Shown: one piece after another, positions 1 through 64,000 of the stretch
Layout: the number at the start of each line of letters is the position of its first letter
Numbering within the stretch: position 1 is the first letter of the stretch
From: Hymenobacter ginkgonis
Lineage (GTDB): Bacteria > Bacteroidota > Bacteroidia > Cytophagales > Hymenobacteraceae
Length of the DNA: 64,000 nucleotides
Direction: 5' to 3'
Assembly: GCF_009755225.1 (NCBI RefSeq)
Contig: NZ_WQKZ01000005.1
Coordinates: 62,001 to 126,000, forward strand
The notes under the pieces: generated by a model
The model's input: only the letters and a program-made list of their open reading frames with translations
Databases searched by the model: none
What the model was told of the DNA's origin: nothing
Made by a program: the position numbers and the translations under genes

Positions 1-213
1 AATGTATACGCCATCGTCGGTGCGCGTGTAGGTAGTGTAATTGTTCTTCTTCAGGTAGCTCTGAATGGTATCGTCGTCGATGACGGCGTACTGGTCTTGG
101 TGCTCACGGGTAGCCCGCGTAATGGCGTTGTCGCCGCAGCTACTGAGGCCGCCGGCCGCCGTGAGCGCCAGCAACAGCACCGGCAAAAAGGAGAAAAGTT
201 GGCGTACGTTCAT
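1..213 (-). CDS. FKBP-like lipoprotein, N-terminal part only
   Basis: This gene runs off the left edge, so only the first 71 codons are visible, from the ATG at 213. The start encodes a lipoprotein signal: MNVRQ, a hydrophobic stretch, then the lipobox LSSC with the cysteine near residue 26, so the product is probably an envelope lipoprotein. The segment that follows (DTIQSYLKKNNYTTY, then GVYI) matches the linker just ahead of the FKBP domain in the complete gene next to it (LQEYLKKNNLTNAKK, then GVYYI). I infer a second, shorter FKBP-type peptidyl-prolyl isomerase arising by tandem duplication. The isomerase domain itself is outside the window, so its activity cannot be judged. Confidence 0.7.
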   Translation of the reverse strand, partial: MNVRQLFSFLPVLLLALTAAGGLSSCGDNAITRATREHQDQYAVIDDDTIQSYLKKNNYTTYTRTDDGVYI

Positions 214-298
214 AGAATAGGAAAGCCGGTAGCGAAAGCGGGTAACAAAACCGCCGCGCCAAGTGGCGCGGCGGCAAAGATAAAAATCAGGCAACGAA

Positions 299-1294
299 CT
301 ACTTCACGTCCGACAGCTCCACGTCGAAGCGCAGGGGCGAGTCGGCCGGAATAACGGGCGGCGAGCCTTGCTTGCCATACGCCAGCGACGATGGAATGAG
401 CAGCGTAGCCTTGCTGCCTTTGTTAAGCTGCGCTACCCCCTCATCCCAGCCCGGGATAACCTGGCCGCGGCCCAGCGGAAACGAGAACGGCTGCCCGCCG
501 TGCTTAGCCGACGAGTCAAACTCTTTGCCGTCGAGCAGTGAACCGCGGTATTGCACAGTCACCGTCTGGCCGGGCTTAGCCGTGGCGCCGGTGCCCGGCT
601 GCGTAATGATGTAGTAGACCCCGCCCGGCGTTTTCTTGGCGTTGGTCAGGTTGTTCTTCTTCAGGTATTCTTGCAGGGTAGCGTCGTCCTTTTTGTCCTG
701 TACCTCGGCGTAAGCGCGCATCTGGCGCTGCTGCTCGCCCATCATCTTCTGCTGGTCGGCCATAGCTTCGGCCATGGCTACCTCGCGGGTTTGCAGGGCT
801 ACCGCCTTCACGGTGAGCACAATGAAGTTGCCTTTTTTCTTCAGGTTGGCTGGGGCCAGCTGGTGGGCATTGCGCTTGTAGAGCGAGTCGGCATTGAAGC
901 GGAACACGCCGCTATCGCCGGGCTGGAGCAACGAGAAAGCTTCAGGCTCGGCGCCCAATTGCTTAGCAGCCAGCGCTTCGAGCGGAATACGCACGGGCAC
1001 GCCAAACTGGCGCTCGCGCGATTTCATCATCACCGAGTCGCCGGCAGTGCGGTACTCGATGTGAGCCGACATCACCTTGCCCACACGGTCCTTGTAGGTC
1101 GGGTCTTCGCCGCCCGCCACTTCGCGCGACTCGTATTTGCTGTTTACGTTCTTGAAAATCTTGTACTCCATCCCCGACTTAGTCTTGGTAAAGTCTGCGC
1201 CTTTATTGCACGAAGACAGGAAGGAAGCTGCGCTGAGCACACTGGCCGCCAGGACCAGCTGCCGGGCCGCGCCGGGCCGAAGAGAAAACTGCAT
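299..1294 (-). CDS. FKBP-type peptidyl-prolyl cis-trans isomerase lipoprotein
   Basis: A 331-residue lipoprotein isomerase that catalyses cis-trans isomerisation of prolyl bonds in envelope proteins. The first in-frame ATG that places a signal peptide at the N-terminus is at 1294; the longer reading frame adds 13 unlikely residues. The lipobox FLSSC puts the lipidated cysteine at residue 29. A canonical FKBP domain fills about residues 236-331 (VTVQYRGSL, GKEFDSS, FPLGRGQVIPGWDEG, LIPSSLAYG, FDVEL). The middle 200 residues look like a degenerate FKBP-like region, as in GldI-type gliding lipoproteins; that comparison is from memory. It probably forms an operon with the upstream phosphoesterase gene (41-bp gap) and the truncated downstream paralogue. 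Confidence 0.88.
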   Translation of the reverse strand: MQFSLRPGAARQLVLAASVLSAASFLSSCNKGADFTKTKSGMEYKIFKNVNSKYESREVAGGEDPTYKDRVGKVMSAHIEYRTAGDSVMMKSRERQFGVPVRIPLEALAAKQLGAEPEAFSLLQPGDSGVFRFNADSLYKRNAHQLAPANLKKKGNFIVLTVKAVALQTREVAMAEAMADQQKMMGEQQRQMRAYAEVQDKKDDATLQEYLKKNNLTNAKKTPGGVYYIITQPGTGATAKPGQTVTVQYRGSLLDGKEFDSSAKHGGQPFSFPLGRGQVIPGWDEGVAQLNKGSKATLLIPSSLAYGKQGSPPVIPADSPLRFDVELSDVK

Positions 1295-1335
1295 GAAAAC
1301 AGAAAGTTGGAATAAAGACGAATTCGGCCTCAAAG

Positions 1336-2391
1336 TTAGGCGATAGGGGGCGCAACCGCTACCGGCACGGCCGGCGTGCTCACGAGCTGTGCCTGATACT
1401 GGGGTAGCAGCCCCAAAAAGCGCTCTACAGTAGCGTCTAGCGACTGCTGGCTAATGCCGCCCGAGGCATTGTGGTGCCCGCCGCCCTCAAAATGGTTGCG
1501 CGAGAAGTCGCTCACCGAGAAGTCGCCCACCGAGCGGAACGAGATTTTAACGGCCGAGCCGCGGTCGATAAACACGGCCGCAAACACGATGCCTTCAATG
1601 CTCAGCGCGTAGTTCACAAGGCCTTCGGTGTCGCCGGTCTTGCTTTCGTACTCGCGCAGCTCCTCTTTGGTAACGGCGATGTAAGCGGTGTTGAACTCGC
1701 GGCGCACCACCAGCTTATCCTTCAGGATATAGCCTAGGAAGCGCAACCGAATTTCAGAATGCGAGTCGTAGATGCGGCGATGCACGGCCGCCAAGTCGAT
1801 GCCCGTGCTGAGCAGTTCGGCGATGATAAGGTGCACGTTGCGCGAGGTGCTGGGGTGCCGAAACGAGCCCGTATCGGTCATGATGCCCGCGTAGAGCGCC
1901 TCGCCCATGCCCTGGTCTACAAGCCCCTGGTCGCCGAGCGCGCGGATAATTTCAAAAATGATTTCGGCCGTAGCCGCCGCCTTGGGCTCCGAAAAGCTGA
2001 CGTCGGCAAAGTTTTCGGGGCGCTGGTGGTGGTCGATGAGCACCTTGGTGCCCGGCGCCTGCCGCACGTATTCGCCCAGTTCGTTGATGCGGCCAAGGCA
2101 ATTAAAATCGAGGCAAAAAATGACTTCGGCCCGGTTTACCAAGTCGCGTACTTGGCGCTCGTTTTGGCGTGGCTCGTACACCACTACCTCGTCGTTGCCC
2201 TGCATCCAATTCAGAAAAGCGGGGTAGTCGGAAGGCGTCACCACCGTCACAGAGTGGCCTTTTTTCTTGAGGTACGTGGCCCAAGCCAGCGACGAGCCCA
2301 GCGCATCGGCGTCGGGCTTATGATGCGTGGTAATAAAAATCTGCCGGGGCTGAGCCAGCAAAGTTTGCAGTTCGGCTATTGAAGGAAACAT
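1336..2391 (-). CDS. DHH-family phosphoesterase, NrnA-like
   Basis: A 351-residue cytoplasmic DHH/DHHA1 phosphoesterase of the NrnA type. These enzymes degrade very short oligoribonucleotides and dephosphorylate 3'-phosphoadenosine 5'-phosphate. The metal-binding motifs are in order: HHKPDADALGSS (residues 23-34), CLDFN, the DHH signature in LIDHHQRPE (about residue 117), and GIMTDTGSFRHP. The DHHA1 domain ends in GGGHHNASGG (about residues 305-314), which contacts substrate. The start is the ATG at 2391. It is the first gene of a probable minus-strand operon with the FKBP lipoproteins and diverges from ndk. Which substrate dominates in vivo cannot be told from the sequence. Confidence 0.9.
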   Translation of the reverse strand: MFPSIAELQTLLAQPRQIFITTHHKPDADALGSSLAWATYLKKKGHSVTVVTPSDYPAFLNWMQGNDEVVVYEPRQNERQVRDLVNRAEVIFCLDFNCLGRINELGEYVRQAPGTKVLIDHHQRPENFADVSFSEPKAAATAEIIFEIIRALGDQGLVDQGMGEALYAGIMTDTGSFRHPSTSRNVHLIIAELLSTGIDLAAVHRRIYDSHSEIRLRFLGYILKDKLVVRREFNTAYIAVTKEELREYESKTGDTEGLVNYALSIEGIVFAAVFIDRGSAVKISFRSVGDFSVSDFSRNHFEGGGHHNASGGISQQSLDATVERFLGLLPQYQAQLVSTPAVPVAVAPPIA

Positions 2392-2595
2392 CGACTACGT
2401 GAATGGCCTGCGAATGCGAAGAAAAGAGCGTTGGAATAATTTCCAGCGCAAACGGCCGGCAAAGGTCGGCATGAATTGGCGTTCAACACCCGAACCTGTC
2501 GGGAAGGTTCGGGCAAGTATCGCCCACACCGGCACTGTATAAGGAGGTTAAAAGCGCTTTGCTACCCCCAGCGCCGCGCCTGGGCATTATCCGCC

Positions 2596-2603
2596 TACCT
2601 TTG
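2596..2603 (+). promoter_or_regulatory. Probable -7 box of the ndk promoter
   Basis: TACCTTTG matches the Bacteroidota sigma-A -7 consensus TAnnTTTG and lies 26 bp ahead of the ndk ATG. I see no good TTTG at the usual 19-20 bp upstream spacing, so the upstream half of the promoter is weak or absent. Confidence 0.5.
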
Positions 2604-2629
2604 CGCCACCAACTAAAATTTTTAAAAGA

Positions 2630-3037
2630 ATGGCAACCAATCGCACCTTCACGATGATTAAGCCCGACGCAGTGGCCGAAAATCACATCGGCGGCATCCT
2701 GAGCATGATTGAGCAGGGCGGCTTCCGCATCGTGGAGCTTCAAAAAGTAGCGCTCACTCCCGAGCGCGCCGGCCAGTTTTATGCCGTGCATAAAGAGCGT
2801 CCGTTCTACAACGACCTCGTGACCTATATGTCGAGCGGCCCCATCGTGGCAGCCATCCTCGAGAAAGACAACGCTGTAGCCGACTTCCGCACCCTCATTG
2901 GTGCCACTAACCCGGCCAATGCCGAAGAAGGCACCATTCGTAAAAAGTACGCCAAGAGCATCGAAGCCAATGCTGTGCACGGCTCCGACTCCGACGAGAA
3001 TGCGCAGATTGAAGGCGAGTTCTTCTTCAGTAAGTAA
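2630..3037 (+). CDS. ndk: Nucleoside diphosphate kinase
   Basis: A 135-residue nucleoside diphosphate kinase, which transfers the gamma phosphate of ATP to other (d)NDPs and so balances nucleotide pools. The family signatures are intact: FTMIKPDAV at the N-terminus and NAVHGSDS near the C-terminus, where His117 is the residue that is transiently phosphorylated. The length is typical for the family. It is a single-gene unit: a TAnnTTTG box lies upstream and a strong hairpin (3067-3100) follows the stop codon. Confidence 0.97.
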
Positions 3038-3066
3038 GCCCTACCCTCTCACCGGGATTGAAGCTA

Positions 3067-3100
3067 AAAAAGCCGCTCTGCATCGTGCAGAGCGGCTTTT
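3067..3100. terminator. Bidirectional terminator between ndk and the AAA gene
   Basis: A perfect inverted repeat, AAAAGCCGCTCTGCA / TGCAGAGCGGCTTTT with a TCG loop. It has an A-tract on the left and a T-tract on the right, so it can stop transcripts from both convergent genes. Confidence 0.88.
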
Positions 3101-3157
3101 CCTTTATACCTAAACCAGACTTATTTTATACCTTTTTTGTATTGTCGGGCTTACTTT

Positions 3158-4258
3158 TCAGCGGTTAAAGCCAATGCGGCCCGCGTTTTTCGGCTCACTC
3201 ACGAAGGTAATCTCCTCGCGGTTGTAGATGTCGGCCAGGGTGGTAGCTTCGGTAATAGGAGCCGTTTGGCCGAGCACCGTGGCCAAAGCTTGTGCTTTGG
3301 GCTGCGTCAAGGCTTCAAAAGCATAAGAAGCAATGAGGCGGCCCTTGCGCAGCAACGCCTTGTCGATGCGGGCTAGGTCGGCGTTGAATGTGCAAATAAT
3401 CTGAATGTGGAAGCCGTCAGATAGCAGGCCATCGCTCAGGTTGAGCAGGTTGCTGACGGCGTTGCTGCCGCTGGCGTCGCGCTTGGTAAGCAGCTCCTCG
3501 GCATCCTCAATGAGCAGGATGGAGTTGGTATTATCGTGCAGCAGGTTGATAAACTCTGGGTCGGCGATGCGCAGCGCCAGGTTGGGCGGAATAAACAGTT
3601 TGGGCTTATCCGTAAGGCCGCACAAGTGGCGGATGTAGCTGGTTTTGCCGGTGCCAGGTGGGCCGTGCAAAATAACCAAACCCTTGTCATCCTGCTTTTG
3701 CAAGCGCTTCACAATGGCCTCGTGCACGGGTGGTAGGTCGTCGTTGTAGTGCAGGGCCAGGTCTAGGGCCGGAATTTTGAGGGGTAGGGGCGAAAAGTCC
3801 AGGTCCTTATTAGCCAGCCGCAGCACCTTAATACGCTGCCGCTCTACTTGCCCCTTGGCCAACTGCGCCAAGAGCAGCGCCCGCACCTGGGCCAGCTGCG
3901 CAGCATCGGTGTGGGCTGAGTAAAAGAGCTGCGCGCCCTGGTCGCCGTACGTGCCTTGGGCATCGAACAGCAGCAATAAGTGCGGGCCCGGCCGCAGCGC
4001 GTAGAAGTTTAGCTCGGGCTCTTTCTCGACTTCCTCTATGAACACCGAGTGCACCACAGTTGCCTGGTCGAGGTCGCAGAGCTTGGCTAACTCTTGCCAC
4101 ACTGTTTTGGTGGCTTCGGCCGTAGCCAGCTGATAGGTTTCGTGCAGTGGCAGCACGCCAAAGGTGGCGTAAAACCACTTGGTTGGCACAAAATCACCGT
4201 AGGCAGTGAAGGTAGCCGACAGGTCGGGAGTAGCCGCCGGGGTCGGAGTGGGCATCAT
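3158..4258 (-). CDS. AAA-type ATPase of unknown function
   Basis: A 366-residue protein with a C-terminal AAA ATPase domain. The Walker A motif GPPGTGKTS sits near residue 207 and is followed by IRHLCGL. The Walker B motif is SILLIEDAEELL, with a Sensor-1-like CTFNAD and an arginine-finger-like DKALLRKGRL. The N-terminal 180 residues carry no family I recognise. ATG codons occur at 4258 and 4255; the TTG at 4267 is less likely. The spacing of Walker B and Sensor 1 resembles the BCS1/FtsH-like AAA group, but no protease or membrane segment is present, so a remodelling role is only a guess. It is transcribed convergently with ndk. Confidence 0.8.
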   Translation of the reverse strand: MMPTPTPAATPDLSATFTAYGDFVPTKWFYATFGVLPLHETYQLATAEATKTVWQELAKLCDLDQATVVHSVFIEEVEKEPELNFYALRPGPHLLLLFDAQGTYGDQGAQLFYSAHTDAAQLAQVRALLLAQLAKGQVERQRIKVLRLANKDLDFSPLPLKIPALDLALHYNDDLPPVHEAIVKRLQKQDDKGLVILHGPPGTGKTSYIRHLCGLTDKPKLFIPPNLALRIADPEFINLLHDNTNSILLIEDAEELLTKRDASGSNAVSNLLNLSDGLLSDGFHIQIICTFNADLARIDKALLRKGRLIASYAFEALTQPKAQALATVLGQTAPITEATTLADIYNREEITFVSEPKNAGRIGFNR

Positions 4259-4388
4259 AACTAACAATACGCGCTAAAAATAAGGTAGAGCCTGGGGCGG
4301 GGGGTAGGGGGCGTGGCCGCCCAGAACCAGAAGCTTCTAAAAGTCAAAAAAGCGCTTTCGCCGGTTTGGGCACGCTGGTGCGCACCAG

Positions 4389-5672
4389 TTACGCCGGCTC
4401 GGCCGATAAACGGGACTCAGGCTGAGGGTTTTCAGCTACCTGCGGGGCGTGCTTGTGCTTGAAAATGAAGACGAACAGCACCGCAATAACCAGTGCATAC
4501 GCCGCAAATGCCAACCATATGCCGTGCCAGTCCTTATTGCCCGCAGCGTCGGTGAAGTAATTCTGGATGACGATGCCGCTTACCGAACTGCCCAGCACGG
4601 CCCCGAACCCATTGGTCATCATCATGAATAGCCCCTGGGCACTGGCCCGAATGCTAGGTTGCGTCTGCGTTTCGACAAACAGCGAGCCCGAAATATTAAA
4701 AAAGTCGAAGGCCATGCCGTACACAATACACGAGAGAATAATCATCCATAGGCCACCGCTGGGGTTGCCATAAGCCAGCAGGCCGAAGCGCAATACCCAG
4801 GCAATCATACTAAATAGCATCACCTGCTTGATGCCGAAGCGCCGCAAAAAGAAGGGGATAGCCAAGATAAACAGCGTTTCGGAAATCTGCGAAATCGACA
4901 TGATGAACGCCGGGTGCTGCACCGACAGCGTATCGCGGTAAGCTGGCACTTTGTCGAAGTCGTGCAGGAAGGTGTCGCCGTAAGCGTTGGTGAGCTGCAA
5001 AGCGGCCCCAAGTAGCAGGGCGAAGGCGAAGAAGGTAGCCAGTTTGCGGTCGCGCAGCAGCGCAAACGACTTTAGGCCCAGTGCATCAACCAGCGAGCGG
5101 CCCGATACGCCTTGGGAGGGCGGCGGGCACTTGGGCAGGGTAAACGAGTACACGCCCAGCAGCAGCGCCGCGCCGGCGGCTACGTAAAACTGATTGGCCG
5201 ATTTTTCGAACCCCAAAAATGTAACGGTCCACATGGCCGCAATGAAACCAATGGTGCCCCACACGCGGATAGGGGGGTAGTCTTTCACCACATCCAAGCC
5301 TTCGCCCTTCAGCACCGAGTACGACACGGCAATGGACAGCGCCAGCGTAGGCATGTAGAAAATCATGTTCAGCAGGATGACCCAGAAGAACATGTTGGGG
5401 TCGGTAACAAAGGGAATGGTGCAGAGTACCACGCCTCCCAGCAAGTGCAGCACGCCGTAAAGCTTCTCGGCGTTCACCCACTTATCGGCCACAATGCCCA
5501 TGAGCGAGGGCATAAAAATGGAGGCGATGCCCATGGTGGAGAAAATGGCCCCAAACTGCGCGCCCGACCAGTGCTTGGTTTGAAACCAGTACGCACCAAT
5601 CGTAATCAGCCACGCACCCCAGATAAAGAACTGTAAGAAACTCAGTACTATCAGGCGCAATTTGGTATTCAT
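4389..5672 (-). CDS. Nucleoside:H+ symporter, MFS (NupG/XapB-like)
   Basis: A 427-residue inner-membrane protein with about 12 hydrophobic segments and the features of the nucleoside:H+ symporter family (NupG/XapB). It begins MNTKLRLIVLSFLQFFIWGAW, a family-typical start, then FGAIFSTMGIASIFMPSLMGIVADKW. It would import nucleosides using the proton gradient. It ends in a charged cytoplasmic tail (FIFKHKHAPQ). The ATG at 5672 is preceded by about 100 bp free of genes. It stands alone on the minus strand. Substrate specificity cannot be read from the sequence; a sugar or peptide relative of the same fold is possible but less likely. Confidence 0.82.
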   Translation of the reverse strand: MNTKLRLIVLSFLQFFIWGAWLITIGAYWFQTKHWSGAQFGAIFSTMGIASIFMPSLMGIVADKWVNAEKLYGVLHLLGGVVLCTIPFVTDPNMFFWVILLNMIFYMPTLALSIAVSYSVLKGEGLDVVKDYPPIRVWGTIGFIAAMWTVTFLGFEKSANQFYVAAGAALLLGVYSFTLPKCPPPSQGVSGRSLVDALGLKSFALLRDRKLATFFAFALLLGAALQLTNAYGDTFLHDFDKVPAYRDTLSVQHPAFIMSISQISETLFILAIPFFLRRFGIKQVMLFSMIAWVLRFGLLAYGNPSGGLWMIILSCIVYGMAFDFFNISGSLFVETQTQPSIRASAQGLFMMMTNGFGAVLGSSVSGIVIQNYFTDAAGNKDWHGIWLAFAAYALVIAVLFVFIFKHKHAPQVAENPQPESRLSAEPA

Positions 5673-5802
5673 GCGGGCTTAGATTTAACGTTTGAGAGGG
5701 AGGCTTTTGCGCCTAAAGTTACACTAATTTTTGCAGGTGCCGCGCAAGGCGCATCGCATAGCCCTAACACTATTTAGCCGCTGGCTAGCTCAGAATGGGC
5801 CG

Positions 5803-5835
5803 CAAAAAAGCCCTCCTGCACCAAGCAGGAGGGCA
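5803..5835 (-). terminator. Rho-independent terminator after sodA
   Basis: Stem GCCCTCCTGC / GCAGGAGGGC with a short ACCAA loop. On the minus strand it is followed by a run of six T, just downstream of the sodA stop. Confidence 0.85.
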
Positions 5836-5862
5836 TTAAAGCTACTATCAAATGGCTAGGCA

Positions 5863-6471
5863 CTACGCCGCTGCGGCATAGCGCTTGTTCACTTCCTCCC
5901 AGTTGATGAGGTTGAAGAAGGCCGCGATATAATCGGGGCGGCGGTTCTGGTACTTGAGGTAGTAAGCGTGCTCCCACACGTCGAGGCCCAAGATAGGAGT
6001 GCCTTTGCAGCCGGCGTCGGGCATCAGTGGGTTGTCTTGGTTCGGGGTCGAGCAAATTTGCAGCGAGCCATCGGGCTGCTTGCACAGCCACGCCCAGCCC
6101 GAGCCAAAGCGCGTGGTAGCGGCCTTGGTAAATTCAGTTTTGAAGTTGTCGTACGAGCCAAAAGCCTCCGTGATTTTGTCGGCTACTGCGCCAGTAGGCT
6201 GGCCGCCGCCGTTAGGCGACAGGATGGTCCAGAATAGCGAGTGGTTCCAATGGCCGCCGCCGTTGTTGCGCACCGCCGGGGCCGCTGCCGCAATGTTGTG
6301 CAAAATCTCCTCTAGGCTCTGGCTTTCCATTGCCGTGCCAGCAATGGCCGCGTTGAGGTTAGTTACGTAGGCCTGGTGGTGCTTGGTATGGTGAATTTCC
6401 ATCGTTTGCGCGTCAAACGTAGGTTCGAGGGCGTCGTAAGCATACGGCAACTTGGGCAGTTCAAAAGCCAT
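5863..6471 (-). CDS. sodA: Superoxide dismutase, Fe/Mn type
   Basis: A 202-residue superoxide dismutase, which converts superoxide to oxygen and hydrogen peroxide. Metal ligands are visible: His27 in [11 protein letters not shown], the histidine in [10 protein letters not shown], and Asp and His in [18 protein letters not shown]. The start [17 protein letters not shown] is typical. There is no signal peptide, so it acts in the cytoplasm. The residues near [10 protein letters not shown] look closer to the Mn or cambialistic type, but metal choice cannot be decided by eye. A terminator follows the gene; tadA lies about 100 bp upstream on the same strand. Confidence 0.96.
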
Positions 6472-6571
6472 GGTGTGGGTGTTTTAAAGTGAAAAATGGG
6501 TAGGTTAGCAGTATAACCCCCAACCGGCCGCCGGGGTTACGGCGGCCCGCGGGGCGCGCCCCAAATGTAGC

Positions 6572-7027
6572 CTACCCCCGCTTCATCCGAAAAAACTCCT
6601 GCATCAGGGCCGCGCATTCGGCGGCGCACACCTGCGCCCGCACCTTGGTGCGTGGGTGCAGTAGCCCCAGGCTGTGGCGCTGGTAGCCAGTTTTAGGCTC
6701 GGCGGTGCCAAATACTACCCCCCCCAGTTGGGCCCAGGCACTGGCGCCGGCGCACATCACGCAGGGCTCGACCGTCACGTAGAGCGTGCAATCGGTGAGG
6801 TATTTATTTCCTAAAAAGTTGGCGGCCGCCGTGATGGCCAGCATTTCGGCGTGGGCTGTTACGTCGCGCAGCTGCTCGGTCTGGTTATAGCCGCGGCCAA
6901 TTATTTCCCCGTCAAGCACTACCACGGCGCCAATGGGAATTTCGCCTACCGCCAGCGCCCGGCGCGCCTCGGCCAGCGCTTGGCGCATAAAGTAGTCGTC
7001 GCCGAGTAGGAGAGGGGGAGGGGGCAT
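6572..7027 (-). CDS. tadA: tRNA adenosine(34) deaminase
   Basis: A 151-residue zinc-dependent deaminase that converts adenosine 34 of tRNA-Arg(ACG) to inosine. The catalytic motif is HAEM with His59 and Glu61. The zinc cysteines are in PCVMC (Cys89, Cys92). The N-terminus DYFMRQALAEARRAL matches the TadA family. A paralogous cytidine or guanine deaminase is possible, but the PCVMCAGA context favours TadA. It starts 5 bp after the upstream secreted-protein gene on the same strand, so the two are probably co-transcribed. Confidence 0.9.
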   Translation of the reverse strand: MPPPPLLLGDDYFMRQALAEARRALAVGEIPIGAVVVLDGEIIGRGYNQTEQLRDVTAHAEMLAITAAANFLGNKYLTDCTLYVTVEPCVMCAGASAWAQLGGVVFGTAEPKTGYQRHSLGLLHPRTKVRAQVCAAECAALMQEFFRMKRG

Positions 7028-7032
7028 TGGGC

Positions 7033-7578
7033 CTATTTTAGGCTAATGTCGCTCAGGGCGGCTTGGGCCACCGGCCGCCATTGGGCTTGCTCTTCGGCTG
7101 GGGCCGAGAAGGAAAAAATGTACAGCTGCTCGCCCTGCACGGCGTACTCGATAAACTCGTACTTCTTAAGTGGCGCCAGAGCGGCGGCGCGGCGCGAGTC
7201 GTTGAGCGTCGAGATGAATTCGAGCGCCACGAAGTCGCGGCCATTCACTTTGCGTACCTCCTGGGTCAGAAACTCGACCTTCGTATACAGGCGCTGCACG
7301 CTGGCTTTGTACATAGGCAGCAGCACGTTGTAGTCGGGCCCGAAGGTAGTAGGCCGCACCGATACGCTATAGTCCGTGCGTCCGTTGGGGCTGCTGAACA
7401 CCGCCAAGGGCTTGCGCGGCGACGGAAACTTCATCGCAATGCCTTCGTCCGGCAGTGGCGTAAAGCCTTGCGGCACTCCTACTGTGAGGCCCGGTGCTAG
7501 CTTCGTTGAGGTCAGTTTGGGCTTCGGGCCAAAACTGGTGAGGGCAAGCAGCGCGCAGAGCAGGGGTAGGGTTTTCAT
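7033..7578 (-). CDS. Hypothetical secreted protein
   Basis: A 181-residue protein that I do not recognise. From the ATG at 7578 it has a short signal peptide (MKTLPLLCALLALTSFG) and then a soluble domain with motifs GLTVGVPQGFTPLPDEGIAMKFPSPRKPLAVF and YAVQGEQLYIFSFSAPAEEQAQWRPVAQAAL. The pattern resembles small exported stress-type domains (PsbP-like or DUF1795-like), an impression rather than a match. The reading frame extends upstream to 7770, but that part lies inside a palindromic repeat (7661-7762), so the later start is preferred. It ends 5 bp before tadA. Confidence 0.6.
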   Translation of the reverse strand: MKTLPLLCALLALTSFGPKPKLTSTKLAPGLTVGVPQGFTPLPDEGIAMKFPSPRKPLAVFSSPNGRTDYSVSVRPTTFGPDYNVLLPMYKASVQRLYTKVEFLTQEVRKVNGRDFVALEFISTLNDSRRAAALAPLKKYEFIEYAVQGEQLYIFSFSAPAEEQAQWRPVAQAALSDISLK

Positions 7579-7660
7579 AAGCAGCGGCAAAAATACGGGA
7601 GGTTGAAGAAAGCAGATAAGGGTAGGGGAGGCGCTGCAGGCACTGAAAGGCGAAAAAACT

Positions 7661-7762
7661 AGAACGTCATGCTGAGCCTTAGCGAAGCATCGCGCTCGCA
7701 TCGTTGGATTACTAACCCAGCGGCGCGAGCGCGATGCCTCGGCAGGCTCAGCATGACGTTCT
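7661..7762. repeat. Palindromic intergenic element, copy 1
   Basis: The outer arms are AGAACGTCATGCTGAGCC and its reverse complement. They are followed inward by a mismatched stretch and then a second matched block, GCATCGCGCTCGC. The centre is about 22 bp. It belongs to the same family as the elements at 34348, 38643, 39526 and 48761. Confidence 0.9.
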
Positions 7763-7808
7763 TTTACCAAAGAGACGGGCAGGCTAAAGCAGGTCCGCCG
7801 GCTGCTTG

Positions 7809-8249
7809 CTAGCGGCGCACTACGGTCGGGTACTTTATGCGCACCTTCTTCCAGTATACATAGTTGCCCGTTTTGGCTTCTACCAAGTAGGTGCCCGCCG
7901 AGATGTGGCCCAGGTCAACCGGCTCACCAGTGTTGTTTTGGGGGTCAAGCTCTTGCTGGTACACCACCTTTTTCTGGTAGTCGGTCATTACGAGCGTGCC
8001 TGGCTTGGTAAATTGCTGCGTGAAGCTCAGCATCACGCTGTTAGAATTGGGCTTCGGGAAAATGTCGATGCCCGAAAGCGTTTCCACGCGCTTTATAGGG
8101 CCATCGAGCGTAACGGCCGGGGCCTCGCCCTTGGTTTTGATTTCGGTACCGCCGTCATACTTGTTTTTGGTCTTGACTTTGGTTTGGGCCTGGGCCGCGC
8201 CGGCCGTGAGCAAAGCGGCCGCTAGGGCCAGCGAGGGAAGAAGTTTCAT
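7809..8249 (-). CDS. Small secreted protein resembling a T9SS sorting domain
   Basis: A 146-residue exported protein with a signal peptide (MKLLPSLALAAALLTAGAAQAQ). The mature part resembles a lone type IX secretion C-terminal sorting domain. DIFPKPNSNSVMLSF is close to the usual YPNP start, LVMTDYQKKVVYQQELD matches the central strand, and the end ISAGTYLVEAKTGNYVYWKKVRIKY matches the final G-x-Y-x-V strands. Such domains normally sit at the end of a large secreted cargo protein, but here there is only a lysine/threonine-rich stretch of about 40 residues ahead of it. It may be a free surface-displayed domain or simply an immunoglobulin-like fold of other use. Confidence 0.6.
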   Translation of the reverse strand: MKLLPSLALAAALLTAGAAQAQTKVKTKNKYDGGTEIKTKGEAPAVTLDGPIKRVETLSGIDIFPKPNSNSVMLSFTQQFTKPGTLVMTDYQKKVVYQQELDPQNNTGEPVDLGHISAGTYLVEAKTGNYVYWKKVRIKYPTVVRR

Positions 8250-8412
8250 GGTCGAAAAAAGGGGTGAAGGAGGCGAAGAAACGCCCTCCCTACCCCCTTA
8301 TGCATACTCCGTACCAAACTGGCCGCCGACTATTTTGTCTGCTTCTGCCGCGCCGCCCTTAAAGAGGCGTTATTTTCGCCCCTGAAAAACTGTAGCTACT
8401 GCCAAGCTATTT

Positions 8413-8453
8413 CGGCCCTACCCCCCTGGCCAGCCGCCAGGGGGGTAGGGCCG
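8413..8453. other. Perfect 18-bp inverted repeat ahead of aspS
   Basis: Arms CGGCCCTACCCCCCTGGC and GCCAGGGGGGTAGGGCCG surround a 5-base loop and end 28 bp before the aspS ATG. It could be a 5'-leader hairpin or an attenuator-like structure. There is no T-run after it on the plus strand. Both arms contain the over-represented GGGGTAG/CTACCCC word. Confidence 0.7.
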
Positions 8454-8480
8454 AGGCAACCGCAGCCGGCAAACCTACTT

Positions 8481-10244
8481 ATGCTCAGAACGCACACCAA
8501 CGGCGAGCTTCGCCAAGAACACGTCGGCCAAACCGTTACCCTCGTTGGCTGGGTCCAGCGCACCCGCGACAAAGGCGGCATCCTCTGGATTGACCTGCGC
8601 GACCGTTACGGCATTACCCAACTCGCACTCGAAGAAGGAGTTGAATCGGAAGAAGTGCGCGAAATCGCTCGCCACCTGGGCCGCGAATTCGTAGTTAGCG
8701 TCACCGGCACCGTGGCCGAGCGCTACTCCAAAAACGCGCACATTCCCACTGGCGACATCGAAATCCGGGTCGGAAAGCTCGAAGTTTTGAACCCTGCCAA
8801 GCTGCCGCCCTTCCTCATCGAAGACGACACCGATGGCGGCGACGAACTGCGCATGAAGTACCGCTACCTCGACTTGCGCCGCAACCCCGTGCGCAACAAC
8901 CTGATGCTGCGCCACAAGATGGCGCAGGCTGTGCGCCGCTACCTCGATGGCCAAGAATTTATCGAAGTCGAAACGCCCGTGCTCATTAAAAGCACCCCCG
9001 AAGGCGCCCGCGACTTTGTGGTGCCCTCGCGCATGAACCCCGGCGAATTTTACGCCCTGCCGCAGTCGCCCCAGACGTTTAAGCAGCTGCTGATGGTGTC
9101 GGGCTTCGACCGCTACTTCCAGATTGTGAAGTGTTTCCGCGACGAAGACCTGCGCGCCGACCGCCAGCCCGAGTTCACGCAGATTGACTGCGAAATGGCC
9201 TTCGTGACCCAAGAGGATATCCTCAACACCTTCGAAGGCCTGGTGCGCTACTTGTTCAAGGAAATCAAAAACCTCGATTTTCCTACCGTGCCCCGCATGG
9301 AGTACGCCGACGCCATGCGTTGGTATGGCAACGACAAGCCCGACGTGCGCTTCGACATGAAGTTTGTGGAGCTAAACGAGGTAGTGAAAGGCCAGGGCTT
9401 TCCCGTCTTCGACAGCGCTGAGCTGGTGGTGGGCATCAACGCCGCTACCTGCGCCGCCTACACTCGCAAGCAGCTCGACGAGCTAACCAATTTCGTAAAA
9501 CGCCCGCAGCTTGGCGCTACCGGCCTCGTATATGCCCGCGTTGAAGCAGGGGGGGTAGTAAAATCCTCCGTTGATAAGTTTTACTCGCAGGAAGAATTGC
9601 AGAAGTGGAAAACAGCGCTCAATGCTAACGAGGGCGACTTGCTGCTTATCCTAGCTGGCCCCGCCGATAAAACCCGCAAAGCCTTGAGCGAGCTGCGTCT
9701 CGAAATGGGCCAGCGCCTCGGCCTGCGCGACAAAGATACCTTCGCTCCACTGTGGGTAGTTAATTTCCCATTATTAGAGTACATCGAAGAGGAGGGCCGC
9801 TATTTCGCTATGCACCACCCCTTCACCTCGCCCAAGCCCGACGACCTGCACTTGCTTGATAACCCCGAAACCATCGGCCAAGCCCGTGCCAACGCCTACG
9901 ACTTGGTTATCAATGGCGTCGAAGTTGGTGGTGGCTCCATCCGTATCCACGACCGCGCCGTGCAGGCCCGTATGTTCTCGCTGCTCGGCTTCTCGCCCGA
10001 GGAGGCGCAGGCCCAGTTTGGCTTCTTGCTCGACGCTTTCGAGTACGGCGCCCCGCCCCACGGAGGTATTGCCTTCGGCTTCGACCGCCTGTGTTCGCTC
10101 TTTGGCGGTGCCGACAGCATCCGCGATTTCATCGCCTTCCCCAAAAACAACTCGGGACGCGACGTGATGATTGACTCGCCTTCGCCTATTTCGCAAGTAC
10201 AGCTGAAGGAGCTGAGTATTAAGACGGACGTAGTAGGGAAGTAA
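8481..10244 (+). CDS. aspS: Aspartate--tRNA ligase
   Basis: A 587-residue class II aminoacyl-tRNA synthetase that charges tRNA-Asp. The N-terminal OB-fold anticodon domain covers about residues 1-110 ([24 protein letters not shown]). Class II motif 2 is [21 protein letters not shown]. The bacterial GAD insertion lies in the middle, and motif 3 is [15 protein letters not shown] near residue 535. The length is typical of the bacterial form. The ATG at 8481 is the obvious start. It is a single-gene unit closed by a strong hairpin at 10259-10304. Whether it is discriminating or also charges tRNA-Asn cannot be told here. Confidence 0.97.
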
Positions 10245-10258
10245 GCGGAAAAGCTATT

Positions 10259-10304
10259 GCAAACGAAAGCGGCGCCTGATTTATCAGACGCCGCTTTCGT
10301 TTGC
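10259..10304. terminator. Bidirectional terminator between aspS and nuoJ
   Basis: An inverted repeat with 22-base arms and one mismatch (GCAAACGAAAGCGGCG..., 2-base loop). It lies between the convergent aspS and nuoJ stop codons. Confidence 0.8.
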
Positions 10305-10319
10305 GTTTAGCGAAAAACT

Positions 10320-10826
10320 CTAGAAGTTTCGTTCGCCCGTTTCGCGCTTGCCTAGCATTACGGAGCCAACCATGGCGGCTAGCAACAGGATAGATGCCAA
10401 TTCGAAGGGTAGGGAATACTGCTTGAAAAGCACCAAGCCCAGTCGGTCAACCATGCCCACTTGCGAGTCGAAGGTATCGGCATTATAACCAGTTGGTTGC
10501 ACCTTGTGCAGGGCCGCAACCATGATGAGTAACAGCGAACCACCGGCGATAGTAGCGGCAATTTTAGCGAGGGCAGGCTTATGTGGCTCCGTATCCTCAT
10601 TCAGGTTCAGGAACATTATCACAAACAGGAACAATACCATAATGGCACCAGCGTACACGATAATGTTTACGGCCGCCAAGAACTGCGCATTAAGCATCAG
10701 GTAATGAGCCGACAGCGTGAAGAACGTGAGGATGAGGAACAACACGCTATGCACTGGGTTTTTGGCCAGTACCACGCCTAGGGCACTCAGCAAGGCTACA
10801 AACGCAAGGAAGAGAAAGAGGGACAT
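10320..10826 (-). CDS. nuoJ: NADH-quinone oxidoreductase subunit J
   Basis: A 168-residue membrane subunit of respiratory complex I, with five hydrophobic segments. The motifs NPVHSVLFLILTFFTLSAHYL and IIVYAGAIMVLFLFVIMFLNL are characteristic of NuoJ. The ATG at 10826 gives MSLFLFLAF; the open frame further upstream crosses the nuoI gap and is unlikely to be used. It is the last gene of the minus-strand nuo operon, and no nuoK, L, M or N follows before the terminator. A half copy of a dispersed palindromic repeat lies just upstream (10834-10851). Confidence 0.93.
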   Translation of the reverse strand: MSLFLFLAFVALLSALGVVLAKNPVHSVLFLILTFFTLSAHYLMLNAQFLAAVNIIVYAGAIMVLFLFVIMFLNLNEDTEPHKPALAKIAATIAGGSLLLIMVAALHKVQPTGYNADTFDSQVGMVDRLGLVLFKQYSLPFELASILLLAAMVGSVMLGKRETGERNF

Positions 10827-10833
10827 AGAAGCT

Positions 10834-10851
10834 AAAAGAACGTCGTGCTGA
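10834..10851. repeat. Half copy of the palindromic repeat
   Basis: AAAGAACGTCGTGCTGA resembles one outer arm of the palindromic element family. No matching second arm lies nearby. It sits in the 37-bp nuoI-nuoJ gap and is probably a remnant. Confidence 0.5.
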
Positions 10852-10863
10852 CGCAGGTAAAAT

Positions 10864-11448
10864 TTAAGCCGGTTGCATCTGGCTACGCAGCTTGTCAGCT
10901 TGCTCAGGCGTGAGCTGAATACCACGCTTCGAGCGATTATCCGGCGACACAGGCTCCACAAGCCGGTCTTTACCATAAATAAACTCGTCGCGCTCGTAGC
11001 GCGGCGGCGCCATTTTATCAGCTTGCAGGTAAACAGCCGCCTTCGGACAAGCCTCTTCGCATAAGCCGCAGAAAATGCAGCGCAGCATATTAATCTCGTA
11101 GCTAACGGCGTACTTCTCCTCGCGGTAAAGATTTTGCTCGCCCTTTTTGCGCTCGCCAGCTACCATCGTGATGGCTTCGGCGGGGCAGGCCACGGCGCAA
11201 AGGCCACAGGCTGTACAGCGCTCGCGGCCCTGCTCGTCGCGCTTGAGCACGTGCAAACCCCGAAAAACGGGCGAAAAAGGTCGCGTCTCTTCAGGATAAC
11301 GAATAGTAACCTGTTTTTTAGTGGCGGCCCGGTAAAAGTGCCGCATAGTAATGGTAAGGCCCTGGAAAATCGCCGGCAGATAAGCCCGCTCAGCGAGCGT
11401 CATCGGCTTCTTTTCCAGTTTTTTGGCGCGGTTGCTTAGCGATTGCAT
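10864..11448 (-). CDS. nuoI: NADH-quinone oxidoreductase subunit I
   Basis: A 194-residue complex I subunit of the peripheral arm that carries two [4Fe-4S] clusters (N6a and N6b) and passes electrons toward NuoB. Both ferredoxin-type motifs are intact: CTACGLCAVACPAEAI and CIFCGLCEEACPKAAV. The segment HFYRAATKKQVTIRYPEE precedes the clusters, as in other NuoI proteins. The start is the ATG at 11448. It lies between nuoH and nuoJ in the operon, the usual gene order. Confidence 0.96.
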   Translation of the reverse strand: MQSLSNRAKKLEKKPMTLAERAYLPAIFQGLTITMRHFYRAATKKQVTIRYPEETRPFSPVFRGLHVLKRDEQGRERCTACGLCAVACPAEAITMVAGERKKGEQNLYREEKYAVSYEINMLRCIFCGLCEEACPKAAVYLQADKMAPPRYERDEFIYGKDRLVEPVSPDNRSKRGIQLTPEQADKLRSQMQPA

Positions 11449-11491
11449 AGGTCAGGTAAGGAGAGGGGGGTAGGGCCGACAGGGATGCCGC

Positions 11492-12589
11492 TTACCACCA
11501 CTGCTTGATTTCCGGAATAACACCGGCAGTGATAAGGCCGCCAGTAAGCAGGATGTTGAAGATAGCCAGCGGAATGAGGATAGTCCAGCCTAAGCGCATC
11601 AGTTGGTCGTAGCGGAAGCGTGGCAGCGTCCAGCGCACCCACATGAAGAAGAAGATAAAGGAAAAAATCTTCGCAAAAACGGCCACTACCCCCAAGATGG
11701 CAACGACGTTCTGGGCCGCATCAGCCGAGAAGCCACGCGAAGCGGAAAGCCATTCGCGCAGTTCATATTGGAAGGGAAAGTTGAAACCTCCAAAATAGAT
11801 AACGCTCATCACGGCCGAGGCTACGAACACGTTCACATACTCAGCAAATAGGTAAAGACCCATTTTCATCGAGCTATACTCGGTGTGGTAGCCTCCTACT
11901 AGCTCGGTTTCGCACTCAGGCAAGTCGAAGGGCGTACGGTTAGTTTCGGCGAAGGCACAAACGATGAAAATGAGGAAGCCCAACGGCTGCTTCACGATAT
12001 TCCAGAAGTGCCACTCGCCAGGTACCGACTGTTGCAAGGTGATGTCGCGCAGCGACAGCGAGCCAGACATCATGAGTACCGCAATCAGCGACAAACCCAT
12101 GGCGAGTTCATAGCTGATGCTTTGTGAAGCCGCCCGAATAGCGCCAAGCAACGAAAATTTGTTGTTGGACGCCCAACCACCAATCATAATGCCATATACG
12201 CCCAGCGATACAATGCCGAACACGTAGAGCATACCTACGTTGATTTCTATGCCCTGCAAATGCACGACAGTTTCGCCAAATTTCAGGAAGCTGCCAAAAG
12301 GGATAACGGCCGATGACATCAGCGCCGTTATCATGGCTAGGCAAGGTCCAAAAATAAACAGCGCTTTATTAGCACCGCTCGGGAAAAATTCCTCTTTTGT
12401 GAATAGCTTCACAGCATCAGCTAATGGCTGTGCAAGGCCCCAAGGACCAGCGCGGTCCGGGCCTACCCGGTCTTGCAAGAACGCTGCGATGACGCGCTCA
12501 GCGTAGGTGCAATAAGTAGCAATCAGCAGCGAAATGCCGAAGACTACCAAAACAACGAGGCCTTGCCAGCCTAAAGATTCAAGAGACAT
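11492..12589 (-). CDS. nuoH: NADH-quinone oxidoreductase subunit H
   Basis: A 365-residue membrane subunit of complex I with about eight transmembrane helices, which helps form the quinone-binding chamber. Conserved features are VIAAFLQDRVGPDRAGPWGLAQPLADAVKLF near residue 35, FAETNRTPFDLPECETELVGGYHTEYSSMKMGLYLFAEY near residue 215, and the C-terminal MRLGWTILIPLAI. The glutamates in the EYSSMK/AEYVN region are those needed for coupling. The start is the ATG at 12589. A gap of about 130 bp separates it from nuoG. Confidence 0.97.
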   Translation of the reverse strand: MSLESLGWQGLVVLVVFGISLLIATYCTYAERVIAAFLQDRVGPDRAGPWGLAQPLADAVKLFTKEEFFPSGANKALFIFGPCLAMITALMSSAVIPFGSFLKFGETVVHLQGIEINVGMLYVFGIVSLGVYGIMIGGWASNNKFSLLGAIRAASQSISYELAMGLSLIAVLMMSGSLSLRDITLQQSVPGEWHFWNIVKQPLGFLIFIVCAFAETNRTPFDLPECETELVGGYHTEYSSMKMGLYLFAEYVNVFVASAVMSVIYFGGFNFPFQYELREWLSASRGFSADAAQNVVAILGVVAVFAKIFSFIFFFMWVRWTLPRFRYDQLMRLGWTILIPLAIFNILLTGGLITAGVIPEIKQWW

Positions 12590-12722
12590 AAGGTAGAGAG
12601 GGTCAAGCCATATCTGGCATCAGCTTGCGAAACGCCTTATTACGTTCGCAGGGCTTGGATAATAACTTATTTCTGAGGAAGCTAGCTGTGAAAGCTGCTT
12701 TATTCCTCAGCAGCGTAAGTAA

Positions 12723-13748
12723 CTAAAACGACGTGCCGTTGGGACCGCCAAGCTTTAGTGGTGGGTTTTGCTCTAGCTCACGCACAGTGCTCTCGGGCAA
12801 GTCAGCAATCACTTGTGGGTTGATGACGGGCAATTCGTAGTGGTTGGCCGAAATAACGGACGAACGGTCGATGTGGGCAGGGCCTTCAATCGTCCAGTCG
12901 GCCGTTTCCTTCTTCTCGAAGCGGCACTCGTTGCAAATCCACTCCTTTACTTCGCCATACTCGTCCTTGCGAGCAGTTACACGTAATACGTCTTTGCCTT
13001 TGTACCAAAGCGTTACATGGCCTGTACACTTCTCATGGCCGCATTCACGATGGGCATTTACCGGCTTGGTGAACCACACACGCTGCTTAAAGCGGAAGGT
13101 TTTATCAGTAAGTGCACCAACTGGACACACATCAATCACGTTGCCGCTGAAGTCATTAGAGATGGCGTTTTCGATATACGTACCAATCTCAGCGGCATCA
13201 CCGCGTCCCAGCACACCGTGCACGCGGCCATCGGTGAGCTGGTCGGCAGTGTACACGCAACGATAGCACAGGATGCAGCGCGTCATGTGCAACTGCACGT
13301 ACGGGCCAATATCAATCTTCTCGAATGTGCGGCGCTCCTCTTCGTAGCGCGTAGTGCTCACGCCGTGCTCGAAAGCAAAGTTCTGCAGGTCACATTCGCC
13401 GGCTTGGTCACAAACGGGACAGTCGAGCGGATGGTTGATGAGCAACATCTCCACAATACCCTTGCGCACATCAAGCACTTGCTGGCTGGTCGTGTTTTCT
13501 ACTACCATTCCATCCTGAACGGGGGTAATGCACGAGGCCACTAGTTTGGGCATGGGCCGTGGGTCTTTGGCCGAGCCCGCGGCCACGCGGACCAAACACG
13601 CCCGGCATTTACCACCGCTGCCTTTTAGTGGTGTGTAATAGCACATGGCGGGCGGCACCACGCCGCCCCCGATTTTGCGGGCCGCATTGAGAATAGTGGT
13701 GCCGTCGGGCACTTCTACCTCAATTCCATCGAAGGTTATTTTAGCCAT
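12723..13748 (-). CDS. nuoG: NADH-quinone oxidoreductase subunit G, short form
   Basis: A 341-residue NuoG that supplies the [2Fe-2S] N1b cluster and [4Fe-4S] N4/N5-type clusters of the peripheral arm. Visible motifs are CYYTPLKGSGGKCRAC (2Fe-2S), HPLDCPVCDQAGECDLQ, and MTRCILCYRCVYTADQ, followed by the pairs CGHEKC and CNEC. The large C-terminal molybdopterin-type domain of enteric NuoG (about 900 residues) is missing altogether. The gene ends cleanly at 12723 with nuoH behind it, so this looks like a normal short lineage form rather than a truncation. It is the operon's electron-input subunit together with NuoE and NuoF. Confidence 0.9.
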   Translation of the reverse strand: MAKITFDGIEVEVPDGTTILNAARKIGGGVVPPAMCYYTPLKGSGGKCRACLVRVAAGSAKDPRPMPKLVASCITPVQDGMVVENTTSQQVLDVRKGIVEMLLINHPLDCPVCDQAGECDLQNFAFEHGVSTTRYEEERRTFEKIDIGPYVQLHMTRCILCYRCVYTADQLTDGRVHGVLGRGDAAEIGTYIENAISNDFSGNVIDVCPVGALTDKTFRFKQRVWFTKPVNAHRECGHEKCTGHVTLWYKGKDVLRVTARKDEYGEVKEWICNECRFEKKETADWTIEGPAHIDRSSVISANHYELPVINPQVIADLPESTVRELEQNPPLKLGGPNGTSF

Positions 13749-13853
13749 TAGGTCAAGAAGTAGCAGAAGTAGGCCAAAGGTATTTCCTGCAGTGGTCGCA
13801 GAGTTTTACGCAGAGGTCCGCCGATTTCTGATAAGTGTTAATTAATAAGTGAA

Positions 13854-15191
13854 TTAGGCCATAACTAGGTTGCCGCGGTATACTGCGCCAGGTTGGGTAG
13901 CCTCCTTCGGATGCGTAACGTGCCACTCGAACTCATCGCGGAAATGGCGAACAGCCGCAGCAACTGGCCAAGCTGCTGCTTCGCCGAGCGGACAAATAGT
14001 GTTTCCCTCAATTTGCTTGGCCACGCTCACAACTAAGTCGATATCATGCATAGAACCGTGGCCATGCTCCAAACGGTGCAGCACTTTTTCGAGCCAACCC
14101 GTGCCTTCGCGGCAGGGCGAACACTGCCCACAGCTTTCGTGGTGGTAGAAGCGCGAGAAGTTCCAGGTATTCTTCACGATGCACGTAGTTTCGTCCATCG
14201 CAATAAAGCCTCCCGAACCAAGCATAGTGCCTGTCACAAACCCTCCGTCGCTGAGCGACTCATACGTCATGAGGCGATTTTCACCGGCTGCAGTCTTGAG
14301 AATTAATTCTTTCGGCAGAATCGGCACGGATGAGCCCCCAGCTACTACGGCCTTCAACTCACGCCCTTTCCAGATACCGCCGCAGTACTCATCGGAGTAA
14401 ATAAACTCTTCTACTGGCACGCCTAATTCCAGTTCGTAAATGCCTGGCTTATTGAGGTGGCCGCAAGCGGAGAATAGCTTGGTGCCGGTGCTTTTGCCCA
14501 CCCCTATCTTAGCGTACTCATCGCCGCCCATGTTCAAAATAGGCACTACGGTAGCAATGCTCTCCACATTATTCACCACAGTGGGGCGAGCGTAGAGACC
14601 TTGTACAGCCGGAAATGGGGGCTTGTTGCGTGGGTTGCCACGCTTGCCTTCCAGCGACTCCAGCAAAGCCGTTTCCTCGCCGCAGATGTAAGCGCCGCCG
14701 CCCGGATGCACATGCAAATCGAGTGAATAGCCTGAACCCAGAATATTTTCACCAAGAAACCCAGCAGCGTAGGCTTCAGCAATCGCTTTTTCCAGAATCC
14801 GCAGCACGTACAACAACTCGCCACGAATATAAATGTAGCTAGTGCGCGCGCCTAAGGCGTAGCTACCAGCAATCATGCCCTCGATGAGCAAGTGCGGCAG
14901 CTTCGACATGAGGTAGCGGTCCTTAAAGGTGCCTGGCTCCGACTCATCTGCGTTGCAAACGAGGTAGCGCGGTACACCTTCTGGCTTCGCCAGAAAGCTC
15001 CACTTCAGGCCAGTAGGAAAGCCCGCGCCACCACGCCCACGCAGGCCCGATTTTTTTACTTCTTCTACTACTTCATCGGGCGTCATTTTTAACGCCTTTT
15101 CTACCGCGCGGTAGCCGCCATGCTTGCGGTACACGGCAAAGGTTTCGATGCCTTCGACGTTCACATGTTCAGTTAATAGCTTGCGTCCCAT
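13854..15191 (-). CDS. nuoF: NADH-quinone oxidoreductase subunit F
   Basis: A 445-residue subunit that binds FMN and NADH and holds the [4Fe-4S] N3 cluster; it is the NADH-oxidising site of complex I. The nucleotide-binding glycine loop is GLRGRGGAGFPTGLKWSF near residue 50, and VCNADESEPGTFKDR and GAYICGEETALLESLEGKRGNPR follow. The cluster cysteines are in ESCGQCSPCREG and in TICPLG toward the C-terminus. The start is the ATG at 15191 (MGRKLLTEHVN). It is translated between nuoE and nuoG. Confidence 0.97.
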   Translation of the reverse strand: MGRKLLTEHVNVEGIETFAVYRKHGGYRAVEKALKMTPDEVVEEVKKSGLRGRGGAGFPTGLKWSFLAKPEGVPRYLVCNADESEPGTFKDRYLMSKLPHLLIEGMIAGSYALGARTSYIYIRGELLYVLRILEKAIAEAYAAGFLGENILGSGYSLDLHVHPGGGAYICGEETALLESLEGKRGNPRNKPPFPAVQGLYARPTVVNNVESIATVVPILNMGGDEYAKIGVGKSTGTKLFSACGHLNKPGIYELELGVPVEEFIYSDEYCGGIWKGRELKAVVAGGSSVPILPKELILKTAAGENRLMTYESLSDGGFVTGTMLGSGGFIAMDETTCIVKNTWNFSRFYHHESCGQCSPCREGTGWLEKVLHRLEHGHGSMHDIDLVVSVAKQIEGNTICPLGEAAAWPVAAAVRHFRDEFEWHVTHPKEATQPGAVYRGNLVMA

Positions 15192-15225
15192 ATCGTTGAA
15201 CTAGTAGCTTTTAGCAGAGTAGCTA

Positions 15226-15804
15226 TTAATTATGCTGTTTCTGTAGTGAAGTCGGCAAACCGGTTTCTTCCCAAGGCAATATCGGCCGGTGTACTAAGCC
15301 GTGCAACTCATTCAGCATCGCTTGCACGTTTTCCACCGTATCGAGTGATTCGTAGTATTTCTCGCGCACCTGTACCACTGGGGCAAATCCGCAGGCTGCC
15401 AAGCATTCTACTTCTTTCAAAGTGAAGTTGCCATCAGGCGAAGTTTCGCCCACTTTGGCGCCAGTAATACGCTCGAGGTGAGCCGTCAACTCGTCGGAGC
15501 CGCGTAGCATGCAGGGGCCCGTGCGGCAGATTTCCAGTACGTGCTTGCCAACTGGCTTAAGATTGAACATCGTGTAAAACGTGCTCACTTCGTACACTTC
15601 AATCGGCCGCAGACCCAGCGTTTCGGCCACGAGGTCTTGCACTTCAGGGCTTACCCAACCGCCAAATTCAGCCTGCGCAATGTGCAACACTGGCAGCAAG
15701 GTGGATTTTTTGCGGTCGTCGGGGTAATGCGCGAGCAGCCGCTTGATTTCAGCTTGCGCAGCAGGAGAAAAACGGGGTTTGGCAGGCGCGGTAGTTGGCT
15801 CCAT
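15226..15804 (-). CDS. nuoE: NADH-quinone oxidoreductase subunit E
   Basis: A 192-residue thioredoxin-fold subunit that carries the [2Fe-2S] N1a cluster next to NuoF. Its four cysteines are in EICRTGPCMLRG and ECLAACGFAPVVQV. An N-terminal helix region (AQAEIKRLLAHYPDDRKKSTLLPVLHIAQAEFGGW) matches the family. The ATG at 15804 (MEPTTAPAK) is preferred over a TTG five codons upstream. It follows nuoD by 24 bp. Confidence 0.95.
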   Translation of the reverse strand: MEPTTAPAKPRFSPAAQAEIKRLLAHYPDDRKKSTLLPVLHIAQAEFGGWVSPEVQDLVAETLGLRPIEVYEVSTFYTMFNLKPVGKHVLEICRTGPCMLRGSDELTAHLERITGAKVGETSPDGNFTLKEVECLAACGFAPVVQVREKYYESLDTVENVQAMLNELHGLVHRPILPWEETGLPTSLQKQHN

Positions 15805-15828
15805 ATCGTTCACTTTCAACTATTAAAA

Positions 15829-17106
15829 CTAGGCGTCCAGCTCGCCGGCAATCACATTCATCGACGATAGAATCACGATGGCATCTGAGAGGCTCGTGCC
15901 CACTACCATTTCTGAATAGGCTTGGTAATAGATAAAGCACGGCCGACGGAAATGGAGGCGGTAGGGCGTGCGTCCACCGTCCGAAATCAAGTAAAAGCCT
16001 AGCTCCCCATTGCCACCTTCCACTGATTGATACACTTCACCCACCGGCGCGTCGATTTCGCCCATGATAATTTTGAAGTGATAAATCAAGGCCTCCATGT
16101 TCTTATACACGGCCTGCTTAGGGGGCAAGTAGTAGTGCGGTGCGTCGGCGTGGAATGGACCTTCGGGTAGTCTGTCAAGCGCTTGATTGATAATGCGCAA
16201 GCTCTGCCAAATTTCCTCGTTGCGTACCATAAAGCGGTCGTAGGTGTCGCCGTTGGTACCCACCGGAATATCAAATTCAAAATCTTCGTACGACGAATAA
16301 GGGTTCATCACCCGCACGTCGTAGTCAACACCCGCCGCCCGCAGGTTAGGACCAGTGAAGCCATAGTTCAACGCCTTTTCCGCCGTAATAGGGCCCACGT
16401 TTACCACGCGGTCCATAAAAATGCGGTTGCGGTTGAACATCTCCTCAAACTCCTTCATCACGGCCGGAAACTCCTTGAGCCACTTGCGAAGCTTTTCGAT
16501 AGCTACCGGGGTAAAGTCGCGCTCCATGCCGCCTACCCGACCCATATTGGTGGTTAGGCGCGAGCCGCAGACTTCTTCGTAAATCTCGTAAATCTTCTCG
16601 CGCTCCTGAAATACGTAGAGGAAACCGGTGAAAGCACCAGTGTCTACCCCCAAGATGGAATTGCAGATAAGATGGTCGGCTATACGAGCCAACTCCATCA
16701 TTATCACGCGCATGTACTGCGCACGCTTAGGCACTTGCACTCCTAAAAGCTTCTCTACCGTCAAGTGCCAGCCCATGTTGTTGATGGGTGACGAGCAGTA
16801 GTTCATGCGGTCCGTTAGCGGCGTGATTTGGTAGAAAGGCCGCCGCTCGGCGATTTTTTCAAAAGCCCGGTGGATATACCCAATGGTTGGTACACCCGAG
16901 ATGATACGCTCGCCATCCATTTGCAGGATGTTTTGGAAAATACCGTGCGTAGCCGGGTGCGTGGGCCCTAGGTTGAGGGTCGTTAGCTCTTGCGAGAAGT
17001 CGTTGAGCGTCGGTACGAGCTGGCCGCCCTGTTGCTCCTGCGCTTCCTGAATAATTTTATGAGTGCCTGCCAAGGCGTCGTTTACTGCCATTTGAATAGT
17101 TGTCAT
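15829..17106 (-). CDS. nuoD: NADH-quinone oxidoreductase subunit D
   Basis: A 425-residue (or 420-residue) 49-kDa-type subunit of complex I that helps form the quinone site. Conserved segments are LNLGPTHPATHGIFQNILQMDGE, GYIHRAFEKIAERR, PLTDRMNYCSSP and the C-terminal EMVVGTSLSDAIVILSSMNVIAGELD. It is a separate gene from nuoC, not a fusion. Two starts compete. The ATG at 17106 lies inside a palindromic repeat (17101-17203), while the ATG at 17091 (MAVNDALAG) lies just outside it and may be the older start. Confidence 0.95.
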   Translation of the reverse strand: MTTIQMAVNDALAGTHKIIQEAQEQQGGQLVPTLNDFSQELTTLNLGPTHPATHGIFQNILQMDGERIISGVPTIGYIHRAFEKIAERRPFYQITPLTDRMNYCSSPINNMGWHLTVEKLLGVQVPKRAQYMRVIMMELARIADHLICNSILGVDTGAFTGFLYVFQEREKIYEIYEEVCGSRLTTNMGRVGGMERDFTPVAIEKLRKWLKEFPAVMKEFEEMFNRNRIFMDRVVNVGPITAEKALNYGFTGPNLRAAGVDYDVRVMNPYSSYEDFEFDIPVGTNGDTYDRFMVRNEEIWQSLRIINQALDRLPEGPFHADAPHYYLPPKQAVYKNMEALIYHFKIIMGEIDAPVGEVYQSVEGGNGELGFYLISDGGRTPYRLHFRRPCFIYYQAYSEMVVGTSLSDAIVILSSMNVIAGELDA

Positions 17107-17203
17107 CCTGAGCGAGCGAAGGACCTTATCACATTCGCGCCGCAGTGCTTAGTAAACCTGAGGAGGGTAGCGGTGATAAGATGCCTGGCTCCTCAGCATG
17201 ACA
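17101..17203. repeat. Divergent palindromic intergenic element in the nuoC-nuoD gap
   Basis: The left arm TGTCATCCTGAGCGAGCGAA and the right arm (ending CCTCAGCATGACA) are imperfect inverted copies. The inner parts TTATCAC / GTGATAA pair. It is related to, but more diverged than, the AACGTCATGCTGAGC family elsewhere in the window. It fills nearly all of the nuoC-nuoD gap. Confidence 0.75.
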
Positions 17204-17210
17204 GAATAGA

Positions 17211-17780
17211 TTAGCGACCGAAGAAAAGGTCCGTTTTGTCCTCACGGGTGCCATCTTCAAGCGGATATTGCCGCCGCATGGGGAAATAGTCCATGTCTTC
17301 CACATTCAAGATACGGCGCAGGTTGGGGTGGCCCGTGAAGATGATGCCGTAAAAGTCGTAGGCTTCCCGCTCCATCCAATTGGCGGTAGCATAGAGGTCA
17401 GTAAGCGTAGGCACTACTGGGTCAGCTACCGGAAAGAAAATCTTGATGCGAAGCCGAATATTATGTATTAAGCTGTGCAAGTGATAAATCATTCCCAACT
17501 CTTGATTCAGGTTGTCGGGATAATTGATGCCGCACATCGTGGTCAGAAAGTGAAATTTGAGTGTTTCATCTTTCTGCAAGCCAGCCACTATATTATGGAT
17601 ATGCTCGCGCTTGGTAGTGACGGTAAGCAAGCCATAGGGCTCGTGCACGTCGCTAAACGTAGCCTCGCCAAACAAGCTGTGAAGCAGCGACAATACTTGC
17701 GCATTTTGCTGCGCAGTAGGATCTTGGGCAGCGGCGGTGTCCTGCGCAGCAGTAGATTCTTCTTTCGTGGGGTCAGCCAT
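17211..17780 (-). CDS. nuoC: NADH-quinone oxidoreductase subunit C
   Basis: A 189-residue peripheral-arm subunit of complex I (30-kDa type). The C-terminal signature DWMEREAYDFYGIIFTGHP-type stretch is present as ANWMEREAYDFYGIIFTGHPNLRRIL, followed by YPLEDGTREDKTDLF. The first 35 residues are low-complexity and alanine-rich (AAQDTAAAQDPTAQQNA), so the true start may be downstream of the ATG at 17780. The gap to nuoD is filled by a repeat element. Confidence 0.95.
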   Translation of the reverse strand: MADPTKEESTAAQDTAAAQDPTAQQNAQVLSLLHSLFGEATFSDVHEPYGLLTVTTKREHIHNIVAGLQKDETLKFHFLTTMCGINYPDNLNQELGMIYHLHSLIHNIRLRIKIFFPVADPVVPTLTDLYATANWMEREAYDFYGIIFTGHPNLRRILNVEDMDYFPMRRQYPLEDGTREDKTDLFFGR

Positions 17781-17886
17781 TTTTTAAGAGCTGTTAGCTA
17801 ATAGCAATGTAGCTTTTTAGCTGAGCTTCTAAAATAGAAACCGACAGCTAAGGGCCGCCTAGTGGCCCCGGCTAATGGCTAGCAGC

Positions 17887-18441
17887 TTACTTAATATTGT
17901 AGGAGGCCAATAAGGCTTGATACTCGGGGGAATTGCGGCGGCGGATACTTTCGTTTTTGGCGAGGTCCTGCACCCGCATTAAACCATCAAGCACTTGCTC
18001 GGGGCGGGGCGGGCAACCCGGAATGTATACATCAACCGGAATGATACGGTCGATGCCTTGCAGCACCGAGTAGCTATCGAAAATGCCACCCGAACAAGCG
18101 CAGGCACCCATAGCCAGCACCCAGCGGGGCTCGGCCATTTGCTCATACACTTGCTTCACAATGGGAGCCATTTTCTTGGCGATGGTGCCCATCACCATCA
18201 GCAGGTCGGCCTGGCGGGGCGAGAAGCTGGGGCGCTCGGAGCCAAACCGGGAAATATCGTAGTGTGCGCCCATGGTAGCCATGAACTCGATACCGCAGCA
18301 AGAGGTAGCAAAGGGCAGGGGCCACAGCGAGTTGGCGCGGGCGATACCCACTACTTTCTCCAGCGACGTGGCAAAGAAGCCAGCGCCTTCGACGCCCTCG
18401 GGGGCCGGCACAGATTTAATTTCAGGAACGCGGGTATCCAT
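17887..18441 (-). CDS. nuoB: NADH-quinone oxidoreductase subunit B
   Basis: A 184-residue subunit that binds [4Fe-4S] cluster N2, the last redox centre before quinone. The cluster ligands are visible in TSCCGIEFMA, ACACSGG and PGCPPRPEQVLDGL. The start is the ATG at 18441 (MDTRVPEIKS). It lies 15 bp downstream of nuoA. Confidence 0.97.
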   Translation of the reverse strand: MDTRVPEIKSVPAPEGVEGAGFFATSLEKVVGIARANSLWPLPFATSCCGIEFMATMGAHYDISRFGSERPSFSPRQADLLMVMGTIAKKMAPIVKQVYEQMAEPRWVLAMGACACSGGIFDSYSVLQGIDRIIPVDVYIPGCPPRPEQVLDGLMRVQDLAKNESIRRRNSPEYQALLASYNIK

Positions 18442-18456
18442 AGAGACTATAGCGAA

Positions 18457-18915
18457 TTAAGCGGCCTGCGCAACTTCAGCAGGCTGCTTGGCCAACACCG
18501 GTTTTGCAGCGAAAGTTTGGGTAGGAACTGCTTCGTTCCAGCGCAAAATGCCTTTTTTGATAACGTAGCCAAAACCCGCCATGAGCAAGGTCATAAAGAT
18601 TATCATCTCCACAAAACCAGCCGTGCCAAGCTGGCGGAAGTTGACAGCCCACGGATACATAAAAATAACCTCCACGTCAAACAGCACGAAGAGGATGGCA
18701 GTAAGGAAATATTTTACCGAGATGGGCGTGCGCGCATTGCCCACGCTCTCGATACCACACTCAAATGAAGCGTCTTTTACCCGGCTATGCCGGTTGGGGC
18801 CCACAAGGTGCGAAACCACCATGGCGAAGGCTACGAAAGCTACAGCCAGCCCAAACTGAATGAGAATGGGCAGGTAGTCGCTGGGCTGGTAAGAAGAATT
18901 GACGGCGAGAAGCAT
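18457..18915 (-). CDS. nuoA: NADH-quinone oxidoreductase subunit A
   Basis: A 152-residue membrane subunit with three transmembrane helices, at the junction between the two arms of complex I. Conserved motifs are KDASFECGIESVGNARTPISVKYFLTAILFVLFDVE and PWAVNF. From the ATG at 18915 the protein begins MLLAVNSSYQPSDYLPILIQF; the open frame upstream is untypical. It is the first gene of the operon. The C-terminal tail is alanine- and lysine-rich beyond the conserved part. Confidence 0.95.
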   Translation of the reverse strand: MLLAVNSSYQPSDYLPILIQFGLAVAFVAFAMVVSHLVGPNRHSRVKDASFECGIESVGNARTPISVKYFLTAILFVLFDVEVIFMYPWAVNFRQLGTAGFVEMIIFMTLLMAGFGYVIKKGILRWNEAVPTQTFAAKPVLAKQPAEVAQAA

Positions 18916-19013
18916 AAGAGTCAGCTGGTTAGCAAACGGGCGCACTGGCGCGGACAGGCAAAGGTACACCGGCGCCGGTTTGAGCAAAAATGTAGGGGGT
19001 AGCAAGTAGCCGC

Positions 19014-19664
19014 CTAATGGGGGTTTTCGGTGGGCTGCGGCCCACTGGGCTCGCCGTTCATGGCACCGTCGAGGTTGCCGCCGTTAAAATAATTCTCGGT
19101 GAAAATGCGGTAGCGGTCGAAGATGGAGCGCACCGAGCGTACCAACACGTACTCGCCGCGCACGCCTTCGGGCACGGCTACGCCCGAGGCAAACCCGTTC
19201 CAAATGGCGTTGTCGGTGCGGGTGTCAATGAGCGTCACCATGAGGGTGCCGTCGAGTAGGAGCATACGGGTAGGCTGGTAAGCGTGGCGCTGCTCTTCGG
19301 GCGTTTCTTCGTCTTCGGCCTCGTTGTATTTCACCCACTGCGTAATGTCTTCTTGATGAAAGCCGGGGAAGCGCATATCGCCTTCAAACACCTTGTAGCT
19401 CACCATCAGGTCGGGGTTTTTGCGGGAGTAGCGGTAGCCTTGCAGGCGCATCCGCTGCCGAATGGCATCGCGCAGGGCTTCGCTCAGGCGGGTGCTATCG
19501 GCCATGAGGCCCGCCCCGGTTAGGAAACCATAGGTGCGGTAGTGGCGAAAACGGCCCCGGTAGCTGTAGCTAGATTCGATGCGCGCCTCGCGGGAGGTGA
19601 AGCAGCCGGAGAGCAGCACAAGGCTTAACAAGCAGCCAAAAACGAGAGTAGATGTAAGCTTCAT
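19014..19664 (-). CDS. DUF4136-type lipoprotein
   Basis: A 216-residue predicted lipoprotein. The signal peptide ends in the lipobox VLLSGC with the modified cysteine at residue 21. The mature part has the pattern of DUF4136 proteins: HYRTYGFL near residue 45, an amphipathic helix LSEALRDAIRQRMRLQGYR, NPDLMVSYKVF, and TLMVTLIDTRTDNAIWNGFASG. DUF4136 has no assigned biochemical role that I know of; members sit on the periplasmic or outer-membrane surface. It stands alone between nuoA and the ABC exporter. Confidence 0.8.
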   Translation of the reverse strand: MKLTSTLVFGCLLSLVLLSGCFTSREARIESSYSYRGRFRHYRTYGFLTGAGLMADSTRLSEALRDAIRQRMRLQGYRYSRKNPDLMVSYKVFEGDMRFPGFHQEDITQWVKYNEAEDEETPEEQRHAYQPTRMLLLDGTLMVTLIDTRTDNAIWNGFASGVAVPEGVRGEYVLVRSVRSIFDRYRIFTENYFNGGNLDGAMNGEPSGPQPTENPH

Positions 19665-19748
19665 GGAGGTAGGGTAGGGAATTCTGAAGAATACCCTAAG
19701 CTACGCCAATAAATTTATTTTTGCGCTACTGCTCAGCTTATAAGGGCC

Positions 19749-21638
19749 TTAGCGGTAGCCTGCCGCTTGCAGTTGGAATAGCTCGGCGTAGCGCCCGCCT
19801 TGGGCCAGCAGCTCTTCATGCGAGCCGATTTCCTGCACTCGGCCGTGCTCTACTACCAAGATGCGGTCGGCCATGCGCACGGTGCTAAAGCGGTGCGAAA
19901 TAAGTACGGCCGTCTTACCCTGGGTCAATTCTTTGAAGCGCTCGAATACTTCGTACTCGGCACGGGCGTCGAGGGCGGCCGTGGGCTCGTCGAGGATGAG
20001 CAGCTGCGCCTCGCGCATGTAGGCACGGCCCAGCGCGATTTTTTGCCACTCGCCGCCGCTCAGGTCTACCCCCCCGTTGAAGCGTCGGCCAATCATCTGG
20101 TCGTAGCCCAGGGGCAGCTTGGCAACCACCGTATCGGCTAGGCTTTGATGGGCGGCCTGCTCGATGCGCGGTTGGTTTTGACGCTCCTCTATTCGGCCCA
20201 CGGCCAAGTTTTGGCCAGCGGGCAGCTGAAAGCGCACAAAGTCTTGAAAAATAACGCCGATTTCCTGGCGCAGCTCGGCGGGGTCGTACTCGCGCAGGTC
20301 GTGGCCATCGAGCAAAATGCGGCCCTCGCTGGGGTCGTAGAGGCGGGCCAGCAGCTTGACGAGCGTGGTTTTACCGGCGCCGTTTTCCCCTACCAGCGCC
20401 AACTTCTCGCCGGCCCGCAGCTCGAAACTGAGGTGGCGCAACGCCCACTTTTCGGCGTTTTTATACTTAAAACCCACGTCTTCAAACGTGAAGCCTTGCC
20501 GGATGGGCCGCGGAAATGCCCGCACCGCCTGCCCAACGGTGGGCCGAACAATACGCGGCTCAATCTGGAAAAAGTCGAAGAAATCCTGCAAATAGAGCGC
20601 CCCGTCAGCTACTTGGCTAAACCTACTCAAAATGCCTTCGAGCAAGCCTCGCAGCCGGGCAAACGAACCTGCCAGAAACGTGAGTTGGCCAATGGTAATG
20701 GTGCCGCCCACTGCTTGCTTAATGATGTAGAGGTAGGCGCCGTAGTAGCCCGCCGCCCCAATGGCCGCGAACACCGTGCCCCAACTGGCGCGGCGCAGCG
20801 CCAGCGCTTTGTTTTGGGTATAAAACTGGTCAGACAGCGTTTCGAAGCGCGCGATTAGAAAGTCAGATAAGCCAAAGATTTTGACCTCCTTAGCTGTCTC
20901 GTCGCTGGCGCCGGTTTGGCGGAGATAGTCGAGTTCGCGGCGCTCGGGCGTCCAAGAGTGCGAGAGGGAGTAGCTGCGTTCGTTGAAGTGGCTCTCGCCC
21001 AGAAAGGCGGGCACTACGGCAAGCAATAGCAAGCCCAGCAGCCAGGGCTGGAAGGCTACCAGCCCGCCCGCCAGCAGCACCAGCGTAACGGCATCTTGGC
21101 CCTGAGCCAGCACTTGGCTCATGAGCACCGAGCGAGAGAGCGTTTGGCGGCGAGCGCGCTCCAGCTTGTCGTAAAAGGTGCTGTCTTCAAATTGGTCGAG
21201 GTCCAGCTCGGCCGCGTGGCGCATTAGGCGCACCGAGCTGGCGTTGGCAAACAGGTCGCCGAGCAGCGAGTCGAGCAGGGCCACGGCCCGGCCGAGCGCA
21301 TCGGTCAGCAGCACGAGGCCAAACTCTAGGGCCACCAACCCAAATACGGGGGGTAGGGCGCGGCCGGCGGCTGGCAGCCGGCTCAGCTGCACAATGTCAT
21401 CTAGGATGAGCCGGCCGATATACAGCATTGCCAGCGGCAACGCCGCCCGCAGCAGGCGTAGCGCAATGTTGCCCAGTGTAAGGCCCGGCGAAGTTTGCCA
21501 GATAAGCTTGAGAAAAGCGGGCAGGTGCCGCAGGGCCGAAACCCGCTCGCGCACGCTCACCGCAGGCTTGTCGGCGCCACGCGAGTGGCCGGGGTTTTTG
21601 GCAGAGATTTTTGTTACTAAAGAAGTTAACCAAGACAT
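19749..21638 (-). CDS. ABC transporter, fused permease and ATPase
   Basis: A 629-residue half-transporter exporter. About residues 40-340 form a six-helix membrane domain. The ATPase domain follows (about 390-625), with Walker A VGENGAGKTTLVKLL, the signature LSGGEWQKIALGRAYMREA, Walker B LLILDEPTAALD and the H-loop SHRFSTVRMADRILV. The Q-loop is visible in IGVIFQDFVRF. It probably works as a homodimer, exporting a lipid, peptide or drug; the substrate cannot be told. It diverges from the MFS gene. Confidence 0.9.
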   Translation of the reverse strand: MSWLTSLVTKISAKNPGHSRGADKPAVSVRERVSALRHLPAFLKLIWQTSPGLTLGNIALRLLRAALPLAMLYIGRLILDDIVQLSRLPAAGRALPPVFGLVALEFGLVLLTDALGRAVALLDSLLGDLFANASSVRLMRHAAELDLDQFEDSTFYDKLERARRQTLSRSVLMSQVLAQGQDAVTLVLLAGGLVAFQPWLLGLLLLAVVPAFLGESHFNERSYSLSHSWTPERRELDYLRQTGASDETAKEVKIFGLSDFLIARFETLSDQFYTQNKALALRRASWGTVFAAIGAAGYYGAYLYIIKQAVGGTITIGQLTFLAGSFARLRGLLEGILSRFSQVADGALYLQDFFDFFQIEPRIVRPTVGQAVRAFPRPIRQGFTFEDVGFKYKNAEKWALRHLSFELRAGEKLALVGENGAGKTTLVKLLARLYDPSEGRILLDGHDLREYDPAELRQEIGVIFQDFVRFQLPAGQNLAVGRIEERQNQPRIEQAAHQSLADTVVAKLPLGYDQMIGRRFNGGVDLSGGEWQKIALGRAYMREAQLLILDEPTAALDARAEYEVFERFKELTQGKTAVLISHRFSTVRMADRILVVEHGRVQEIGSHEELLAQGGRYAELFQLQAAGYR

Positions 21639-21818
21639 AGGCTAATGATATGGCACATTTGGGGCCGGGGTAGGGAAGTGGCCGTTTTGGCAGAGCAGTA
21701 CCAATGGCTAACAAGGAGTAACCACTGCTCAGTGAAGGGATGGCTGGTAGTTGCGGCGGCCGTCAGTAAGCAGTTGTTACTCCCCGTTACGCATTATTCC
21801 TCGACCTTTGCAGGACTT

Positions 21819-23054
21819 ATGTCTAGCTCGTATTCGCGCGGCTTCTGGCTGATGTGCCTGTCGTCGTTTCTGTTTTTTTTATCGTTCAACCTCTTATTAC
21901 CCGAGTTGCCCGACCACCTCACGCAGCTAGGCGGGGGCGAGTATAAAGGCTTTATCATTGCCTTATTTACGCTGACAGCGGCTATCTCGCGGCCATTTTC
22001 GGGCAAGCTGGCCGACACCGTAGGGCGCATTCCGGTGATGGTATTTGGCTCGCTTGTGTGCTTTGTGTGCGGCTTTGCCTACCCTTGGGCGCTCACGGTA
22101 AGCAGCTTTTTGCTGCTGCGGCTGCTGCACGGTTTCAGCACGGGCTTCAAGCCCACGGGCACGGCGGCGTTTATTGCCGACATCGTACCCGTCGAGAAGC
22201 GGGGCGAGGCCATGGGGCTGCTCGGCGTTACGGGTAGCCTGGGCATGGCCGCGGGGCCGGCTTTTGGCTCGTGGGTGGCCGAGCATTTTTCGCTCAATAC
22301 CATGTTCTACTGCTCGAGCGCGGCGGCGCTATTATCAGTGCTGGTGCAGGGTACGCTCACCGAAACCCTACCCCCCGCCCAGCGCCGAAGCTTTAGCCTG
22401 AGCCTGCTAAAGCTGAAGTGGAACGAAGTGCTGGAGCCGCGCGTGCTGCACCCGGCGCTGGTGACGCTGCTGTGCTTGTTTCCGTATGGCGCAGTGCTCA
22501 CCGTAATACCCGACCAAAGCCGGCTGCTGGGCCTAGCCGGCCCCACCAAAGGCTTGTTCTACATCTGCTACACGGTGGCCTCGCTGGGGGTGCGGCTGGT
22601 GGCCGGCAAGGCTAGCGACACCCACGGGCGGGTGCCGGTGCTGCGCTGGTCGTCGGGCATTCTGGCGCTGGGGTTGGCGGTGCTGGTATGGTCGCCGTCG
22701 GTGCCGGTTTTCTTGGCGGGGGCCATCGTTTTTGGCATTGGTACGGGGCTGAATTCGCCTACGCTCTATGCCTGGACTATTGACCTGAGCCACCCCGAGC
22801 GCCGGGGTAGGGGCGTGGCTACCATGTACATTGCCTTGGAGCTAGGCATAGGGGTAGGGGCCCTGCTGGCCGGCTGGATTTTTGACAACCAGCCTGCCCG
22901 CCTACCCTGGGTGCACGCCCTAAGCTTGGCTAGTGTGCTATTGGCGCTGATTTATTTGCTGCTGGGCGTGCGCATCCAGCCTGGTGGCCCCAGCGATAGT
23001 ACCAATCTAGCCGCCAAGGCGATGGCCGTAGCTGCCCCCGAAGAAGTGGTGTAG
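21819..23054 (+). CDS. MFS transporter
   Basis: A 411-residue inner-membrane transporter with about 12 hydrophobic segments. The MFS loop 2-3 signature is GKLADTVGRIPVMVFG, and a second copy follows in the other half (GKASDTHGRVPVLRWSSG). The drug-efflux-like motif GFKPTGTAAFIADIVPVEKRGEAMGLLGVTGSLGMAAGPAFG is clear. The ATG at 21819 begins the first helix; the frame upstream has no membrane-protein character. The substrate is unknown; drug or sugar efflux is likely. It diverges from the ABC exporter. Confidence 0.87.
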   Translation: MSSSYSRGFWLMCLSSFLFFLSFNLLLPELPDHLTQLGGGEYKGFIIALFTLTAAISRPFSGKLADTVGRIPVMVFGSLVCFVCGFAYPWALTVSSFLLLRLLHGFSTGFKPTGTAAFIADIVPVEKRGEAMGLLGVTGSLGMAAGPAFGSWVAEHFSLNTMFYCSSAAALLSVLVQGTLTETLPPAQRRSFSLSLLKLKWNEVLEPRVLHPALVTLLCLFPYGAVLTVIPDQSRLLGLAGPTKGLFYICYTVASLGVRLVAGKASDTHGRVPVLRWSSGILALGLAVLVWSPSVPVFLAGAIVFGIGTGLNSPTLYAWTIDLSHPERRGRGVATMYIALELGIGVGALLAGWIFDNQPARLPWVHALSLASVLLALIYLLLGVRIQPGGPSDSTNLAAKAMAVAAPEEVV

Positions 23055-23070
23055 CTAGGGTGAGCAGAAG

Positions 23071-23101
23071 TTGGTAATTGATTAGCCGCCACATACATTT
23101 G
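23071..23101 (+). promoter_or_regulatory. Promoter of the first DUF3857 gene
   Basis: TTGG (23071-23074), a 19-bp spacer, then TACATTTG (23094-23101) fit the Bacteroidota TTTG-N19-TAnnTTTG pattern, with one mismatch in the upstream box. It ends 57 bp before the ATG. Confidence 0.65.
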
Positions 23102-23158
23102 CCAGGCTGTGGTGGGCTATATACAATTCTTGCTCACTCCCTACATCTCTTTCTGCTT

Positions 23159-25237
23159 ATGATTAAAAAAATACTTATTCTAACCCAAGTTTCGGTAGGA
23201 ATTTCAGCGCTACTAAGCGGAGCCGTTAGTGCGCAGCAAGCGCCGGTGAAGGTGGTAGAAATAAAATTTGGCAAGCCCGAGCCGGCCGACTTTGTGGCCA
23301 AAAATTTCGTGGCCGACAGCGCAGCGCCCGCCGTGGTGCTGTACGACTTCGGCGCCACGCGCTTCCAGCTCAATGGCAATAGCTTTCAGCTAGAATCGGA
23401 GCGGGTGACGCGCATTAAGGTGCTTAAAAAAGCTGGCTACGATGTGGCCACCGTGGAGGTGCCGCTGTACCACCGCGATGGTAGCGAGGAGAAAATCACG
23501 AACCTGCGGGGTTTCACTTACAACGAGGTGGGCGGCAAGCTCGAAAAAGTGAAGCTCGAAACCAGCAATTCCTTTTTAGAGGAACGCACCAAAAACGTGC
23601 GGGTGCGCAAGTTTACGCTGCCCAACGTGCGCGAAGGCGCCGTGATAGAATACTCCTACACGGTGACGTCGGACTTCCTGTTCAATTTTCAGGATTGGAC
23701 ATTTCAGCGCGAAATACCCACGCGCTGGAGCGAGTTCCGGGCCACTATTCCCGAATATTTTGACTACAAAATGCTGATGCAAGGCTACGAGCCGCTGGCT
23801 TTGCAGGCGCGCGAAGACGGCATTGCGCAGTACACCGTTCGGTCGCAGGGCGGCTTTGTGGAAGGTGGCGGGAGCGCACTTTCGGGGAATACAGGTCGGG
23901 TAGCGGCCAGTGCCGAAACTATCACGCCCAAGGTAACCAACTACCACTGGGCTATGCAAAATGTGCCGGCCCTGCGCGACGAGCCCTATATGACGACGCC
24001 CCGGGACTACGTGGCGCGCATCAATTTCGAGTTGGCGGGCCGGCGCATGCCCGGCGAAAGCTACCACAACGTGGCCGGCACCTGGCAGAAAATCAATGCT
24101 GACTTGCTAAGCAGTGATGAATTTGGCGGCCAGTTGAACCGCGCCAGCTTCTTGGCGCTGGCCGTGAAGCCGTTGATGACGCAGTACCCCGACCCGGCCG
24201 CTCGGGCCGCCGCCGTACGCGACCTGATAGTGAAGTCGATGAAGTACGACGGCACCAACCACCACTCGGCTAGTGGCCCGCTCAAGCATAGCTACGAACT
24301 GCACCGCGGCACGGCTGCCGACATCAACCTGCTGCTTATTGCGGCGCTGCGCCAGGCGGGTTTGCCAGCCCAGCCCGTGCTGCTGAGCACGCGGGCCCAC
24401 GGCCGCGTAAACCAGACTTTCCCGTTGCTGGAGCAGTTCAACTACGTGATTGGTATGCTGCCACTGCCCGACAACCAGGAACTGTTGCTCGATGCTACCG
24501 AGCCGCTGCTACCCTGCGGCGTGCTGCCCACGCGCTGCCTCAACCAGGTAGGCCGCCTAGTGATGGATAAAGAGGAAGGCCGCTGGGTAGACCTTACGCC
24601 CAGCCAGCGCCACAACCACTTTCAGGACATTAAACTGACTGTGGATGCCCAGGGTAACCTCAGTGGGCAGGTGCGCGACGAGTTTAGCGGCTACACCGGC
24701 GCGGCAGTCCGCGAAAAGCTGCAGCAGCTCGGCGAGAAAAAATACGTAACCGAACTCACCAGCCAGCACCCCAATTGGGAAGTGCCGAGCTACGCATTTA
24801 CCTCGGTGAGTGAGATGAGCCAGCCACTGCGCCTCACCTACGAGCTACGCCAGCAGGCCAGCACGGCCGGAACTGCTCAGGAGTTGTACCTGAAGCCTTT
24901 AGAGGCCTTTGGCGAAGGTCAGAATCCTTTCCGGCACGAGCAGCGCAACTATCCCATCGATTTTGGCGCCTCTACGCAGGATGTCATTATGCTTACGCTG
25001 ACCCTACCCCCCGGCTACACCGCCGAGCTACCCAAGCAGGCCGTTATCGACCTGCCCGAGAAGGGAGGGCGCTACGTGTATTCGGCTACCAGCCCTACCC
25101 CTAGCACGGTGCAGCTCATGAGCCGCCTCACGCTGAATAAGCCGGTTTATAGTGCTCAAGAGTACACCTCGCTACGCGAATTCTACCGCTTGGCGCTGGC
25201 CAAGCAGGCCGAGGCATTGGTCTTGAAAAAAATATAG
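23159..25237 (+). CDS. DUF3857 / transglutaminase-fold protein, first paralogue
   Basis: A 692-residue exported protein with a signal peptide (MIKKILILTQVSVGISALLSGAVSAQ). An N-terminal DUF3857 beta-sandwich domain (VTRIKVLKKAGYDVATVEVPLYH, then VREGAVIEYSYTVTSDFLFNFQDWTFQREIPTRWSEF) is followed by a transglutaminase-like domain around residues 300-470 and a C-terminal beta domain with LTLPPGYTAELPKQAV. The catalytic cysteine position holds Ala386 (HRGTAADINLLL) and the histidine position holds Tyr429 (EQFNYVIGML), so the fold is probably not an active thiol enzyme. It is the first of three tandem relatives. Confidence 0.82.
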   Translation: MIKKILILTQVSVGISALLSGAVSAQQAPVKVVEIKFGKPEPADFVAKNFVADSAAPAVVLYDFGATRFQLNGNSFQLESERVTRIKVLKKAGYDVATVEVPLYHRDGSEEKITNLRGFTYNEVGGKLEKVKLETSNSFLEERTKNVRVRKFTLPNVREGAVIEYSYTVTSDFLFNFQDWTFQREIPTRWSEFRATIPEYFDYKMLMQGYEPLALQAREDGIAQYTVRSQGGFVEGGGSALSGNTGRVAASAETITPKVTNYHWAMQNVPALRDEPYMTTPRDYVARINFELAGRRMPGESYHNVAGTWQKINADLLSSDEFGGQLNRASFLALAVKPLMTQYPDPAARAAAVRDLIVKSMKYDGTNHHSASGPLKHSYELHRGTAADINLLLIAALRQAGLPAQPVLLSTRAHGRVNQTFPLLEQFNYVIGMLPLPDNQELLLDATEPLLPCGVLPTRCLNQVGRLVMDKEEGRWVDLTPSQRHNHFQDIKLTVDAQGNLSGQVRDEFSGYTGAAVREKLQQLGEKKYVTELTSQHPNWEVPSYAFTSVSEMSQPLRLTYELRQQASTAGTAQELYLKPLEAFGEGQNPFRHEQRNYPIDFGASTQDVIMLTLTLPPGYTAELPKQAVIDLPEKGGRYVYSATSPTPSTVQLMSRLTLNKPVYSAQEYTSLREFYRLALAKQAEALVLKKI

Positions 25238-25310
25238 GCTAGTTGTGCGGCCCCAGCGCGGTGCGCCAGCTGGGGCCGCACAAGTCGTGTTTGCCTTACT
25301 GAACTATTGC

Positions 25311-27374
25311 ATGATACGCTCCCTAAAGTGGGCCGGTAGCTTGGTGCTGGCCTGTGGGCTGCCGCTAGCTACCAGCGCGCAGGTACTGGCTCCTCCCAAG
25401 GTGGCGCCCCTACCCCTGCAATTTGGCCAGCCCGAGGCGGCCGATTTCGAAGCTAAGAATTTTGTGGCCGATAGTGGCGCAGCAGCCGTAGTGCTGTGCG
25501 ATTTTGGTACGGCGCGCTTTGGCAGCACGGCCGGCAATATGAACGTCATCTCGGAGCGCACGACCCGCCTTAAAATCCTGAAAAAGGCAGGCTACGACTA
25601 CGCCACCGTAGAGGTGCCGCTGTACCACAGCGGGGATGCTTCTGAGAAGCTAAGCAACTTGCGCGGCTTCACTTACCTGCGTGGGGAGGACGGCAAAATA
25701 GTTAAAACCAAGCTTGATGCGAGCGGCGTGTTTGAAGAGAAGCGCAGCGACTACCTCCGGGTGCTCAAGTTTACCCTACCCCACGTGCAGGAAGGCGCCG
25801 TGATAGAGTACGCCTACACCGTGACGTCTTCTTTTTTCGCCAATTTTCAGGACTGGACGTTTCAGCGCGAAATACCCACCCGCTGGAGTGAGTACCGCAC
25901 TAGTATTCCGCAGGTCTATCACTACAAAGGGCTCTACCACGGGTACTTACCGATGGCCACCAACGAAATGAGCGTGGGCTCGGTGAATATGCTACTCACT
26001 AATCGGGTCACGTCGGGAGTGCTCACGGGCACGGAGATGGGCAATGCGAGCGTGAACATGAGCACCGAGCAGCACCGCTGGATAATTCGCAACGCGCCGG
26101 CCTTTCGGCGCGAGCCCTACATGACGGCTTCCGACGACTACCTAGCGCGCCTAACGTTTGAGCTAGCCGGCGAGCAGTGGCCCAACGAGAAGTATAATGA
26201 CTTGAGCGACAGTTGGCCGAAGAAGAATAAGCTGCTGCTGAGTAAAGAATTTTTTGGGCAAGCCTTGCAGCACGTCGATTTTCTGGAGGCTGCCATCGAC
26301 CCCTTGGTAGCCCAATACCCCGACTTGCCGGCCCGGGCGGCCGCTGTGCGCGAGCTGGTGCTTAAAGTCGTGAAGTACGACGGCACCAACCACTACTCGG
26401 CCAGCGCGCCGCTCAAGCGCAGCTACGAGCTGCACCGGGGCACGTCGGCGGATGTGAACCTGCTGCTCATTGCGGCCCTGCGCCAAGCTGGCCTCAGCAC
26501 CCTACCCCTGCTGCTGAGCACGAGGCAGCACGGGCGCGTAAGCCAAGAATATCCGCAGCTAGACCAGTTTAACTACGTTGTGGCGCTGGTAGAGCTACCT
26601 GGCCAGCCCGACCTGCTACTTGATGCCACCGAGCCGCTGCTGCCCGCCAACGTTCTGCCCACACGCTGCCTCAACACGGTGGGGCACACGGTGCCCGCCG
26701 CCGGGGAGGGCCGATGGGTGAGCCTGGTGCCAAGCGAACGCTACAACCATTACCAAGCAGTGAAGCTAACCCTCGATGCTCAGGGCAACCTTAGCGGGCA
26801 GGTGCACGAAGAGCACGGCGGCTACGCAGGACTTGAAGCGCGCGAAAAGTTGCAGCAATTAGGCGAAAAGAAGTACCTGAGCGAACTGGCTAGCACGCAC
26901 CCCAGCTGGGAAGTGCCAAACTACATATTTAGCGGGCAAGGTGAAGTAACGCAGCCGCTGGCCCTAAACTACGAGCTGCGCCAACCAGCTAGCACAGGCA
27001 AGGCAGCCCCTGAGCTGTACCTCAATCCACTAGAGGCATTTGGGGAACGGCAAAACCCATTTCGGTCCGAGCAGCGCACCTACCCCGTTGATGTGGGCAT
27101 GTTGCAGCAAGATATCATTACCCTCACCCTAACCCTACCCCCCGGCTACACCGCCGAGTTGCCCAAGCCGGCCACGCTGCTGCTACCCGATAAGGGGGGG
27201 CGCTACGTGTACTCGGCCACCAGCCCTACCCCTGGCACGGTGCAGCTCCTAAGCCGCCTCACGCTGGATAAGCCCGTGTACAGTGCTGCCGAGTACGCGG
27301 GCCTACGCGAGCTTTACCGCCAAATGCTTGCGAAGCAAGCCGAAGCTTTGGTGATTAAAAAGACGGGCAGCTAA
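25311..27374 (+). CDS. DUF3857 / transglutaminase-fold protein, second paralogue
   Basis: A 687-residue exported protein, clearly a duplicate of the gene just upstream. Long blocks agree: VTSSFFANFQDWTFQREIPTRWSEYR, KRSYELHRGTSADVNLLLIAALRQAG and TLTLPPGYTAELPKPATL. The signal peptide is MIRSLKWAGSLVLACGLPLATSAQ. As in its neighbour, the catalytic cysteine is replaced (Ser379 or the adjacent Ala) and the histidine is Tyr422 (DQFNYVVALV), while the aspartate motif LLLDATEPLLP remains. The 73-bp gap suggests co-transcription with the first paralogue. The function is unknown; a binding or scaffold role is plausible. Confidence 0.82.
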   Translation: MIRSLKWAGSLVLACGLPLATSAQVLAPPKVAPLPLQFGQPEAADFEAKNFVADSGAAAVVLCDFGTARFGSTAGNMNVISERTTRLKILKKAGYDYATVEVPLYHSGDASEKLSNLRGFTYLRGEDGKIVKTKLDASGVFEEKRSDYLRVLKFTLPHVQEGAVIEYAYTVTSSFFANFQDWTFQREIPTRWSEYRTSIPQVYHYKGLYHGYLPMATNEMSVGSVNMLLTNRVTSGVLTGTEMGNASVNMSTEQHRWIIRNAPAFRREPYMTASDDYLARLTFELAGEQWPNEKYNDLSDSWPKKNKLLLSKEFFGQALQHVDFLEAAIDPLVAQYPDLPARAAAVRELVLKVVKYDGTNHYSASAPLKRSYELHRGTSADVNLLLIAALRQAGLSTLPLLLSTRQHGRVSQEYPQLDQFNYVVALVELPGQPDLLLDATEPLLPANVLPTRCLNTVGHTVPAAGEGRWVSLVPSERYNHYQAVKLTLDAQGNLSGQVHEEHGGYAGLEAREKLQQLGEKKYLSELASTHPSWEVPNYIFSGQGEVTQPLALNYELRQPASTGKAAPELYLNPLEAFGERQNPFRSEQRTYPVDVGMLQQDIITLTLTLPPGYTAELPKPATLLLPDKGGRYVYSATSPTPGTVQLLSRLTLDKPVYSAAEYAGLRELYRQMLAKQAEALVIKKTGS

Positions 27375-27412
27375 CGCTTTGCTGCCTGATAAAATTTTAC
27401 GCTTCTTACCTT

Positions 27413-29371
27413 ATGGCCCTACCCCCTATGCTATTACCGGTATTCGCTTCGCTGACCCTGCTGGGCTCACCTGCCCCTAAGTATCCGGCTGATGCCATTG
27501 CCCCGGCTTTGCGCGAGAACGCCCACGCTGTGGTGCGGGCTTACGACGAGGTGGTGACGGTGAAATCGGCGAGCCAACTTGTCAAGACGGTGCATAAAGT
27601 AGTGACGGTGCTGAATGAAGCAGGCAGCGACGACTACGGCCAACTAGTGGTGAGCTACGATGCCCTCAACCGCATCAGCTACCTGCATGGGGCCGTGTAC
27701 GATGCCCAAGGCAACCTGCTGCACCAGCTGCGTCCCGCCGAAGTGCATGACCAAGGCATGGGCAGTGACGGCGGTAGTTTCATGACCGACCTGCGCGTGC
27801 GCTACGCCGACCTGCGCCAGCCAGCCACGCCCTACACCGTAGAGTTTAACTACGAAGTAGTGTCGGAGAATACGCTGTTTTACCCCAATTGGCAGCCGCA
27901 AAGCGCCGAAAAAGTGTCGCTTGAAGGCGCTACGCTGCAAGTGGTTACTCCTACCGCGCTGCCCCTACGCTTTGAGGAACAGCAGCTGCCGGCTGGTGCG
28001 GCCAGCGCGCCCACCGTGGTGGGCAGCCAAACCACCTACCGCTGGCAGCTACCCGCCCGCCCCGCCGTAGAAGAAGAGCCACTGGCGCCTTCGCTAGATG
28101 AGCTGCTGCCGGCCGTGCGCCTGGCGCCGGCCACCTTCGAGGTGCAGGGCCACGCCGGCTCGCTGGCGTCGTGGCAAAGCCTGGGCCTGTGGACGTACCA
28201 GCTCGGGCAGGGCCGCGATGCCCTACCCCCCGCCCTCACCGCCAAGATGGCCCAGCTGATGGTAACGGCTCCCGACCCGCGCGAGCGAGCCCGCAAGGTG
28301 TATGAGCTGTTGCAAAGCTCGACGCGCTATATATCGGTGCAGCTGGGCCTGGGCGGTTGGCAAACGGCCCCCGCTAGTAGCGTGGCCAGCGGCGGCTACG
28401 GCGATTGCAAGGCGCTGAGCAACTACACCTGCGCCCTGCTAAAAGCTGCGGGCTTGCCTGCCTACGTAGCGCTGGTGGGGGCAGGCACCGACCATGCCGA
28501 CGTGCGGCCCAGTTTTCCGAGCAGCCAGTTCAATCACGCTATTTTGTGTATGCCGCTGGCCGCCCACGGGGCTACCCCCGCCGACACGGTTTGGCTGGAG
28601 TGCACCAGCCAGACCGACGCGTTTGGCTACATGGGGTCTTTCACTGGCAATCGCCACGCCCTGTTGCTCACGCCCGAGGGCGGCCGCTTGGTGGCTACCC
28701 CCCGCTACGGCGCGCAAGCCAACCGCCAGCAGCGCCGGACCGACCTCTGGCTTGATGCCGCTGGTGGCGCCAAGGCCACTGTGCGCACCCGCCGCGTCGG
28801 CCTAGCCCAGGACCTCTATGCTCAGCTTCTGCACGGTGCCGACCCTGATGAGCAGAAAAAATACGTATCGAACCACTTGCGGCTGAGTCATTTCACCATT
28901 ACCAACCTGCGCTTGGCCGCCGCCACTACCCCGCAAGCGTTGCCGGCCGTGGTCGAAACCTTAGGGCTTGACTTGCCCGCGATGGCGACGGCCGCTGGCC
29001 GCCGCCTACTAGTAGAGCCTAACGTGCTGGGGCGCCTCAGTGCCCTGCCGGCCCAGGTGGGGCCACGCCAGTCGCCGCTGGCGCTGCCGCCCGCCAGCCT
29101 CAGCCAGGATACCGTGCGGCTGCACTTGCCTACTGGCTTTCGCGTCGAGAATCTGCCCGAGCCTACCCAGCTTACCTCGGCCTACGGCACCTATACCAGC
29201 ACCTGCACGGCCCTGCCCGATGGCACTCTGCAATACGTGCGTCAACTCGAAACCCGCCGTCCCGCCGGCGCTACCCTGCCGCCCGCTGCTTACACCGAGT
29301 ATCAGGCTTTTCGCCGCAAAATAAGCCAGGCCGACCACGCTCAAGTTGTACTGATGAAAAACGACGCGTAA
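27413..29371 (+). CDS. DUF3857 / transglutaminase-like protein, third member
   Basis: A 652-residue DUF3857-transglutaminase protein, more distantly related to the two upstream paralogues. It has a weak hydrophobic start (MALPPMLLPVFASLTLLGSPA). The DUF3857 part contains VVTVLNEAGSDDYGQLVVSYDALNRI and VEFNYEVVSEN. The transglutaminase triad appears intact: Cys332 in GGYGDCKALSNYTCALLKAAGLPAYVALV, His375 in SQFNHAILC, and an aspartate-position acidic pair in WLECTSQTDAFG. It is therefore the only likely active enzyme of the cluster, perhaps acting as a peptidase or cross-linker in the periplasm. It starts 38 bp after the second paralogue. Confidence 0.78.
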   Translation: MALPPMLLPVFASLTLLGSPAPKYPADAIAPALRENAHAVVRAYDEVVTVKSASQLVKTVHKVVTVLNEAGSDDYGQLVVSYDALNRISYLHGAVYDAQGNLLHQLRPAEVHDQGMGSDGGSFMTDLRVRYADLRQPATPYTVEFNYEVVSENTLFYPNWQPQSAEKVSLEGATLQVVTPTALPLRFEEQQLPAGAASAPTVVGSQTTYRWQLPARPAVEEEPLAPSLDELLPAVRLAPATFEVQGHAGSLASWQSLGLWTYQLGQGRDALPPALTAKMAQLMVTAPDPRERARKVYELLQSSTRYISVQLGLGGWQTAPASSVASGGYGDCKALSNYTCALLKAAGLPAYVALVGAGTDHADVRPSFPSSQFNHAILCMPLAAHGATPADTVWLECTSQTDAFGYMGSFTGNRHALLLTPEGGRLVATPRYGAQANRQQRRTDLWLDAAGGAKATVRTRRVGLAQDLYAQLLHGADPDEQKKYVSNHLRLSHFTITNLRLAAATTPQALPAVVETLGLDLPAMATAAGRRLLVEPNVLGRLSALPAQVGPRQSPLALPPASLSQDTVRLHLPTGFRVENLPEPTQLTSAYGTYTSTCTALPDGTLQYVRQLETRRPAGATLPPAAYTEYQAFRRKISQADHAQVVLMKNDA

Positions 29372-29399
29372 GTGAGCCAACTTATAATAATTGGTAAGA

Positions 29400-29452
29400 C
29401 CCTTCGGAAGCTGGCGGTCTGCTTAATGCAGATAAGCCAGCCTCCGAAGGGC
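29400..29452. terminator. Hairpin between the DUF3857 cluster and the frameshifted gene
   Basis: CCTTCGGA, one unpaired base, GCTGGC, a loop, then GCCAGC, one unpaired base, TCCGAAGG. It is probably a terminator for the plus-strand cluster; there is no strong T-run. Confidence 0.55.
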
Positions 29453-29473
29453 CTTAGTAGTTGTTGAGCCAAA

Positions 29474-29838
29474 CTAGCGTTGGGGCATTTCTTCGGGCTT
29501 GGAAAGTGTGCCGGCCAAGATACCAAAGGTGCCCAATAGCAAGAAGGCATTGCGGGCGGCTTTATTTTTAGCAAAGCCAAACAGCCAAGGCGAGCTAGTG
29601 GCCAGCGCCCCAACGGCCACATCTAGCACCAAATGCGTTTTAAACGGTAACTTCTTGAATACGCCCACTCGGCCCGCGTGAATAAGCTAGAAACTAAAAT
29701 ATTGCCGGCCAAAACGCGCGTCATCGTAGTCGCCGTTTTTTCGTCGGTGAAACCCGCCAGCTTCGGAATAGCTAGCGCCAGTGGAATGTAGCTATAGTCG
29801 GTGAAGCCGTGCTGACGACGGGAAATAGGCTTTTCCAT
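29474..29838 (-). pseudogene. Frameshifted small membrane protein (SPW-motif type)
   Basis: Two overlapping minus-strand frames together encode one protein of about 120 residues. The first starts MEKPISRRQHGFTDYSYIPLALAIPKL and reads through LVSSLFTRAEW. The second picks up at GVFKKLPFKTHLVLDVAVGALATSSPWLFGFAKNKAARNAFLLLGTFGILAGTLSKPEEMPQR. The two would join if one G were added to the GGG run that corresponds to the CCC at 29664-29666. With that base it is a four-helix membrane protein containing the SPW motif. Either the gene is broken in this strain or there is one sequencing error in a homopolymer. Confidence 0.7.
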
Positions 29839-29964
29839 AGGAACTTAGGAAATGAAAGGAGGAGATTAAGTACTTGTCTGCCAAGAGAGACATGCACTTA
29901 AACGCATTTTTCAGGCACAAAGCTGCCACCGCCGAGGCTAACGCGCCGGCCGCTGGCTTGCCGC

Positions 29965-32118
29965 CTACAAGCGGTAGCGCACCTGGGCCGTCACTTCCGA
30001 GCGGGCCGCGCCCTGTATCTCTTCCAGGCCCGAGCCGATGGTATTTTGGTGGCGGTAGCGCGTTTCGGCGTAGCGCAACCAGCCCGTAAAATGCTTATTG
30101 AAAGTGGCTTGCGCCAGAACGTAGGCGCGCGTACCCTGCCCGTATAGGGCGGGTAGGGACACGGCATACAGCACATCTTGCTCAAACATGTACTGCCGCG
30201 TGTCGTAATCGTCGGTATCGAACACGGCGTAGCGAGCCGACAACTGCACCCGGCGCGCCAATTGCACCGACGCATCTTGGCTGAGCACAAAGCCGCGTCG
30301 CCAGGGCTGGCCATCGTCGGCACGCAAGTAGGTGGCTTGCAAGCGGGTGCGCAGCCCCAGGCGAGGGGTAGGCTGGCCGTCGTAGTACACGAGCAGCGAG
30401 TGGCGCAGCTGCTGGCCCGGTAGCGGCACCGGCCGGCCCAAGCTGCTGGGCAGGTCAAGCGGCTTAAGGCGGGCCCGGTACTGCGCGTAGAGTACGCTGG
30501 TTTTGGTAGGTGTGAAGGCCAGGCGCAGCAGCCCGTCGCGGCCTTGGCTGGGGGCGCCTACCCGGTAGCGCAGCCACGGAAACGAGAACTGGTCGAAGTA
30601 CGCCGACACTTCCCAGCGGGCAATGGGCCGCACTTTTAGCCCTACGTAAATGCCGCTTTCGTTGATGTTGCGGCTGTTTTCGCCCAGCGCATTGCCGTAG
30701 AAGGTATGAAAGTCCACGTCGTAGTGGCGGACCAGCACCGCTGCATCGACAGCAGGGCCTAGGCTAGCGAGCAGACCATTGACGGTACCAAGCCCGCCGC
30801 CCTGGCTGCGCCCGCTTTCGCCAAAGAGCAGCAGGTTGCGCCAACCGTAACTATAATGCACGCCCAGCGCCAGGTTGTTTTGGCCGCTAAACTCGTAGCG
30901 ATTGTAAGGCTCGGGACGCTTGAGGTATGCCATGCCGTAGTGCGTGCCCACCGCCGTAAAGCCGATAGCGAGGTTGCCGTCGGCGCTGAGGTAGCCGAAG
31001 TGGCCGCCGCCCACGGTTTCGGCTAGGCGCTGGCGGTTAGCGATTTCGGTGCTAGTGCGATGAAAGCCTGTGTATAGCAAGCTGCTGCTAAACTCATCGT
31101 ACTGCGCCAGCGAGTCGGCGCGCACTTGCGCATTGGCGTCGATGTTTTTACGCGAAGCGAATGCCGTTGCTTCCCAGCGCCGCGCTACTTGGTAAGTAGC
31201 CGCTACCCCCCTAAAGAAGGTGTTTTCGAGCAACGCCGCGTAGGGCCGCACGCCCAGCGAGGCCCGGCGCAGCGTGGTGATAGTTTCGGCGCCCTTGCCC
31301 GCCGCCAGCCCCGATGATAAAAGCAAGCCTTGGCCAAACTGTAATTGGTAATCGCCCAGGGCCAGCGTTTTAAGCCGGCCCTGCTCGTGCACCACAAAGT
31401 GCGCCGACAAAAAATCGGGTCCATATTGGCCGTGGCCGGGCCGCCAAGCTACAGGTTCGCCGGCGTCTTTTTCTGCCGTGAAGCCCAGGCTAAAATCGTG
31501 GGCGTGGCTGACGCGGTAGCGTAGCACCAAGGCATCGGGCGAGCCAAGGTAGCGTTGCGTGGGCCGCCCCTGAAAAGTATCGACGGCCGAGTAGCCTTTG
31601 CGCTGCTGCAATACGCGCTCGTAGCGCAAAATGAACGCATTATTCTCTTCATTTTTAATGCGTTGGCTCAGCGACCCGCGGGCCGCATTGGGGCTAGTCG
31701 TTTGCACCGTCACGAAGGGCGCCACCCGGGCGATGGTGCGCACATCCCAGTTGGGCACGGCTTGCAACTCGTACACGCTCAGCAACGGGCCGGTAGTGGT
31801 GCGGTGCTGCACCAGCGCCGCTACCTGCTTTTCGGAGAGCAGGGGCAAGGCACGCAGCTCTTCCTGGCTAGCAGTATTGAGGTTGAGCGGCGACTGGTAA
31901 TATTGCAGCAGCGTGCCGTAGAGGTCTTCATAGGGAATCTGGTCGGACTGCACCTCAGCAAAAAGCTCTTGCGCCAGCCCGTCGAAGTTGGGCGCTCGGC
32001 GCGGGTAGTCCTGCGCCGCGCCCAAGTTAGGCAAAAGCAAGGCTAACAGCCCAGCGGCAAGCCCTACCCCCCTTTGCCAGGCAGAGGCGAGTTGACTGGT
32101 GTTGGCAATCAGGCTCAT
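29965..32118 (-). CDS. Helix-hairpin-helix domain outer-membrane protein
   Basis: A 717-residue exported protein with a signal peptide ending LGAAQ. Residues about 70-140 form a ComEA-like helix-hairpin-helix pair: LNLNTASQEELRALPLLSEKQVAALVQHRTTTGPLLSVYELQAVPNWDVRTIARVAPFV. The rest, about 570 residues, is a series of alternating amphipathic strands typical of an outer-membrane beta barrel, ending VTAQVRYRL. The start is the ATG at 32118, which overlaps the upstream stop as ATGA, so the two proteins are probably made in fixed ratio. HhH domains usually bind DNA; at the cell surface a DNA-uptake role is possible but not shown. Confidence 0.78.
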   Translation of the reverse strand: MSLIANTSQLASAWQRGVGLAAGLLALLLPNLGAAQDYPRRAPNFDGLAQELFAEVQSDQIPYEDLYGTLLQYYQSPLNLNTASQEELRALPLLSEKQVAALVQHRTTTGPLLSVYELQAVPNWDVRTIARVAPFVTVQTTSPNAARGSLSQRIKNEENNAFILRYERVLQQRKGYSAVDTFQGRPTQRYLGSPDALVLRYRVSHAHDFSLGFTAEKDAGEPVAWRPGHGQYGPDFLSAHFVVHEQGRLKTLALGDYQLQFGQGLLLSSGLAAGKGAETITTLRRASLGVRPYAALLENTFFRGVAATYQVARRWEATAFASRKNIDANAQVRADSLAQYDEFSSSLLYTGFHRTSTEIANRQRLAETVGGGHFGYLSADGNLAIGFTAVGTHYGMAYLKRPEPYNRYEFSGQNNLALGVHYSYGWRNLLLFGESGRSQGGGLGTVNGLLASLGPAVDAAVLVRHYDVDFHTFYGNALGENSRNINESGIYVGLKVRPIARWEVSAYFDQFSFPWLRYRVGAPSQGRDGLLRLAFTPTKTSVLYAQYRARLKPLDLPSSLGRPVPLPGQQLRHSLLVYYDGQPTPRLGLRTRLQATYLRADDGQPWRRGFVLSQDASVQLARRVQLSARYAVFDTDDYDTRQYMFEQDVLYAVSLPALYGQGTRAYVLAQATFNKHFTGWLRYAETRYRHQNTIGSGLEEIQGAARSEVTAQVRYRL

Positions 32119-32990
32119 GGCTTGCGCTCCCACTGCCAGCTCGTGCTGAAGTATTGGCTGAGGCCCAGCGCACTGTGCCAGCCCACGGCATAGTCAAACT
32201 GGAAGTCGCCGGCCCGCACGCCCACGCCGCCGGTAGTTTGCTGGCTTAAGCTGGTATAGCCCAGGCGCACTGCCACGGCGGGGGTAGGGAGGTACTCCAT
32301 ACCAGCTTTCAGACCGGCATCGTGCTCCACGTCTTTCTCGGCTTCGGCCAGCAACAATACTTGTTTGGCGGGGTGGTAGGCTAGGCCAGCGCGCAGCACG
32401 GTAGGCACGCGCTCGTCTTGGTAGTCAGCTAGTTTCGCCTGCGTGATATTATACAGATACACGCCAAAGCTGAGGCGCTGCGGCAGTATGTCGGCCTGCC
32501 CGCCGAGCGAGCCCACTACTGTGCGCTGGCTGCCCAAGTCTTGCAGGCTAGTTTGCAGCAAGTCGAGGCGCCCACCCACGCTTACTACCCCCAGCCGGTA
32601 GCCATAGACTGCACCCAGCCGAATTTCATTATATAAAACTCCGCCAAAGCGCTGCGCTTCAATGCCTACTACACCTTGGCTAGCGCGGGTTGGCACGCCG
32701 GCCGTGGCGGGCTCAATCGCGCCCAGCGGCACAGCCAAAGCGGCGGCGGCCACATTGAGGCTCGGGATGAGGTAGCGGTTTTCGAGGTATACTCCCGCCG
32801 TGGGGCGGGTAAGGCTGCCCAAGCCAGCAGCATTATTGGTCGCGGCCCATACATCGCCGCCTAGCGTAGCCGAGGCATTGCCCAAGGCCAGGGCGCGGCC
32901 ACCGTGCCCTGCCGGGCCGTTGCCTTGGGCTAGCAGCAAAGTAGGAGAGAAGAGTAAAGTAAAAATAAATAAACGTAAATAATGAACCAT
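32115..32990 (-). CDS. porQ: PorV/PorQ-family type IX secretion protein
   Basis: A 291-residue exported protein with a signal peptide (MVHYLRLFIFTLLFSPTLLLAQ). It resembles the PorQ/PorV outer-membrane beta-barrel family of the type IX secretion system: GGRALALGNASATLGGDVWAATNNAAGLGSL at the N-terminus, YLYNITQAKLADYQ in the middle, and FQFDYAVGWHSALGLSQYFS near the C-terminus. PorQ helps anchor T9SS cargo at the surface. Its stop overlaps the start of the HhH-barrel gene (ATGA). The start is the ATG at 32990. Confidence 0.75.
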   Translation of the reverse strand: MVHYLRLFIFTLLFSPTLLLAQGNGPAGHGGRALALGNASATLGGDVWAATNNAAGLGSLTRPTAGVYLENRYLIPSLNVAAAALAVPLGAIEPATAGVPTRASQGVVGIEAQRFGGVLYNEIRLGAVYGYRLGVVSVGGRLDLLQTSLQDLGSQRTVVGSLGGQADILPQRLSFGVYLYNITQAKLADYQDERVPTVLRAGLAYHPAKQVLLLAEAEKDVEHDAGLKAGMEYLPTPAVAVRLGYTSLSQQTTGGVGVRAGDFQFDYAVGWHSALGLSQYFSTSWQWERKP

Positions 32991-33122
32991 AGGCAGACAA
33001 CAGTTAAAGAAAGTCGAAATATAACCGTAGTACTCGAATAAAGCCCGATTTATGTATAGGGGCACCCCTTGGCTAAGAAGCTTTCCGGCGAACTTTGGGG
33101 GCCTTGCTAAGCTTGATGAATC

Positions 33123-33335
33123 ATGTTTCGCCGTTTGCTACTGCTGCTGGTTCGTTTTTACCAGCTGTTTATTTCGCCGCTTACGCCTCCTAGTTGCCGC
33201 TACACGCCCACTTGCTCGGCCTACGCCGCCGAGGCTATTGGCAAGTATGGGGCGTGGCGGGGGGGTAGGCTGGCGCTGCGCCGCATAGGGCGCTGCCACC
33301 CTTGGGGTGGGCACGGCTACGACCCCGTGCCGTAA
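33123..33335 (+). CDS. yidD: Membrane protein insertion efficiency factor
   Basis: A 70-residue YidD homologue with the family signature [31 protein letters not shown], followed by [15 protein letters not shown]. YidD is a small membrane-associated protein that helps YidC insert membrane proteins. Its three conserved cysteines are present (positions 25, 31 and 59). It diverges from the PorQ-like gene. Confidence 0.93.
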
Positions 33336-33381
33336 GAGCCAGCTTAGACCCAAAGCGGCATTTTGCGTACAAACGCATCTT

Positions 33382-34317
33382 ATGCTGCAACTTCCTTTCG
33401 CGGTTCGTCCGCTACTATTGGCTAGCGTGTTGCTGGCCGCCTGCTCGCAAGCGCAGGGCGACCGCCCCACTGCGGGGGCTACCCCCGACCAAACGGACCA
33501 AGCTACGCAGCCTGCCCAAAAGAGCAAAAAGGGAAAGGGCAAAGGCAAAAAAGGTGATAAAAAGCAAATTGCTAACACTGACCTACGCCGCGTAGGCAAG
33601 CTCACCGACGGTATTCTGGAAAGCTCGGGCTTGTGCGCAGCCCCGGAGGCGGGCACTTATTTCACCTTCGGTGACGATGGGCAGCAGCCCTTGGTATACC
33701 GCGTCGATGCCACGGGCCAGCAGGTAGACCAGTTTACGCTGGGCGCGCCCAACCACGACTGGGAAAGCCTGAGTCGCGATGGCAGCGGCAACTACTTTAT
33801 GGGCGACTGCGGCAATAACAACTCTGACCGCCAAAACTTGGCTATTCTACGTTTTCGCCCCGAGCAGCCTGATAAGGTAGGCAAAATCAATTTCAAATAC
33901 CCTGACCAAACCGCGTTTCCGCCCAGCAAGAGCGAGCGCAACTTCGACTGCGAGGCTAGCCTCTGGCACGGTGGCCAGGTGTATTTATTCACCAAAGACC
34001 GGGCTACCCACAGCACCTGCAAGGTGTACAGCGTGCCCGAAACGCCTGGCACCTATACGGCCAAGCTCGTGACCAAACTCGCCATTCCGGGCGAAGTCAC
34101 CGATGCTACGCTGTCGCCGAGCGGCCAGCGCCTAGTACTGATGGCCCGCCAAGAACTATTCGTGCTCGATGGCAATTCGTGGGACGCCATCTTGAAGGCA
34201 ACCCCCCGTCACATCGACCTCAAGGGCGCCGGCCAAACGGAAGGCGCCGCTTTCAAAGATGAGCATACTTTGCTGATTACTACCGAGGAAGGTTCGGTGT
34301 ATGAGCTGCCGCTGTAA
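33382..34317 (+). CDS. Hypothetical lipoprotein with a beta-propeller-like domain
   Basis: A 311-residue predicted lipoprotein: the lipobox LLAAC places the modified cysteine at residue 21. A flexible, very lysine-rich linker (residues 45-60, KSKKGKGKGKKGDKK) leads to a soluble domain with repeated blade-like strands (ESSGLCAAPEAGTYFTFGDDG, NHDWESLSRDGSGNYFMGDCGNNNSDRQN, GAAFKDEHTLLITTEEGSVYELPL). The aromatic-plus-glycine strand pattern suggests a beta-propeller. I do not recognise the family. It follows yidD by 46 bp and may be co-transcribed. Confidence 0.65.
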   Translation: MLQLPFAVRPLLLASVLLAACSQAQGDRPTAGATPDQTDQATQPAQKSKKGKGKGKKGDKKQIANTDLRRVGKLTDGILESSGLCAAPEAGTYFTFGDDGQQPLVYRVDATGQQVDQFTLGAPNHDWESLSRDGSGNYFMGDCGNNNSDRQNLAILRFRPEQPDKVGKINFKYPDQTAFPPSKSERNFDCEASLWHGGQVYLFTKDRATHSTCKVYSVPETPGTYTAKLVTKLAIPGEVTDATLSPSGQRLVLMARQELFVLDGNSWDAILKATPRHIDLKGAGQTEGAAFKDEHTLLITTEEGSVYELPL

Positions 34318-34347
34318 ACTGGTAGTATAAGTGCCGCTTACTTAAAA

Positions 34348-34447
34348 AACGTCATGCTGAACGTGAGTGAAGCATCGCTATCACGCCGATTGGGTTAGTC
34401 ACCCACTAGTGCGCTAGAGATGCTTCACTTGCGTTCAGCATGATGTT
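34348..34447. repeat. Palindromic intergenic element, copy 2
   Basis: The left arm AACGTCATGCTGAACGTGAG continues TGAAGCATC. The right arm is its inverted partner with three or four differences. It lies between the lipoprotein gene and lgt, convergent ends. Confidence 0.9.
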
Positions 34448-34457
34448 CTGGTTGGCT

Positions 34458-35459
34458 CTACTTCTTTACTGGCAGCGCAGCGGCTTCTTCCTCAGCTAAG
34501 TCGCGGGGAGCGAAGCCGTAGGGGTTCTTGGGGTCTTTGCCGGCGCGCAGTAGCACCCACAAGCCAATAAGGATGAACGGAATACTTAGTAGCTGGCCGA
34601 TATTGAGGTGGTACTGTGCAATGATGCCCGACTCTTGCGAAACCTGGTTTTCCTTAAGGAATTCGACCAAAACGCGGAATGTGAAAAGCAGCACCACAAA
34701 CAAGCCAAAGAGCAGGCCACGTGGCGTGCGCTCCTTGTATTTGTTCCACAGCCCGTAGAGCAGCACTAAGAGAAATACGCAGAACAGGGATTCGTAAATC
34801 TGGGTGGGGTGGCGCGGCACGGCCATCTCCAGGGTGGGAGTGGGGGTAGTGCTGGCAGGCAGTATCTCGGTGTGGTCTTCGCCGTTGGGCAGGCGGCTGC
34901 GCTGCACCAGCACCGCGCCGGCGGGCAGCGGCGCTACGGGCGCTTGCAGGTGCTCGGTATCGCGTGGAAACACGAAGGCCCAGGGCGCATCAGTCGGCTT
35001 GCCCACAATCTCGGAGTTCATCAGGTTACCTAGCCGGATGCAAGCGCCACCAATGGCCACCACAATCACGATGCGGTCGAGCACCCACAGGTAATCAAAC
35101 TTGTTGCGAACGCTAAAGATGAACACGGCCAGCAAAATGCCAATTGTGGCGCCGTGCGAGGCCAGGCCGCCGTGCCAAATTTTAAGAATCTCGCCCGGAT
35201 GCTCGCGGTACGAAGCCCAGTCGTAGAAAAAAACGTGGCCCAGCCGGGCGCCCAGTACCGTGCCTACCACCATATAAAAGGTGATGACATCGACCCAATA
35301 CGGCCGTACGCCCTCGCTCTTATAGATGTGGGTGAGCACAAACGACCCAATCACAAAACCCGCGGCAAACAGCACGCCGTACCAGCGCAGCAGCAGCGGG
35401 CCGACTTCGGCAATGATAGGGGAGACGTTCCAAGTAACGTAGGCGAGTGATGCAATCAT
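34458..35459 (-). CDS. lgt: Prolipoprotein diacylglyceryl transferase
   Basis: A 333-residue inner-membrane enzyme that attaches diacylglycerol from phosphatidylglycerol to the lipobox cysteine of prolipoproteins, the first step of lipoprotein maturation. Family motifs are YGVLFAAGF near residue 28, HGGLASHGATIGILLAV near residue 95, GNLMNSEIVGKPTD and PRHPTQIYESL. About 45 residues between FPRDTEHLQ and MAVPRHPTQ are proline-rich and probably form a periplasmic loop insert. It serves the several lipoproteins encoded in this window. Confidence 0.95.
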   Translation of the reverse strand: MIASLAYVTWNVSPIIAEVGPLLLRWYGVLFAAGFVIGSFVLTHIYKSEGVRPYWVDVITFYMVVGTVLGARLGHVFFYDWASYREHPGEILKIWHGGLASHGATIGILLAVFIFSVRNKFDYLWVLDRIVIVVAIGGACIRLGNLMNSEIVGKPTDAPWAFVFPRDTEHLQAPVAPLPAGAVLVQRSRLPNGEDHTEILPASTTPTPTLEMAVPRHPTQIYESLFCVFLLVLLYGLWNKYKERTPRGLLFGLFVVLLFTFRVLVEFLKENQVSQESGIIAQYHLNIGQLLSIPFILIGLWVLLRAGKDPKNPYGFAPRDLAEEEAAALPVKK

Positions 35460-35538
35460 AAGTAGCGAAAAACAAGAGGGGTCAAAGGTACTTCGGGCAG
35501 GGGCGGCGGGCGCGAAAGCCGCTGGGCGAGTTACACAA

Positions 35539-35838
35539 TCAGTGCGGGGCCGGTTGGCCCGGGTGGTAGCCGCCGTATTGGCTGGCCGGTGAGGCCGGGC
35601 GTAGGGCTGGGCCGTCGCCGCTCATGGCCAGTACGAGCGCTCCCAGCAGCGCAGCATAGGCCGGGCGGCGTACCCAGGCAGGTAGCCAAGCAATAGTTGG
35701 CCTTCGCTCAGCCGCCAGTCGGGCGTGCACCCGGGCGTAAAAAAAGGGTTGGGGCTGGGCCTTAGCTTGCAGCCGAAGCTGGCGCAGCAATCCGGCCCAT
35801 TCGTCATCGGAGCCGGGGCGAAAGTCAGGATTAGACAT
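35539..35838 (-). CDS. Small membrane protein downstream of an ECF sigma factor
   Basis: A 99-residue protein with an acidic start (MSNPDFRPGSDDEWAGLLRQL), a basic amphipathic middle and one likely transmembrane helix (about residues 63-78, AYAALLGALVLAMSG), then a short proline-rich tail. Its ATG overlaps the sigma-factor stop by 8 bases, so the two are translationally coupled. Its place and single helix suggest an anti-sigma factor, but there is no HxxxCxxC zinc motif, so this is inference only. Confidence 0.6.
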   Translation of the reverse strand: MSNPDFRPGSDDEWAGLLRQLRLQAKAQPQPFFYARVHARLAAERRPTIAWLPAWVRRPAYAALLGALVLAMSGDGPALRPASPASQYGGYHPGQPAPH

Positions 35839-36463
35839 AGCGGAAGGAGGGCTGAAGGTGCTGGCGCAGCGTTTGGCGCGCCCGAAATAATAAGGATTCT
35901 ACCGCCGCAACCGTAGTGCCAAGCACGGCGGCTATTTCCTCATAGCTCAACTCCTGCTCGTGGCGCAGCGTAAAGGCCACTTGCTGCTGGGGCGGCAGGC
36001 GGCCAATGTGCTGCTGCAACTGCTGTAGCTGCTGTGCGCCTTCTAGCAAGGCCTGCGGGTGCGCGTGGTCGGGCGGCTCGGGCAATGAGTGGTTGGCGAA
36101 ACCCAGCAGACTAGTGAAAAAAGCGAACCGCTTCCGGGCGCTCAGGCGGCGCCGGTGCTGCAAGGCCCGCGACGTGGCCAGCCGGTAGAGCCAAGTACTT
36201 AGCGCTGCCTCCCCCCGAAACCGGTCAACGGTTTGGTATACCTCCACAAAAACCTCTTGGGCTACGTCTTCGGCCTCTTCGGGCGAGCGCAGCAGCGAAA
36301 ATGCTGTGCTATACACCCGGTCCTGGAAGCGCGCTACCAAGGTGCGAAACGCCGCCTCGCTACCCTGCTGAAGCTGCGCTACCAGGGAAGCGTCGGCGGC
36401 CGAAGCGCCAGCGCCAAGCGACGGCGGCTCAGAGGTAGCGCGCAGCGATAGGCTATAAGCCAT
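35831..36463 (-). CDS. RNA polymerase sigma factor, ECF type
   Basis: A 210-residue ECF sigma factor. Region 2 (about residues 35-105) contains FRTLVARFQDRVYSTAFSLLRSPEEAEDVAQEVFVEVYQTVDRFRGEAALSTWLYRLA. Region 4 (about 155-205) is the helix-turn-helix PPQQQVAFTLRHEQELSYEEIAAVLGTTVAAVESLLFRARQTLRQ. The ATG at 36463 is chosen over a TTG further up. The downstream small membrane gene overlaps its stop and may encode its regulator. Confidence 0.92.
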   Translation of the reverse strand: MAYSLSLRATSEPPSLGAGASAADASLVAQLQQGSEAAFRTLVARFQDRVYSTAFSLLRSPEEAEDVAQEVFVEVYQTVDRFRGEAALSTWLYRLATSRALQHRRRLSARKRFAFFTSLLGFANHSLPEPPDHAHPQALLEGAQQLQQLQQHIGRLPPQQQVAFTLRHEQELSYEEIAAVLGTTVAAVESLLFRARQTLRQHLQPSFRYV

Positions 36464-36601
36464 AAAAAACCAAGGCAACAAGTAGGAGAGAAAGCAAATG
36501 CCGCGCTGGTGCTGCCCAGTGGTCGGCGTTCTGCAAGCTTAGGTGCCATCTCCTCCCAAAACTTGCGCAGTTTTCTTATTTGTGCAAATAACCTATTGGC
36601 T

Positions 36602-36631
36602 GCCAGAGAAAAATAAGTATTTTTCTCTGGC
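36602..36631. other. AT-rich palindrome, 14-bp arms
   Basis: GCCAGAGAAAAATA / TATTTTTCTCTGGC with a 2-base centre, a perfect inverted repeat. It lies 46 bp after the nadE stop and about 140 bp ahead of the sigma-factor start. It may be a nadE terminator or an operator. Confidence 0.6.
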
Positions 36632-36676
36632 TTCGCTCATCACATTCAACAACAAAACGCCTTAGTTTACCTCCCT

Positions 36677-38605
36677 TTATAGCGCCGCCAGTTCCTCACT
36701 AAAGCCACCGCTCAATATAGGGAAGCGCAGCCACGAGCGCGGGTCCACGTTGTAGTCGTCGAGGTGAAAACTGGGCGCGTAACGCTCGCGCTTCCACTGG
36801 TTGCGGCTCCAGAGCGTGTAGAAGCGCCGCACGTACGTGCGCAGCTGCTCCAGCTCATAGCTCGGCTGTTCGGCTACGAGTTGGCTCAACACCGCAGCGG
36901 GGGGTAGGCGGTCGTAGAAGGCCAACCGCTCGATGCGGTTGAGCAGGGGGTAGGGCATGAGGTCGCGCTCGTCGGTTTGCTTATCGGCCAGCGGGCGCAG
37001 CTCGGCGGTGGGCTGCAGGGCGTTGACGTGGCGCAGGGCCTCGTAGCCCAGCTCGGTTTGGGCCCAGCGCAGCCACTTCTTTACAAAATCCTTGTCGACG
37101 CCCGCAATGGGCGAGATGCTGCCCGCCGTGTCGCCGTCCATGGTGCAGTAGCCCACGCTGGCCTCCGAGCGGTTGGAGGTGGTGATAAGCAGGCAGTTCT
37201 GCACGTTGGCCAGCAGCCAGATGCCGGGGGCCCGCACCCGCGCCTGAATATTTTGCAGCGCCAGGTCGTCGGTTTGCCAGGTCAGTTCGCGGCCCAGGGC
37301 GTGCTCAATCTTGCCTACGTAGCCGCTCACTTCCTCGTCAATGGTCCAGTCGAAAAAGCGGGCCCCAATGCTATCAGCCAGTTCCTTAGCCGAATTCAAG
37401 GTGTCATCCGAAGAATTAACAGTGCCCTGGTAAGCGCAAGTTAGTAGGTGGTTGACGAGCTGCTGGTTAGTAGTAATTGGCTTCTGATTTTCCGCCTCCG
37501 CTGGGTTATCTACATCTGTGGCTTGCTGATGGGCCGCCCCGCCCGCCCCTGCTTGCACCACCTCGGTTTTAGCAGCTTCAAAAGCGCCGCTTCGCCACTT
37601 AAACTCCTCTTCGCCCAACTCGGCTACACCCAAGCGCACCATTTCGGCCACGCCCACGGCGCAAAAGCACGAGTCGGCCCCGCCGCTGAGACTTAGCACA
37701 AAGCCGCGGCTGCGAGCCTTGCGCAGATAGTCAAACAAGCCCAGGCTCATGGCCTGGTTAAGCTCGCGGTACTCGTCGGGCTCGGGCAGGTGCACAAGCT
37801 CAATCGGTTCGAGGGGGGTAGCAAAATCTACGTCTACCCACTCCATATCCACTTCTTTGAAGCTTAACAGTTGGTTGCGCTTGAGCAAATGCCCGTTGCG
37901 CGCCACAAGTATTTCGCCGTCGTAGATGATGCGGCCCGCCTCATTGCCCAGCAGGTTGGCGTAGAGATAGGTGCAGTTAAACTTGCGCGAGCCATTGAGT
38001 ACCAGCTTGTAGCGCAGGTCGGTTTTGCTCATGGCGAAGTGGCTGGCCGACGGGTTTACTATCATATCAACCTTGCCCATGAGCCGGCACGCAGGCCGCA
38101 CATCGTCGGGCCGCCAAGCATCCTCGCAAATCTCAAAGCCAAACCGCACACTTTGGTGCTCAAAAATGAGGTCGCCTAGCGGCCAGGTTTCGCCTTCGTG
38201 CTCCACGGTGGTCGTTTCGCCCGCCACCCACGGCACAAAAAAGCGCGTTTCGTAGTGCACACCGTCGTTGGCTAGAAACTGCTTCGCCGCAAAGCCTAAA
38301 ATCTGGCCGTCGCGCAGTACCGCAGCCGTGTTGTAGGTACGGTGATGCAGCCGCACCGGTAGCCCTACCACCACGCAAATACCTTGGGTAAGCGGCCTGA
38401 TTTTTTGAAGCTGCGCCAGCGCCGTGGCGGGTAGCCAATCGCTTAGAAACAAATCTTCGCAATTGTAGCCGCTCAAGCATAATTCAGGCAGGCATAGCAG
38501 TTCTACGCCCGCAGCTTTAGCTTGTTCAATGGCAATGCCGATGGTGCGTAGGTTGTGGGCCCAGTCGAAGGGAATCTGGTTGAGAGCGGCTCCGGCGATG
38601 CGCAT
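36677..38605 (-). CDS. nadE: Glutamine-dependent NAD+ synthetase
   Basis: A 642-residue two-domain enzyme that makes NAD+ from deamido-NAD+, ATP and glutamine. The N-terminal nitrilase-type glutaminase domain (about residues 1-280) begins MRIAGAALNQIPFDWAHN, includes the catalytic glutamate and lysine surroundings LPELCLSGYNCEDLF, and has the nucleophilic cysteine in GFEICEDAW. The synthetase domain has the ATP-binding P-loop LSLSGGADSCF. Between this loop and LLTCAYQGTVNSSDDT lies an insert of about 45 residues, AEAENQKPITTNQQ and neighbours, of low complexity. The ATG at 38605 is preferred; the frame above it crosses a repeat. Confidence 0.94.
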   Translation of the reverse strand: MRIAGAALNQIPFDWAHNLRTIGIAIEQAKAAGVELLCLPELCLSGYNCEDLFLSDWLPATALAQLQKIRPLTQGICVVVGLPVRLHHRTYNTAAVLRDGQILGFAAKQFLANDGVHYETRFFVPWVAGETTTVEHEGETWPLGDLIFEHQSVRFGFEICEDAWRPDDVRPACRLMGKVDMIVNPSASHFAMSKTDLRYKLVLNGSRKFNCTYLYANLLGNEAGRIIYDGEILVARNGHLLKRNQLLSFKEVDMEWVDVDFATPLEPIELVHLPEPDEYRELNQAMSLGLFDYLRKARSRGFVLSLSGGADSCFCAVGVAEMVRLGVAELGEEEFKWRSGAFEAAKTEVVQAGAGGAAHQQATDVDNPAEAENQKPITTNQQLVNHLLTCAYQGTVNSSDDTLNSAKELADSIGARFFDWTIDEEVSGYVGKIEHALGRELTWQTDDLALQNIQARVRAPGIWLLANVQNCLLITTSNRSEASVGYCTMDGDTAGSISPIAGVDKDFVKKWLRWAQTELGYEALRHVNALQPTAELRPLADKQTDERDLMPYPLLNRIERLAFYDRLPPAAVLSQLVAEQPSYELEQLRTYVRRFYTLWSRNQWKRERYAPSFHLDDYNVDPRSWLRFPILSGGFSEELAAL

Positions 38606-38642
38606 AGAAACAAAGAGAAATACTAGCTGAATTACTAAAAGT

Positions 38643-38745
38643 AAAGAACGTCCTGCTGAGCAAAGTGAAGCATCTTGCTCACGTCTTTGGATAGTAACCA
38701 AGGAAGCGGCCAAGATGCTTCGCTTTGCTCAGCAGGACGTTCTTT
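38643..38745. repeat. Palindromic intergenic element, copy 3
   Basis: The left arm is AAAGAACGTCCTGCTGAGCA continuing AAGTGAAGCATCTTG. The right arm is its reverse complement with a single difference over 35 bases. It fills the nadE-rnc gap. Confidence 0.95.
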
Positions 38746-38755
38746 AGTACTCAAA

Positions 38756-39490
38756 TTAAGCGCCCAGCGCCTGTAAGGCTCGCTCGGCGGCCAGTTGCTC
38801 GGCCTGCTTTTTATTGAGGCCCATGCCGGTGGCCACTACTTCCTCGTTTAGCAGCACAGTGGCGGTAAACTCCATTACGCCGCCTGGTCGGGGCTCGCCG
38901 CTTATTTCGTAGCGCACGGCTTTACCTTGGCGCTGCGCCCACTCAATAAGCTTACTCTTGTAATTGGAAGTAGTGGTAGTGAGCGTCGTAACATCTACAA
39001 AAGGCTTGATTAAACCCTTCAAAACGAATTTGCGCGCCGCTTTATAGCCCAAATCGAGGTATACGGCGCCGACCAGCGCCTCTAGCGCATTGCCATTTAC
39101 AGAGCGCGAGCGGGCCACGCGGCTCTGGGCGGTATCGAGCTGCACCAGCTTGTCGAGGCCCATTTTGAGAGCGATGGCGTTCAGGCTTTCGCGGTTGACG
39201 ATGCGCGAACGGGTTTCAGTCAGGAAGCCCTCTTGCTCATACGGATACTTGCGGAATAGATACTCGGCTACTACCGTGCCCAGTACCGCATCGCCCAGAA
39301 ACTCAAGCCGTTCGTTACTCTGGTGGCGGCCTGCGCTGGGGTCCTGTTTCACCACCGATGAGTGCGTAAATGCTAGCTGGTACAGCCGCGCATTCTGCGG
39401 GTCTTGGCCGATAAGGGTGGCTACTGCTTGCCGAAACTGCTTATCGCTGCCCAGTAGCCGCCGAAACAAGCCAAAGAGGGGTAGGGACAT
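38756..39490 (-). CDS. rnc: Ribonuclease III
   Basis: A 244-residue endonuclease that cuts double-stranded RNA, processing rRNA and some mRNAs. The catalytic signature is NERLEFLGDAVLGTVVAEYLF near residue 60. A second acidic motif EALVGAVYLDLGY lies near residue 140. A C-terminal double-stranded RNA-binding domain follows (KSKLIEWAQRQGKAVRYEI ... EQLAAERALQAL). The start is the ATG at 39490. Both flanking gaps hold palindromic elements. Confidence 0.96.
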   Translation of the reverse strand: MSLPLFGLFRRLLGSDKQFRQAVATLIGQDPQNARLYQLAFTHSSVVKQDPSAGRHQSNERLEFLGDAVLGTVVAEYLFRKYPYEQEGFLTETRSRIVNRESLNAIALKMGLDKLVQLDTAQSRVARSRSVNGNALEALVGAVYLDLGYKAARKFVLKGLIKPFVDVTTLTTTTSNYKSKLIEWAQRQGKAVRYEISGEPRPGGVMEFTATVLLNEEVVATGMGLNKKQAEQLAAERALQALGA

Positions 39491-39525
39491 GAATTGAATT
39501 ACAAAAAGCTACCGAGTAAGTCTAA

Positions 39526-39620
39526 AAAGAACGTCATGCTGAGCTTGCGAAGCATCTCTACTGGTTAGGTAAGCTAACGGTGCGGTAGAGATGCTTCGCA
39601 AGCTCAGCATGACGTTCTTT
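39526..39620. repeat. Palindromic intergenic element, copy 4
   Basis: The arms, AAAGAACGTCATGCTGAGCT continuing TGCGAAGCATCTCTAC, pair perfectly over about 36 bases around a 23-base centre. It is the most regular copy in the window and lies in the rnc-fabF gap. Confidence 0.96.
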
Positions 39621-39644
39621 GAATTTTTGCGAAAAGCTACCTAG

Positions 39645-40901
39645 CTACTCGGCCAGCTTGCGGAAAAGCACCGACGTGTTGTGCCCGCCAAAGCCAAACG
39701 TGTTGCTCAGCGCAATATTCACCTCTCGCTTCTGCGCCACGTTGGGCGTAAAATTCAGCGCTTGGTTGATATCCAAGTCGGGCGTATGCAGGTTGATAGT
39801 CGGCGGCACAATACCGTACTTGATAGCTAGAATGGACGCTACTGCTTCGATACCGCCCGCACCACCCAGTAAGTGGCCGGTCATACTTTTGGTCGACGAG
39901 ATATTGAGCTTGGTAGCGTGCTCGCCGAATACGGTTTCAATGGCCTTAATCTCGGCCCCGTCGCCGAGCGGCGTGCTCGTGCCGTGGGTGTTGATATAAT
40001 CAACCTCTTGCGGCTCGATGCCTGCGTCGCGCAGGGCGTTGCGCATCACCAGCACCACGCCTGAACCGGTGGGGTCGGGCGCCGTAATGTGGTAAGCGTC
40101 AGACGACATGCCACCGCCAATAATTTCGGCGTACATCTTGGCACCGCGCGCCTTGGCGTGCTCGTACTCTTCAAGTACCAGTGCGCCAGCGCCTTCGCCC
40201 AGCACAAAGCCGTCGCGCTCCTTGTCGTAGGGCCGCGAGGCCGAAGCGGGGTCGTCGTTGCGCTCGCTCATGGCCTTGAGCGCGTTGAAGCCGCCTACCC
40301 CCGACTCGGTGATGGCCGCTTCGGAACCGCCCGACACAATGGCATCTGCTAAGCCCAGGCGGATATTGTTGAAGGCGGCAATCAGCGCATCGTTCGACGA
40401 GGCGCAGGCCGAAGTAGTGACGAAGTTGGGCCCGCGAAAGCCATTTTTGATGGAAATATTGCCCGACGACGAGTCGGCAATCATGCGCGGAATAAAGAAA
40501 GGGGAGTAGCGCGGCGTACCGTCGCCCCGCTCAAACTGGAAGCATTCTTCCTGCAGCGAGCGCAGCCCGCCAATGCCTGAGCCCCAGATAACGCCTACGC
40601 GGTCCTTATCGACCCCGTCCGTTAGCAGGCCAGCATCGGCAATAGCTTCATCGGCAGCGATAACGGCAAACTGCGTAAACAAGTCCATTTTACGGCCTTC
40701 CTTGCGGTCAAAATACGTGTCAGGATTGTAGTCCTTCACTTCGCACGCAAAGCGCGTTTTGAACTTGGTAGCATCGAAACGGGTGATGGTGGCAGCGCCG
40801 CTAACCCCATTCTTAAGACCTTCCCAGTAGGTGGAAACGGTGCTACCCAGTGGGGTAATGGCTCCAAGGCCGGTTACGACAACGCGTCGGATGGACGACA
40901 T
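39645..40901 (-). CDS. fabF: Beta-ketoacyl-ACP synthase II
   Basis: A 418-residue condensing enzyme that elongates acyl-ACP with malonyl-ACP in type II fatty-acid synthesis. The catalytic cysteine is Cys166 in FVTTSACASSND. The two active-site histidines lie in NTHGTSTPLGDGAE and SMTGHLLGGAGG. The family start MSSIRRVVVTGLGAITPLG is intact. It follows acpP on the same strand, but a strong hairpin separates the two (40960-40984). Confidence 0.97.
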   Translation of the reverse strand: MSSIRRVVVTGLGAITPLGSTVSTYWEGLKNGVSGAATITRFDATKFKTRFACEVKDYNPDTYFDRKEGRKMDLFTQFAVIAADEAIADAGLLTDGVDKDRVGVIWGSGIGGLRSLQEECFQFERGDGTPRYSPFFIPRMIADSSSGNISIKNGFRGPNFVTTSACASSNDALIAAFNNIRLGLADAIVSGGSEAAITESGVGGFNALKAMSERNDDPASASRPYDKERDGFVLGEGAGALVLEEYEHAKARGAKMYAEIIGGGMSSDAYHITAPDPTGSGVVLVMRNALRDAGIEPQEVDYINTHGTSTPLGDGAEIKAIETVFGEHATKLNISSTKSMTGHLLGGAGGIEAVASILAIKYGIVPPTINLHTPDLDINQALNFTPNVAQKREVNIALSNTFGFGGHNTSVLFRKLAE

Positions 40902-40959
40902 AGACTAAGCGCCGGTGGGCGGCGTAATTTAAATACCACAGATAAGCTAAAACAGCAAA

Positions 40960-40984
40960 ACCGGCCGGCGGCTAGCCGGCCGGT
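40960..40984 (-). terminator. Terminator between acpP and fabF
   Basis: ACCGGCCGGC / GCCGGCCGGT with a 5-base loop. On the minus strand it is followed by TTTTGCTGTTTT. It would stop or reduce read-through from acpP into fabF. Confidence 0.7.
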
Positions 40985-41034
40985 ATAGGCAACTTATTCT
41001 TCGGATACTTCGCCGGGCGAAGTACCGCAAAAGA

Positions 41035-41271
41035 TTACTTTGCGTGCTCTTCGAGGTAACTAACAGCCTGTCCTACAGTCTGAATGTTCTCAGCCTGGTC
41101 GTCAGGAATGCTGACGTTGAATTCCTTTTCGAACTCCATAATCAACTCAACGGTGTCGAGCGAGTCGGCACCCAGGTCGTTGGTGAAGCTGGCTTCCGGA
41201 GTTACTTCCGAGGCTTCAACGCCCAGCTTGTCGATAATGATGGCTTTTACTTTTTCGGCGATTTCAGACAT
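41035..41271 (-). CDS. acpP: Acyl carrier protein
   Basis: A 78-residue acidic carrier protein. The phosphopantetheine attachment serine is Ser37 in [16 protein letters not shown]. The size is exactly that of the family. The ATG at 41271 (MSEIAEKV) is the natural start; the upstream open frame has no ACP character. It is paired with fabF, and diverges from the IPExxxVDY gene. Confidence 0.97.
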
Positions 41272-41387
41272 TGCAGTCGTGGTTAAGGGGAAACTTGCCT
41301 GCAAAGTAACGCTACTTTTCGCAACCGTGCCGCCAACTCCCCCTTGATACGACGTACAAGATTTTGGCCCACGGGTTTTGGTGCTAC

Positions 41388-41417
41388 TTTGCCTACCTGC
41401 CAAAAGCCGTAGCTTTG
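41388..41417 (+). promoter_or_regulatory. Promoter of the IPExxxVDY gene
   Basis: TTTG (41388-41391), an 18-bp spacer, then TAGCTTTG (41410-41417) match both Bacteroidota promoter boxes. It ends 27 bp before the ATG. Confidence 0.7.
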
Positions 41418-41444
41418 CGGCTTGCCGCTACCCGTCGCTACGTT

Positions 41445-41873
41445 ATGAAAACCCTGACTCTGGACGCTGAGTACGACTGTGATTTTGCGCTTTTTGGCCT
41501 GGTTTCCAACTCCCATGATTACACTTTGGCCTGGAGCCTGAACGGAGGCTTACGATTGCGCCTAGTGCGCCAGCCCGATTTTGTACTGCACCTAGTGCAG
41601 CAAGGGCCATTAGCCTTTAGCTATTATTTGCATGGTACAGAGGCGATTACGCTGCGATTATTGCGCAATCGGGCAATTTTGCCCTCAGTGCTGCCCAAGC
41701 CTTTTTTAGCGCCTGATATTCGGGAGTATGACTATCTGCTGCAAGTGTACGGTGGTTCCGACGAGCTGGCGGGTATCGAATTACTTGACCGCCTCACCGC
41801 TCTACCCGCCGTGCAATACGCCAGCGAACTCGACCCACAGGAGCTCAAATACAAGGAAAATTTAATTTTCTAA
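41445..41873 (+). CDS. IPExxxVDY-type protein
   Basis: A 142-residue protein of the IPExxxVDY family, a Bacteroidota-specific group of unknown function. It begins MKTLTLDAEYDCDFALFGLVSNSHDYTLAWSLN, typical for the family. The namesake motif appears in diverged form as LAPDIREYDYLLQVYG near residue 95. There is no signal peptide or membrane segment, so it is cytoplasmic. The start is the ATG at 41445, right behind a good promoter, and pyk follows about 100 bp later. Members are often found next to acpP, fabF, rnc and pyk, as here; that is from memory. Confidence 0.8.
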   Translation: MKTLTLDAEYDCDFALFGLVSNSHDYTLAWSLNGGLRLRLVRQPDFVLHLVQQGPLAFSYYLHGTEAITLRLLRNRAILPSVLPKPFLAPDIREYDYLLQVYGGSDELAGIELLDRLTALPAVQYASELDPQELKYKENLIF

Positions 41874-41970
41874 CTTCCGGCAAGTTTAACTAGCTATGCT
41901 GTACTTCGCTTTCTCAAATTAAGAAACCTGCTCTGGTCGGCGTGTGCCGGCCGTTTCTACCTCACTTTTC

Positions 41971-43425
41971 ATGGAACCTACCACTCAGACGCCCGTCGTC
42001 TCCTTCAACCGCACGAAAATCGTGGCCACCGTGGGCCCCGCGTCCAACACCTACGAAAAGCTCAATGTGCTGATTCGCGAAGGGGTGGATGTTTTTCGCC
42101 TCAATTTTTCGCACGGCGCCCACGAAGAGCATCTCTCGGTGATTAACACCGTGCGCCGCCTCAATAAAGACCTGCGCACGAACGTCGGCCTACTACAAGA
42201 TTTGCAGGGCCCCAAAATTCGCTTGGGTGATGTAGAAGGCGGCCAGGTTGAAATCAAAGCTGGTGATAAGATTAAACTGGTGTGCGGCGAAAAGGAAATC
42301 AGCACGGCTACCCGCCTGAGCACCATTTACATGGGCCTAGCGCGCGATGTGAAGCCCGGCGACATGATTCTGCTCGACGATGGCAAGTTGGAGCTGCGCG
42401 TGCTGGCTACCGACCGCGAGCGTGAGGTAGATGTAGAGGTAGTGTATGGTGGCACTGTGAAGCCCCGTAAAGGCATCAACCTGCCCGACTCGGACGTGTC
42501 GGCCCCGAGCATGACGGAGAAGGATATTGAAGACCTGCAATTTGGCTTGGCAAATGACGTGGACTGGGTGGCGCTCAGCTTTGCACGCCGTGCCGATGAC
42601 ATTCGCTTTATTAAGTCGCTGATTGCGGAGTCGGGTAAGCAAACCCGCGTGATTGCCAAGATTGAGACGCCCGAAGGCCTACGCAACATCGACGAGATTA
42701 TTGCCATTACCGACGCTGTAATGGTAGCGCGCGGCGACCTGGGCGTGGAAATTAACGGCGGCGAGGTGCCGCTGGCCCAGAAAATGATTATCCAAAAGTG
42801 CAACAAGGCCGGCAAGCCCGTTATTGTCGCTACCCAGATGATGGAGAGCATGATAACGGCGCCGCGCCCTACCCGTGCCGAAACCAACGACGTAGCCAAC
42901 GCTGTGCTCGATGGCACCGACGCCGTGATGCTATCGGCCGAAACGGCCGTGGGTGCTTACACGGTAGAAGTTATCCGCTCGATGGTGAACATCATCCGCA
43001 GCGTGGAAATGAACTCCGACCAGATTTTCCACCGCTTCCACCCCGTCGATTCCAAGTCGCCGAGCTTTATGGCTGAAAGTGTGCTGTCGGCAGCCTGCCA
43101 CTTGTCGCGCAACACGGGGGCTAAGGCCATTACGGGCTTGACGCACCGCGGTTATACGGCCTTCCAGATTGCCAAGTACCGCCCAAAAGCCAACATCTTC
43201 GTCTTCACCGACAATCGCAGCCTGCTGACGGTGCTTAGCCTAGTGTGGGGCGTGCGCGGCTTCTACTACGACCGCATGATGAGCACCGACGGCACTATCT
43301 CGGACATCAAATACGCCCTCACCACCACGGGCAATTTGCAGAAGGGCGACGTGTTCATCAACACTGCCTCCATGCCCATCAACGAAAAGGGCAAAACGAA
43401 CATGGTAAAAGTGAGCGTGGCTTAA
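41971..43425 (+). CDS. pyk: Pyruvate kinase
   Basis: A 484-residue glycolytic enzyme that makes pyruvate and ATP from phosphoenolpyruvate and ADP. The N-terminal KIVATVGPAS, FRLNFSHG, and the active-site signature VIAKIETPEGLRNIDEI are intact. The metal and substrate loop VMVARGDLGVEI and the MMESMITAPRPTRAE segment also match. A C-terminal allosteric domain follows (residues about 360-484). The ATG at 41971 is preferred to the GTG at 41944. A bidirectional terminator closes the gene. Confidence 0.97.
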   Translation: MEPTTQTPVVSFNRTKIVATVGPASNTYEKLNVLIREGVDVFRLNFSHGAHEEHLSVINTVRRLNKDLRTNVGLLQDLQGPKIRLGDVEGGQVEIKAGDKIKLVCGEKEISTATRLSTIYMGLARDVKPGDMILLDDGKLELRVLATDREREVDVEVVYGGTVKPRKGINLPDSDVSAPSMTEKDIEDLQFGLANDVDWVALSFARRADDIRFIKSLIAESGKQTRVIAKIETPEGLRNIDEIIAITDAVMVARGDLGVEINGGEVPLAQKMIIQKCNKAGKPVIVATQMMESMITAPRPTRAETNDVANAVLDGTDAVMLSAETAVGAYTVEVIRSMVNIIRSVEMNSDQIFHRFHPVDSKSPSFMAESVLSAACHLSRNTGAKAITGLTHRGYTAFQIAKYRPKANIFVFTDNRSLLTVLSLVWGVRGFYYDRMMSTDGTISDIKYALTTTGNLQKGDVFINTASMPINEKGKTNMVKVSVA

Positions 43426-43447
43426 AACAACAGCTGTGAGCAGTGCA

Positions 43448-43483
43448 TAAAAAAGCCCGGGCTGTTGAGCCCGGGCTTTTTTT
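43448..43483. terminator. Bidirectional terminator after pyk
   Basis: AAAAAAGCCCGGGCT / AGCCCGGGCTTTTTTT with a GTTG loop, between the convergent pyk and the small secreted-protein gene. Confidence 0.92.
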
Positions 43484-43502
43484 ATAGACGAAGAGCGATA
43501 AA

Positions 43503-43811
43503 CTATTCGCTTTTGGCTTCCATTTTCTCGGTGCCCTCTACGGTTTTCTTACCAGCTTTCTGGGTGGTGCGTTTTACGCTGTGGCTAGCTTTTTTAGCGC
43601 CTTTCTTGATGCCATGACCAGCTTTAGAAGCTACGTTGCCAGCAGCATCAGCGGTGTTTTCGAGGGCTTGGCCTACGTTCGTTTTGCCGGTTTTGGTAAC
43701 TACTTTTTTGGTGCCGTTGTCGCGCACTTTAACTTCAGTAGTAGGGGTAGTCTGAGCAAACGAAGCAGTAGCGAAAGCGCAGGCGGCGAGCAACAAAGTT
43801 ACTTTTTTCAT
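43503..43811 (-). CDS. Small lysine-rich secreted protein
   Basis: A 102-residue exported protein with a clear signal peptide (MKKVTLLLAACAFATASFAQ). The mature part is strongly basic and low-complexity, rich in Lys, Thr, Ala and Gly (KAGHGIKKGAKKASHSVKRTTQKAGKK). A short amphipathic helix (QALENTADAAGNVASKAG) is reminiscent of LEA- or YtxH-like proteins. I do not recognise a family. It is a single-gene unit, and its terminator is shared with pyk. Confidence 0.65.
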   Translation of the reverse strand: MKKVTLLLAACAFATASFAQTTPTTEVKVRDNGTKKVVTKTGKTNVGQALENTADAAGNVASKAGHGIKKGAKKASHSVKRTTQKAGKKTVEGTEKMEAKSE

Positions 43812-43942
43812 GAGTGAAAATTGGGTAGAATGTATTTTCAGGTCCTTTTACGGGTTCCCAAAGTGTTAGTTGTCGGCCCAACTAGTGGCCCACAAACCGG
43901 CTCTTTCCAAAGCACGTGCCAAACCTGACGAGCGCATCTTTT

Positions 43943-45181
43943 CTACCCCGGCAATAGCAGCGAAGAGTCGCCGTAACTCAAAAACCGGTAGCCATGCGCC
44001 AGGGCATGGTCGTACACAGCCCGCCAGCCCGGCCCCAGCAAGGCAGCTACTAGCAGCAATAAAGTGCTTTCGGGCTGATGGAAATTAGTAATTAGCCCCT
44101 GCACCAACCGGAAGCGATAACCAGGCGCTATGAGCAGCCGCGTACGGGCCTCTATCGCCGCCGAGCCAGTGGCATCTAGGTAAGCCAGGAGCGCTTGCAA
44201 CGCTTCGGAGGGGGTAGGGGCCAGCCCATCGGCGTATGGCTGCCACTGGCTTACTTCCAGTTCGGCGGGTGTAGTACCTGGATTTTGCAGCAACGCGGCG
44301 CCGAGCCAATACAAGCTTTCGAGAGTGCGCAAGCTGGTGGTGCCTACTGCCATGACGGGCCGGGGTTGGTGCGCCAGCAACTGTTGCAACAAGCTGGCCT
44401 GCACAATAATCGGCTCGGAATGCATGGGATGGTCGGCCATCGCTTCTGCCTTCACGGGCTGGAAGGTGCCCGCGCCCACGTGCAGTGTCACGTGCCCGGT
44501 AGCAATGCCACGCGCCGCTAACTCGGCAATAATTTCGGGCGTGAAGTGCAGGCCGGCGGTGGGGGCAGCCACGGCCCCTTCGTGGGCGGCGTACACGGTT
44601 TGGTAGCGCACGGCGTCGGTGGCCGTATCGGGGCGGTGCAAGTAGGGGGGTAGGGGCAGATGGCCGGCCGCGCGCAATACTTCGGCAAAAGGCAGCGAAG
44701 CCGGTTGCCAGCGAAAATCAATTAAACTCTCGCCCCCAGCTTCGGCCGCCTGGCGCTCGGCCCAAAGCGTGGCCGGCTGGCCAGCAAATGAGAACGCGAG
44801 GCTAACTGGGCCTTCTTTCCAGCGGCGGCCGTTACCAACGAGGCAACGCCACGTGCAGCTTTCGGTTTGCTGCAACGCTAGTTCCAGGGCCCGATGCGGC
44901 GCCACGGGCTCTAGGCAAAACAGCTCGACGGCGCCGCCCGTGGGGCGCTTAGCTAGCAGCCGGGCCCGCACCACCCGCGTATTGTTGAAGATAAGCAGTG
45001 AGTCGGTGGGCAGCTCACCGGGTAAATCGCGGAAGGTTTTATCGCTGATAACGCCGGCACGGCTCACCAGCAGGCGGCTGGCGGCGCGGTCAGCCAGGGG
45101 CTCGGGCGCGATGCGCTCGGCGGGCAAATGGTAGTGAAAATCTTGGATGCGCAGCTCGCGCGGGTTGGGGGGGGTAGGCAT
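43943..45181 (-). CDS. queA: S-adenosylmethionine:tRNA ribosyltransferase-isomerase
   Basis: A 412-residue enzyme that transfers and isomerises the ribosyl group of SAM to make epoxyqueuosine in tRNA, a late step of queuosine synthesis. Family motifs are YHLPAERIAPEPLADR near residue 16, LLIFNNTRVVRARL, APTAGLHFTPEII and the C-terminal LITNFHQPESTLLLLVAALLG. The ATG at 45181 (MPTPPNPRELRI) is the sensible start. Tgt, which acts earlier in the pathway, is encoded at 50787 but is not in the same operon. Confidence 0.95.
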   Translation of the reverse strand: MPTPPNPRELRIQDFHYHLPAERIAPEPLADRAASRLLVSRAGVISDKTFRDLPGELPTDSLLIFNNTRVVRARLLAKRPTGGAVELFCLEPVAPHRALELALQQTESCTWRCLVGNGRRWKEGPVSLAFSFAGQPATLWAERQAAEAGGESLIDFRWQPASLPFAEVLRAAGHLPLPPYLHRPDTATDAVRYQTVYAAHEGAVAAPTAGLHFTPEIIAELAARGIATGHVTLHVGAGTFQPVKAEAMADHPMHSEPIIVQASLLQQLLAHQPRPVMAVGTTSLRTLESLYWLGAALLQNPGTTPAELEVSQWQPYADGLAPTPSEALQALLAYLDATGSAAIEARTRLLIAPGYRFRLVQGLITNFHQPESTLLLLVAALLGPGWRAVYDHALAHGYRFLSYGDSSLLLPG

Positions 45182-45242
45182 GGCGGCGCAAAGGTCGGGC
45201 CGCGCGGGTGCTATTTGCGGAAGCAAACCTGTCTTTTGGCTG

Positions 45243-47207
45243 ATGATTCATCTTTTCTTATCCCTGCTCCTGGCCCCGCCCCTGGCCGCCGCGCCGCCCA
45301 CCAAGCCCGCGCACCCGTACGCCGACGCCACGCGCTGCCGCATCGCCACCGCCCAAGACGAGCGCCAAACAACTGCCCTGCTGCCCTTCCTCGTCGATAA
45401 AAACCCCGCCTACCGGGCCGCCGCTGCCGAGGCGCTGGGTTCAGTTCAAGATACCAAAGCCGTGCCTGCCCTGCTGCCGCTGCTGCACGACGCCACGCCC
45501 GCCGTGCGCCGCGCCGCCGCCTACGCCCTGGGCCAAGCCGGCGACAGCACCGCCGTGCCTGCTCTGGTTCAGCGCTTGGCGCAGCCTGAACCTAACAGCC
45601 CAGCCCGCCGCGCTACCTACGAGGCGCTGGGCCGTTGCGTCACAAAGCGCTCGGTGGGGCAGGTGTGGACGATGGCGCCGCCTGGCCCCGACAGCGCCGC
45701 CGCACCCGGCCGCGCCTGGGCAATGTACCGAATTGCCCTGCGCGGACTAGCTACACCTGAGGCAGTTAGCCAAGCCACTAAGCTGCTAAGCCAGCCTAAG
45801 CAAAACTTGGCGGCTCGCATGGGTGCTGCCGCCGCTTTCACGCGCATGCGCGGCCTCGACTCGGTGCTGGCGCGCGTAGCGCTGCCGGTGCTCCTAAAAG
45901 ACGTGACCACGGACCCCAACTACTACGTGCGAGCCAATTGCGCCACGGCCCTGGGCCGGGTGGCGCGGCCCGCCGCCTACCTGGCTTTGCTGAAAGCGGC
46001 AAATACCGACGCCGACCATCGCGTGCGCATTGCCGCGCTACGGGCGTTGCCCAGCGAGCCTTCTATACAGAGCTTTGCCGTAGTCAAGGAAGCTTTGGTT
46101 CGGCCGCTGGCCCAGGAGGCCCTGACCGCCGCCGAGTGGCTGCTGAAAGTGCAGGTAGATACGGCTACCATAGCGTCCAGTGACTTTGCGGATGTCCGGC
46201 GGGTGCAGCACTGGCGCGCCCGTGCCACGCTGCTGCAAGCCGCGCTGCGCCATGCCCGTGTGGCCTTCCGCTCGGTTATAGCCGATAGCATTCGGCTGCG
46301 TTACCAAAAAACCGCTAATCAGTATGAAAAGGCCGCACTGCTTGCGGCATTGGGCGAAGACGTGAAGCAGTTCGGTTTTCTGGCCAAAGAAGCGGCCGCC
46401 ACGAGTGGGCCGACCGTAGTGCCAGGTACAGCACTGGCCGCGCTCGTAAGCTTGCGGGGCAATAAAAGCTTTCCGGTTGCCCGGCAGGCCGATTTTACGG
46501 CTGCCCTGCGCCGGGCGCTGGCGGGCGGCGACGAGGCCCAGTTGAGTACGGCTGCTGAGGCCTTCGGCAACCCTACCCTGGTGCCCGCGCCTCAGCCCGC
46601 CGACTTGGCTGCCCTGCGCCAAGCCCGCGATAAACTCGTGCTTCCCCGCGAGATTGAAGCCTGGATTGGCTTGCAGCAAGCTCTGGACAAAATTGAAAAA
46701 ACCGCGACGCCTACCCCCGCCCCGCGCGGCACCGCTCGCCAGCACCCCATTGATTGGGCGGTGGTACAAAGCGTGCCGGTAGGCCAGCGGGTGCGCGTAG
46801 CGACCACGCAGGGCGTCATTGTACTAGAGTTGAAAGTAGCCGAAGCACCCGGCGCTGTTGCCAGCTTTGTGGCGTTGGTGCGACAGCATTTTTACGACGG
46901 GCTATATTTTCACCGGGTGGTGCCCGACTTTGTGGCCCAGGGCGGCGACCCGCGCGGCGACGGCTCGGGCGGGGTACCCTACACGCTGCGCTCCGAGTTT
47001 GCGCAGCTCAACTACGGCGCTGGGGCAGTGGGCCTAGCCTCGGCGGGCAAGGACACCGAGAGCTGCCAATTCTTCCTCACCCACGAGCCTACCCCCCATC
47101 TCGACGGCCGCTACCCCATTTTTGCGCAAGTTGTGAGCGGCCTGGATGTAGTGCAGCGCCTCGAAATCGGCGATAAAATGCTGCGCGTCGAGCTGCTAAA
47201 ACCGTAG
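45243..47207 (+). CDS. HEAT-repeat protein fused to a cyclophilin-type isomerase
   Basis: A 654-residue exported protein: a hydrophobic signal (MIHLFLSLLLAPPLAAA), then about ten HEAT-like helical repeats (residues 40-490; for example AEALGSVQDTKAVPALLPLLHD, AAYALGQAGDSTAVPALVQRL), then a C-terminal cyclophilin domain (about 515-650). The isomerase motifs FHRVVPDFVAQGGDP and CQFFLTHEPTPHLDGRYPIFAQV are intact. HEAT repeats usually bind other proteins, so this is likely a periplasmic folding factor that picks its clients. It diverges from queA. The start is the ATG at 45243. Confidence 0.88.
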   Translation: MIHLFLSLLLAPPLAAAPPTKPAHPYADATRCRIATAQDERQTTALLPFLVDKNPAYRAAAAEALGSVQDTKAVPALLPLLHDATPAVRRAAAYALGQAGDSTAVPALVQRLAQPEPNSPARRATYEALGRCVTKRSVGQVWTMAPPGPDSAAAPGRAWAMYRIALRGLATPEAVSQATKLLSQPKQNLAARMGAAAAFTRMRGLDSVLARVALPVLLKDVTTDPNYYVRANCATALGRVARPAAYLALLKAANTDADHRVRIAALRALPSEPSIQSFAVVKEALVRPLAQEALTAAEWLLKVQVDTATIASSDFADVRRVQHWRARATLLQAALRHARVAFRSVIADSIRLRYQKTANQYEKAALLAALGEDVKQFGFLAKEAAATSGPTVVPGTALAALVSLRGNKSFPVARQADFTAALRRALAGGDEAQLSTAAEAFGNPTLVPAPQPADLAALRQARDKLVLPREIEAWIGLQQALDKIEKTATPTPAPRGTARQHPIDWAVVQSVPVGQRVRVATTQGVIVLELKVAEAPGAVASFVALVRQHFYDGLYFHRVVPDFVAQGGDPRGDGSGGVPYTLRSEFAQLNYGAGAVGLASAGKDTESCQFFLTHEPTPHLDGRYPIFAQVVSGLDVVQRLEIGDKMLRVELLKP

Positions 47208-47280
47208 TGTAGCCGCGTCGTAAAACGGTGCTTTGCCCCTGCCGCGCGCCGCAAGGTGTTCTTTAATAAGCGTGAAAAAT

Positions 47281-48087
47281 ATGCCTTTTGCCCCCGTTGT
47301 TTCTGCAAGCCAACTAGATAGTTTTATTGCTCGTCTGCAAACGATAGCCATTGTTTACTTACCCAAAGTAGTGACGGCCGTTGTGCTGCTGATAATTGGC
47401 TGGTGGGTTATTGGGTGGGCGAGCCGGTTGGTAGCGGCCGCCACCAACCGGCTCGATGTATCGCTTAGTTCCTTCTTAACCAGCATGTTTAGCATTGCCC
47501 TCAAGGTAATGCTGCTCATCACGGTGGCGGGCATGGTAGGCTTCCAAACGACTTCCTTCGTCGCTATTATTGGGGCAGCGGGCTTGGCCGTGGGCTTGGC
47601 GCTACAAGGCACGTTGGCCAACTTCGCCGGCGGCGTCCTCATCCTGATTTTCAAGCCCTTCACGGTGGGCGATGTTATTGAAAGCCAGGGCAAAAGCGGC
47701 ACCGTGCAAGCCATTCAAATTTTTAATACCCTGCTACTCACGCCCCAAGGCGATACCGTAATTCTACCCAATGGCGCTACTTCCAACGGCGTAATCACCA
47801 ACAAGGCGCACCCCCAGCGGGCGCAGGTAGAGGTGCAACTGGAGCTAGATAGCGCCACCGACCTCGCCGACCTGCGCCACCAAGCCCTACCCCTTATGCA
47901 AGGCCTTGACCAAGTGCTCGATACGCCTACTCCTCAACTCAGCATTGTGTCGCTCAAGCCAGGCGCTACCATGCAGGTGGCCTTCCAAGTCTACACGTTG
48001 CCGGGCCAAGAGGCCGCCGTGCGCAACCAACTCATCGAGCAGCTACAACTGCTACTGGCCAAGCCTCAAGAGGCAGCCTCGGCGTAG
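47281..48087 (+). CDS. mscS: Small-conductance mechanosensitive channel
   Basis: A 268-residue MscS-type channel. Three N-terminal transmembrane helices are visible, the third being the glycine-alanine pore helix VAIIGAAGLAVGLALQGTLANFAGGVLIL (about residues 95-125). A beta domain follows with PFTVGDVIE, VILPNGATSNGVITN. It opens when the membrane is stretched and releases solutes. The ATG at 47281 is used; the earlier frame has no membrane character. The rsmG gene is on the other strand. Confidence 0.93.
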   Translation: MPFAPVVSASQLDSFIARLQTIAIVYLPKVVTAVVLLIIGWWVIGWASRLVAAATNRLDVSLSSFLTSMFSIALKVMLLITVAGMVGFQTTSFVAIIGAAGLAVGLALQGTLANFAGGVLILIFKPFTVGDVIESQGKSGTVQAIQIFNTLLLTPQGDTVILPNGATSNGVITNKAHPQRAQVEVQLELDSATDLADLRHQALPLMQGLDQVLDTPTPQLSIVSLKPGATMQVAFQVYTLPGQEAAVRNQLIEQLQLLLAKPQEAASA

Positions 48088-48105
48088 CAGGAGGGGGTAG
48101 GGCTG

Positions 48106-48720
48106 TTATACAGGCACTACCACTACTTTTTTGGTTTCAAAGAATTCTTCTGGGAAGAACTCGCTCAGCGCCACTACGCGGGCTACTAGGCCACTTTCGG
48201 CGATTTCCTCGCTCAAGTCGCCGCCTTTGAGGTAGTAAAGGCCAGCGCCCTTGGCTGGCTTGGCTTTGTAGCGGTAGGCTATCCAGGGGTGGAAGGTGGC
48301 AAGGCGCGCCACTGCGCGGCTCACCACAAAGTCAAACTTTTCGCTTACCTGCTCGGCGCGGGTTTGCTCGGCCGTAACGTTCGTCAGACCCAGGTCAGCG
48401 GCCATAAACTGCACAGCTCTAATCTTTTTGCCAATGCTATCGACGAGGTGAAACCGCACTTCCGGAAATAATATGGCCAGTGGCAGGCCCGGCAAGCCAC
48501 CGCCCGTACCCACATCAAGCACCGCGCTACCCTTCGGAAACTCAACGACTTTAGCAATGCCCAGCGAATGCAGAATATGCCGCTCAAGCAAATTGTCGGT
48601 ATCGGTGCGGGCTACCAGGTTTATTTGCGCATTCCAGGCTTTAAACTCGGTTTCGAGGCGCGCAAACTGCGCGAGCTGGTGCTTGGTGAGGGCTGGGAAG
48701 TGCTGGGTGAGAAGCTGCAT
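48106..48720 (-). CDS. rsmG: 16S rRNA (guanine-527-N7)-methyltransferase
   Basis: A 204-residue SAM-dependent enzyme (GidB) that methylates G527 of 16S rRNA. The SAM-binding motif is LDVGTGGGLPGLPLAILFP near residue 68, followed by HLVDSIGKKIRAVQ and the NVTAEQTRAE strand. The start is the ATG at 48720 (MQLLTQHFP); the codon above it is TTG. It stands between mscS and a palindromic element. Confidence 0.95.
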   Translation of the reverse strand: MQLLTQHFPALTKHQLAQFARLETEFKAWNAQINLVARTDTDNLLERHILHSLGIAKVVEFPKGSAVLDVGTGGGLPGLPLAILFPEVRFHLVDSIGKKIRAVQFMAADLGLTNVTAEQTRAEQVSEKFDFVVSRAVARLATFHPWIAYRYKAKPAKGAGLYYLKGGDLSEEIAESGLVARVVALSEFFPEEFFETKKVVVVPV

Positions 48721-48760
48721 CAAGGTGGGGTGAAAGCGGGGGGTAGGGAAATGCTAAAGC

Positions 48761-48861
48761 AGAACGTCATGCTGAACAAAGGGAAGCATTTTGGCCGCAT
48801 TGATTGGGGGCTAATCCAACGAAGCGGCCAAGATGCTTCCCTTTGTTCAGCATGACGTTCT
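48761..48861. repeat. Palindromic intergenic element, copy 5
   Basis: The left arm AGAACGTCATGCTGAACAAA continues GGGAAGCATTTTGGCCGC. The right arm matches it with one difference (T against C, still able to pair as G-U). The 25-base centre differs from the other copies. Confidence 0.95.
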
Positions 48862-48890
48862 TATGGTCAAGCCAAGTAATAGCAATCGAA

Positions 48891-49514
48891 TTAAATAAAC
48901 TCTTTTTTGTCCTTCACCATGTCATAGAGCAGCTCGCGGGCGCGGTGCAGCTGCGCTTTTACGGTGCCAAGCGGGGCTTTGAGCTCGGTAGCGATTTCCT
49001 CGTAGCTCAGCTCGTCGAAGTAGCGCAGGCTCACGAGGCGCTGGTACTTGTCGGGCAAGCGCGACACAACGTGGCGCATGATTTCGATTTTCTGGTTCTT
49101 AATCGTCGTGTCGGCCGGGTTGAGGTCATTGTCGCGAAACTCCAGCTGAATTTCGTCGCCATCACCCATTTTCACGGCTGAATCAATACTCATTGTTTTG
49201 ATTTTATTCTTGCGAATAAAGTCAATGCAGTTGTTGGTGGCAATGCGGAAAAGCCAGGTACTGAACGCAAACTCAGGGTTGAATTTGTGCAGGTTTTTGA
49301 AGGCTTTGGCAAAGGCTTCAATGGTGAGGTCTTCGGCGTCGTCGGGGTTGCGCACCATTTTGAGCACGACGTGAAACACCGGCTTCTTATAAATGTGCAT
49401 CAACTCGGCATAGGCTTTCTCATCGCCGTGGTCTACGGCCGCGCGAATGAGCTTAAAATCGTGCCGGGCTTTGGACGAAAATTGCTTCTGAATATCAGAG
49501 GAGTTTACTTCCAT
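48891..49514 (-). CDS. RNA polymerase sigma factor, ECF (RpoE-like)
   Basis: A 207-residue ECF sigma factor. Region 2 contains MVRNPDDAEDLTIEAFAKAFKNLHKFNPEFAFSTWLFRIATNNCIDFIRK. Region 4 is DKYQRLVSLRYFDELSYEEIATELKAPLGTVKAQLHRARELL. A short N-terminal extension is present before region 2. The ATG at 49514 overlaps the end of the glycosyltransferase gene by 10 bases, so it is translated downstream of it. No anti-sigma gene is visible. Confidence 0.93.
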   Translation of the reverse strand: MEVNSSDIQKQFSSKARHDFKLIRAAVDHGDEKAYAELMHIYKKPVFHVVLKMVRNPDDAEDLTIEAFAKAFKNLHKFNPEFAFSTWLFRIATNNCIDFIRKNKIKTMSIDSAVKMGDGDEIQLEFRDNDLNPADTTIKNQKIEIMRHVVSRLPDKYQRLVSLRYFDELSYEEIATELKAPLGTVKAQLHRARELLYDMVKDKKEFI

Positions 49515-50662
49515 TGGAGCGGGCGCCGGAAAAGGAGGGAACTGCCCCAGGCGCAATAAAGAACAAAGTACAGAAAATCAAGCAGTGGAATAGCTACTGC
49601 AGGTAGGTGCTGGCCTAACCGACGCGCTAGCGGTAAATAAGCCGCAAACAGCCACAATGTTCGGGCCAACCAGATTAATCCCAAAGATAGCAAATTTTTG
49701 GGCGTAGTTGCAGCCGCCAGCAGGACAGGACTGAGTAAATAAAAAAGTGCATTGCTGCCCATAAAAAAGGCCAAACGGCGGCGGTCGGCCGGCTGGTAGC
49801 GGCTGCCGGCCGACAGGTGCCGCCGCTTTTGGCGCCACCAGGCGGCCCAGGTAGTGGCCGGCACGCTCAGGGTCTGGGCGAGCGGGTCGGCTACTACGGC
49901 CACGCGGGCGCCCTGGGCCACTGCGTCCTGAACCAGCAAGTCGTCGTCGCCGCTGAGGCGGCGGATGTGGCTGGCAAAGCCCTTGGTGCTCTGAAAGGTA
50001 GCGCGCGTGTAAGCCAAGTTGCGCCCTACCCCCATGTAAGGCTGGCCAGCCCACGCCAGCCCCAAATACTGGGCCGCCGTAAGAAGTGTTTCGTAGCGGA
50101 TAAGCTGGTTGAGCAGGCCCGGCTGCTCGGCATAACCCGAAAAGCCAAGTACCATATCGGCCCCATTTTTTTGGCTGAAGCCGCGTTGCATCAGGCGCAG
50201 CCAATCGGGGCCGGTGGGGCGGCAGTCGGCGTCGGTAAAGAGCAGTCGCTCGTGGCGCGCCGACTTGATGCCGAGCGTGAGGGCGTATTTCTTGGGCGAA
50301 AAGCCGGCCGGCGTGTGCGTGACCGTCACCAGCCGAAACCGGGTGGGGTAGTACTGCGCCAACTGCTGGGCGTAGAGGTAGGTGTCGTCCTGGCTGCGGT
50401 CGTCGATGAGGACCAGCTCAAAACCGGCGGGGTAGTCTTGGCGCAGCAGCAGAGGTATTAGTTCGCGCAGGTTTTCTAGCTCGTTGTGCGCGCACAGCAT
50501 GATGGAAACCGGCTCGTCGTCGGGGCCTGGCGCCTCGGCGGGCAGCTCGGCCGGCCGCCGCGTGAAGGGCCGGAAATACCGCCCCCAAAACCACAGCTGC
50601 ACCAAGAGCAGCGGCAGCAGCAGCAAGCAAGGAGGTAAAGAAAGGAGAACGGGTAATGCCAC
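49505..50662 (-). CDS. Family 2 glycosyltransferase, membrane-bound
   Basis: A glycosyltransferase of the GT2 type, about 385 residues. An N-terminal membrane helix (LLSLPPCLLLLPLLLVQLWFWG) leads to the GT-A domain: VSIMLCAHNELENLRELIPLLLRQDYP, VLIDDRSQDDT, and the DxD-type metal motif LLFTDADCRP. Later motifs ADMVLGFSGY, LSGDDDLLVQDAV and QKRRHLSAG place it with poly-sugar or hopanoid/lipid-linked types. Two membrane helices close the protein. The GTG at 50662 is the likely start, because the TTG further up sits on the promoter box. The next gene, a sigma factor, overlaps it. Confidence 0.82.
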   Translation of the reverse strand: MALPVLLSLPPCLLLLPLLLVQLWFWGRYFRPFTRRPAELPAEAPGPDDEPVSIMLCAHNELENLRELIPLLLRQDYPAGFELVLIDDRSQDDTYLYAQQLAQYYPTRFRLVTVTHTPAGFSPKKYALTLGIKSARHERLLFTDADCRPTGPDWLRLMQRGFSQKNGADMVLGFSGYAEQPGLLNQLIRYETLLTAAQYLGLAWAGQPYMGVGRNLAYTRATFQSTKGFASHIRRLSGDDDLLVQDAVAQGARVAVVADPLAQTLSVPATTWAAWWRQKRRHLSAGSRYQPADRRRLAFFMGSNALFYLLSPVLLAAATTPKNLLSLGLIWLARTLWLFAAYLPLARRLGQHLPAVAIPLLDFLYFVLYCAWGSSLLFRRPLQWK

Positions 50663-50674
50663 GGGACGAGCCCG

Positions 50675-50682
50675 CAAAGGTA
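50675..50682 (-). promoter_or_regulatory. -7 box for the glycosyltransferase
   Basis: TACCTTTG on the minus strand, embedded in CCCGCCGTACCTTTGC. It lies 12 bp ahead of the GTG, so the transcript would have a very short leader. Confidence 0.6.
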
Positions 50683-50740
50683 CGGCGGGGTAGGAGCCGT
50701 GGCTAAGCCAGTTCTTAAAAAACGGCCCCTACCCCCGCCG

Positions 50741-50748
50741 TACCTTTG
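50741..50748 (+). promoter_or_regulatory. -7 box for tgt
   Basis: TACCTTTG on the plus strand, within CCCGCCGTACCTTTGC. The surrounding sequence is a near-exact inverted copy of the glycosyltransferase promoter at 50675-50682. It lies 38 bp before the tgt ATG. Confidence 0.6.
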
Positions 50749-50786
50749 CCGGAAGGTGGCGGGCGAGGCCATCTTTATTTCTTGCC

Positions 50787-51917
50787 ATGACTTTTGACCT
50801 CCAAGCCCGCGACGCGGGCACCAAGGCCCGCGCCGGCCTGCTTACTACGGCGCACGGCAGCATCGAAACGCCCATCTTTATGCCCGTTGGCACGGCCGGC
50901 ACCGTGAAGGCCGTGGGCCAGCGCGAGCTGAAGCACGACGTGCAAGCCCAGATTATTCTGGGCAATACTTACCACCTGTATTTGCGCCCAGGCCTCGACG
51001 TGCTGCAAGCTGCCGGCGGCTTGCACAAATTCAATGGCTGGGACCGGCCTATTCTCACTGATAGCGGTGGCTACCAGGTGTTTTCGCTCAGCGGCACGCG
51101 CAAGATTAAGGAAGAAGGCGTAACGTTTCGCTCGCACATCGACGGTAGCAAGCACCTGTTTTCGCCCGAGGGCGTGATGGATATTCAGCGCCGCATTGGG
51201 GCCGATATCATCATGGCTTTTGATGAGTGCACGCCCTGGCCCTGCGAGTACGACTATGCCCGCCGCTCGCTGGATATGACGCACCGCTGGCTCAAGCGCT
51301 GCATCGAGCGCCTCGATACCACCGAGCCGCTTTACGGCTACGAGCAGACGCTTTTTCCTATCGTGCAGGGGAGCACTTTCAAGGATTTGCGCGTGCAGTC
51401 GGCCGAGTTTATTGCCGAGCAGGGCCGCGCCGGCAATGCCATCGGGGGCCTGAGCGTGGGCGAGCCCGCCGAGCTGATGTACGAGATGACGGAGCTGGTC
51501 TGCGACATTCTACCCCAAGACAAGCCGCGCTACTTGATGGGGGTAGGGACGCCCGCCAACATCTTGGAAAACATTGCGTTGGGCGTCGATATGTTCGATT
51601 GCGTACTGCCAACCCGCAACGCGCGCAACGGCATGCTGTTTACCACGCAAGGCATTATTAACGTGACAAATAAGAAGTGGGCCGCCGATTTTTCGCCCAT
51701 TGACGAAGAACTGGGCGGCCATGCCAGCACGTTTTACACCAAAGCGTACCTGCGCCACCTCATGCAGGCCAAGGAAATGCTGGGCGCCCAAATTGCTTCG
51801 CAGCACAACCTTACCTTCTACCTCTGGCTGGTGAAGGAAGCACGCAAGCAAATCGTAGCCGGCACGTTTGGCCCCTGGAAGACCGAAATGGCCGAGAAGC
51901 TGATGCGGCGCCTCTAA
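50787..51917 (+). CDS. tgt: Queuine/preQ1 tRNA-ribosyltransferase
   Basis: A 376-residue tRNA-guanine transglycosylase, which exchanges guanine 34 for the queuosine precursor preQ1. The catalytic aspartates lie in LTDSGGYQVFSL and FDCVLPTRNARNG. Other family blocks are GNTYHLYLRPG, MAFDECTPWPCEYDYARRS and GGLSVGEPAELMYEM. The C-terminal zinc site of the family, normally CxCxxC before the Y-x-R/K-AYLRHL block, is missing: the three cysteine positions read Leu, Gly and Ser (DEELGGHASTFYTKAYLRHL). It probably folds without that zinc. The LptF/G gene follows 11 bp later. Confidence 0.94.
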   Translation: MTFDLQARDAGTKARAGLLTTAHGSIETPIFMPVGTAGTVKAVGQRELKHDVQAQIILGNTYHLYLRPGLDVLQAAGGLHKFNGWDRPILTDSGGYQVFSLSGTRKIKEEGVTFRSHIDGSKHLFSPEGVMDIQRRIGADIIMAFDECTPWPCEYDYARRSLDMTHRWLKRCIERLDTTEPLYGYEQTLFPIVQGSTFKDLRVQSAEFIAEQGRAGNAIGGLSVGEPAELMYEMTELVCDILPQDKPRYLMGVGTPANILENIALGVDMFDCVLPTRNARNGMLFTTQGIINVTNKKWAADFSPIDEELGGHASTFYTKAYLRHLMQAKEMLGAQIASQHNLTFYLWLVKEARKQIVAGTFGPWKTEMAEKLMRRL

Positions 51918-51928
51918 CTCTGCGATTC

Positions 51929-53008
51929 ATGAAGATTCTCGATAAATACATCATTGGCAAGTTTCTCACCGCGTTTTTTTTCACGGTAGTGATGCTGGTG
52001 TCGGTGATTTGCGTGATTGACTATACCGAGAAGAACGACGATTTTATTCACCACAATCTGACGTTCTGGCACGTTTTCACGCACTACTACGTCTACCTCT
52101 TCCCGTATTTTGCCAACCTGCTAGCGCCCATTACCATCTTCATTGCGGTGGTATTTGTGACGGCGCGGCTGGCGGCGCGCACCGAGTTGGTGGCCATGCT
52201 GGCGAGCGGTATGAGCTTTGAACGGCTGCTGCTGCCCTACACGGTAGGGGCGGGCATTATCGCCATTTTCACGTTTGGGCTTATCAGCTGGGTTATCCCA
52301 AAGGGTACTAAAGAGATAGTGCATTTTGAGAGCTTGCACGTGGAGGAGCCCTGGAAATTTGAGGGCCGCAACGTGCACATTAAGATTGGGCCGCGCAGCT
52401 ACGCTTACCTCGAAAGCTATGATAATGTGCACAATATCGGCTTTCGCTTCGCTCTCGAAACCATCGACAGCACGGTGCTGCGCCGCCGCCTCACGGCCGA
52501 CGCCATCACCTGGGATTCGGTGAAGCACGACTGGCACATGACGCCGCAAATCGTGCGCACCTTCCGCGGGCAAACGGAGGAAATGCTGCAAACCATTCCG
52601 GCCCGCGACACCACACTCAATCTTTACCCGAAGGACTTTGCCAGCACCTACCGCCTGGCCGAAACCCTGACTTCGCCCCAGCTAAACGACCTCATCCAAA
52701 CCAAGATACTGCGCGGCGCCAACGACACGGCCCAGTACCTGAGCGTGAAGTATGAGCGCTACGCCTACCCCTTCGATATCATCATTCTCACGCTCATCGG
52801 CGTGGTGCTGAGCGCCCGCAAAAGCCGTGGCGGCGTTGGCGGGCAAATTGCGCTGGGTTTCGTGTTGGCGTTTATCTTTATCATTTTCGTGATGCTCTCG
52901 CGCAACCTGGCGTCGGTGGGCAGCCTACCCCCCATGCTGGCGGCGTGGGTGCCGGGCATGGTTTTCACCGTAATTGGGCTGGGGCTATACCGGGTGGTGC
53001 CGAAGTAA
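51929..53008 (+). CDS. LptF/LptG-family permease (YjgP/YjgQ)
   Basis: A 359-residue inner-membrane protein of the YjgP/YjgQ family, whose members are the LptF and LptG permeases of the lipopolysaccharide transporter. Six hydrophobic segments frame a periplasmic domain: MKILDKYIIGKFLTAFFFTVVML, TRLAARTELVAMLASGMSFERLLLP (the coupling-helix region), then ISWVIPKGTKEI and finally RNLASVGSLPPMLAAWVPGMVF. It is likely one half of the permease, with the partner elsewhere. It follows tgt within 11 bp. Confidence 0.88.
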   Translation: MKILDKYIIGKFLTAFFFTVVMLVSVICVIDYTEKNDDFIHHNLTFWHVFTHYYVYLFPYFANLLAPITIFIAVVFVTARLAARTELVAMLASGMSFERLLLPYTVGAGIIAIFTFGLISWVIPKGTKEIVHFESLHVEEPWKFEGRNVHIKIGPRSYAYLESYDNVHNIGFRFALETIDSTVLRRRLTADAITWDSVKHDWHMTPQIVRTFRGQTEEMLQTIPARDTTLNLYPKDFASTYRLAETLTSPQLNDLIQTKILRGANDTAQYLSVKYERYAYPFDIIILTLIGVVLSARKSRGGVGGQIALGFVLAFIFIIFVMLSRNLASVGSLPPMLAAWVPGMVFTVIGLGLYRVVPK

Positions 53009-53066
53009 GGGGGTAGGCTGCCTGCCCGCACTCATTGTCGCTCCTCCTCGCAAGGACAAATCTGTT

Positions 53067-53993
53067 ATGCTAAAAGACTACCTGCGCCTTCACTTCATCG
53101 TGCTACTTTGGGGCTTCACGGCCATACTGGGGCGGCTATTGTCCCTACCCCCCGTCGAGCTGGTGGAGTGGCGCACGGGGCTAGCCACGCTAGGCTTGGG
53201 CCTGCTGCTATTGGCACGGCGGCGGCCGGGCAGTGCTGGCAGCTGGCCCGAAACCCTAAAGCTGCTAGGTACCGGCGCGCTAGTAGCCACGCACTGGATA
53301 ACGTTCTTTTTGGCTGCCCGGCTGTCGTCGGTGAGCGTGTGCCTGGCGGGTTTGGCTACGCTAGCCCTGTGGACGTCGCTGCTTGAACCCTTGCTGCTAA
53401 AGCGGCCCGTGCGCAGCTACGAAATCGGCTTGGGGCTGCTATCGCTGCTGGGGCTGTGGCTGGTGAGTGGCGCGGCGCCTACCCAGTTGCTGGGGCTGGG
53501 TGTGGCAGTGGTAAGCGCGGGGCTGTCGGCGCTATTTTCGATTATCAATTCGCGATTGGTGCGGCGGCACGAGCCGTTGGTGCTCACGCTCTGGGAGATG
53601 GCCGGTGCCTGCTTGAGCGTGGCGTTGTTTCTGCCCTTCTACGCCCGGTTTTTTACGCCCGACCACCAGCTGCACCTAGCGCTGCACGGCTACGACTGGC
53701 TGTGGCTGGCGCTGCTGGCTGGCGCCTGCACGGTGTACGCCTTCGCCGCGTCGGTCGAGCTGATGCGGCGGCTTTCGCCCTTCGCCGTCAACCTCACCAT
53801 CAACCTGGAGCCGGTGTATGGCATTGCGCTGGCCGTGCTTTTCTTCGGCGATAAGGAGCGCATGGCGGGCGGCTTCTACCTCGGCACGGGTCTTATTGTA
53901 CTAAGCGTGCTGCTGCACCCGGTGGTAGAGCACCGCATGAAAAAATACCGCGAGGCCCGCCAAACGCAGCCCGAAAGCCTAGGTCTTAACTAA
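53067..53993 (+). CDS. DMT-superfamily (EamA) transporter
   Basis: A 308-residue membrane protein with ten hydrophobic segments in two EamA-type halves. Markers are LLWGFTAILGRLLSLPPVELVEWRTGLA (helix 1-2), ATHWITFFLAARLSSVSVCLAGLATLALWTSLLEP, and the C-terminal VNLTINLEPVYGIALAVLFFGDKE. Export of a metabolite such as an amino acid is usual for the family. The ATG at 53067 is chosen because the frame ahead of it has no membrane character and crosses the neighbouring stop. It follows the LptF/G gene. Confidence 0.85.
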   Translation: MLKDYLRLHFIVLLWGFTAILGRLLSLPPVELVEWRTGLATLGLGLLLLARRRPGSAGSWPETLKLLGTGALVATHWITFFLAARLSSVSVCLAGLATLALWTSLLEPLLLKRPVRSYEIGLGLLSLLGLWLVSGAAPTQLLGLGVAVVSAGLSALFSIINSRLVRRHEPLVLTLWEMAGACLSVALFLPFYARFFTPDHQLHLALHGYDWLWLALLAGACTVYAFAASVELMRRLSPFAVNLTINLEPVYGIALAVLFFGDKERMAGGFYLGTGLIVLSVLLHPVVEHRMKKYREARQTQPESLGLN

Positions 53994-54067
53994 GGGGGTA
54001 GGGCCACCAACCACCAATTTTTGCGAAAGACCACAACCCGGCCGGCCGCTCTGCGGTACAGCCGCTT

Positions 54068-54844
54068 ATGCCTGCTACTCCTACCTACGCCGCCGCGCCA
54101 CTCGACAAAGCCCTGGCCGACCACACTATCCTGGACGACTTTTATGGCCGGGTGCCCACGGCAGCGCGGCGCACGCCCATGCGCGAGCTTATTTCGACGC
54201 TGCTCTCGCACCGCACCACCCACGCCGACGAAGAGCTGGCCTACGACCGGATGCTCGAAGCTTTCGGCGATTGGGAGGGTGTGCTGGCCGCACCGCTCGA
54301 TGACCTCATTCACGCCATTCGCACCACGCGCTGGCCGGCCACGCAGGCACCGCGCATTCAGGAAATACTGGGGCGCATCAAGACCGAAACGGGCGGTTCG
54401 TTCGACCTTAATTTCCTGGCCGACTGGCCCACCGAGCGCGGTATGACCTGGCTCACCGACATGCCCGGCATTGGCCTCAAAACGGCATCGCTAGTGCTGC
54501 TCTTCAACTTTCGCAAGCCCGTGCTGCCCGTCGATGCGCATGTGCACCGCGTGATGCAGCGCCTGGGCGTGCTGGGCCCCAAGGTATCAGTCGAGAAAGC
54601 CCACCCGGTGCTGCTCGACTTACTCAAGCCCGAGCTTGACCCCGAAGGGCTATTCAATTTTCATAAGCACAACTACTGGCACGGCCAGCAAATTTGCTTT
54701 TTTCAGCGGCCCAATTGCCCACGCTGCCCGCTCAAAGGCTTCTGCAATTACTACCTCGAGCATTTTGGCGAAGCCACGCCCGAAGCCCTGGCCGCTACTC
54801 CCGCGCATTGGGACGCGGCTGCCTGGGGTAAGCTGCCGCACTAA
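54068..54844 (+). CDS. Endonuclease III-like DNA glycosylase
   Basis: A 258-residue HhH-GPD protein of the endonuclease III type, for excision of damaged pyrimidines. The helix-hairpin-helix and catalytic motif are TDMPGIGLKTASLVLLFNFRKPVLPVDAHVHRVMQRLGV, with the lysine and aspartate in place. The iron-sulfur motif is CFFQRPNCPRCPLKGFC (spacing C-x6-C-x2-C-x5-C). The N-terminal part is slightly shorter than E. coli Nth. It may act on its own substrate set. A radical SAM gene follows. Confidence 0.9.
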   Translation: MPATPTYAAAPLDKALADHTILDDFYGRVPTAARRTPMRELISTLLSHRTTHADEELAYDRMLEAFGDWEGVLAAPLDDLIHAIRTTRWPATQAPRIQEILGRIKTETGGSFDLNFLADWPTERGMTWLTDMPGIGLKTASLVLLFNFRKPVLPVDAHVHRVMQRLGVLGPKVSVEKAHPVLLDLLKPELDPEGLFNFHKHNYWHGQQICFFQRPNCPRCPLKGFCNYYLEHFGEATPEALAATPAHWDAAAWGKLPH

Positions 54845-54915
54845 CTTCGTAGCGCAGACTTTGTAGGCCGCGTTTGGTTATTCAAGCGCGCACTGCTACG
54901 CCTGCGCCCTTGCTT

Positions 54916-55902
54916 ATGCGTCTTGTTCGCCACCCGGTTCTCTGCAATTACTACGTCACGTACCGCTGCAACGCGAAGTGCTCGTTTTGTGATATCTGGG
55001 AAAAGCCTTCGCCTTATATCACCCTAGCTGATGTGGAAGCCAACCTGCGCGACCTCAAGCGGCTGGGAGTCAATGTAATCGATTTTACGGGCGGCGAACC
55101 ATTGCTGCACCGGCAATTGCCTGATTTTCTGGCGTTGGCGCGCAAGCTGGGTTTCATTACTACCGTCACGACCAACGGCCTGCTCTACCCAAAAAATGCT
55201 GAAAAGCTGCGCGGCCAGGTCGATATGCTGCACTTTTCGCTCGATTCGGCCGACCGCGCTACCCACGACCTCGGGCGGGGGGTAGCCTGCTACGACTTCG
55301 TGCTCGAAAGCATTCGCGTGGCCAAAGAGCTGGGCGAGAAGCCGGATATTCTGTTCACCGTTTTTCGCAAGAATTTAGCCGACTTAGAGGCAGTGTACCG
55401 CGACATCACGCAGCCCAATGGCTTGATGCTCATTATAAACCCCGCCTTTGAGTACGGCGAGGTCGAAACCGGCGAGCAACTCACCGAGGAAGAATTGAGC
55501 TACCTCTCCGCATTCGGCAAGCGCAAGGGCGTGTACCTAAATGAAGGCTTTATTGCGCTGCGGCGCGACGGGGGCAACCACGTAGCCGCGCCCGTGTGCC
55601 GGGCGGCCAGCACCACGCTTGTCATCTCGCCCAACAACGAGTTGGTGCTGCCATGCTACCACCTCGGCCAGCAAAAATTTCCCATCGACGGCCACCTCTT
55701 CGACCTCTACAACGCGCCCGAAACCCAGCGCCTTGCTGCCCTCGAAGGCCGCCTCCCCCAGTGCGAGGGCTGCACCATCAATTGCTACATGCAGCCCAGT
55801 TTCGCAGTCGAAACCAGCAAGTATTTCTGGCAAGCCTTACCCAGCACCTTAAAGTACAACTGGGAAAAAGGCACCTGGAAACGGTTGGTTTTCAGTAATT
55901 AA
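54916..55902 (+). CDS. Radical SAM protein with SPASM-like C-terminus
   Basis: A 328-residue radical SAM protein. The [4Fe-4S] cysteines are Cys18, Cys22 and Cys25 in RCNAKCSFCDIWEKPS, followed by DFTGGEPLLHRQLPDFL. The C-terminal cysteines LPQCEGCTINCYMQPS and the earlier VCRA and LPCYHL suggest a SPASM/twitch-type auxiliary cluster. This is used in peptide or protein modification as well as in other pathways. The ATG at 54916 is preferred. It follows the nth-like gene by 71 bp; no peptide precursor is visible near it. The substrate is unknown. Confidence 0.82.
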   Translation: MRLVRHPVLCNYYVTYRCNAKCSFCDIWEKPSPYITLADVEANLRDLKRLGVNVIDFTGGEPLLHRQLPDFLALARKLGFITTVTTNGLLYPKNAEKLRGQVDMLHFSLDSADRATHDLGRGVACYDFVLESIRVAKELGEKPDILFTVFRKNLADLEAVYRDITQPNGLMLIINPAFEYGEVETGEQLTEEELSYLSAFGKRKGVYLNEGFIALRRDGGNHVAAPVCRAASTTLVISPNNELVLPCYHLGQQKFPIDGHLFDLYNAPETQRLAALEGRLPQCEGCTINCYMQPSFAVETSKYFWQALPSTLKYNWEKGTWKRLVFSN

Positions 55903-55947
55903 TCGGTTCCGAGAATAAGTTAACAACGTCCTGCTCACTGCTCACAA

Positions 55948-56457
55948 ATGCCAGCTCTCATCCTCCCCGTTCACGGCATCCTGCCTACCATCCCAACCGA
56001 TTGTTTTGTCGCTGATAACGCTACCATTGTGGGCGATGTGGTGCTGGGTCGGGGCTGTACCGTGTGGTTTACGGCCGTAGTGCGGGGCGATGTTAACAGC
56101 ATCCGTATCGGCGACGAAACCAATATTCAGGACGGTGCTGTGCTGCACTGCACCTACGAAAAGGCGGCGCTCACCATTGGCTCGCGCGTTAGCATTGGGC
56201 ACCGGGCGTTGGTGCATGGCTGCACCATTGCCGACGATGTGCTTATCGGCATGGGCGCCATCGTAATGGACCATGCCGTGGTAGGGCAGGGCTGCCTCAT
56301 TGCGGCCGGCGCCGTAGTGCTCGAAAATACCGTGTGCGAGCCCGGCTACCTCTACGCCGGTGTGCCCGCCAAAAAAATAAAGCCCGTGAACCCCGAACAA
56401 GCGGCGGGACTGCGCCGCACGGCGGCCAACTACCAGTTATACGCCAGTTGGTTTTAA
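55948..56457 (+). CDS. Gamma-carbonic anhydrase-family protein
   Basis: A 169-residue protein made of left-handed beta-helix hexapeptide repeats (IVGDVVLGRGCTVWFTAVVRGDVNSIRIGDETNIQDGAVLHC, and more). Histidines that bind zinc in gamma-carbonic anhydrases are present (LHCTYEK, IGHRALVHGCTI). The C-terminal helix is typical of the YrdA/PaaY group. Carbonic anhydrase activity is possible but many relatives lack it. It follows the radical SAM gene by 45 bp. Confidence 0.85.
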   Translation: MPALILPVHGILPTIPTDCFVADNATIVGDVVLGRGCTVWFTAVVRGDVNSIRIGDETNIQDGAVLHCTYEKAALTIGSRVSIGHRALVHGCTIADDVLIGMGAIVMDHAVVGQGCLIAAGAVVLENTVCEPGYLYAGVPAKKIKPVNPEQAAGLRRTAANYQLYASWF

Positions 56458-56602
56458 CAGCAGTGGCTAGCCAAGACAGCACAACGTGCTAGCGCTGAGC
56501 AAGCAGGGTAAGCAGTTGCTGCGGGAAGAAATTAGTGCTGCGTAAGGCCGGCCCTACCCCCCGGTGGGCCCCGAAGCTAGGGAATAACTCCCGGCAATTC
56601 CG

Positions 56603-56611
56603 TACCTTTTG
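56603..56611 (+). promoter_or_regulatory. Possible -7 box of the oxidoreductase promoter
   Basis: TACCTTTTG resembles TAnnTTTG with one extra T. It lies 32 bp before the ATG at 56644; the -33 box is not obvious. Confidence 0.35.
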
Positions 56612-56643
56612 CCCTCTTTCCCACCTCAGCCACTAGCTTTCTC

Positions 56644-58092
56644 ATGAGCGAGTTTCCCGAACCTGCGTCTCGGCGCAAATTTCTTAAAAGCAGTGCCGTA
56701 GCTACGGCCGGTATTCTGATTGTGCCGCGCTTTGTGCTAGGCGGCAAAGGCTACACTGCCCCGAGCGACCAGCTAGTCGTGGCGGGGGTAGGGGTAGGCG
56801 GCAAGGGCGAAAGCGACTTGGCTATGTTTGCCAAAACAGGTAAAGTCCGCATTGCCTACTTGTGCGACGTAGATGACCGCCGCGCCGCCAACTCGCGCCA
56901 AGCTTTTCCGCAGGCTACGTACTACAAAGACTGGCGCCGGCTGCTGGATAAAGAAGCTAAGCATTTCGACGCTATGTCGGTATCTACGCCCGACCACAAC
57001 CACGCCGCCGTAACGCTTGCCGCCATGCAGCACGGCAAGCACGTGTACGTGCAAAAGCCGCTGACTCACGACATCTACGAAGCACGCGCCCTCACCGAAG
57101 CCGCCAAGCGCTACAAAGTGGTGACCCAAATGGGCAACCAAGGTGCCTCTAACGACGGTGTGCGGCAGCTCCAGGAGTGGTACGACGCTGGCCTGCTCGG
57201 CGATGTGCACACCGTGTATTGCTGGACCGACCGCCCCGTGTGGCCCCAGGGCATTCCGTGGCCTACCACGGCCGTTACCCCGCCGCCTACCCTCGACTGG
57301 GACTTGTGGCTCGGCTCGGCGCCCTACCGGCCTTTTGTAGAAAAGCTAGTGCCTTTCAACTGGCGCGGCTGGTGGGACTACGGTACCGGTGCGCTCGGCG
57401 ATATGGGCTGCCACCTGCTGGAGGCGCCGTTTCGTGTGCTTAACTTGCAATATCCCAGTGCTGTGCAAGCCAGCGTGGGTAGCGTATATGTGGATGAATT
57501 TAAGCGCGGCTACTTCCCCGATAGTTGCCCGCCGTCGAGCCACGTTATCCTGCGCTTCCCCAAAACCAACAAGACCAAGGGCGACATCACCGTGCACTGG
57601 ATGGACGGCGGCATTCAGCCCGAGCGCCCCGCCGAGCTAGGCCCCAACGAGGTATTTGGCGACGGCGGCAACGGCATGCTCTTCATTGGCGAGAAGGGCA
57701 AGATGATGGCCAGCACCTACTCCGCCGACCCGCGCCTGCTGCCCACCAGCCGCACCCAGCAGGCCCAGGTGCCCCAAACCCTAGCCCGCGTGCCGGGCGG
57801 CGCCAATGGCCACTATGGGCAGTGGGTAGAGGCCTGCCTGGCTGGCTACGGCAAAAAACAGGTAAGCTCGCCCTTCGAGCTGGCCGGCCCGCTTACCGAA
57901 GCGCTGCTCGTGGCCAACCTAGCCATTCGGGGCTACGATTTGCAGCGCCCCAAAGCCACTGGCCAAGGCATGGACTACCCCGGCCGCGGCCTCGAACTAC
58001 TCTGGGACCCGAAGCAACTTAAAGTCACCAACCTGGACGATATTAATCGCTTCGTTAAGCGCGACTACCGCCAAGGTTGGCAGCTGGGGTAG
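56644..58092 (+). CDS. Tat-exported Gfo/Idh/MocA-family oxidoreductase
   Basis: A 482-residue NAD(P)-dependent oxidoreductase. The start carries a twin-arginine signal, SRRKFLKSSAVATAGILIVPRFVLG, with the arginines at residues 10 and 11, so it is exported after folding. The Rossmann domain begins QLVVAGVGVGGKGESDLAMF. The Gfo/Idh/MocA signature VYVQKPLTHDIYEA and the substrate-domain block QASVGSVYVDEFKRGYF are present. Members oxidise sugars or their derivatives; the substrate is unknown. It has its own promoter-like box and a terminator. Confidence 0.9.
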   Translation: MSEFPEPASRRKFLKSSAVATAGILIVPRFVLGGKGYTAPSDQLVVAGVGVGGKGESDLAMFAKTGKVRIAYLCDVDDRRAANSRQAFPQATYYKDWRRLLDKEAKHFDAMSVSTPDHNHAAVTLAAMQHGKHVYVQKPLTHDIYEARALTEAAKRYKVVTQMGNQGASNDGVRQLQEWYDAGLLGDVHTVYCWTDRPVWPQGIPWPTTAVTPPPTLDWDLWLGSAPYRPFVEKLVPFNWRGWWDYGTGALGDMGCHLLEAPFRVLNLQYPSAVQASVGSVYVDEFKRGYFPDSCPPSSHVILRFPKTNKTKGDITVHWMDGGIQPERPAELGPNEVFGDGGNGMLFIGEKGKMMASTYSADPRLLPTSRTQQAQVPQTLARVPGGANGHYGQWVEACLAGYGKKQVSSPFELAGPLTEALLVANLAIRGYDLQRPKATGQGMDYPGRGLELLWDPKQLKVTNLDDINRFVKRDYRQGWQLG

Positions 58093-58120
58093 AGGCCAGC
58101 TAACGTCCCTACCCCCTCCA

Positions 58121-58174
58121 TATAACCACAACGGGCGCCTTACCACTCATGGTAAGGCGCCCGTTGTGGTTATA
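58121..58174. terminator. Bidirectional terminator, 25-bp perfect hairpin
   Basis: TATAACCACAACGGGCGCCT, then TACCA, a CTCA loop, and the exact reverse complement. It lies between the convergent oxidoreductase and CorC/HlyC genes. Confidence 0.8.
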
Positions 58175-58190
58175 TAAGCCAAGGTATTGG

Positions 58191-59516
58191 CTAGCTCTCT
58201 ATCGGGTCAATCTCAGGCGATGTAGTCGTAGTCAGCACCCGTAATTGCACCAGTTCTACTACGCGCAGCGCCCGCTTCAGCACCCGGAACTCGTAGGGTT
58301 CGAGCACGGCTACATCGCCAACTTCCGGAATATTGCCGTAGAGCACGTTGAGCAAGCCGCCCACTGTTTCGTAGTCGTCACCCTCGGGGAGGGGGTAGGG
58401 CAGATACTCATTGGCATCGGAAATGGGGGTAGAGGTACTGACGCGGTATTCGGTTTCGGATACCTTCTCCACCACCGGCACCTCGTTATCGTACTCGTCC
58501 TGGATTTCGCCTACAAGCTCCTCCATAATATCCTCGATGGTGACGATGCCCGACACGCCGCCAAACTCGTCGCTTACCACGGCCATCATCAAGTGCTTGC
58601 GCTGAAACTGGCGCAGCAAGCGGTTGATTTTCTTGGTTTCAGGCACGAAGTAGGCCGGGCGCATAATGCGGGCCAGCTCGATGGGCTGCTGCTGGCGCAC
58701 CAGTGGCAGCAAGTCCTTGACGTAGAGCACGCCCACAATGTTATCGATATTGCCCTCGAACACCGGGAGGCGCGAATAACCTTCACTGAACACCGTTTCG
58801 AGAATCTCGTCGTCGGTGGCGTGCACGTTGATGGCCGACAGCTTGGTGCGGGGCACCATTATCTGCTTTACCATGCGGTCGTTGAACTGGAAAACGTTCT
58901 CAATCAGCTCGTGCTCCGAATCCTGGATTTCGCCGCTTTCCTTGCTCTGGTCAATCAGCAGGCGCAGCTCGTCGGAGGTATGCGCCTCGTTGCCGTGCAC
59001 GTTGTCGATGCCTATGGCACCGAGCAGCATGTTGGAAGCCTTCGACAAAAACCAAGTGAGGGGTAGAGTAGCCACGTAAAACGCCCGTAGCGGCAGCACC
59101 AACGCCATGCTCACAGCCTCGGGCCGCTGGATGGCCAGCGCCTTCGGAAATAATTCGCCAAACAGCACGTGCAGCACCGTGATGATAACCAAGCCCGACA
59201 CTACCGCAATGCTGTGCGCTGCAGCCGGCGCCAGGCTAAAGCCCAGCTTATTGACCAAACCTAGAATCAGCTCGGTGGCTACTTCTTCGCCCACGGCACC
59301 CAGTATCAGCGAGGCGATGGTGACGCCGAGCTGCGTGGCCGACAGGTAGCTGTAGAGCTTATGCAATACGCTAAGCGCCTGCTGTGCCAAACGGCTGCCT
59401 TCCTTCGCCCGAATTTCTAGCTGTGAGAACCGGACGCGGATGAGCGAAAACTCAGCCGCCACAAAAAAACCGTTTACTAAAACTAGTAATAGGGTAAGTA
59501 ATATTTTTAAGCCCAT
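58191..59516 (-). CDS. CorC/HlyC-family transporter-associated protein (CBS domains)
   Basis: A 441-residue membrane protein. An N-terminal DUF21 domain with three or four helices covers about residues 1-200 (VNGFFVAAEFSLIRVRFSQLEIRAKEG). A CBS-domain pair covers about 215-335 (VFEGNIDNIVGVLYVKDLL, DEFGGVSGIVTIEDIMEELVGEI). A CorC/HlyC C-terminal domain follows (PISDANEYLPYPLPEGDDYETVGGLL). Members are linked to magnesium or cobalt balance, and were once named hemolysins. The transport role is inferred. The start is the ATG at 59516. Confidence 0.93.
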   Translation of the reverse strand: MGLKILLTLLLVLVNGFFVAAEFSLIRVRFSQLEIRAKEGSRLAQQALSVLHKLYSYLSATQLGVTIASLILGAVGEEVATELILGLVNKLGFSLAPAAAHSIAVVSGLVIITVLHVLFGELFPKALAIQRPEAVSMALVLPLRAFYVATLPLTWFLSKASNMLLGAIGIDNVHGNEAHTSDELRLLIDQSKESGEIQDSEHELIENVFQFNDRMVKQIMVPRTKLSAINVHATDDEILETVFSEGYSRLPVFEGNIDNIVGVLYVKDLLPLVRQQQPIELARIMRPAYFVPETKKINRLLRQFQRKHLMMAVVSDEFGGVSGIVTIEDIMEELVGEIQDEYDNEVPVVEKVSETEYRVSTSTPISDANEYLPYPLPEGDDYETVGGLLNVLYGNIPEVGDVAVLEPYEFRVLKRALRVVELVQLRVLTTTTSPEIDPIES

Positions 59517-59671
59517 GTGATTGGCCTCCCTTAGACGCAGACGGTCGGGTGGCCTAGTTGTTACAAAAGTACGCAGGTTAGCAAGGGGAGTTCGCGTCGG
59601 CCGGCTAAATGCTTAGGGTTGGGGCAGTAATAGCCACCTTCCACCAAACAAACAACTGTGCGTAAGACGCG

Positions 59672-59703
59672 AAAAGGCGGCTTCCGCCAGGAAGCCGCCT
59701 TTT
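59672..59703 (-). terminator. Terminator of the tRNA-like gene
   Basis: AAAAGGCGGCTTCC / GGAAGCCGCCTTTT with a 4-base loop. It lies immediately downstream (minus strand) of the tRNA-like gene that ends at 59712. Confidence 0.85.
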
Positions 59704-59711
59704 GCTAAGGC

Positions 59712-59834
59712 TGTAGCGGAAGGACTTGAACCTCCACGAAGTGGTTAGATACAAGTGCCGAAGCACCTGCACTTTATCCCAGTGTCTTCACCCCCGAGAT
59801 AGGAGGGCGTGTCTGCCAGTTTCACCACACTACA
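59712..59834 (-). tRNA. Unusual class II tRNA-like gene, anticodon uncertain
   Basis: A 123-nt minus-strand RNA with clear tRNA parts. The acceptor stem is 7 bp (TGTAGTG / CGCTACA, one G-U). The D arm has a 3-bp stem GTG / CAC around AAACTGGCAGA. The T arm is GGAGG TTCAAGT CCTTC (59719-59735). The 3' end reads G then CCT, so CCA is not encoded. An anticodon-like arm CCCTC-CTATCTC-GGGGG (59791-59807) would give ATC, which is an unlikely anticodon, with T at position 37. A second hairpin CACT-GGGATAA-AGTG follows. The remaining variable region (55 nt in all) also holds CAGGTGC-TTCG-GCACTTG. Neither arm gives a standard Leu or Ser anticodon. It may be a decayed or re-purposed tRNA. It has its own promoter and terminator. 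Confidence 0.6.
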
Positions 59835-59871
59835 AGGTATTTATTAAAACGGCGCTTCCGTTTACAGGAGA

Positions 59872-59904
59872 CAAAAGTACGTATAGTACCAAGTACTTAG
59901 CAAA
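59872..59904 (-). promoter_or_regulatory. Promoter of the tRNA-like gene
   Basis: On the minus strand TTTG (59904-59901), a 21-bp spacer, then TACTTTTG (59879-59872), a perfect TAnnTTTG. It ends 37 bp before the tRNA-like 5' end. A small hairpin AACGG-AAGCG-CCGTT lies in the leader. Confidence 0.6.
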
Positions 59905-59932
59905 TTTTTGGGCTTAAATTGCCGAAAATCTC

Positions 59933-59962
59933 TTGGCAAGCCCTAATATAAGGCTACTTTTG
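59933..59962 (+). promoter_or_regulatory. Promoter of the Lrp-family gene
   Basis: TTGG (59933-59936), an 18-bp spacer, then TACTTTTG (59955-59962). The same 8-mer -7 box is used by the divergent tRNA-like gene. It ends 26 bp before the ATG. Confidence 0.6.
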
Positions 59963-59988
59963 ATGCCATCTTTTGCTGCTATTTTTCC

Positions 59989-60474
59989 ATGGCCCGTACT
60001 TACGAGCTCGACGACATCGACTACCGCATTCTGAATCTATTGATGCAGGATGCGAAGATGCCGTATACTGAAATTGCTCGCCAAGTGCACGTGTCGGGAG
60101 GCACCGTGCACGTGCGCATGAGCCGCCTGGAAGAATTGGGAATCGTGCGCCGGGCTACGCTCGACCTCGACCTACCCAAGCTCGGCTACGGTATGCAGGC
60201 TTTTGTGGGCGTCTATTTGCATAAAAACTCGCTGTACCTGAGTGTTATAGAAGCGCTTCAAGCTATTCCGGAAGTAACGGATGCCTACGCTACTACCGGC
60301 TCGTACGGCTTGTTTGTGCGGCTGGTGTGCCGCGACACGCAGCACATGCGCAACGTGCTGCACGACCAAATTATGTTTATCGAAGGAGTAGAGCGCACCG
60401 AAACTCTAATTTTGCTAGACCAAGCTTTCAGCCGCGCTGTGCAGCTTAGCAATCCCGACCAGGTTCAGCAGTAG
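59989..60474 (+). CDS. Lrp/AsnC-family transcriptional regulator
   Basis: A 161-residue regulator. The N-terminal helix-turn-helix (about residues 8-60) reads DDIDYRILNLLMQDAKMPYTEIARQVHVSGGTVHVRMSRLEELGIV. The C-terminal RAM ligand-binding domain (about 75-150) includes AFVGVYLHKNSLYLSVIEALQAIPEVTDAYATTGSYGLFVRLV. It would bind DNA as an oligomer and respond to an amino acid or other small molecule. A terminator follows the gene. It diverges from the tRNA-like gene. Confidence 0.95.
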   Translation: MARTYELDDIDYRILNLLMQDAKMPYTEIARQVHVSGGTVHVRMSRLEELGIVRRATLDLDLPKLGYGMQAFVGVYLHKNSLYLSVIEALQAIPEVTDAYATTGSYGLFVRLVCRDTQHMRNVLHDQIMFIEGVERTETLILLDQAFSRAVQLSNPDQVQQ

Positions 60475-60487
60475 CTTATTATGTGCC

Positions 60488-60527
60488 AAAAAGGGTGCTA
60501 CCCCCGTGCGGGGGTAGCACCCTTTTT
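60488..60527 (+). terminator. Terminator after the Lrp gene
   Basis: AAAAAGGGTGCTACCCCC / GGGGGTAGCACCCTTTTT with a GTGC loop. It is symmetric, so it may also serve the convergent minus-strand gene. Confidence 0.92.
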
Positions 60528-60547
60528 GTGGCCATTATGGCCAGCGC

Positions 60548-60925
60548 TTACATCTTGGTTTTGCTGGTAGTTGTAGTGGTTTTGTTGGCCTTGTAGCGCA
60601 TGTCGGCGGTGCCGTCGGCCTTGGTAGGGCCGGTTTGCACGCTAGAAGAAGTGGTAGTTTTATTGGCCTTGTAGCGCATATCGGGCGTACCATCGGCCTT
60701 CATTTTAGCAGCAGGTGCAGAAGCCGATTTCGCCGGGGACATTAGGCCGGTTTTCGACGTGGTAGTGGTGGTATGCGTCACCTTAGCCGGCGCTTGGGCT
60801 GCCTTGGTGGTGGTCATCTTGGTAGAGCTGTTGCTCATGGTGCTGGTGGCGGGGGCAGTTTGCGCCTGCACCGACAGGCCGCCGATTACCAGCAAGGCGG
60901 AAAGAAAACTGAGAATACGTTTCAT
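60548..60925 (-). CDS. Small secreted protein with an ADGTxDMRYKANK repeat
   Basis: A 125-residue exported protein with a signal peptide (MKRILSFLSALLVIGGLSVQAQ). The mature part is rich in Thr, Ser, Ala and Lys and contains two copies of KADGTPDMRYKANKTTT (the second reads KADGTADMRYKANKTTT), separated by about 13 residues. I recall similar ADGTPDxRYKxNK motifs in other Bacteroidota secreted proteins, but know no function. The long open frame upstream to 61066 has no signal and is not used. Confidence 0.65.
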   Translation of the reverse strand: MKRILSFLSALLVIGGLSVQAQTAPATSTMSNSSTKMTTTKAAQAPAKVTHTTTTTSKTGLMSPAKSASAPAAKMKADGTPDMRYKANKTTTSSSVQTGPTKADGTADMRYKANKTTTTTSKTKM

Positions 60926-61182
60926 GTGAAAAAGAAAAAAAGGTGGGAGAAGACAAGCGCGGCGGTGGCCCGCCGCAATAGGGCGGAAATATAGAACCTT
61001 TAGCCCAAAGTAGGGGGTAGGGCCCAGGCGAGGTATCTCACATAATCCTTCTTCACAGCAACCCAAAATTCATTCCAGCTTTTGAGGCCATCCTAGGGCT
61101 TGCGAGTTACTGCTTTCTTCGCGTAGCAACTCGGCTCTAGTAGCTGCCCAATAGCTAAGCGCCGCAGTTGGCTTTAAATAGC
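60926..61182. other. Intergenic stretch with no gene recognised
   Basis: The 312-bp stretch between the repeat-protein start (60925) and the trxA stop (61238) holds no convincing gene. It contains one GGGGGTAGGG word near 61013 and the trxA terminator at its right end. Confidence 0.5.
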
Positions 61183-61216
61183 AAAAGCCCCGCACCAAGA
61201 ATGGCGCGGGGCTTTT
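61183..61216 (-). terminator. Terminator after trxA
   Basis: AAAAGCCCCGC / GCGGGGCTTTT with a 12-base loop, just downstream of the trxA stop on the minus strand. Confidence 0.8.
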
Positions 61217-61237
61217 AGAAGAGAAAGTACTAACTGC

Positions 61238-61567
61238 TTAAACAGTTACTTGGGCTTCTAGCTTCTGGGCGAGCACGTGCTTGGGCACGGCGCCTACTTG
61301 CTTATCCACAATCTGACCGTTCTTAAATACCAGCAGCGTTGGAATGCTACGGATACCGAACTTCATAGAAGTCTGAGGGTTAGCGTCTACATCTACCTTG
61401 CCTACGATGGCTTTGCCTTCGTATTCGCCAGCCAGTTCTTCTACTACTGGGCCTACCATGCGGCAGGGGCCGCACCATTCGGCCCAGAAGTCCACGAGTA
61501 CCGGCTTATCCGAGTTGATAATCTCCTCGAAGTTGGCATCGGTTATTTCAATTGCTTTGTGCGCCAT
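61238..61567 (-). CDS. trxA: Thioredoxin
   Basis: A 109-residue thioredoxin that reduces protein disulfides in the cytoplasm. The active site is [10 protein letters not shown] with Cys32 and Cys35. The cis-proline loop [13 protein letters not shown] is intact. The size and the start [15 protein letters not shown] are typical. It lies about 120 bp downstream of dnaE on the same strand. Confidence 0.97.
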
Positions 61568-61685
61568 GACGCTAAGAATTTAAAGTGAAAAAACGTCCGG
61601 CGTGTACGGCCAACGCGGCCGCAAGGTAGCGGAGTGGTGGTAAAACAAAGAGGGGGTAGGAAAGTTCAGCGCAGTTTTTTGCAGC

Positions 61686-64000
61686 TTAAATAAGGGAGCA
61701 TACATCAAGCTCAAACTCTTTCATTTTATCGATAAAGACCTTAGGCTCAATTTGGAAGCGCCGCGAAAACATATCTACCGCTAAGCGCTCGTGCGGCTCT
61801 ACAAACTGAATTTCTAGCCGCTTAGAACCCTTGGCGTGTTCGATAGCCTCCTGCAAACGGTCAATCATGGGGCCGGTGACAGTGCGCAAATCCAGTTTCA
61901 CGCGCACGCCCTTGCTGAGCTTATCGGCCACGTTGCTGAGCTGCTCCATCGTCTTGATTTTCAATTCCCACTGGTCCTGGGTACCGTAGCGTAGCTCCAT
62001 TTTGCCGCGCACAAACATGGGTGGCACTTGGTCGTTGTGGTAATTTTTGGGGTTGATGAGCGGCCCATACTTCGAGAAGTCATCGCGAAACAAGGCCAGG
62101 TTAAGGCTTGAATCGTAGTCCTCAATGTTGAAGGAAACCATCGGCTGGCCACTTTTGGTGGTGCGGAACGTCACGCCCGAAATGAGGCCGGCCACATTCA
62201 CATCCTTGCCTTTTTGGGCATCTAGCTTGTCGAGTGGGCAGGTGCAGTAGGCGTCGATTTCCATACGGTAGGTGTCGAGCGGGTGGCCCGACAGGTAGAA
62301 GCCGACTACCTCTTTTTCGCGGCGCAACTTTTCGGGAGCGCTCCACTCGTCGAGGTCCTGTACTTTGGGCAGTGGCGCGGCCACGGCCCCAAACGCGCTG
62401 GCTCCGAACAAACTATGCTGCGCCGATTCTTTGGCGGCTTGGTGCTGCTGGCCTAGCTTCATCGCCTTCTCGATGAGGTTTTGGTCGCCGGCGGGGGCGT
62501 CCATAAACTGCCGGCGATTGTACCGCTCGAAGCTATCGAAGGCGCCAGCCTGGGCCAGACTTTCCCACGTTTTCTTATTCACTGAGCGCAGGTTTACGCG
62601 CTTAGCAAAATCGAATACGTCGGTGAATGGGCCATTTTTCTGGCGCTCTTCTACTAATTCGAGTACGGCGGCTTCGCCAGCACCTTTCACGGCGGCCAGA
62701 CCGAAACGAATCTGGTTTTCGCGGGGCACGTTGAATTTCTGTTCCGATTCGTTCACGTCGGGGCCCAGCACGGCTACCCCCTGCTTGCGGGCCTCCTCGA
62801 TAAAGAAGGTCACCTTCTTGATGTCCCCCATGTTGTTGGTGAGCACGGCGGCCATGTATTCGGCAGGGTAGTTAGCCTTCAGGTAGCCAGTCTGATACGC
62901 GACTACTGAGTAAGCGGCCGAGTGCGAACGGTTGAAGCCGTACTCAGCAAACTTTTCCATTACGTCGAAAACCTCAGAAGCCTTTTTTGCCGGAATCTTG
63001 TGGATTTCGCCCGCGCCCTTCACGAATTTCTCGCGCTCCAGGGCCATCTTCTTCATGTCCTTCTTACCCATGGCGCGGCGCAGCAAGTCGGCGCCGCCGA
63101 GCGAGTAGCCAGCCAAAATCTGGGCCGTTTGCATAATCTGCTCCTGGTACACCATAATGCCCTGGCTGTATTCCAGAATGGGTTTCAGTAGCTCGTGCGG
63201 GTACTCTACGGGCTCGCGGCCGTGCTTGCGGTTGATAAAGTCCGGGATGAACTGCATCGGGCCCGGCCGGTACAGGGCGTTCATGGCAATCAGGTCCTCG
63301 ATGTTGGTCGGTTTCAAGTCCTTGAGGTACATGCGCATGCCTTCCGACTCGAACTGGAACGTGCCAATGGTATCGCCGCGCTGGTAGAGCGCGTAGGTCT
63401 TGGGGTCGTCGAGCGGAATGTCGTCGATGTCGATTTTAACGCCGTGATTACGCTCAATCAAATTCAACGCGTCTACAATGATGGTCAAGGTTTTAAGACC
63501 CAGAAAGTCCATCTTCAACATGCCCGCCGATTCAATCACCTTGCCATCAAACTGCGTGATGAGCAGGTCCGAGTCTTTGGAAGTCGAAACGGGGATGTAC
63601 TTAGTGATGTCATCCGGCGCGATGATGACGCCCGCCGCGTGGATACCTGTGTTGCGCACCGAGCCTTCGAGGCGCTCGGCCAACGCCAAAATTTGGCCCT
63701 TTAAGTCGCTCTGGTCGGCTCGAATAGCTTGCAGCTCAGGTACGTCGCGGAAGGCGCCGGCCAAGGTAGTACCGGGTTTTTCGGGCACGAGCTTCGCTAT
63801 CTCATTGGCGGCGGGTAGGGGCAGCTCCATCGCCCGCGCCACGTCTTTGATGCTCGACTTGGCGGCCATGGTACCGAAGGTGATAATCTGGGCCACCTGC
63901 GTTTTGCCGTACTTATCCACCACGTAGTCAATGACTTTCTGGCGGTTCACGTCGTCAAAGTCGATGTCAATATCGGGCATCGACACGCGTTCGGGGTTCA
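61686..64000 (-). CDS. dnaE: DNA polymerase III alpha subunit, C-terminal part
   Basis: The replicative polymerase subunit; the reading frame stays open to the right edge (NPERVSMPDIDIDFDD), so the gene is partial at its 5' end. The visible part, about 771 residues, starts in the palm domain: PDIDIDF contains two of the three catalytic aspartates. It continues through RPGPMQFIPDFINRKHG, GYSLGGADLLRRAMGKK, and MEKFAEYGFNRSHSAAYSVVAYQTGYLKA. A helix-hairpin-helix region and an OB-fold (about residues 590-680) follow. The PHP domain would be outside the window. Confidence 0.96.
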   Translation of the reverse strand, partial: NPERVSMPDIDIDFDDVNRQKVIDYVVDKYGKTQVAQIITFGTMAAKSSIKDVARAMELPLPAANEIAKLVPEKPGTTLAGAFRDVPELQAIRADQSDLKGQILALAERLEGSVRNTGIHAAGVIIAPDDITKYIPVSTSKDSDLLITQFDGKVIESAGMLKMDFLGLKTLTIIVDALNLIERNHGVKIDIDDIPLDDPKTYALYQRGDTIGTFQFESEGMRMYLKDLKPTNIEDLIAMNALYRPGPMQFIPDFINRKHGREPVEYPHELLKPILEYSQGIMVYQEQIMQTAQILAGYSLGGADLLRRAMGKKDMKKMALEREKFVKGAGEIHKIPAKKASEVFDVMEKFAEYGFNRSHSAAYSVVAYQTGYLKANYPAEYMAAVLTNNMGDIKKVTFFIEEARKQGVAVLGPDVNESEQKFNVPRENQIRFGLAAVKGAGEAAVLELVEERQKNGPFTDVFDFAKRVNLRSVNKKTWESLAQAGAFDSFERYNRRQFMDAPAGDQNLIEKAMKLGQQHQAAKESAQHSLFGASAFGAVAAPLPKVQDLDEWSAPEKLRREKEVVGFYLSGHPLDTYRMEIDAYCTCPLDKLDAQKGKDVNVAGLISGVTFRTTKSGQPMVSFNIEDYDSSLNLALFRDDFSKYGPLINPKNYHNDQVPPMFVRGKMELRYGTQDQWELKIKTMEQLSNVADKLSKGVRVKLDLRTVTGPMIDRLQEAIEHAKGSKRLEIQFVEPHERLAVDMFSRRFQIEPKVFIDKMKEFELDVCSLI

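Follow-up and report, generated by a model that had tools for sequence, protein, structure and literature searches.

What is the tRNA-like RNA encoded on the minus strand at 59711-59834 of the window (the whole 64,000-nucleotide stretch of Hymenobacter ginkgonis DNA analysed here), and what might such an RNA do? Our sequence comparisons make it very probable that it is a member of an RNA family with a conserved tRNA-like structure and an anticodon loop of a non-decoding type, present in part of the Bacteroidota. A preliminary description of the locus had placed three identities side by side. A re-purposed tRNA, or a tRNA mimic serving some other purpose, agrees with what we found, namely no tRNA call, no Rfam family, a non-decoding-like loop and conservation, while a tRNA with an inserted block was half right in that a tRNA-Leu-like body carries a variable arm that has grown.

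Results

A tRNA-Leu-like body with a long variable arm

The RNA comprises 124 nt on the minus strand, as do all elements described in this section, from its 5′ end at 59834 to the discriminator G73 at 59711, and is directly followed by an encoded C74 (59710) that is a C in all 201 distinct long forms of the family (defined below). The 7-bp acceptor stem pairs UGUAGUG (59828-59834), of which U1, G2 and U3 are nearly invariant, with CGCUACA (59712-59718), as placed by the family alignments. In the window copy, UG stands between the 5′ strand of this stem and the D arm (59809-59825), which the alignments resolve as a Leu-type arm with a 3-bp stem, GUG/CAC, and an 11-nt loop, AAACUGGCAGA; the counterpart of this loop in the genome's own tRNA-Leu(GAG) is AAACTGGTAGA. 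The alignments likewise place the anticodon-like arm CCCUC-CUAUCUC-GGGGG at 59791-59807 (loop 59802-59796, with U33, A34, U35, C36, U37 and C38 in the window copy) and the T arm GGAGG-UUCAAGU-CCUUC at 59719-59735. Between these two arms, covariation identifies a helix V1 in which GAAG (59786-59789) pairs with CUUC (59738-59741). It is followed by an internal loop whose 5′ strand (59773-59785) ends in GGGAUAAA, with ANAAA in 185 of the 201 distinct long forms, and whose 3′ strand, CUAACCA (59742-59748), starts with CUAAC in 177 of them, and by a hairpin V2 (59749-59772) that has a UUCG loop in the window copy and is very variable in length among relatives. As read from the alignments, the topology is that of one anticodon-like arm and a long two-part variable arm on a tRNA-Leu-like body.

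This arrangement bears out the well-formed acceptor, D and T arms of the preliminary description, all of which are supported by covariation, and revises its reading of the region between them. Of the two anticodon-like hairpins proposed there, the arm with loop CUAUCUC stands, and the hairpin with loop GGGATAA is unconserved, GGGAUAAA being a strand of the internal loop. A proposed CCAC/GTGG hairpin is also unconserved; the partner of CTTC is instead a GAAG some 45 nt farther upstream. The UUCG hairpin exists and is longer in the window copy than had been described (10 bp, RNA positions 63-72/77-86).

The two sequence patterns said to frame the RNA are both present. Upstream, at 59872-59904, a promoter-like TTTG (59904-59901) is followed after 21 nt by TACTTTTG (59879-59872), a pair that we take to resemble the Bacteroidota promoter consensus; downstream, at 59672-59703, lies an intrinsic-terminator-like hairpin, AAAAGGCGGCUUCC..GGAAGCCGCCUUUU. 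Across the family, 113 of 203 RNA copies have TAnnTTTG in the 90 nt that precede them, versus 4.9% in mononucleotide shuffles. At several loci (e.g. L011, L012, L019, L020, L023, L177-L180 and L195) the RNA is followed downstream by repeated hairpins that share the loop ATCTGGGTGGGT and differ in their stems; they look like the paired terminators of one Hymenobacter clade, and similar loops occur in L181-L186.

Evidence for the fold comes from two alignments. In the first, the window copy and 24 copies from relatives were aligned over their whole length with our structure: 98.2% of the helix cells are paired, two-sided changes are found in 11 of 28 pairs, the covariation score is 0.329 as against 0.143 in shuffles, and 0 of 500 shuffles attain the observed value on any of five measures. 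Because the relatives align over the full length, the helices pair, changes are two-sided and no shuffle reaches the observed values, we conclude that the tRNA-like fold is not due to chance. The second alignment, comprising 95 distinct rows from named genomes fitted to the model and overlapping the first in some species, gave 95.9% pairing with 16 of 27 pairs changed on both sides. In relatives, the 4-bp helix V1 occurs in the compensatory variants GAAG/CTTC, GGAG/CTCC, GGTG/CACC and GGGG/CCCC. Helix covariation thus supports a cloverleaf with acceptor, D, anticodon and T arms, as in a decoding tRNA. Folding of the window copy as a single sequence did not recover this cloverleaf, the MFE of -42 kcal/mol belonging to another structure, with a z of -1.39 and 17 of 200 shuffles equally stable. 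A pairing of the loop UCUC with a variable-arm GGGA was rejected as not kept across relatives, as judged by eye.

Searches against known RNAs

A standard tRNA call, which it had been suggested to look for, was not obtained for the window copy: ARAGORN found no tRNA in the window, and in Rfam (release 15) no family reached gathering score for the window copy. Relaxing the limit to an E of 10 gave just six weak matches, of which five fall on the terminator hairpin. The tmRNA model RF00023 did not match the RNA at gathering score or with E up to 10, nor was a match to the Rfam tRNA-Sec model listed at either level, and both identities were rejected. The YrlA model RF02553 did not match with E up to 10, and no TROVE protein match was found in six RNA-bearing genomes (G005, G007, G008, G013, G014, G019); YrlA identity was rejected on these Rfam and TROVE results. 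When introns were allowed, ARAGORN called 13 of 30 140-nt segments from the window copy and relatives (12 as Thr(GGT) and one as Arg(CCG)), the window copy not among them. The called anticodon seems to derive from the variable arm and conflicts with the covarying structure, and an intron-bearing tRNA was rejected. Mimicry of an anti-Shine-Dalgarno sequence by CCUCCU was discarded, as L023, L105 and the short form described below do not keep the motif intact, and a mobile origin was dropped after one query each gave no plasmid match for a relative's RNA (L012) and no phage match for the window RNA. Titles and abstract starts in the open-licence PMC literature yielded nothing on this RNA, which does not in itself show that it is unpublished.

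Distribution in the Bacteroidota

A 214-nt DNA query matched 37 of 59 genomes, the own genome included, some matches covering only the terminator or the 5′ half. We then define the long form by a best E below 1e-16 with a covariance model built from the first alignment and run on 192 genomes of the order (Cytophagales); the long forms listed are at least 108 nt, and the window copy, which is part of the model, scores 121.6 bits in its own genome. Outside family f21, 148 of 173 genomes of the order carry the long form, including G049, in which a contig end truncates the copy, whereas it is present in 0 of 19 genomes of f21, a reduced-genome family in which 18 of these are below 2 Mb. Weaker matches, as a rule with a best E of 1e-9 to 1e-13, were ordinary tRNA-Leu of 82-87 nt where inspected, and those of G021 and G059, at 1e-15, were the short form. 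In a phylum sample of 198 genomes searched with stricter filters, the long form was found in 9 of 10 genomes of the order, in 13 of 39 from the rest of the class (G310 being judged from the alignment of copies) and in none of the 149 outside the class. At least 120 stretches matched a pattern scanned for in named genomes, and those listed were all from Bacteroidota by their titles as read; genera among the matches listed were Hymenobacter, Pontibacter, Algoriphagus, Cyclobacterium, Dyadobacter, Spirosoma, Chitinophaga, Niabella, Portibacter and Neolewinella. Eighty of these stretches were aligned. The three merged alignments hold 233 rows, and dropping rows below 100 nt and identical ones left the 201 distinct long forms, which have a total length of 108-203 nt (the longest contains a run of N) and a variable region of roughly 40-125 nt.

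Presence in relatives, which the preliminary description had proposed as a check, is thus wide, and decay is restricted. In seven Hymenobacter genomes (G011, G018, G021, G023, G024, G028, G059) we found a 76-nt form without variable arm that retains UGU..ACA, G73 and the loop CUAUCUC. At the regulator locus of six of these (L181-L186), a divergent remnant stands in place of the long RNA. The promoter-like TACATTTG is retained in L181-L186, and by eye most of the remnants contain a GTAG..CTAC-type helix. Copies in G004, G026 and G029 look decayed (31, 21 and 50 bits), the copy in G016 has diverged (66 bits) and that in G015 is missing through a deletion; one Hymenobacter sub-clade has thus lost the gene or carries it in decayed form, which does not hold for relatives generally. 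Other genomes carry tandem arrays of four to seven copies, namely G180 (seven, L138:6001-7031), G069 (L133), G151 (L137), G197 (L139) and G082 (L134). The decayed-looking copies and the deletion might be taken to mean that the RNA is a decaying tRNA relic, a reading that we regard as barely credible: the 201 distinct long forms show covariation, arrays reach seven tandem copies and the window copy scores 121.6 bits.

A loop that looks non-decoding

Several positions are almost fixed in the 201 distinct long forms: U1-A72 in 200, G2-C71 in 201, U3-A70 in 198 and G73 in 201, while the D-loop base after GG is C in 186, U in one and unparsed in 14. Loop positions were counted in the 198 forms with a 7-nt loop, leaving out two misaligned forms and one with a run of N. 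U35, C36 and C38 occur in all 198, and position 37 is a pyrimidine in all of them (U in 191, C in 7). Position 33 is variable (U 175, G 14, C 7, A 2), as is position 34 (G 144, C 27, A 22, U 5), and the 54 forms without G34 include the window copy, with A34, and all listed long forms of the same genus. As a control we took 41 tRNA calls of the own genome, 40 ordinary ones fetched from Rfam tRNA matches and an Arg(TCG) call that overlaps a YrlA-like RNA. A purine stands at 37 in all 41, U33 occurs in 39 and U is the first base in 2. The combination of U33 and purine 37 of a decoding tRNA is not found in the family, and the window copy has U33 with U37. From its invariant pyrimidine 37 and variable position 33, the RNA looks non-decoding.

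Could it nonetheless be a functional decoding tRNA of unusual form, reading as Asp AUC/GUC or Glu CUC? In favour of this are the ARAGORN call of tRNA-Asp(ATC) for the 76-nt short form and the commonest loop, CUGUCUC, which is one base apart from the loop of the host tRNA-Asp, CUGUCAC. We nevertheless think this very improbable, since position 37 is never a purine, position 33 is not U in 23 of 198, position 34 can be any base, the variable region is long and the host already has tRNA-Asp(GUC) and tRNA-Glu(UUC). The host set also holds five tRNA-Leu and is near complete; tRNA-Ile(GAU) and tRNA-Ala(UGC) were not seen in the own genome, the rRNA operons perhaps being missing from the assembly, and one of its three CAU tRNAs may read Ile. 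Two own-genome tRNA-Ala(CGC) genes (L056, L061) have C at 33 in a TCCGCAA loop, and a partial tRNA-model match of 32.3 bits (L066:327-383; C33:44626-44682 of the own genome) was uncalled by ARAGORN.

The fixed positions resemble those by which aspartate is handled. PMC9976931 gives G73, G34, U35, C36 and C38 as Asp determinants, describes U1-A72 as the pair by which GatCAB accepts Asp-tRNA(Asn), and describes G1-C72 as strictly conserved and crucial in bacterial tRNA-Asp. Among aspartate-accepting features, the family thus has G73 in 201 of 201 and U35, C36 and C38 in 198 of 198, lacks a general G34 (144 of 198) and lacks G1-C72, in place of which it has the U1-A72 pair of a GatCAB substrate.

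An AsnC-like regulator gene beside the RNA

On the plus strand at 59989-60474, divergent from the RNA, lies a gene for an AsnC/Lrp-family regulator (Pfam AsnC_trans_reg, HTH_AsnC-type), whose best NCBIfam model is AsnC at 139 bits, under the 227 cut-off. An AsnC/Lrp-type frame is divergent from the RNA in 107 of 171 loci, with overlapping frames in two more; these loci represent some genomes twice, and some end close upstream. The arrangement also occurs in other families of the order and class, the RNA lying 33-224 bp (median 134) from the regulator open frame. Among neighbor clusters the AsnC-like gene is by far the commonest (98 loci); the next, in 21 loci, is by our reading of the sequence a sufD-like gene farther up on the regulator's side, and genes downstream of the RNA vary by lineage. 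Four of the tandem arrays (L133, L134, L138, L139) are away from an AsnC-like gene and L137 adjoins one. Of 46 genomes searched for relatives of the regulator, 38 have one, including some that are RNA-free; none was found in the RNA-bearing G012 and G036. A gene that we read as isoaspartyl-peptidase/asparaginase-like stands in nine loci (e.g. L270) downstream on the opposite strand, at a median of 279 bp.

A regulator beside a small RNA gene brings to mind GcvA, which controls GcvB transcription. By analogy, the RNA could be a base-pairing regulatory RNA in which the tRNA fold gives stability, the fixed UCUC/UCCC loop is the mRNA seed and the AsnC-like protein controls transcription. Consistent with this are the invariance of UCYC at loop positions 35-38 (198 of 198) while 32-34 vary, the promoter-like element with its divergent regulator, and the loss tolerated in one sub-clade. 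We hold this to be unlikely: a four-base seed is short, and the fixed U1-A72, G2-C71, U3-A70, G73 and C74 are left unexplained.

The regulator gene with another partner

In two RNA-free genomes (G171, G195), the RNA's type of regulator is divergent from a gene for a 317-318-aa protein. With 313 and 320 bits, both proteins exceed the cut-off of 309 for the NCBIfam model NF005054, "asparagine synthetase A", and that of G195 matches an archaeal asparagine synthetase A, PDB 3p8t, with E 2.2e-57. G190 has the same pair of regulator and asparagine synthetase A, with the RNA located elsewhere, and G158 has a synthetase at 302 bits, just under the cut-off, whose gene does not adjoin the regulator within the stretch examined, the RNA again being elsewhere. 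Asparagine synthetase A therefore stands at the usual RNA place in three of the four genomes, of 192, that have this type of enzyme, and two of the four keep the RNA at another place. No synthetase of this type was found beside the regulator in the RNA-free G038, G051, G100 and G220, or in 12 genomes with the RNA away from the regulator.

We considered that the RNA replaces asparagine synthetases and rejected this: the predicted anti-correlation was not found, and co-occurrence is neutral. Outside f21, the RNA is present in 15 of 17 genomes without recognised asparagine synthetase versus 133 of 156 others (Fisher p 1.0), and in 12 of 15 AsnA carriers, two of them just under the cut-off, versus 136 of 158 others (p 0.46). 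AsnB-like genes are above the cut-off in 158 of 192 genomes, the own genome included, and paralogues of other function are suspected among them. GatB was found in 54 of 59 genomes, RNA-free ones among them. In a comparison of four sequences only, tRNA-Asn has G1-C72 in the own genome and in an RNA-bearing Saprospiraceae MAG (L301), and U1-A72 in two near-identical RNA-free members of the phylum (L124, L125); by the U1-A72 rule of GatCAB, the own tRNA-Asn would thus be no amidation substrate. An extra class-II synthetase as a dedicated charging enzyme was also discarded, since each of the 34 genomes counted has 3 or 4 PF00152 proteins. Of the extra ones, those of full length are the asparagine synthetase A of G171 and G195 and an AsnRS-like protein of 345 aa in G028 (L318:663-1700), which is without the N-terminal part of AsnRS and falls under the cut-off of every matching NCBIfam model.

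Discussion

The asparagine synthetase at the place of the RNA, the Asp determinants and the U1-A72 amidation element together suggest a role in the Asp/Asn economy. A link between the RNA and aspartate/asparagine metabolism, in which an AsnC-type regulator takes part, is a real possibility that we place somewhat below an even chance. Against it weigh the loss of G34, which is a strong Asp determinant, in 54 of 198 forms, the absence of the G1-C72 of bacterial tRNA-Asp and the neutral co-occurrence with asparagine synthetases. E. coli asnC and asnA form a divergent pair; the AsnC-type arrangement is alike here, with an RNA instead of an enzyme as partner.

It is tempting to speculate on a complete pathway, in which the RNA is a non-decoding Asp/Asn carrier. 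The RNA would be transcribed from its own promoter, cut by tRNA-processing enzymes and provided with CCA. AspRS would charge it with aspartate by way of the determinants kept (G73, U35, C36, C38 and G2-C71, with G34 in most members), and U1-A72 would allow amidation to Asn-RNA by GatCAB. The pyrimidine at 37, the variable position 33 and the oversized variable arm would keep the RNA off the ribosome, so that asparagine would not enter at Asp codons. Finally, asparagine status would be supplied or signalled through the product or through how far the RNA is charged, the AsnC-like protein controlling the RNA gene. Taken with all its steps of charging, amidation and control, this scheme is doubtful, and we offer it as a speculative reading of conserved positions.

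The asparagine reading differs from the tRNA-dependent asparagine synthesis described in PMC4206432 and PMC9976931, where AspRS and GatCAB act on the decoding tRNA-Asn (GUU). Common to both are U1-A72, G73 and U35, with GatB in most genomes examined; unlike tRNA-Asn, the RNA would be a separate candidate carrier with NUC and pyrimidine 37. A second precedent is tRNA-Other of Bacillus cereus, a pseudo-tRNA that, according to PMC3399842, is off polysomes, acts outside translation, is regulated, has a Trp anticodon and is reported from Bacilli. Both are tRNA-like, whereas the RNA described here has a loop that looks non-decoding and, unlike tRNA-Other as described there, a covarying long variable arm, an AsnC-like neighbor and fixed positions of the Asp/GatCAB type. 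With class II tRNA-Leu the RNA shares the 3-bp D stem, the D loop and the variable-arm junction, as well as a weak cross-match to the model; unlike tRNA-Leu, which has A73, it has G73, U1-A72, a non-Leu loop and a much longer variable arm.

A tRNA-like RNA conserved across a large part of the Bacteroidota, with neither an Rfam family at gathering score nor an ARAGORN call for its window copy, would amount to a major stable RNA that had been overlooked. Were it aminoacylated, it would separate the role of tRNA as an amino-acid carrier from decoding, and if it makes or reports asparagine, it would newly link RNA-dependent amino-acid synthesis to AsnC-type regulation. If the carrier reading is true, amino-acid synthesis on RNA would be uncoupled from translation.

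The variable arm raises a further alternative, a protein-binding tRNA mimic, that is, a Y-RNA-like scaffold or decoy recognised via the CUAAC/ANAAA internal loop. The strands of this loop are conserved while the hairpin beyond varies freely, and GGUUGACC is present in 45 of 106 forms of at least 140 nt. Against this, the short form of the seven Hymenobacter genomes is without the variable arm yet keeps the loop, the acceptor type and G73, and no TROVE link was seen, the six RNA-bearing genomes named above having no TROVE match and YrlA-like RNAs standing near TROVE genes on their own. We consider this alternative improbable. The GGUUGACC motif, mostly GGGUUGACCAC, lies inside the variable hairpin (e.g. 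L024, L026, L194).

Mimicry of tRNA is common to this RNA and to YrlA, a bacterial Y RNA (RF02553, model length 114). Unlike YrlA, the RNA has no RF02553 match, and separate YrlA-like RNAs are found near TROVE genes in the same genus. These YrlA-like RNAs (L067:3555-3679 in the own genome, L068, L069, L070 and L031) score 33-44 bits with RF02553, below the gathering score of 69, and come from Hymenobacter and a relative, where they lie near TROVE genes; for the one in the own genome, ARAGORN gives tRNA-Arg(TCG).
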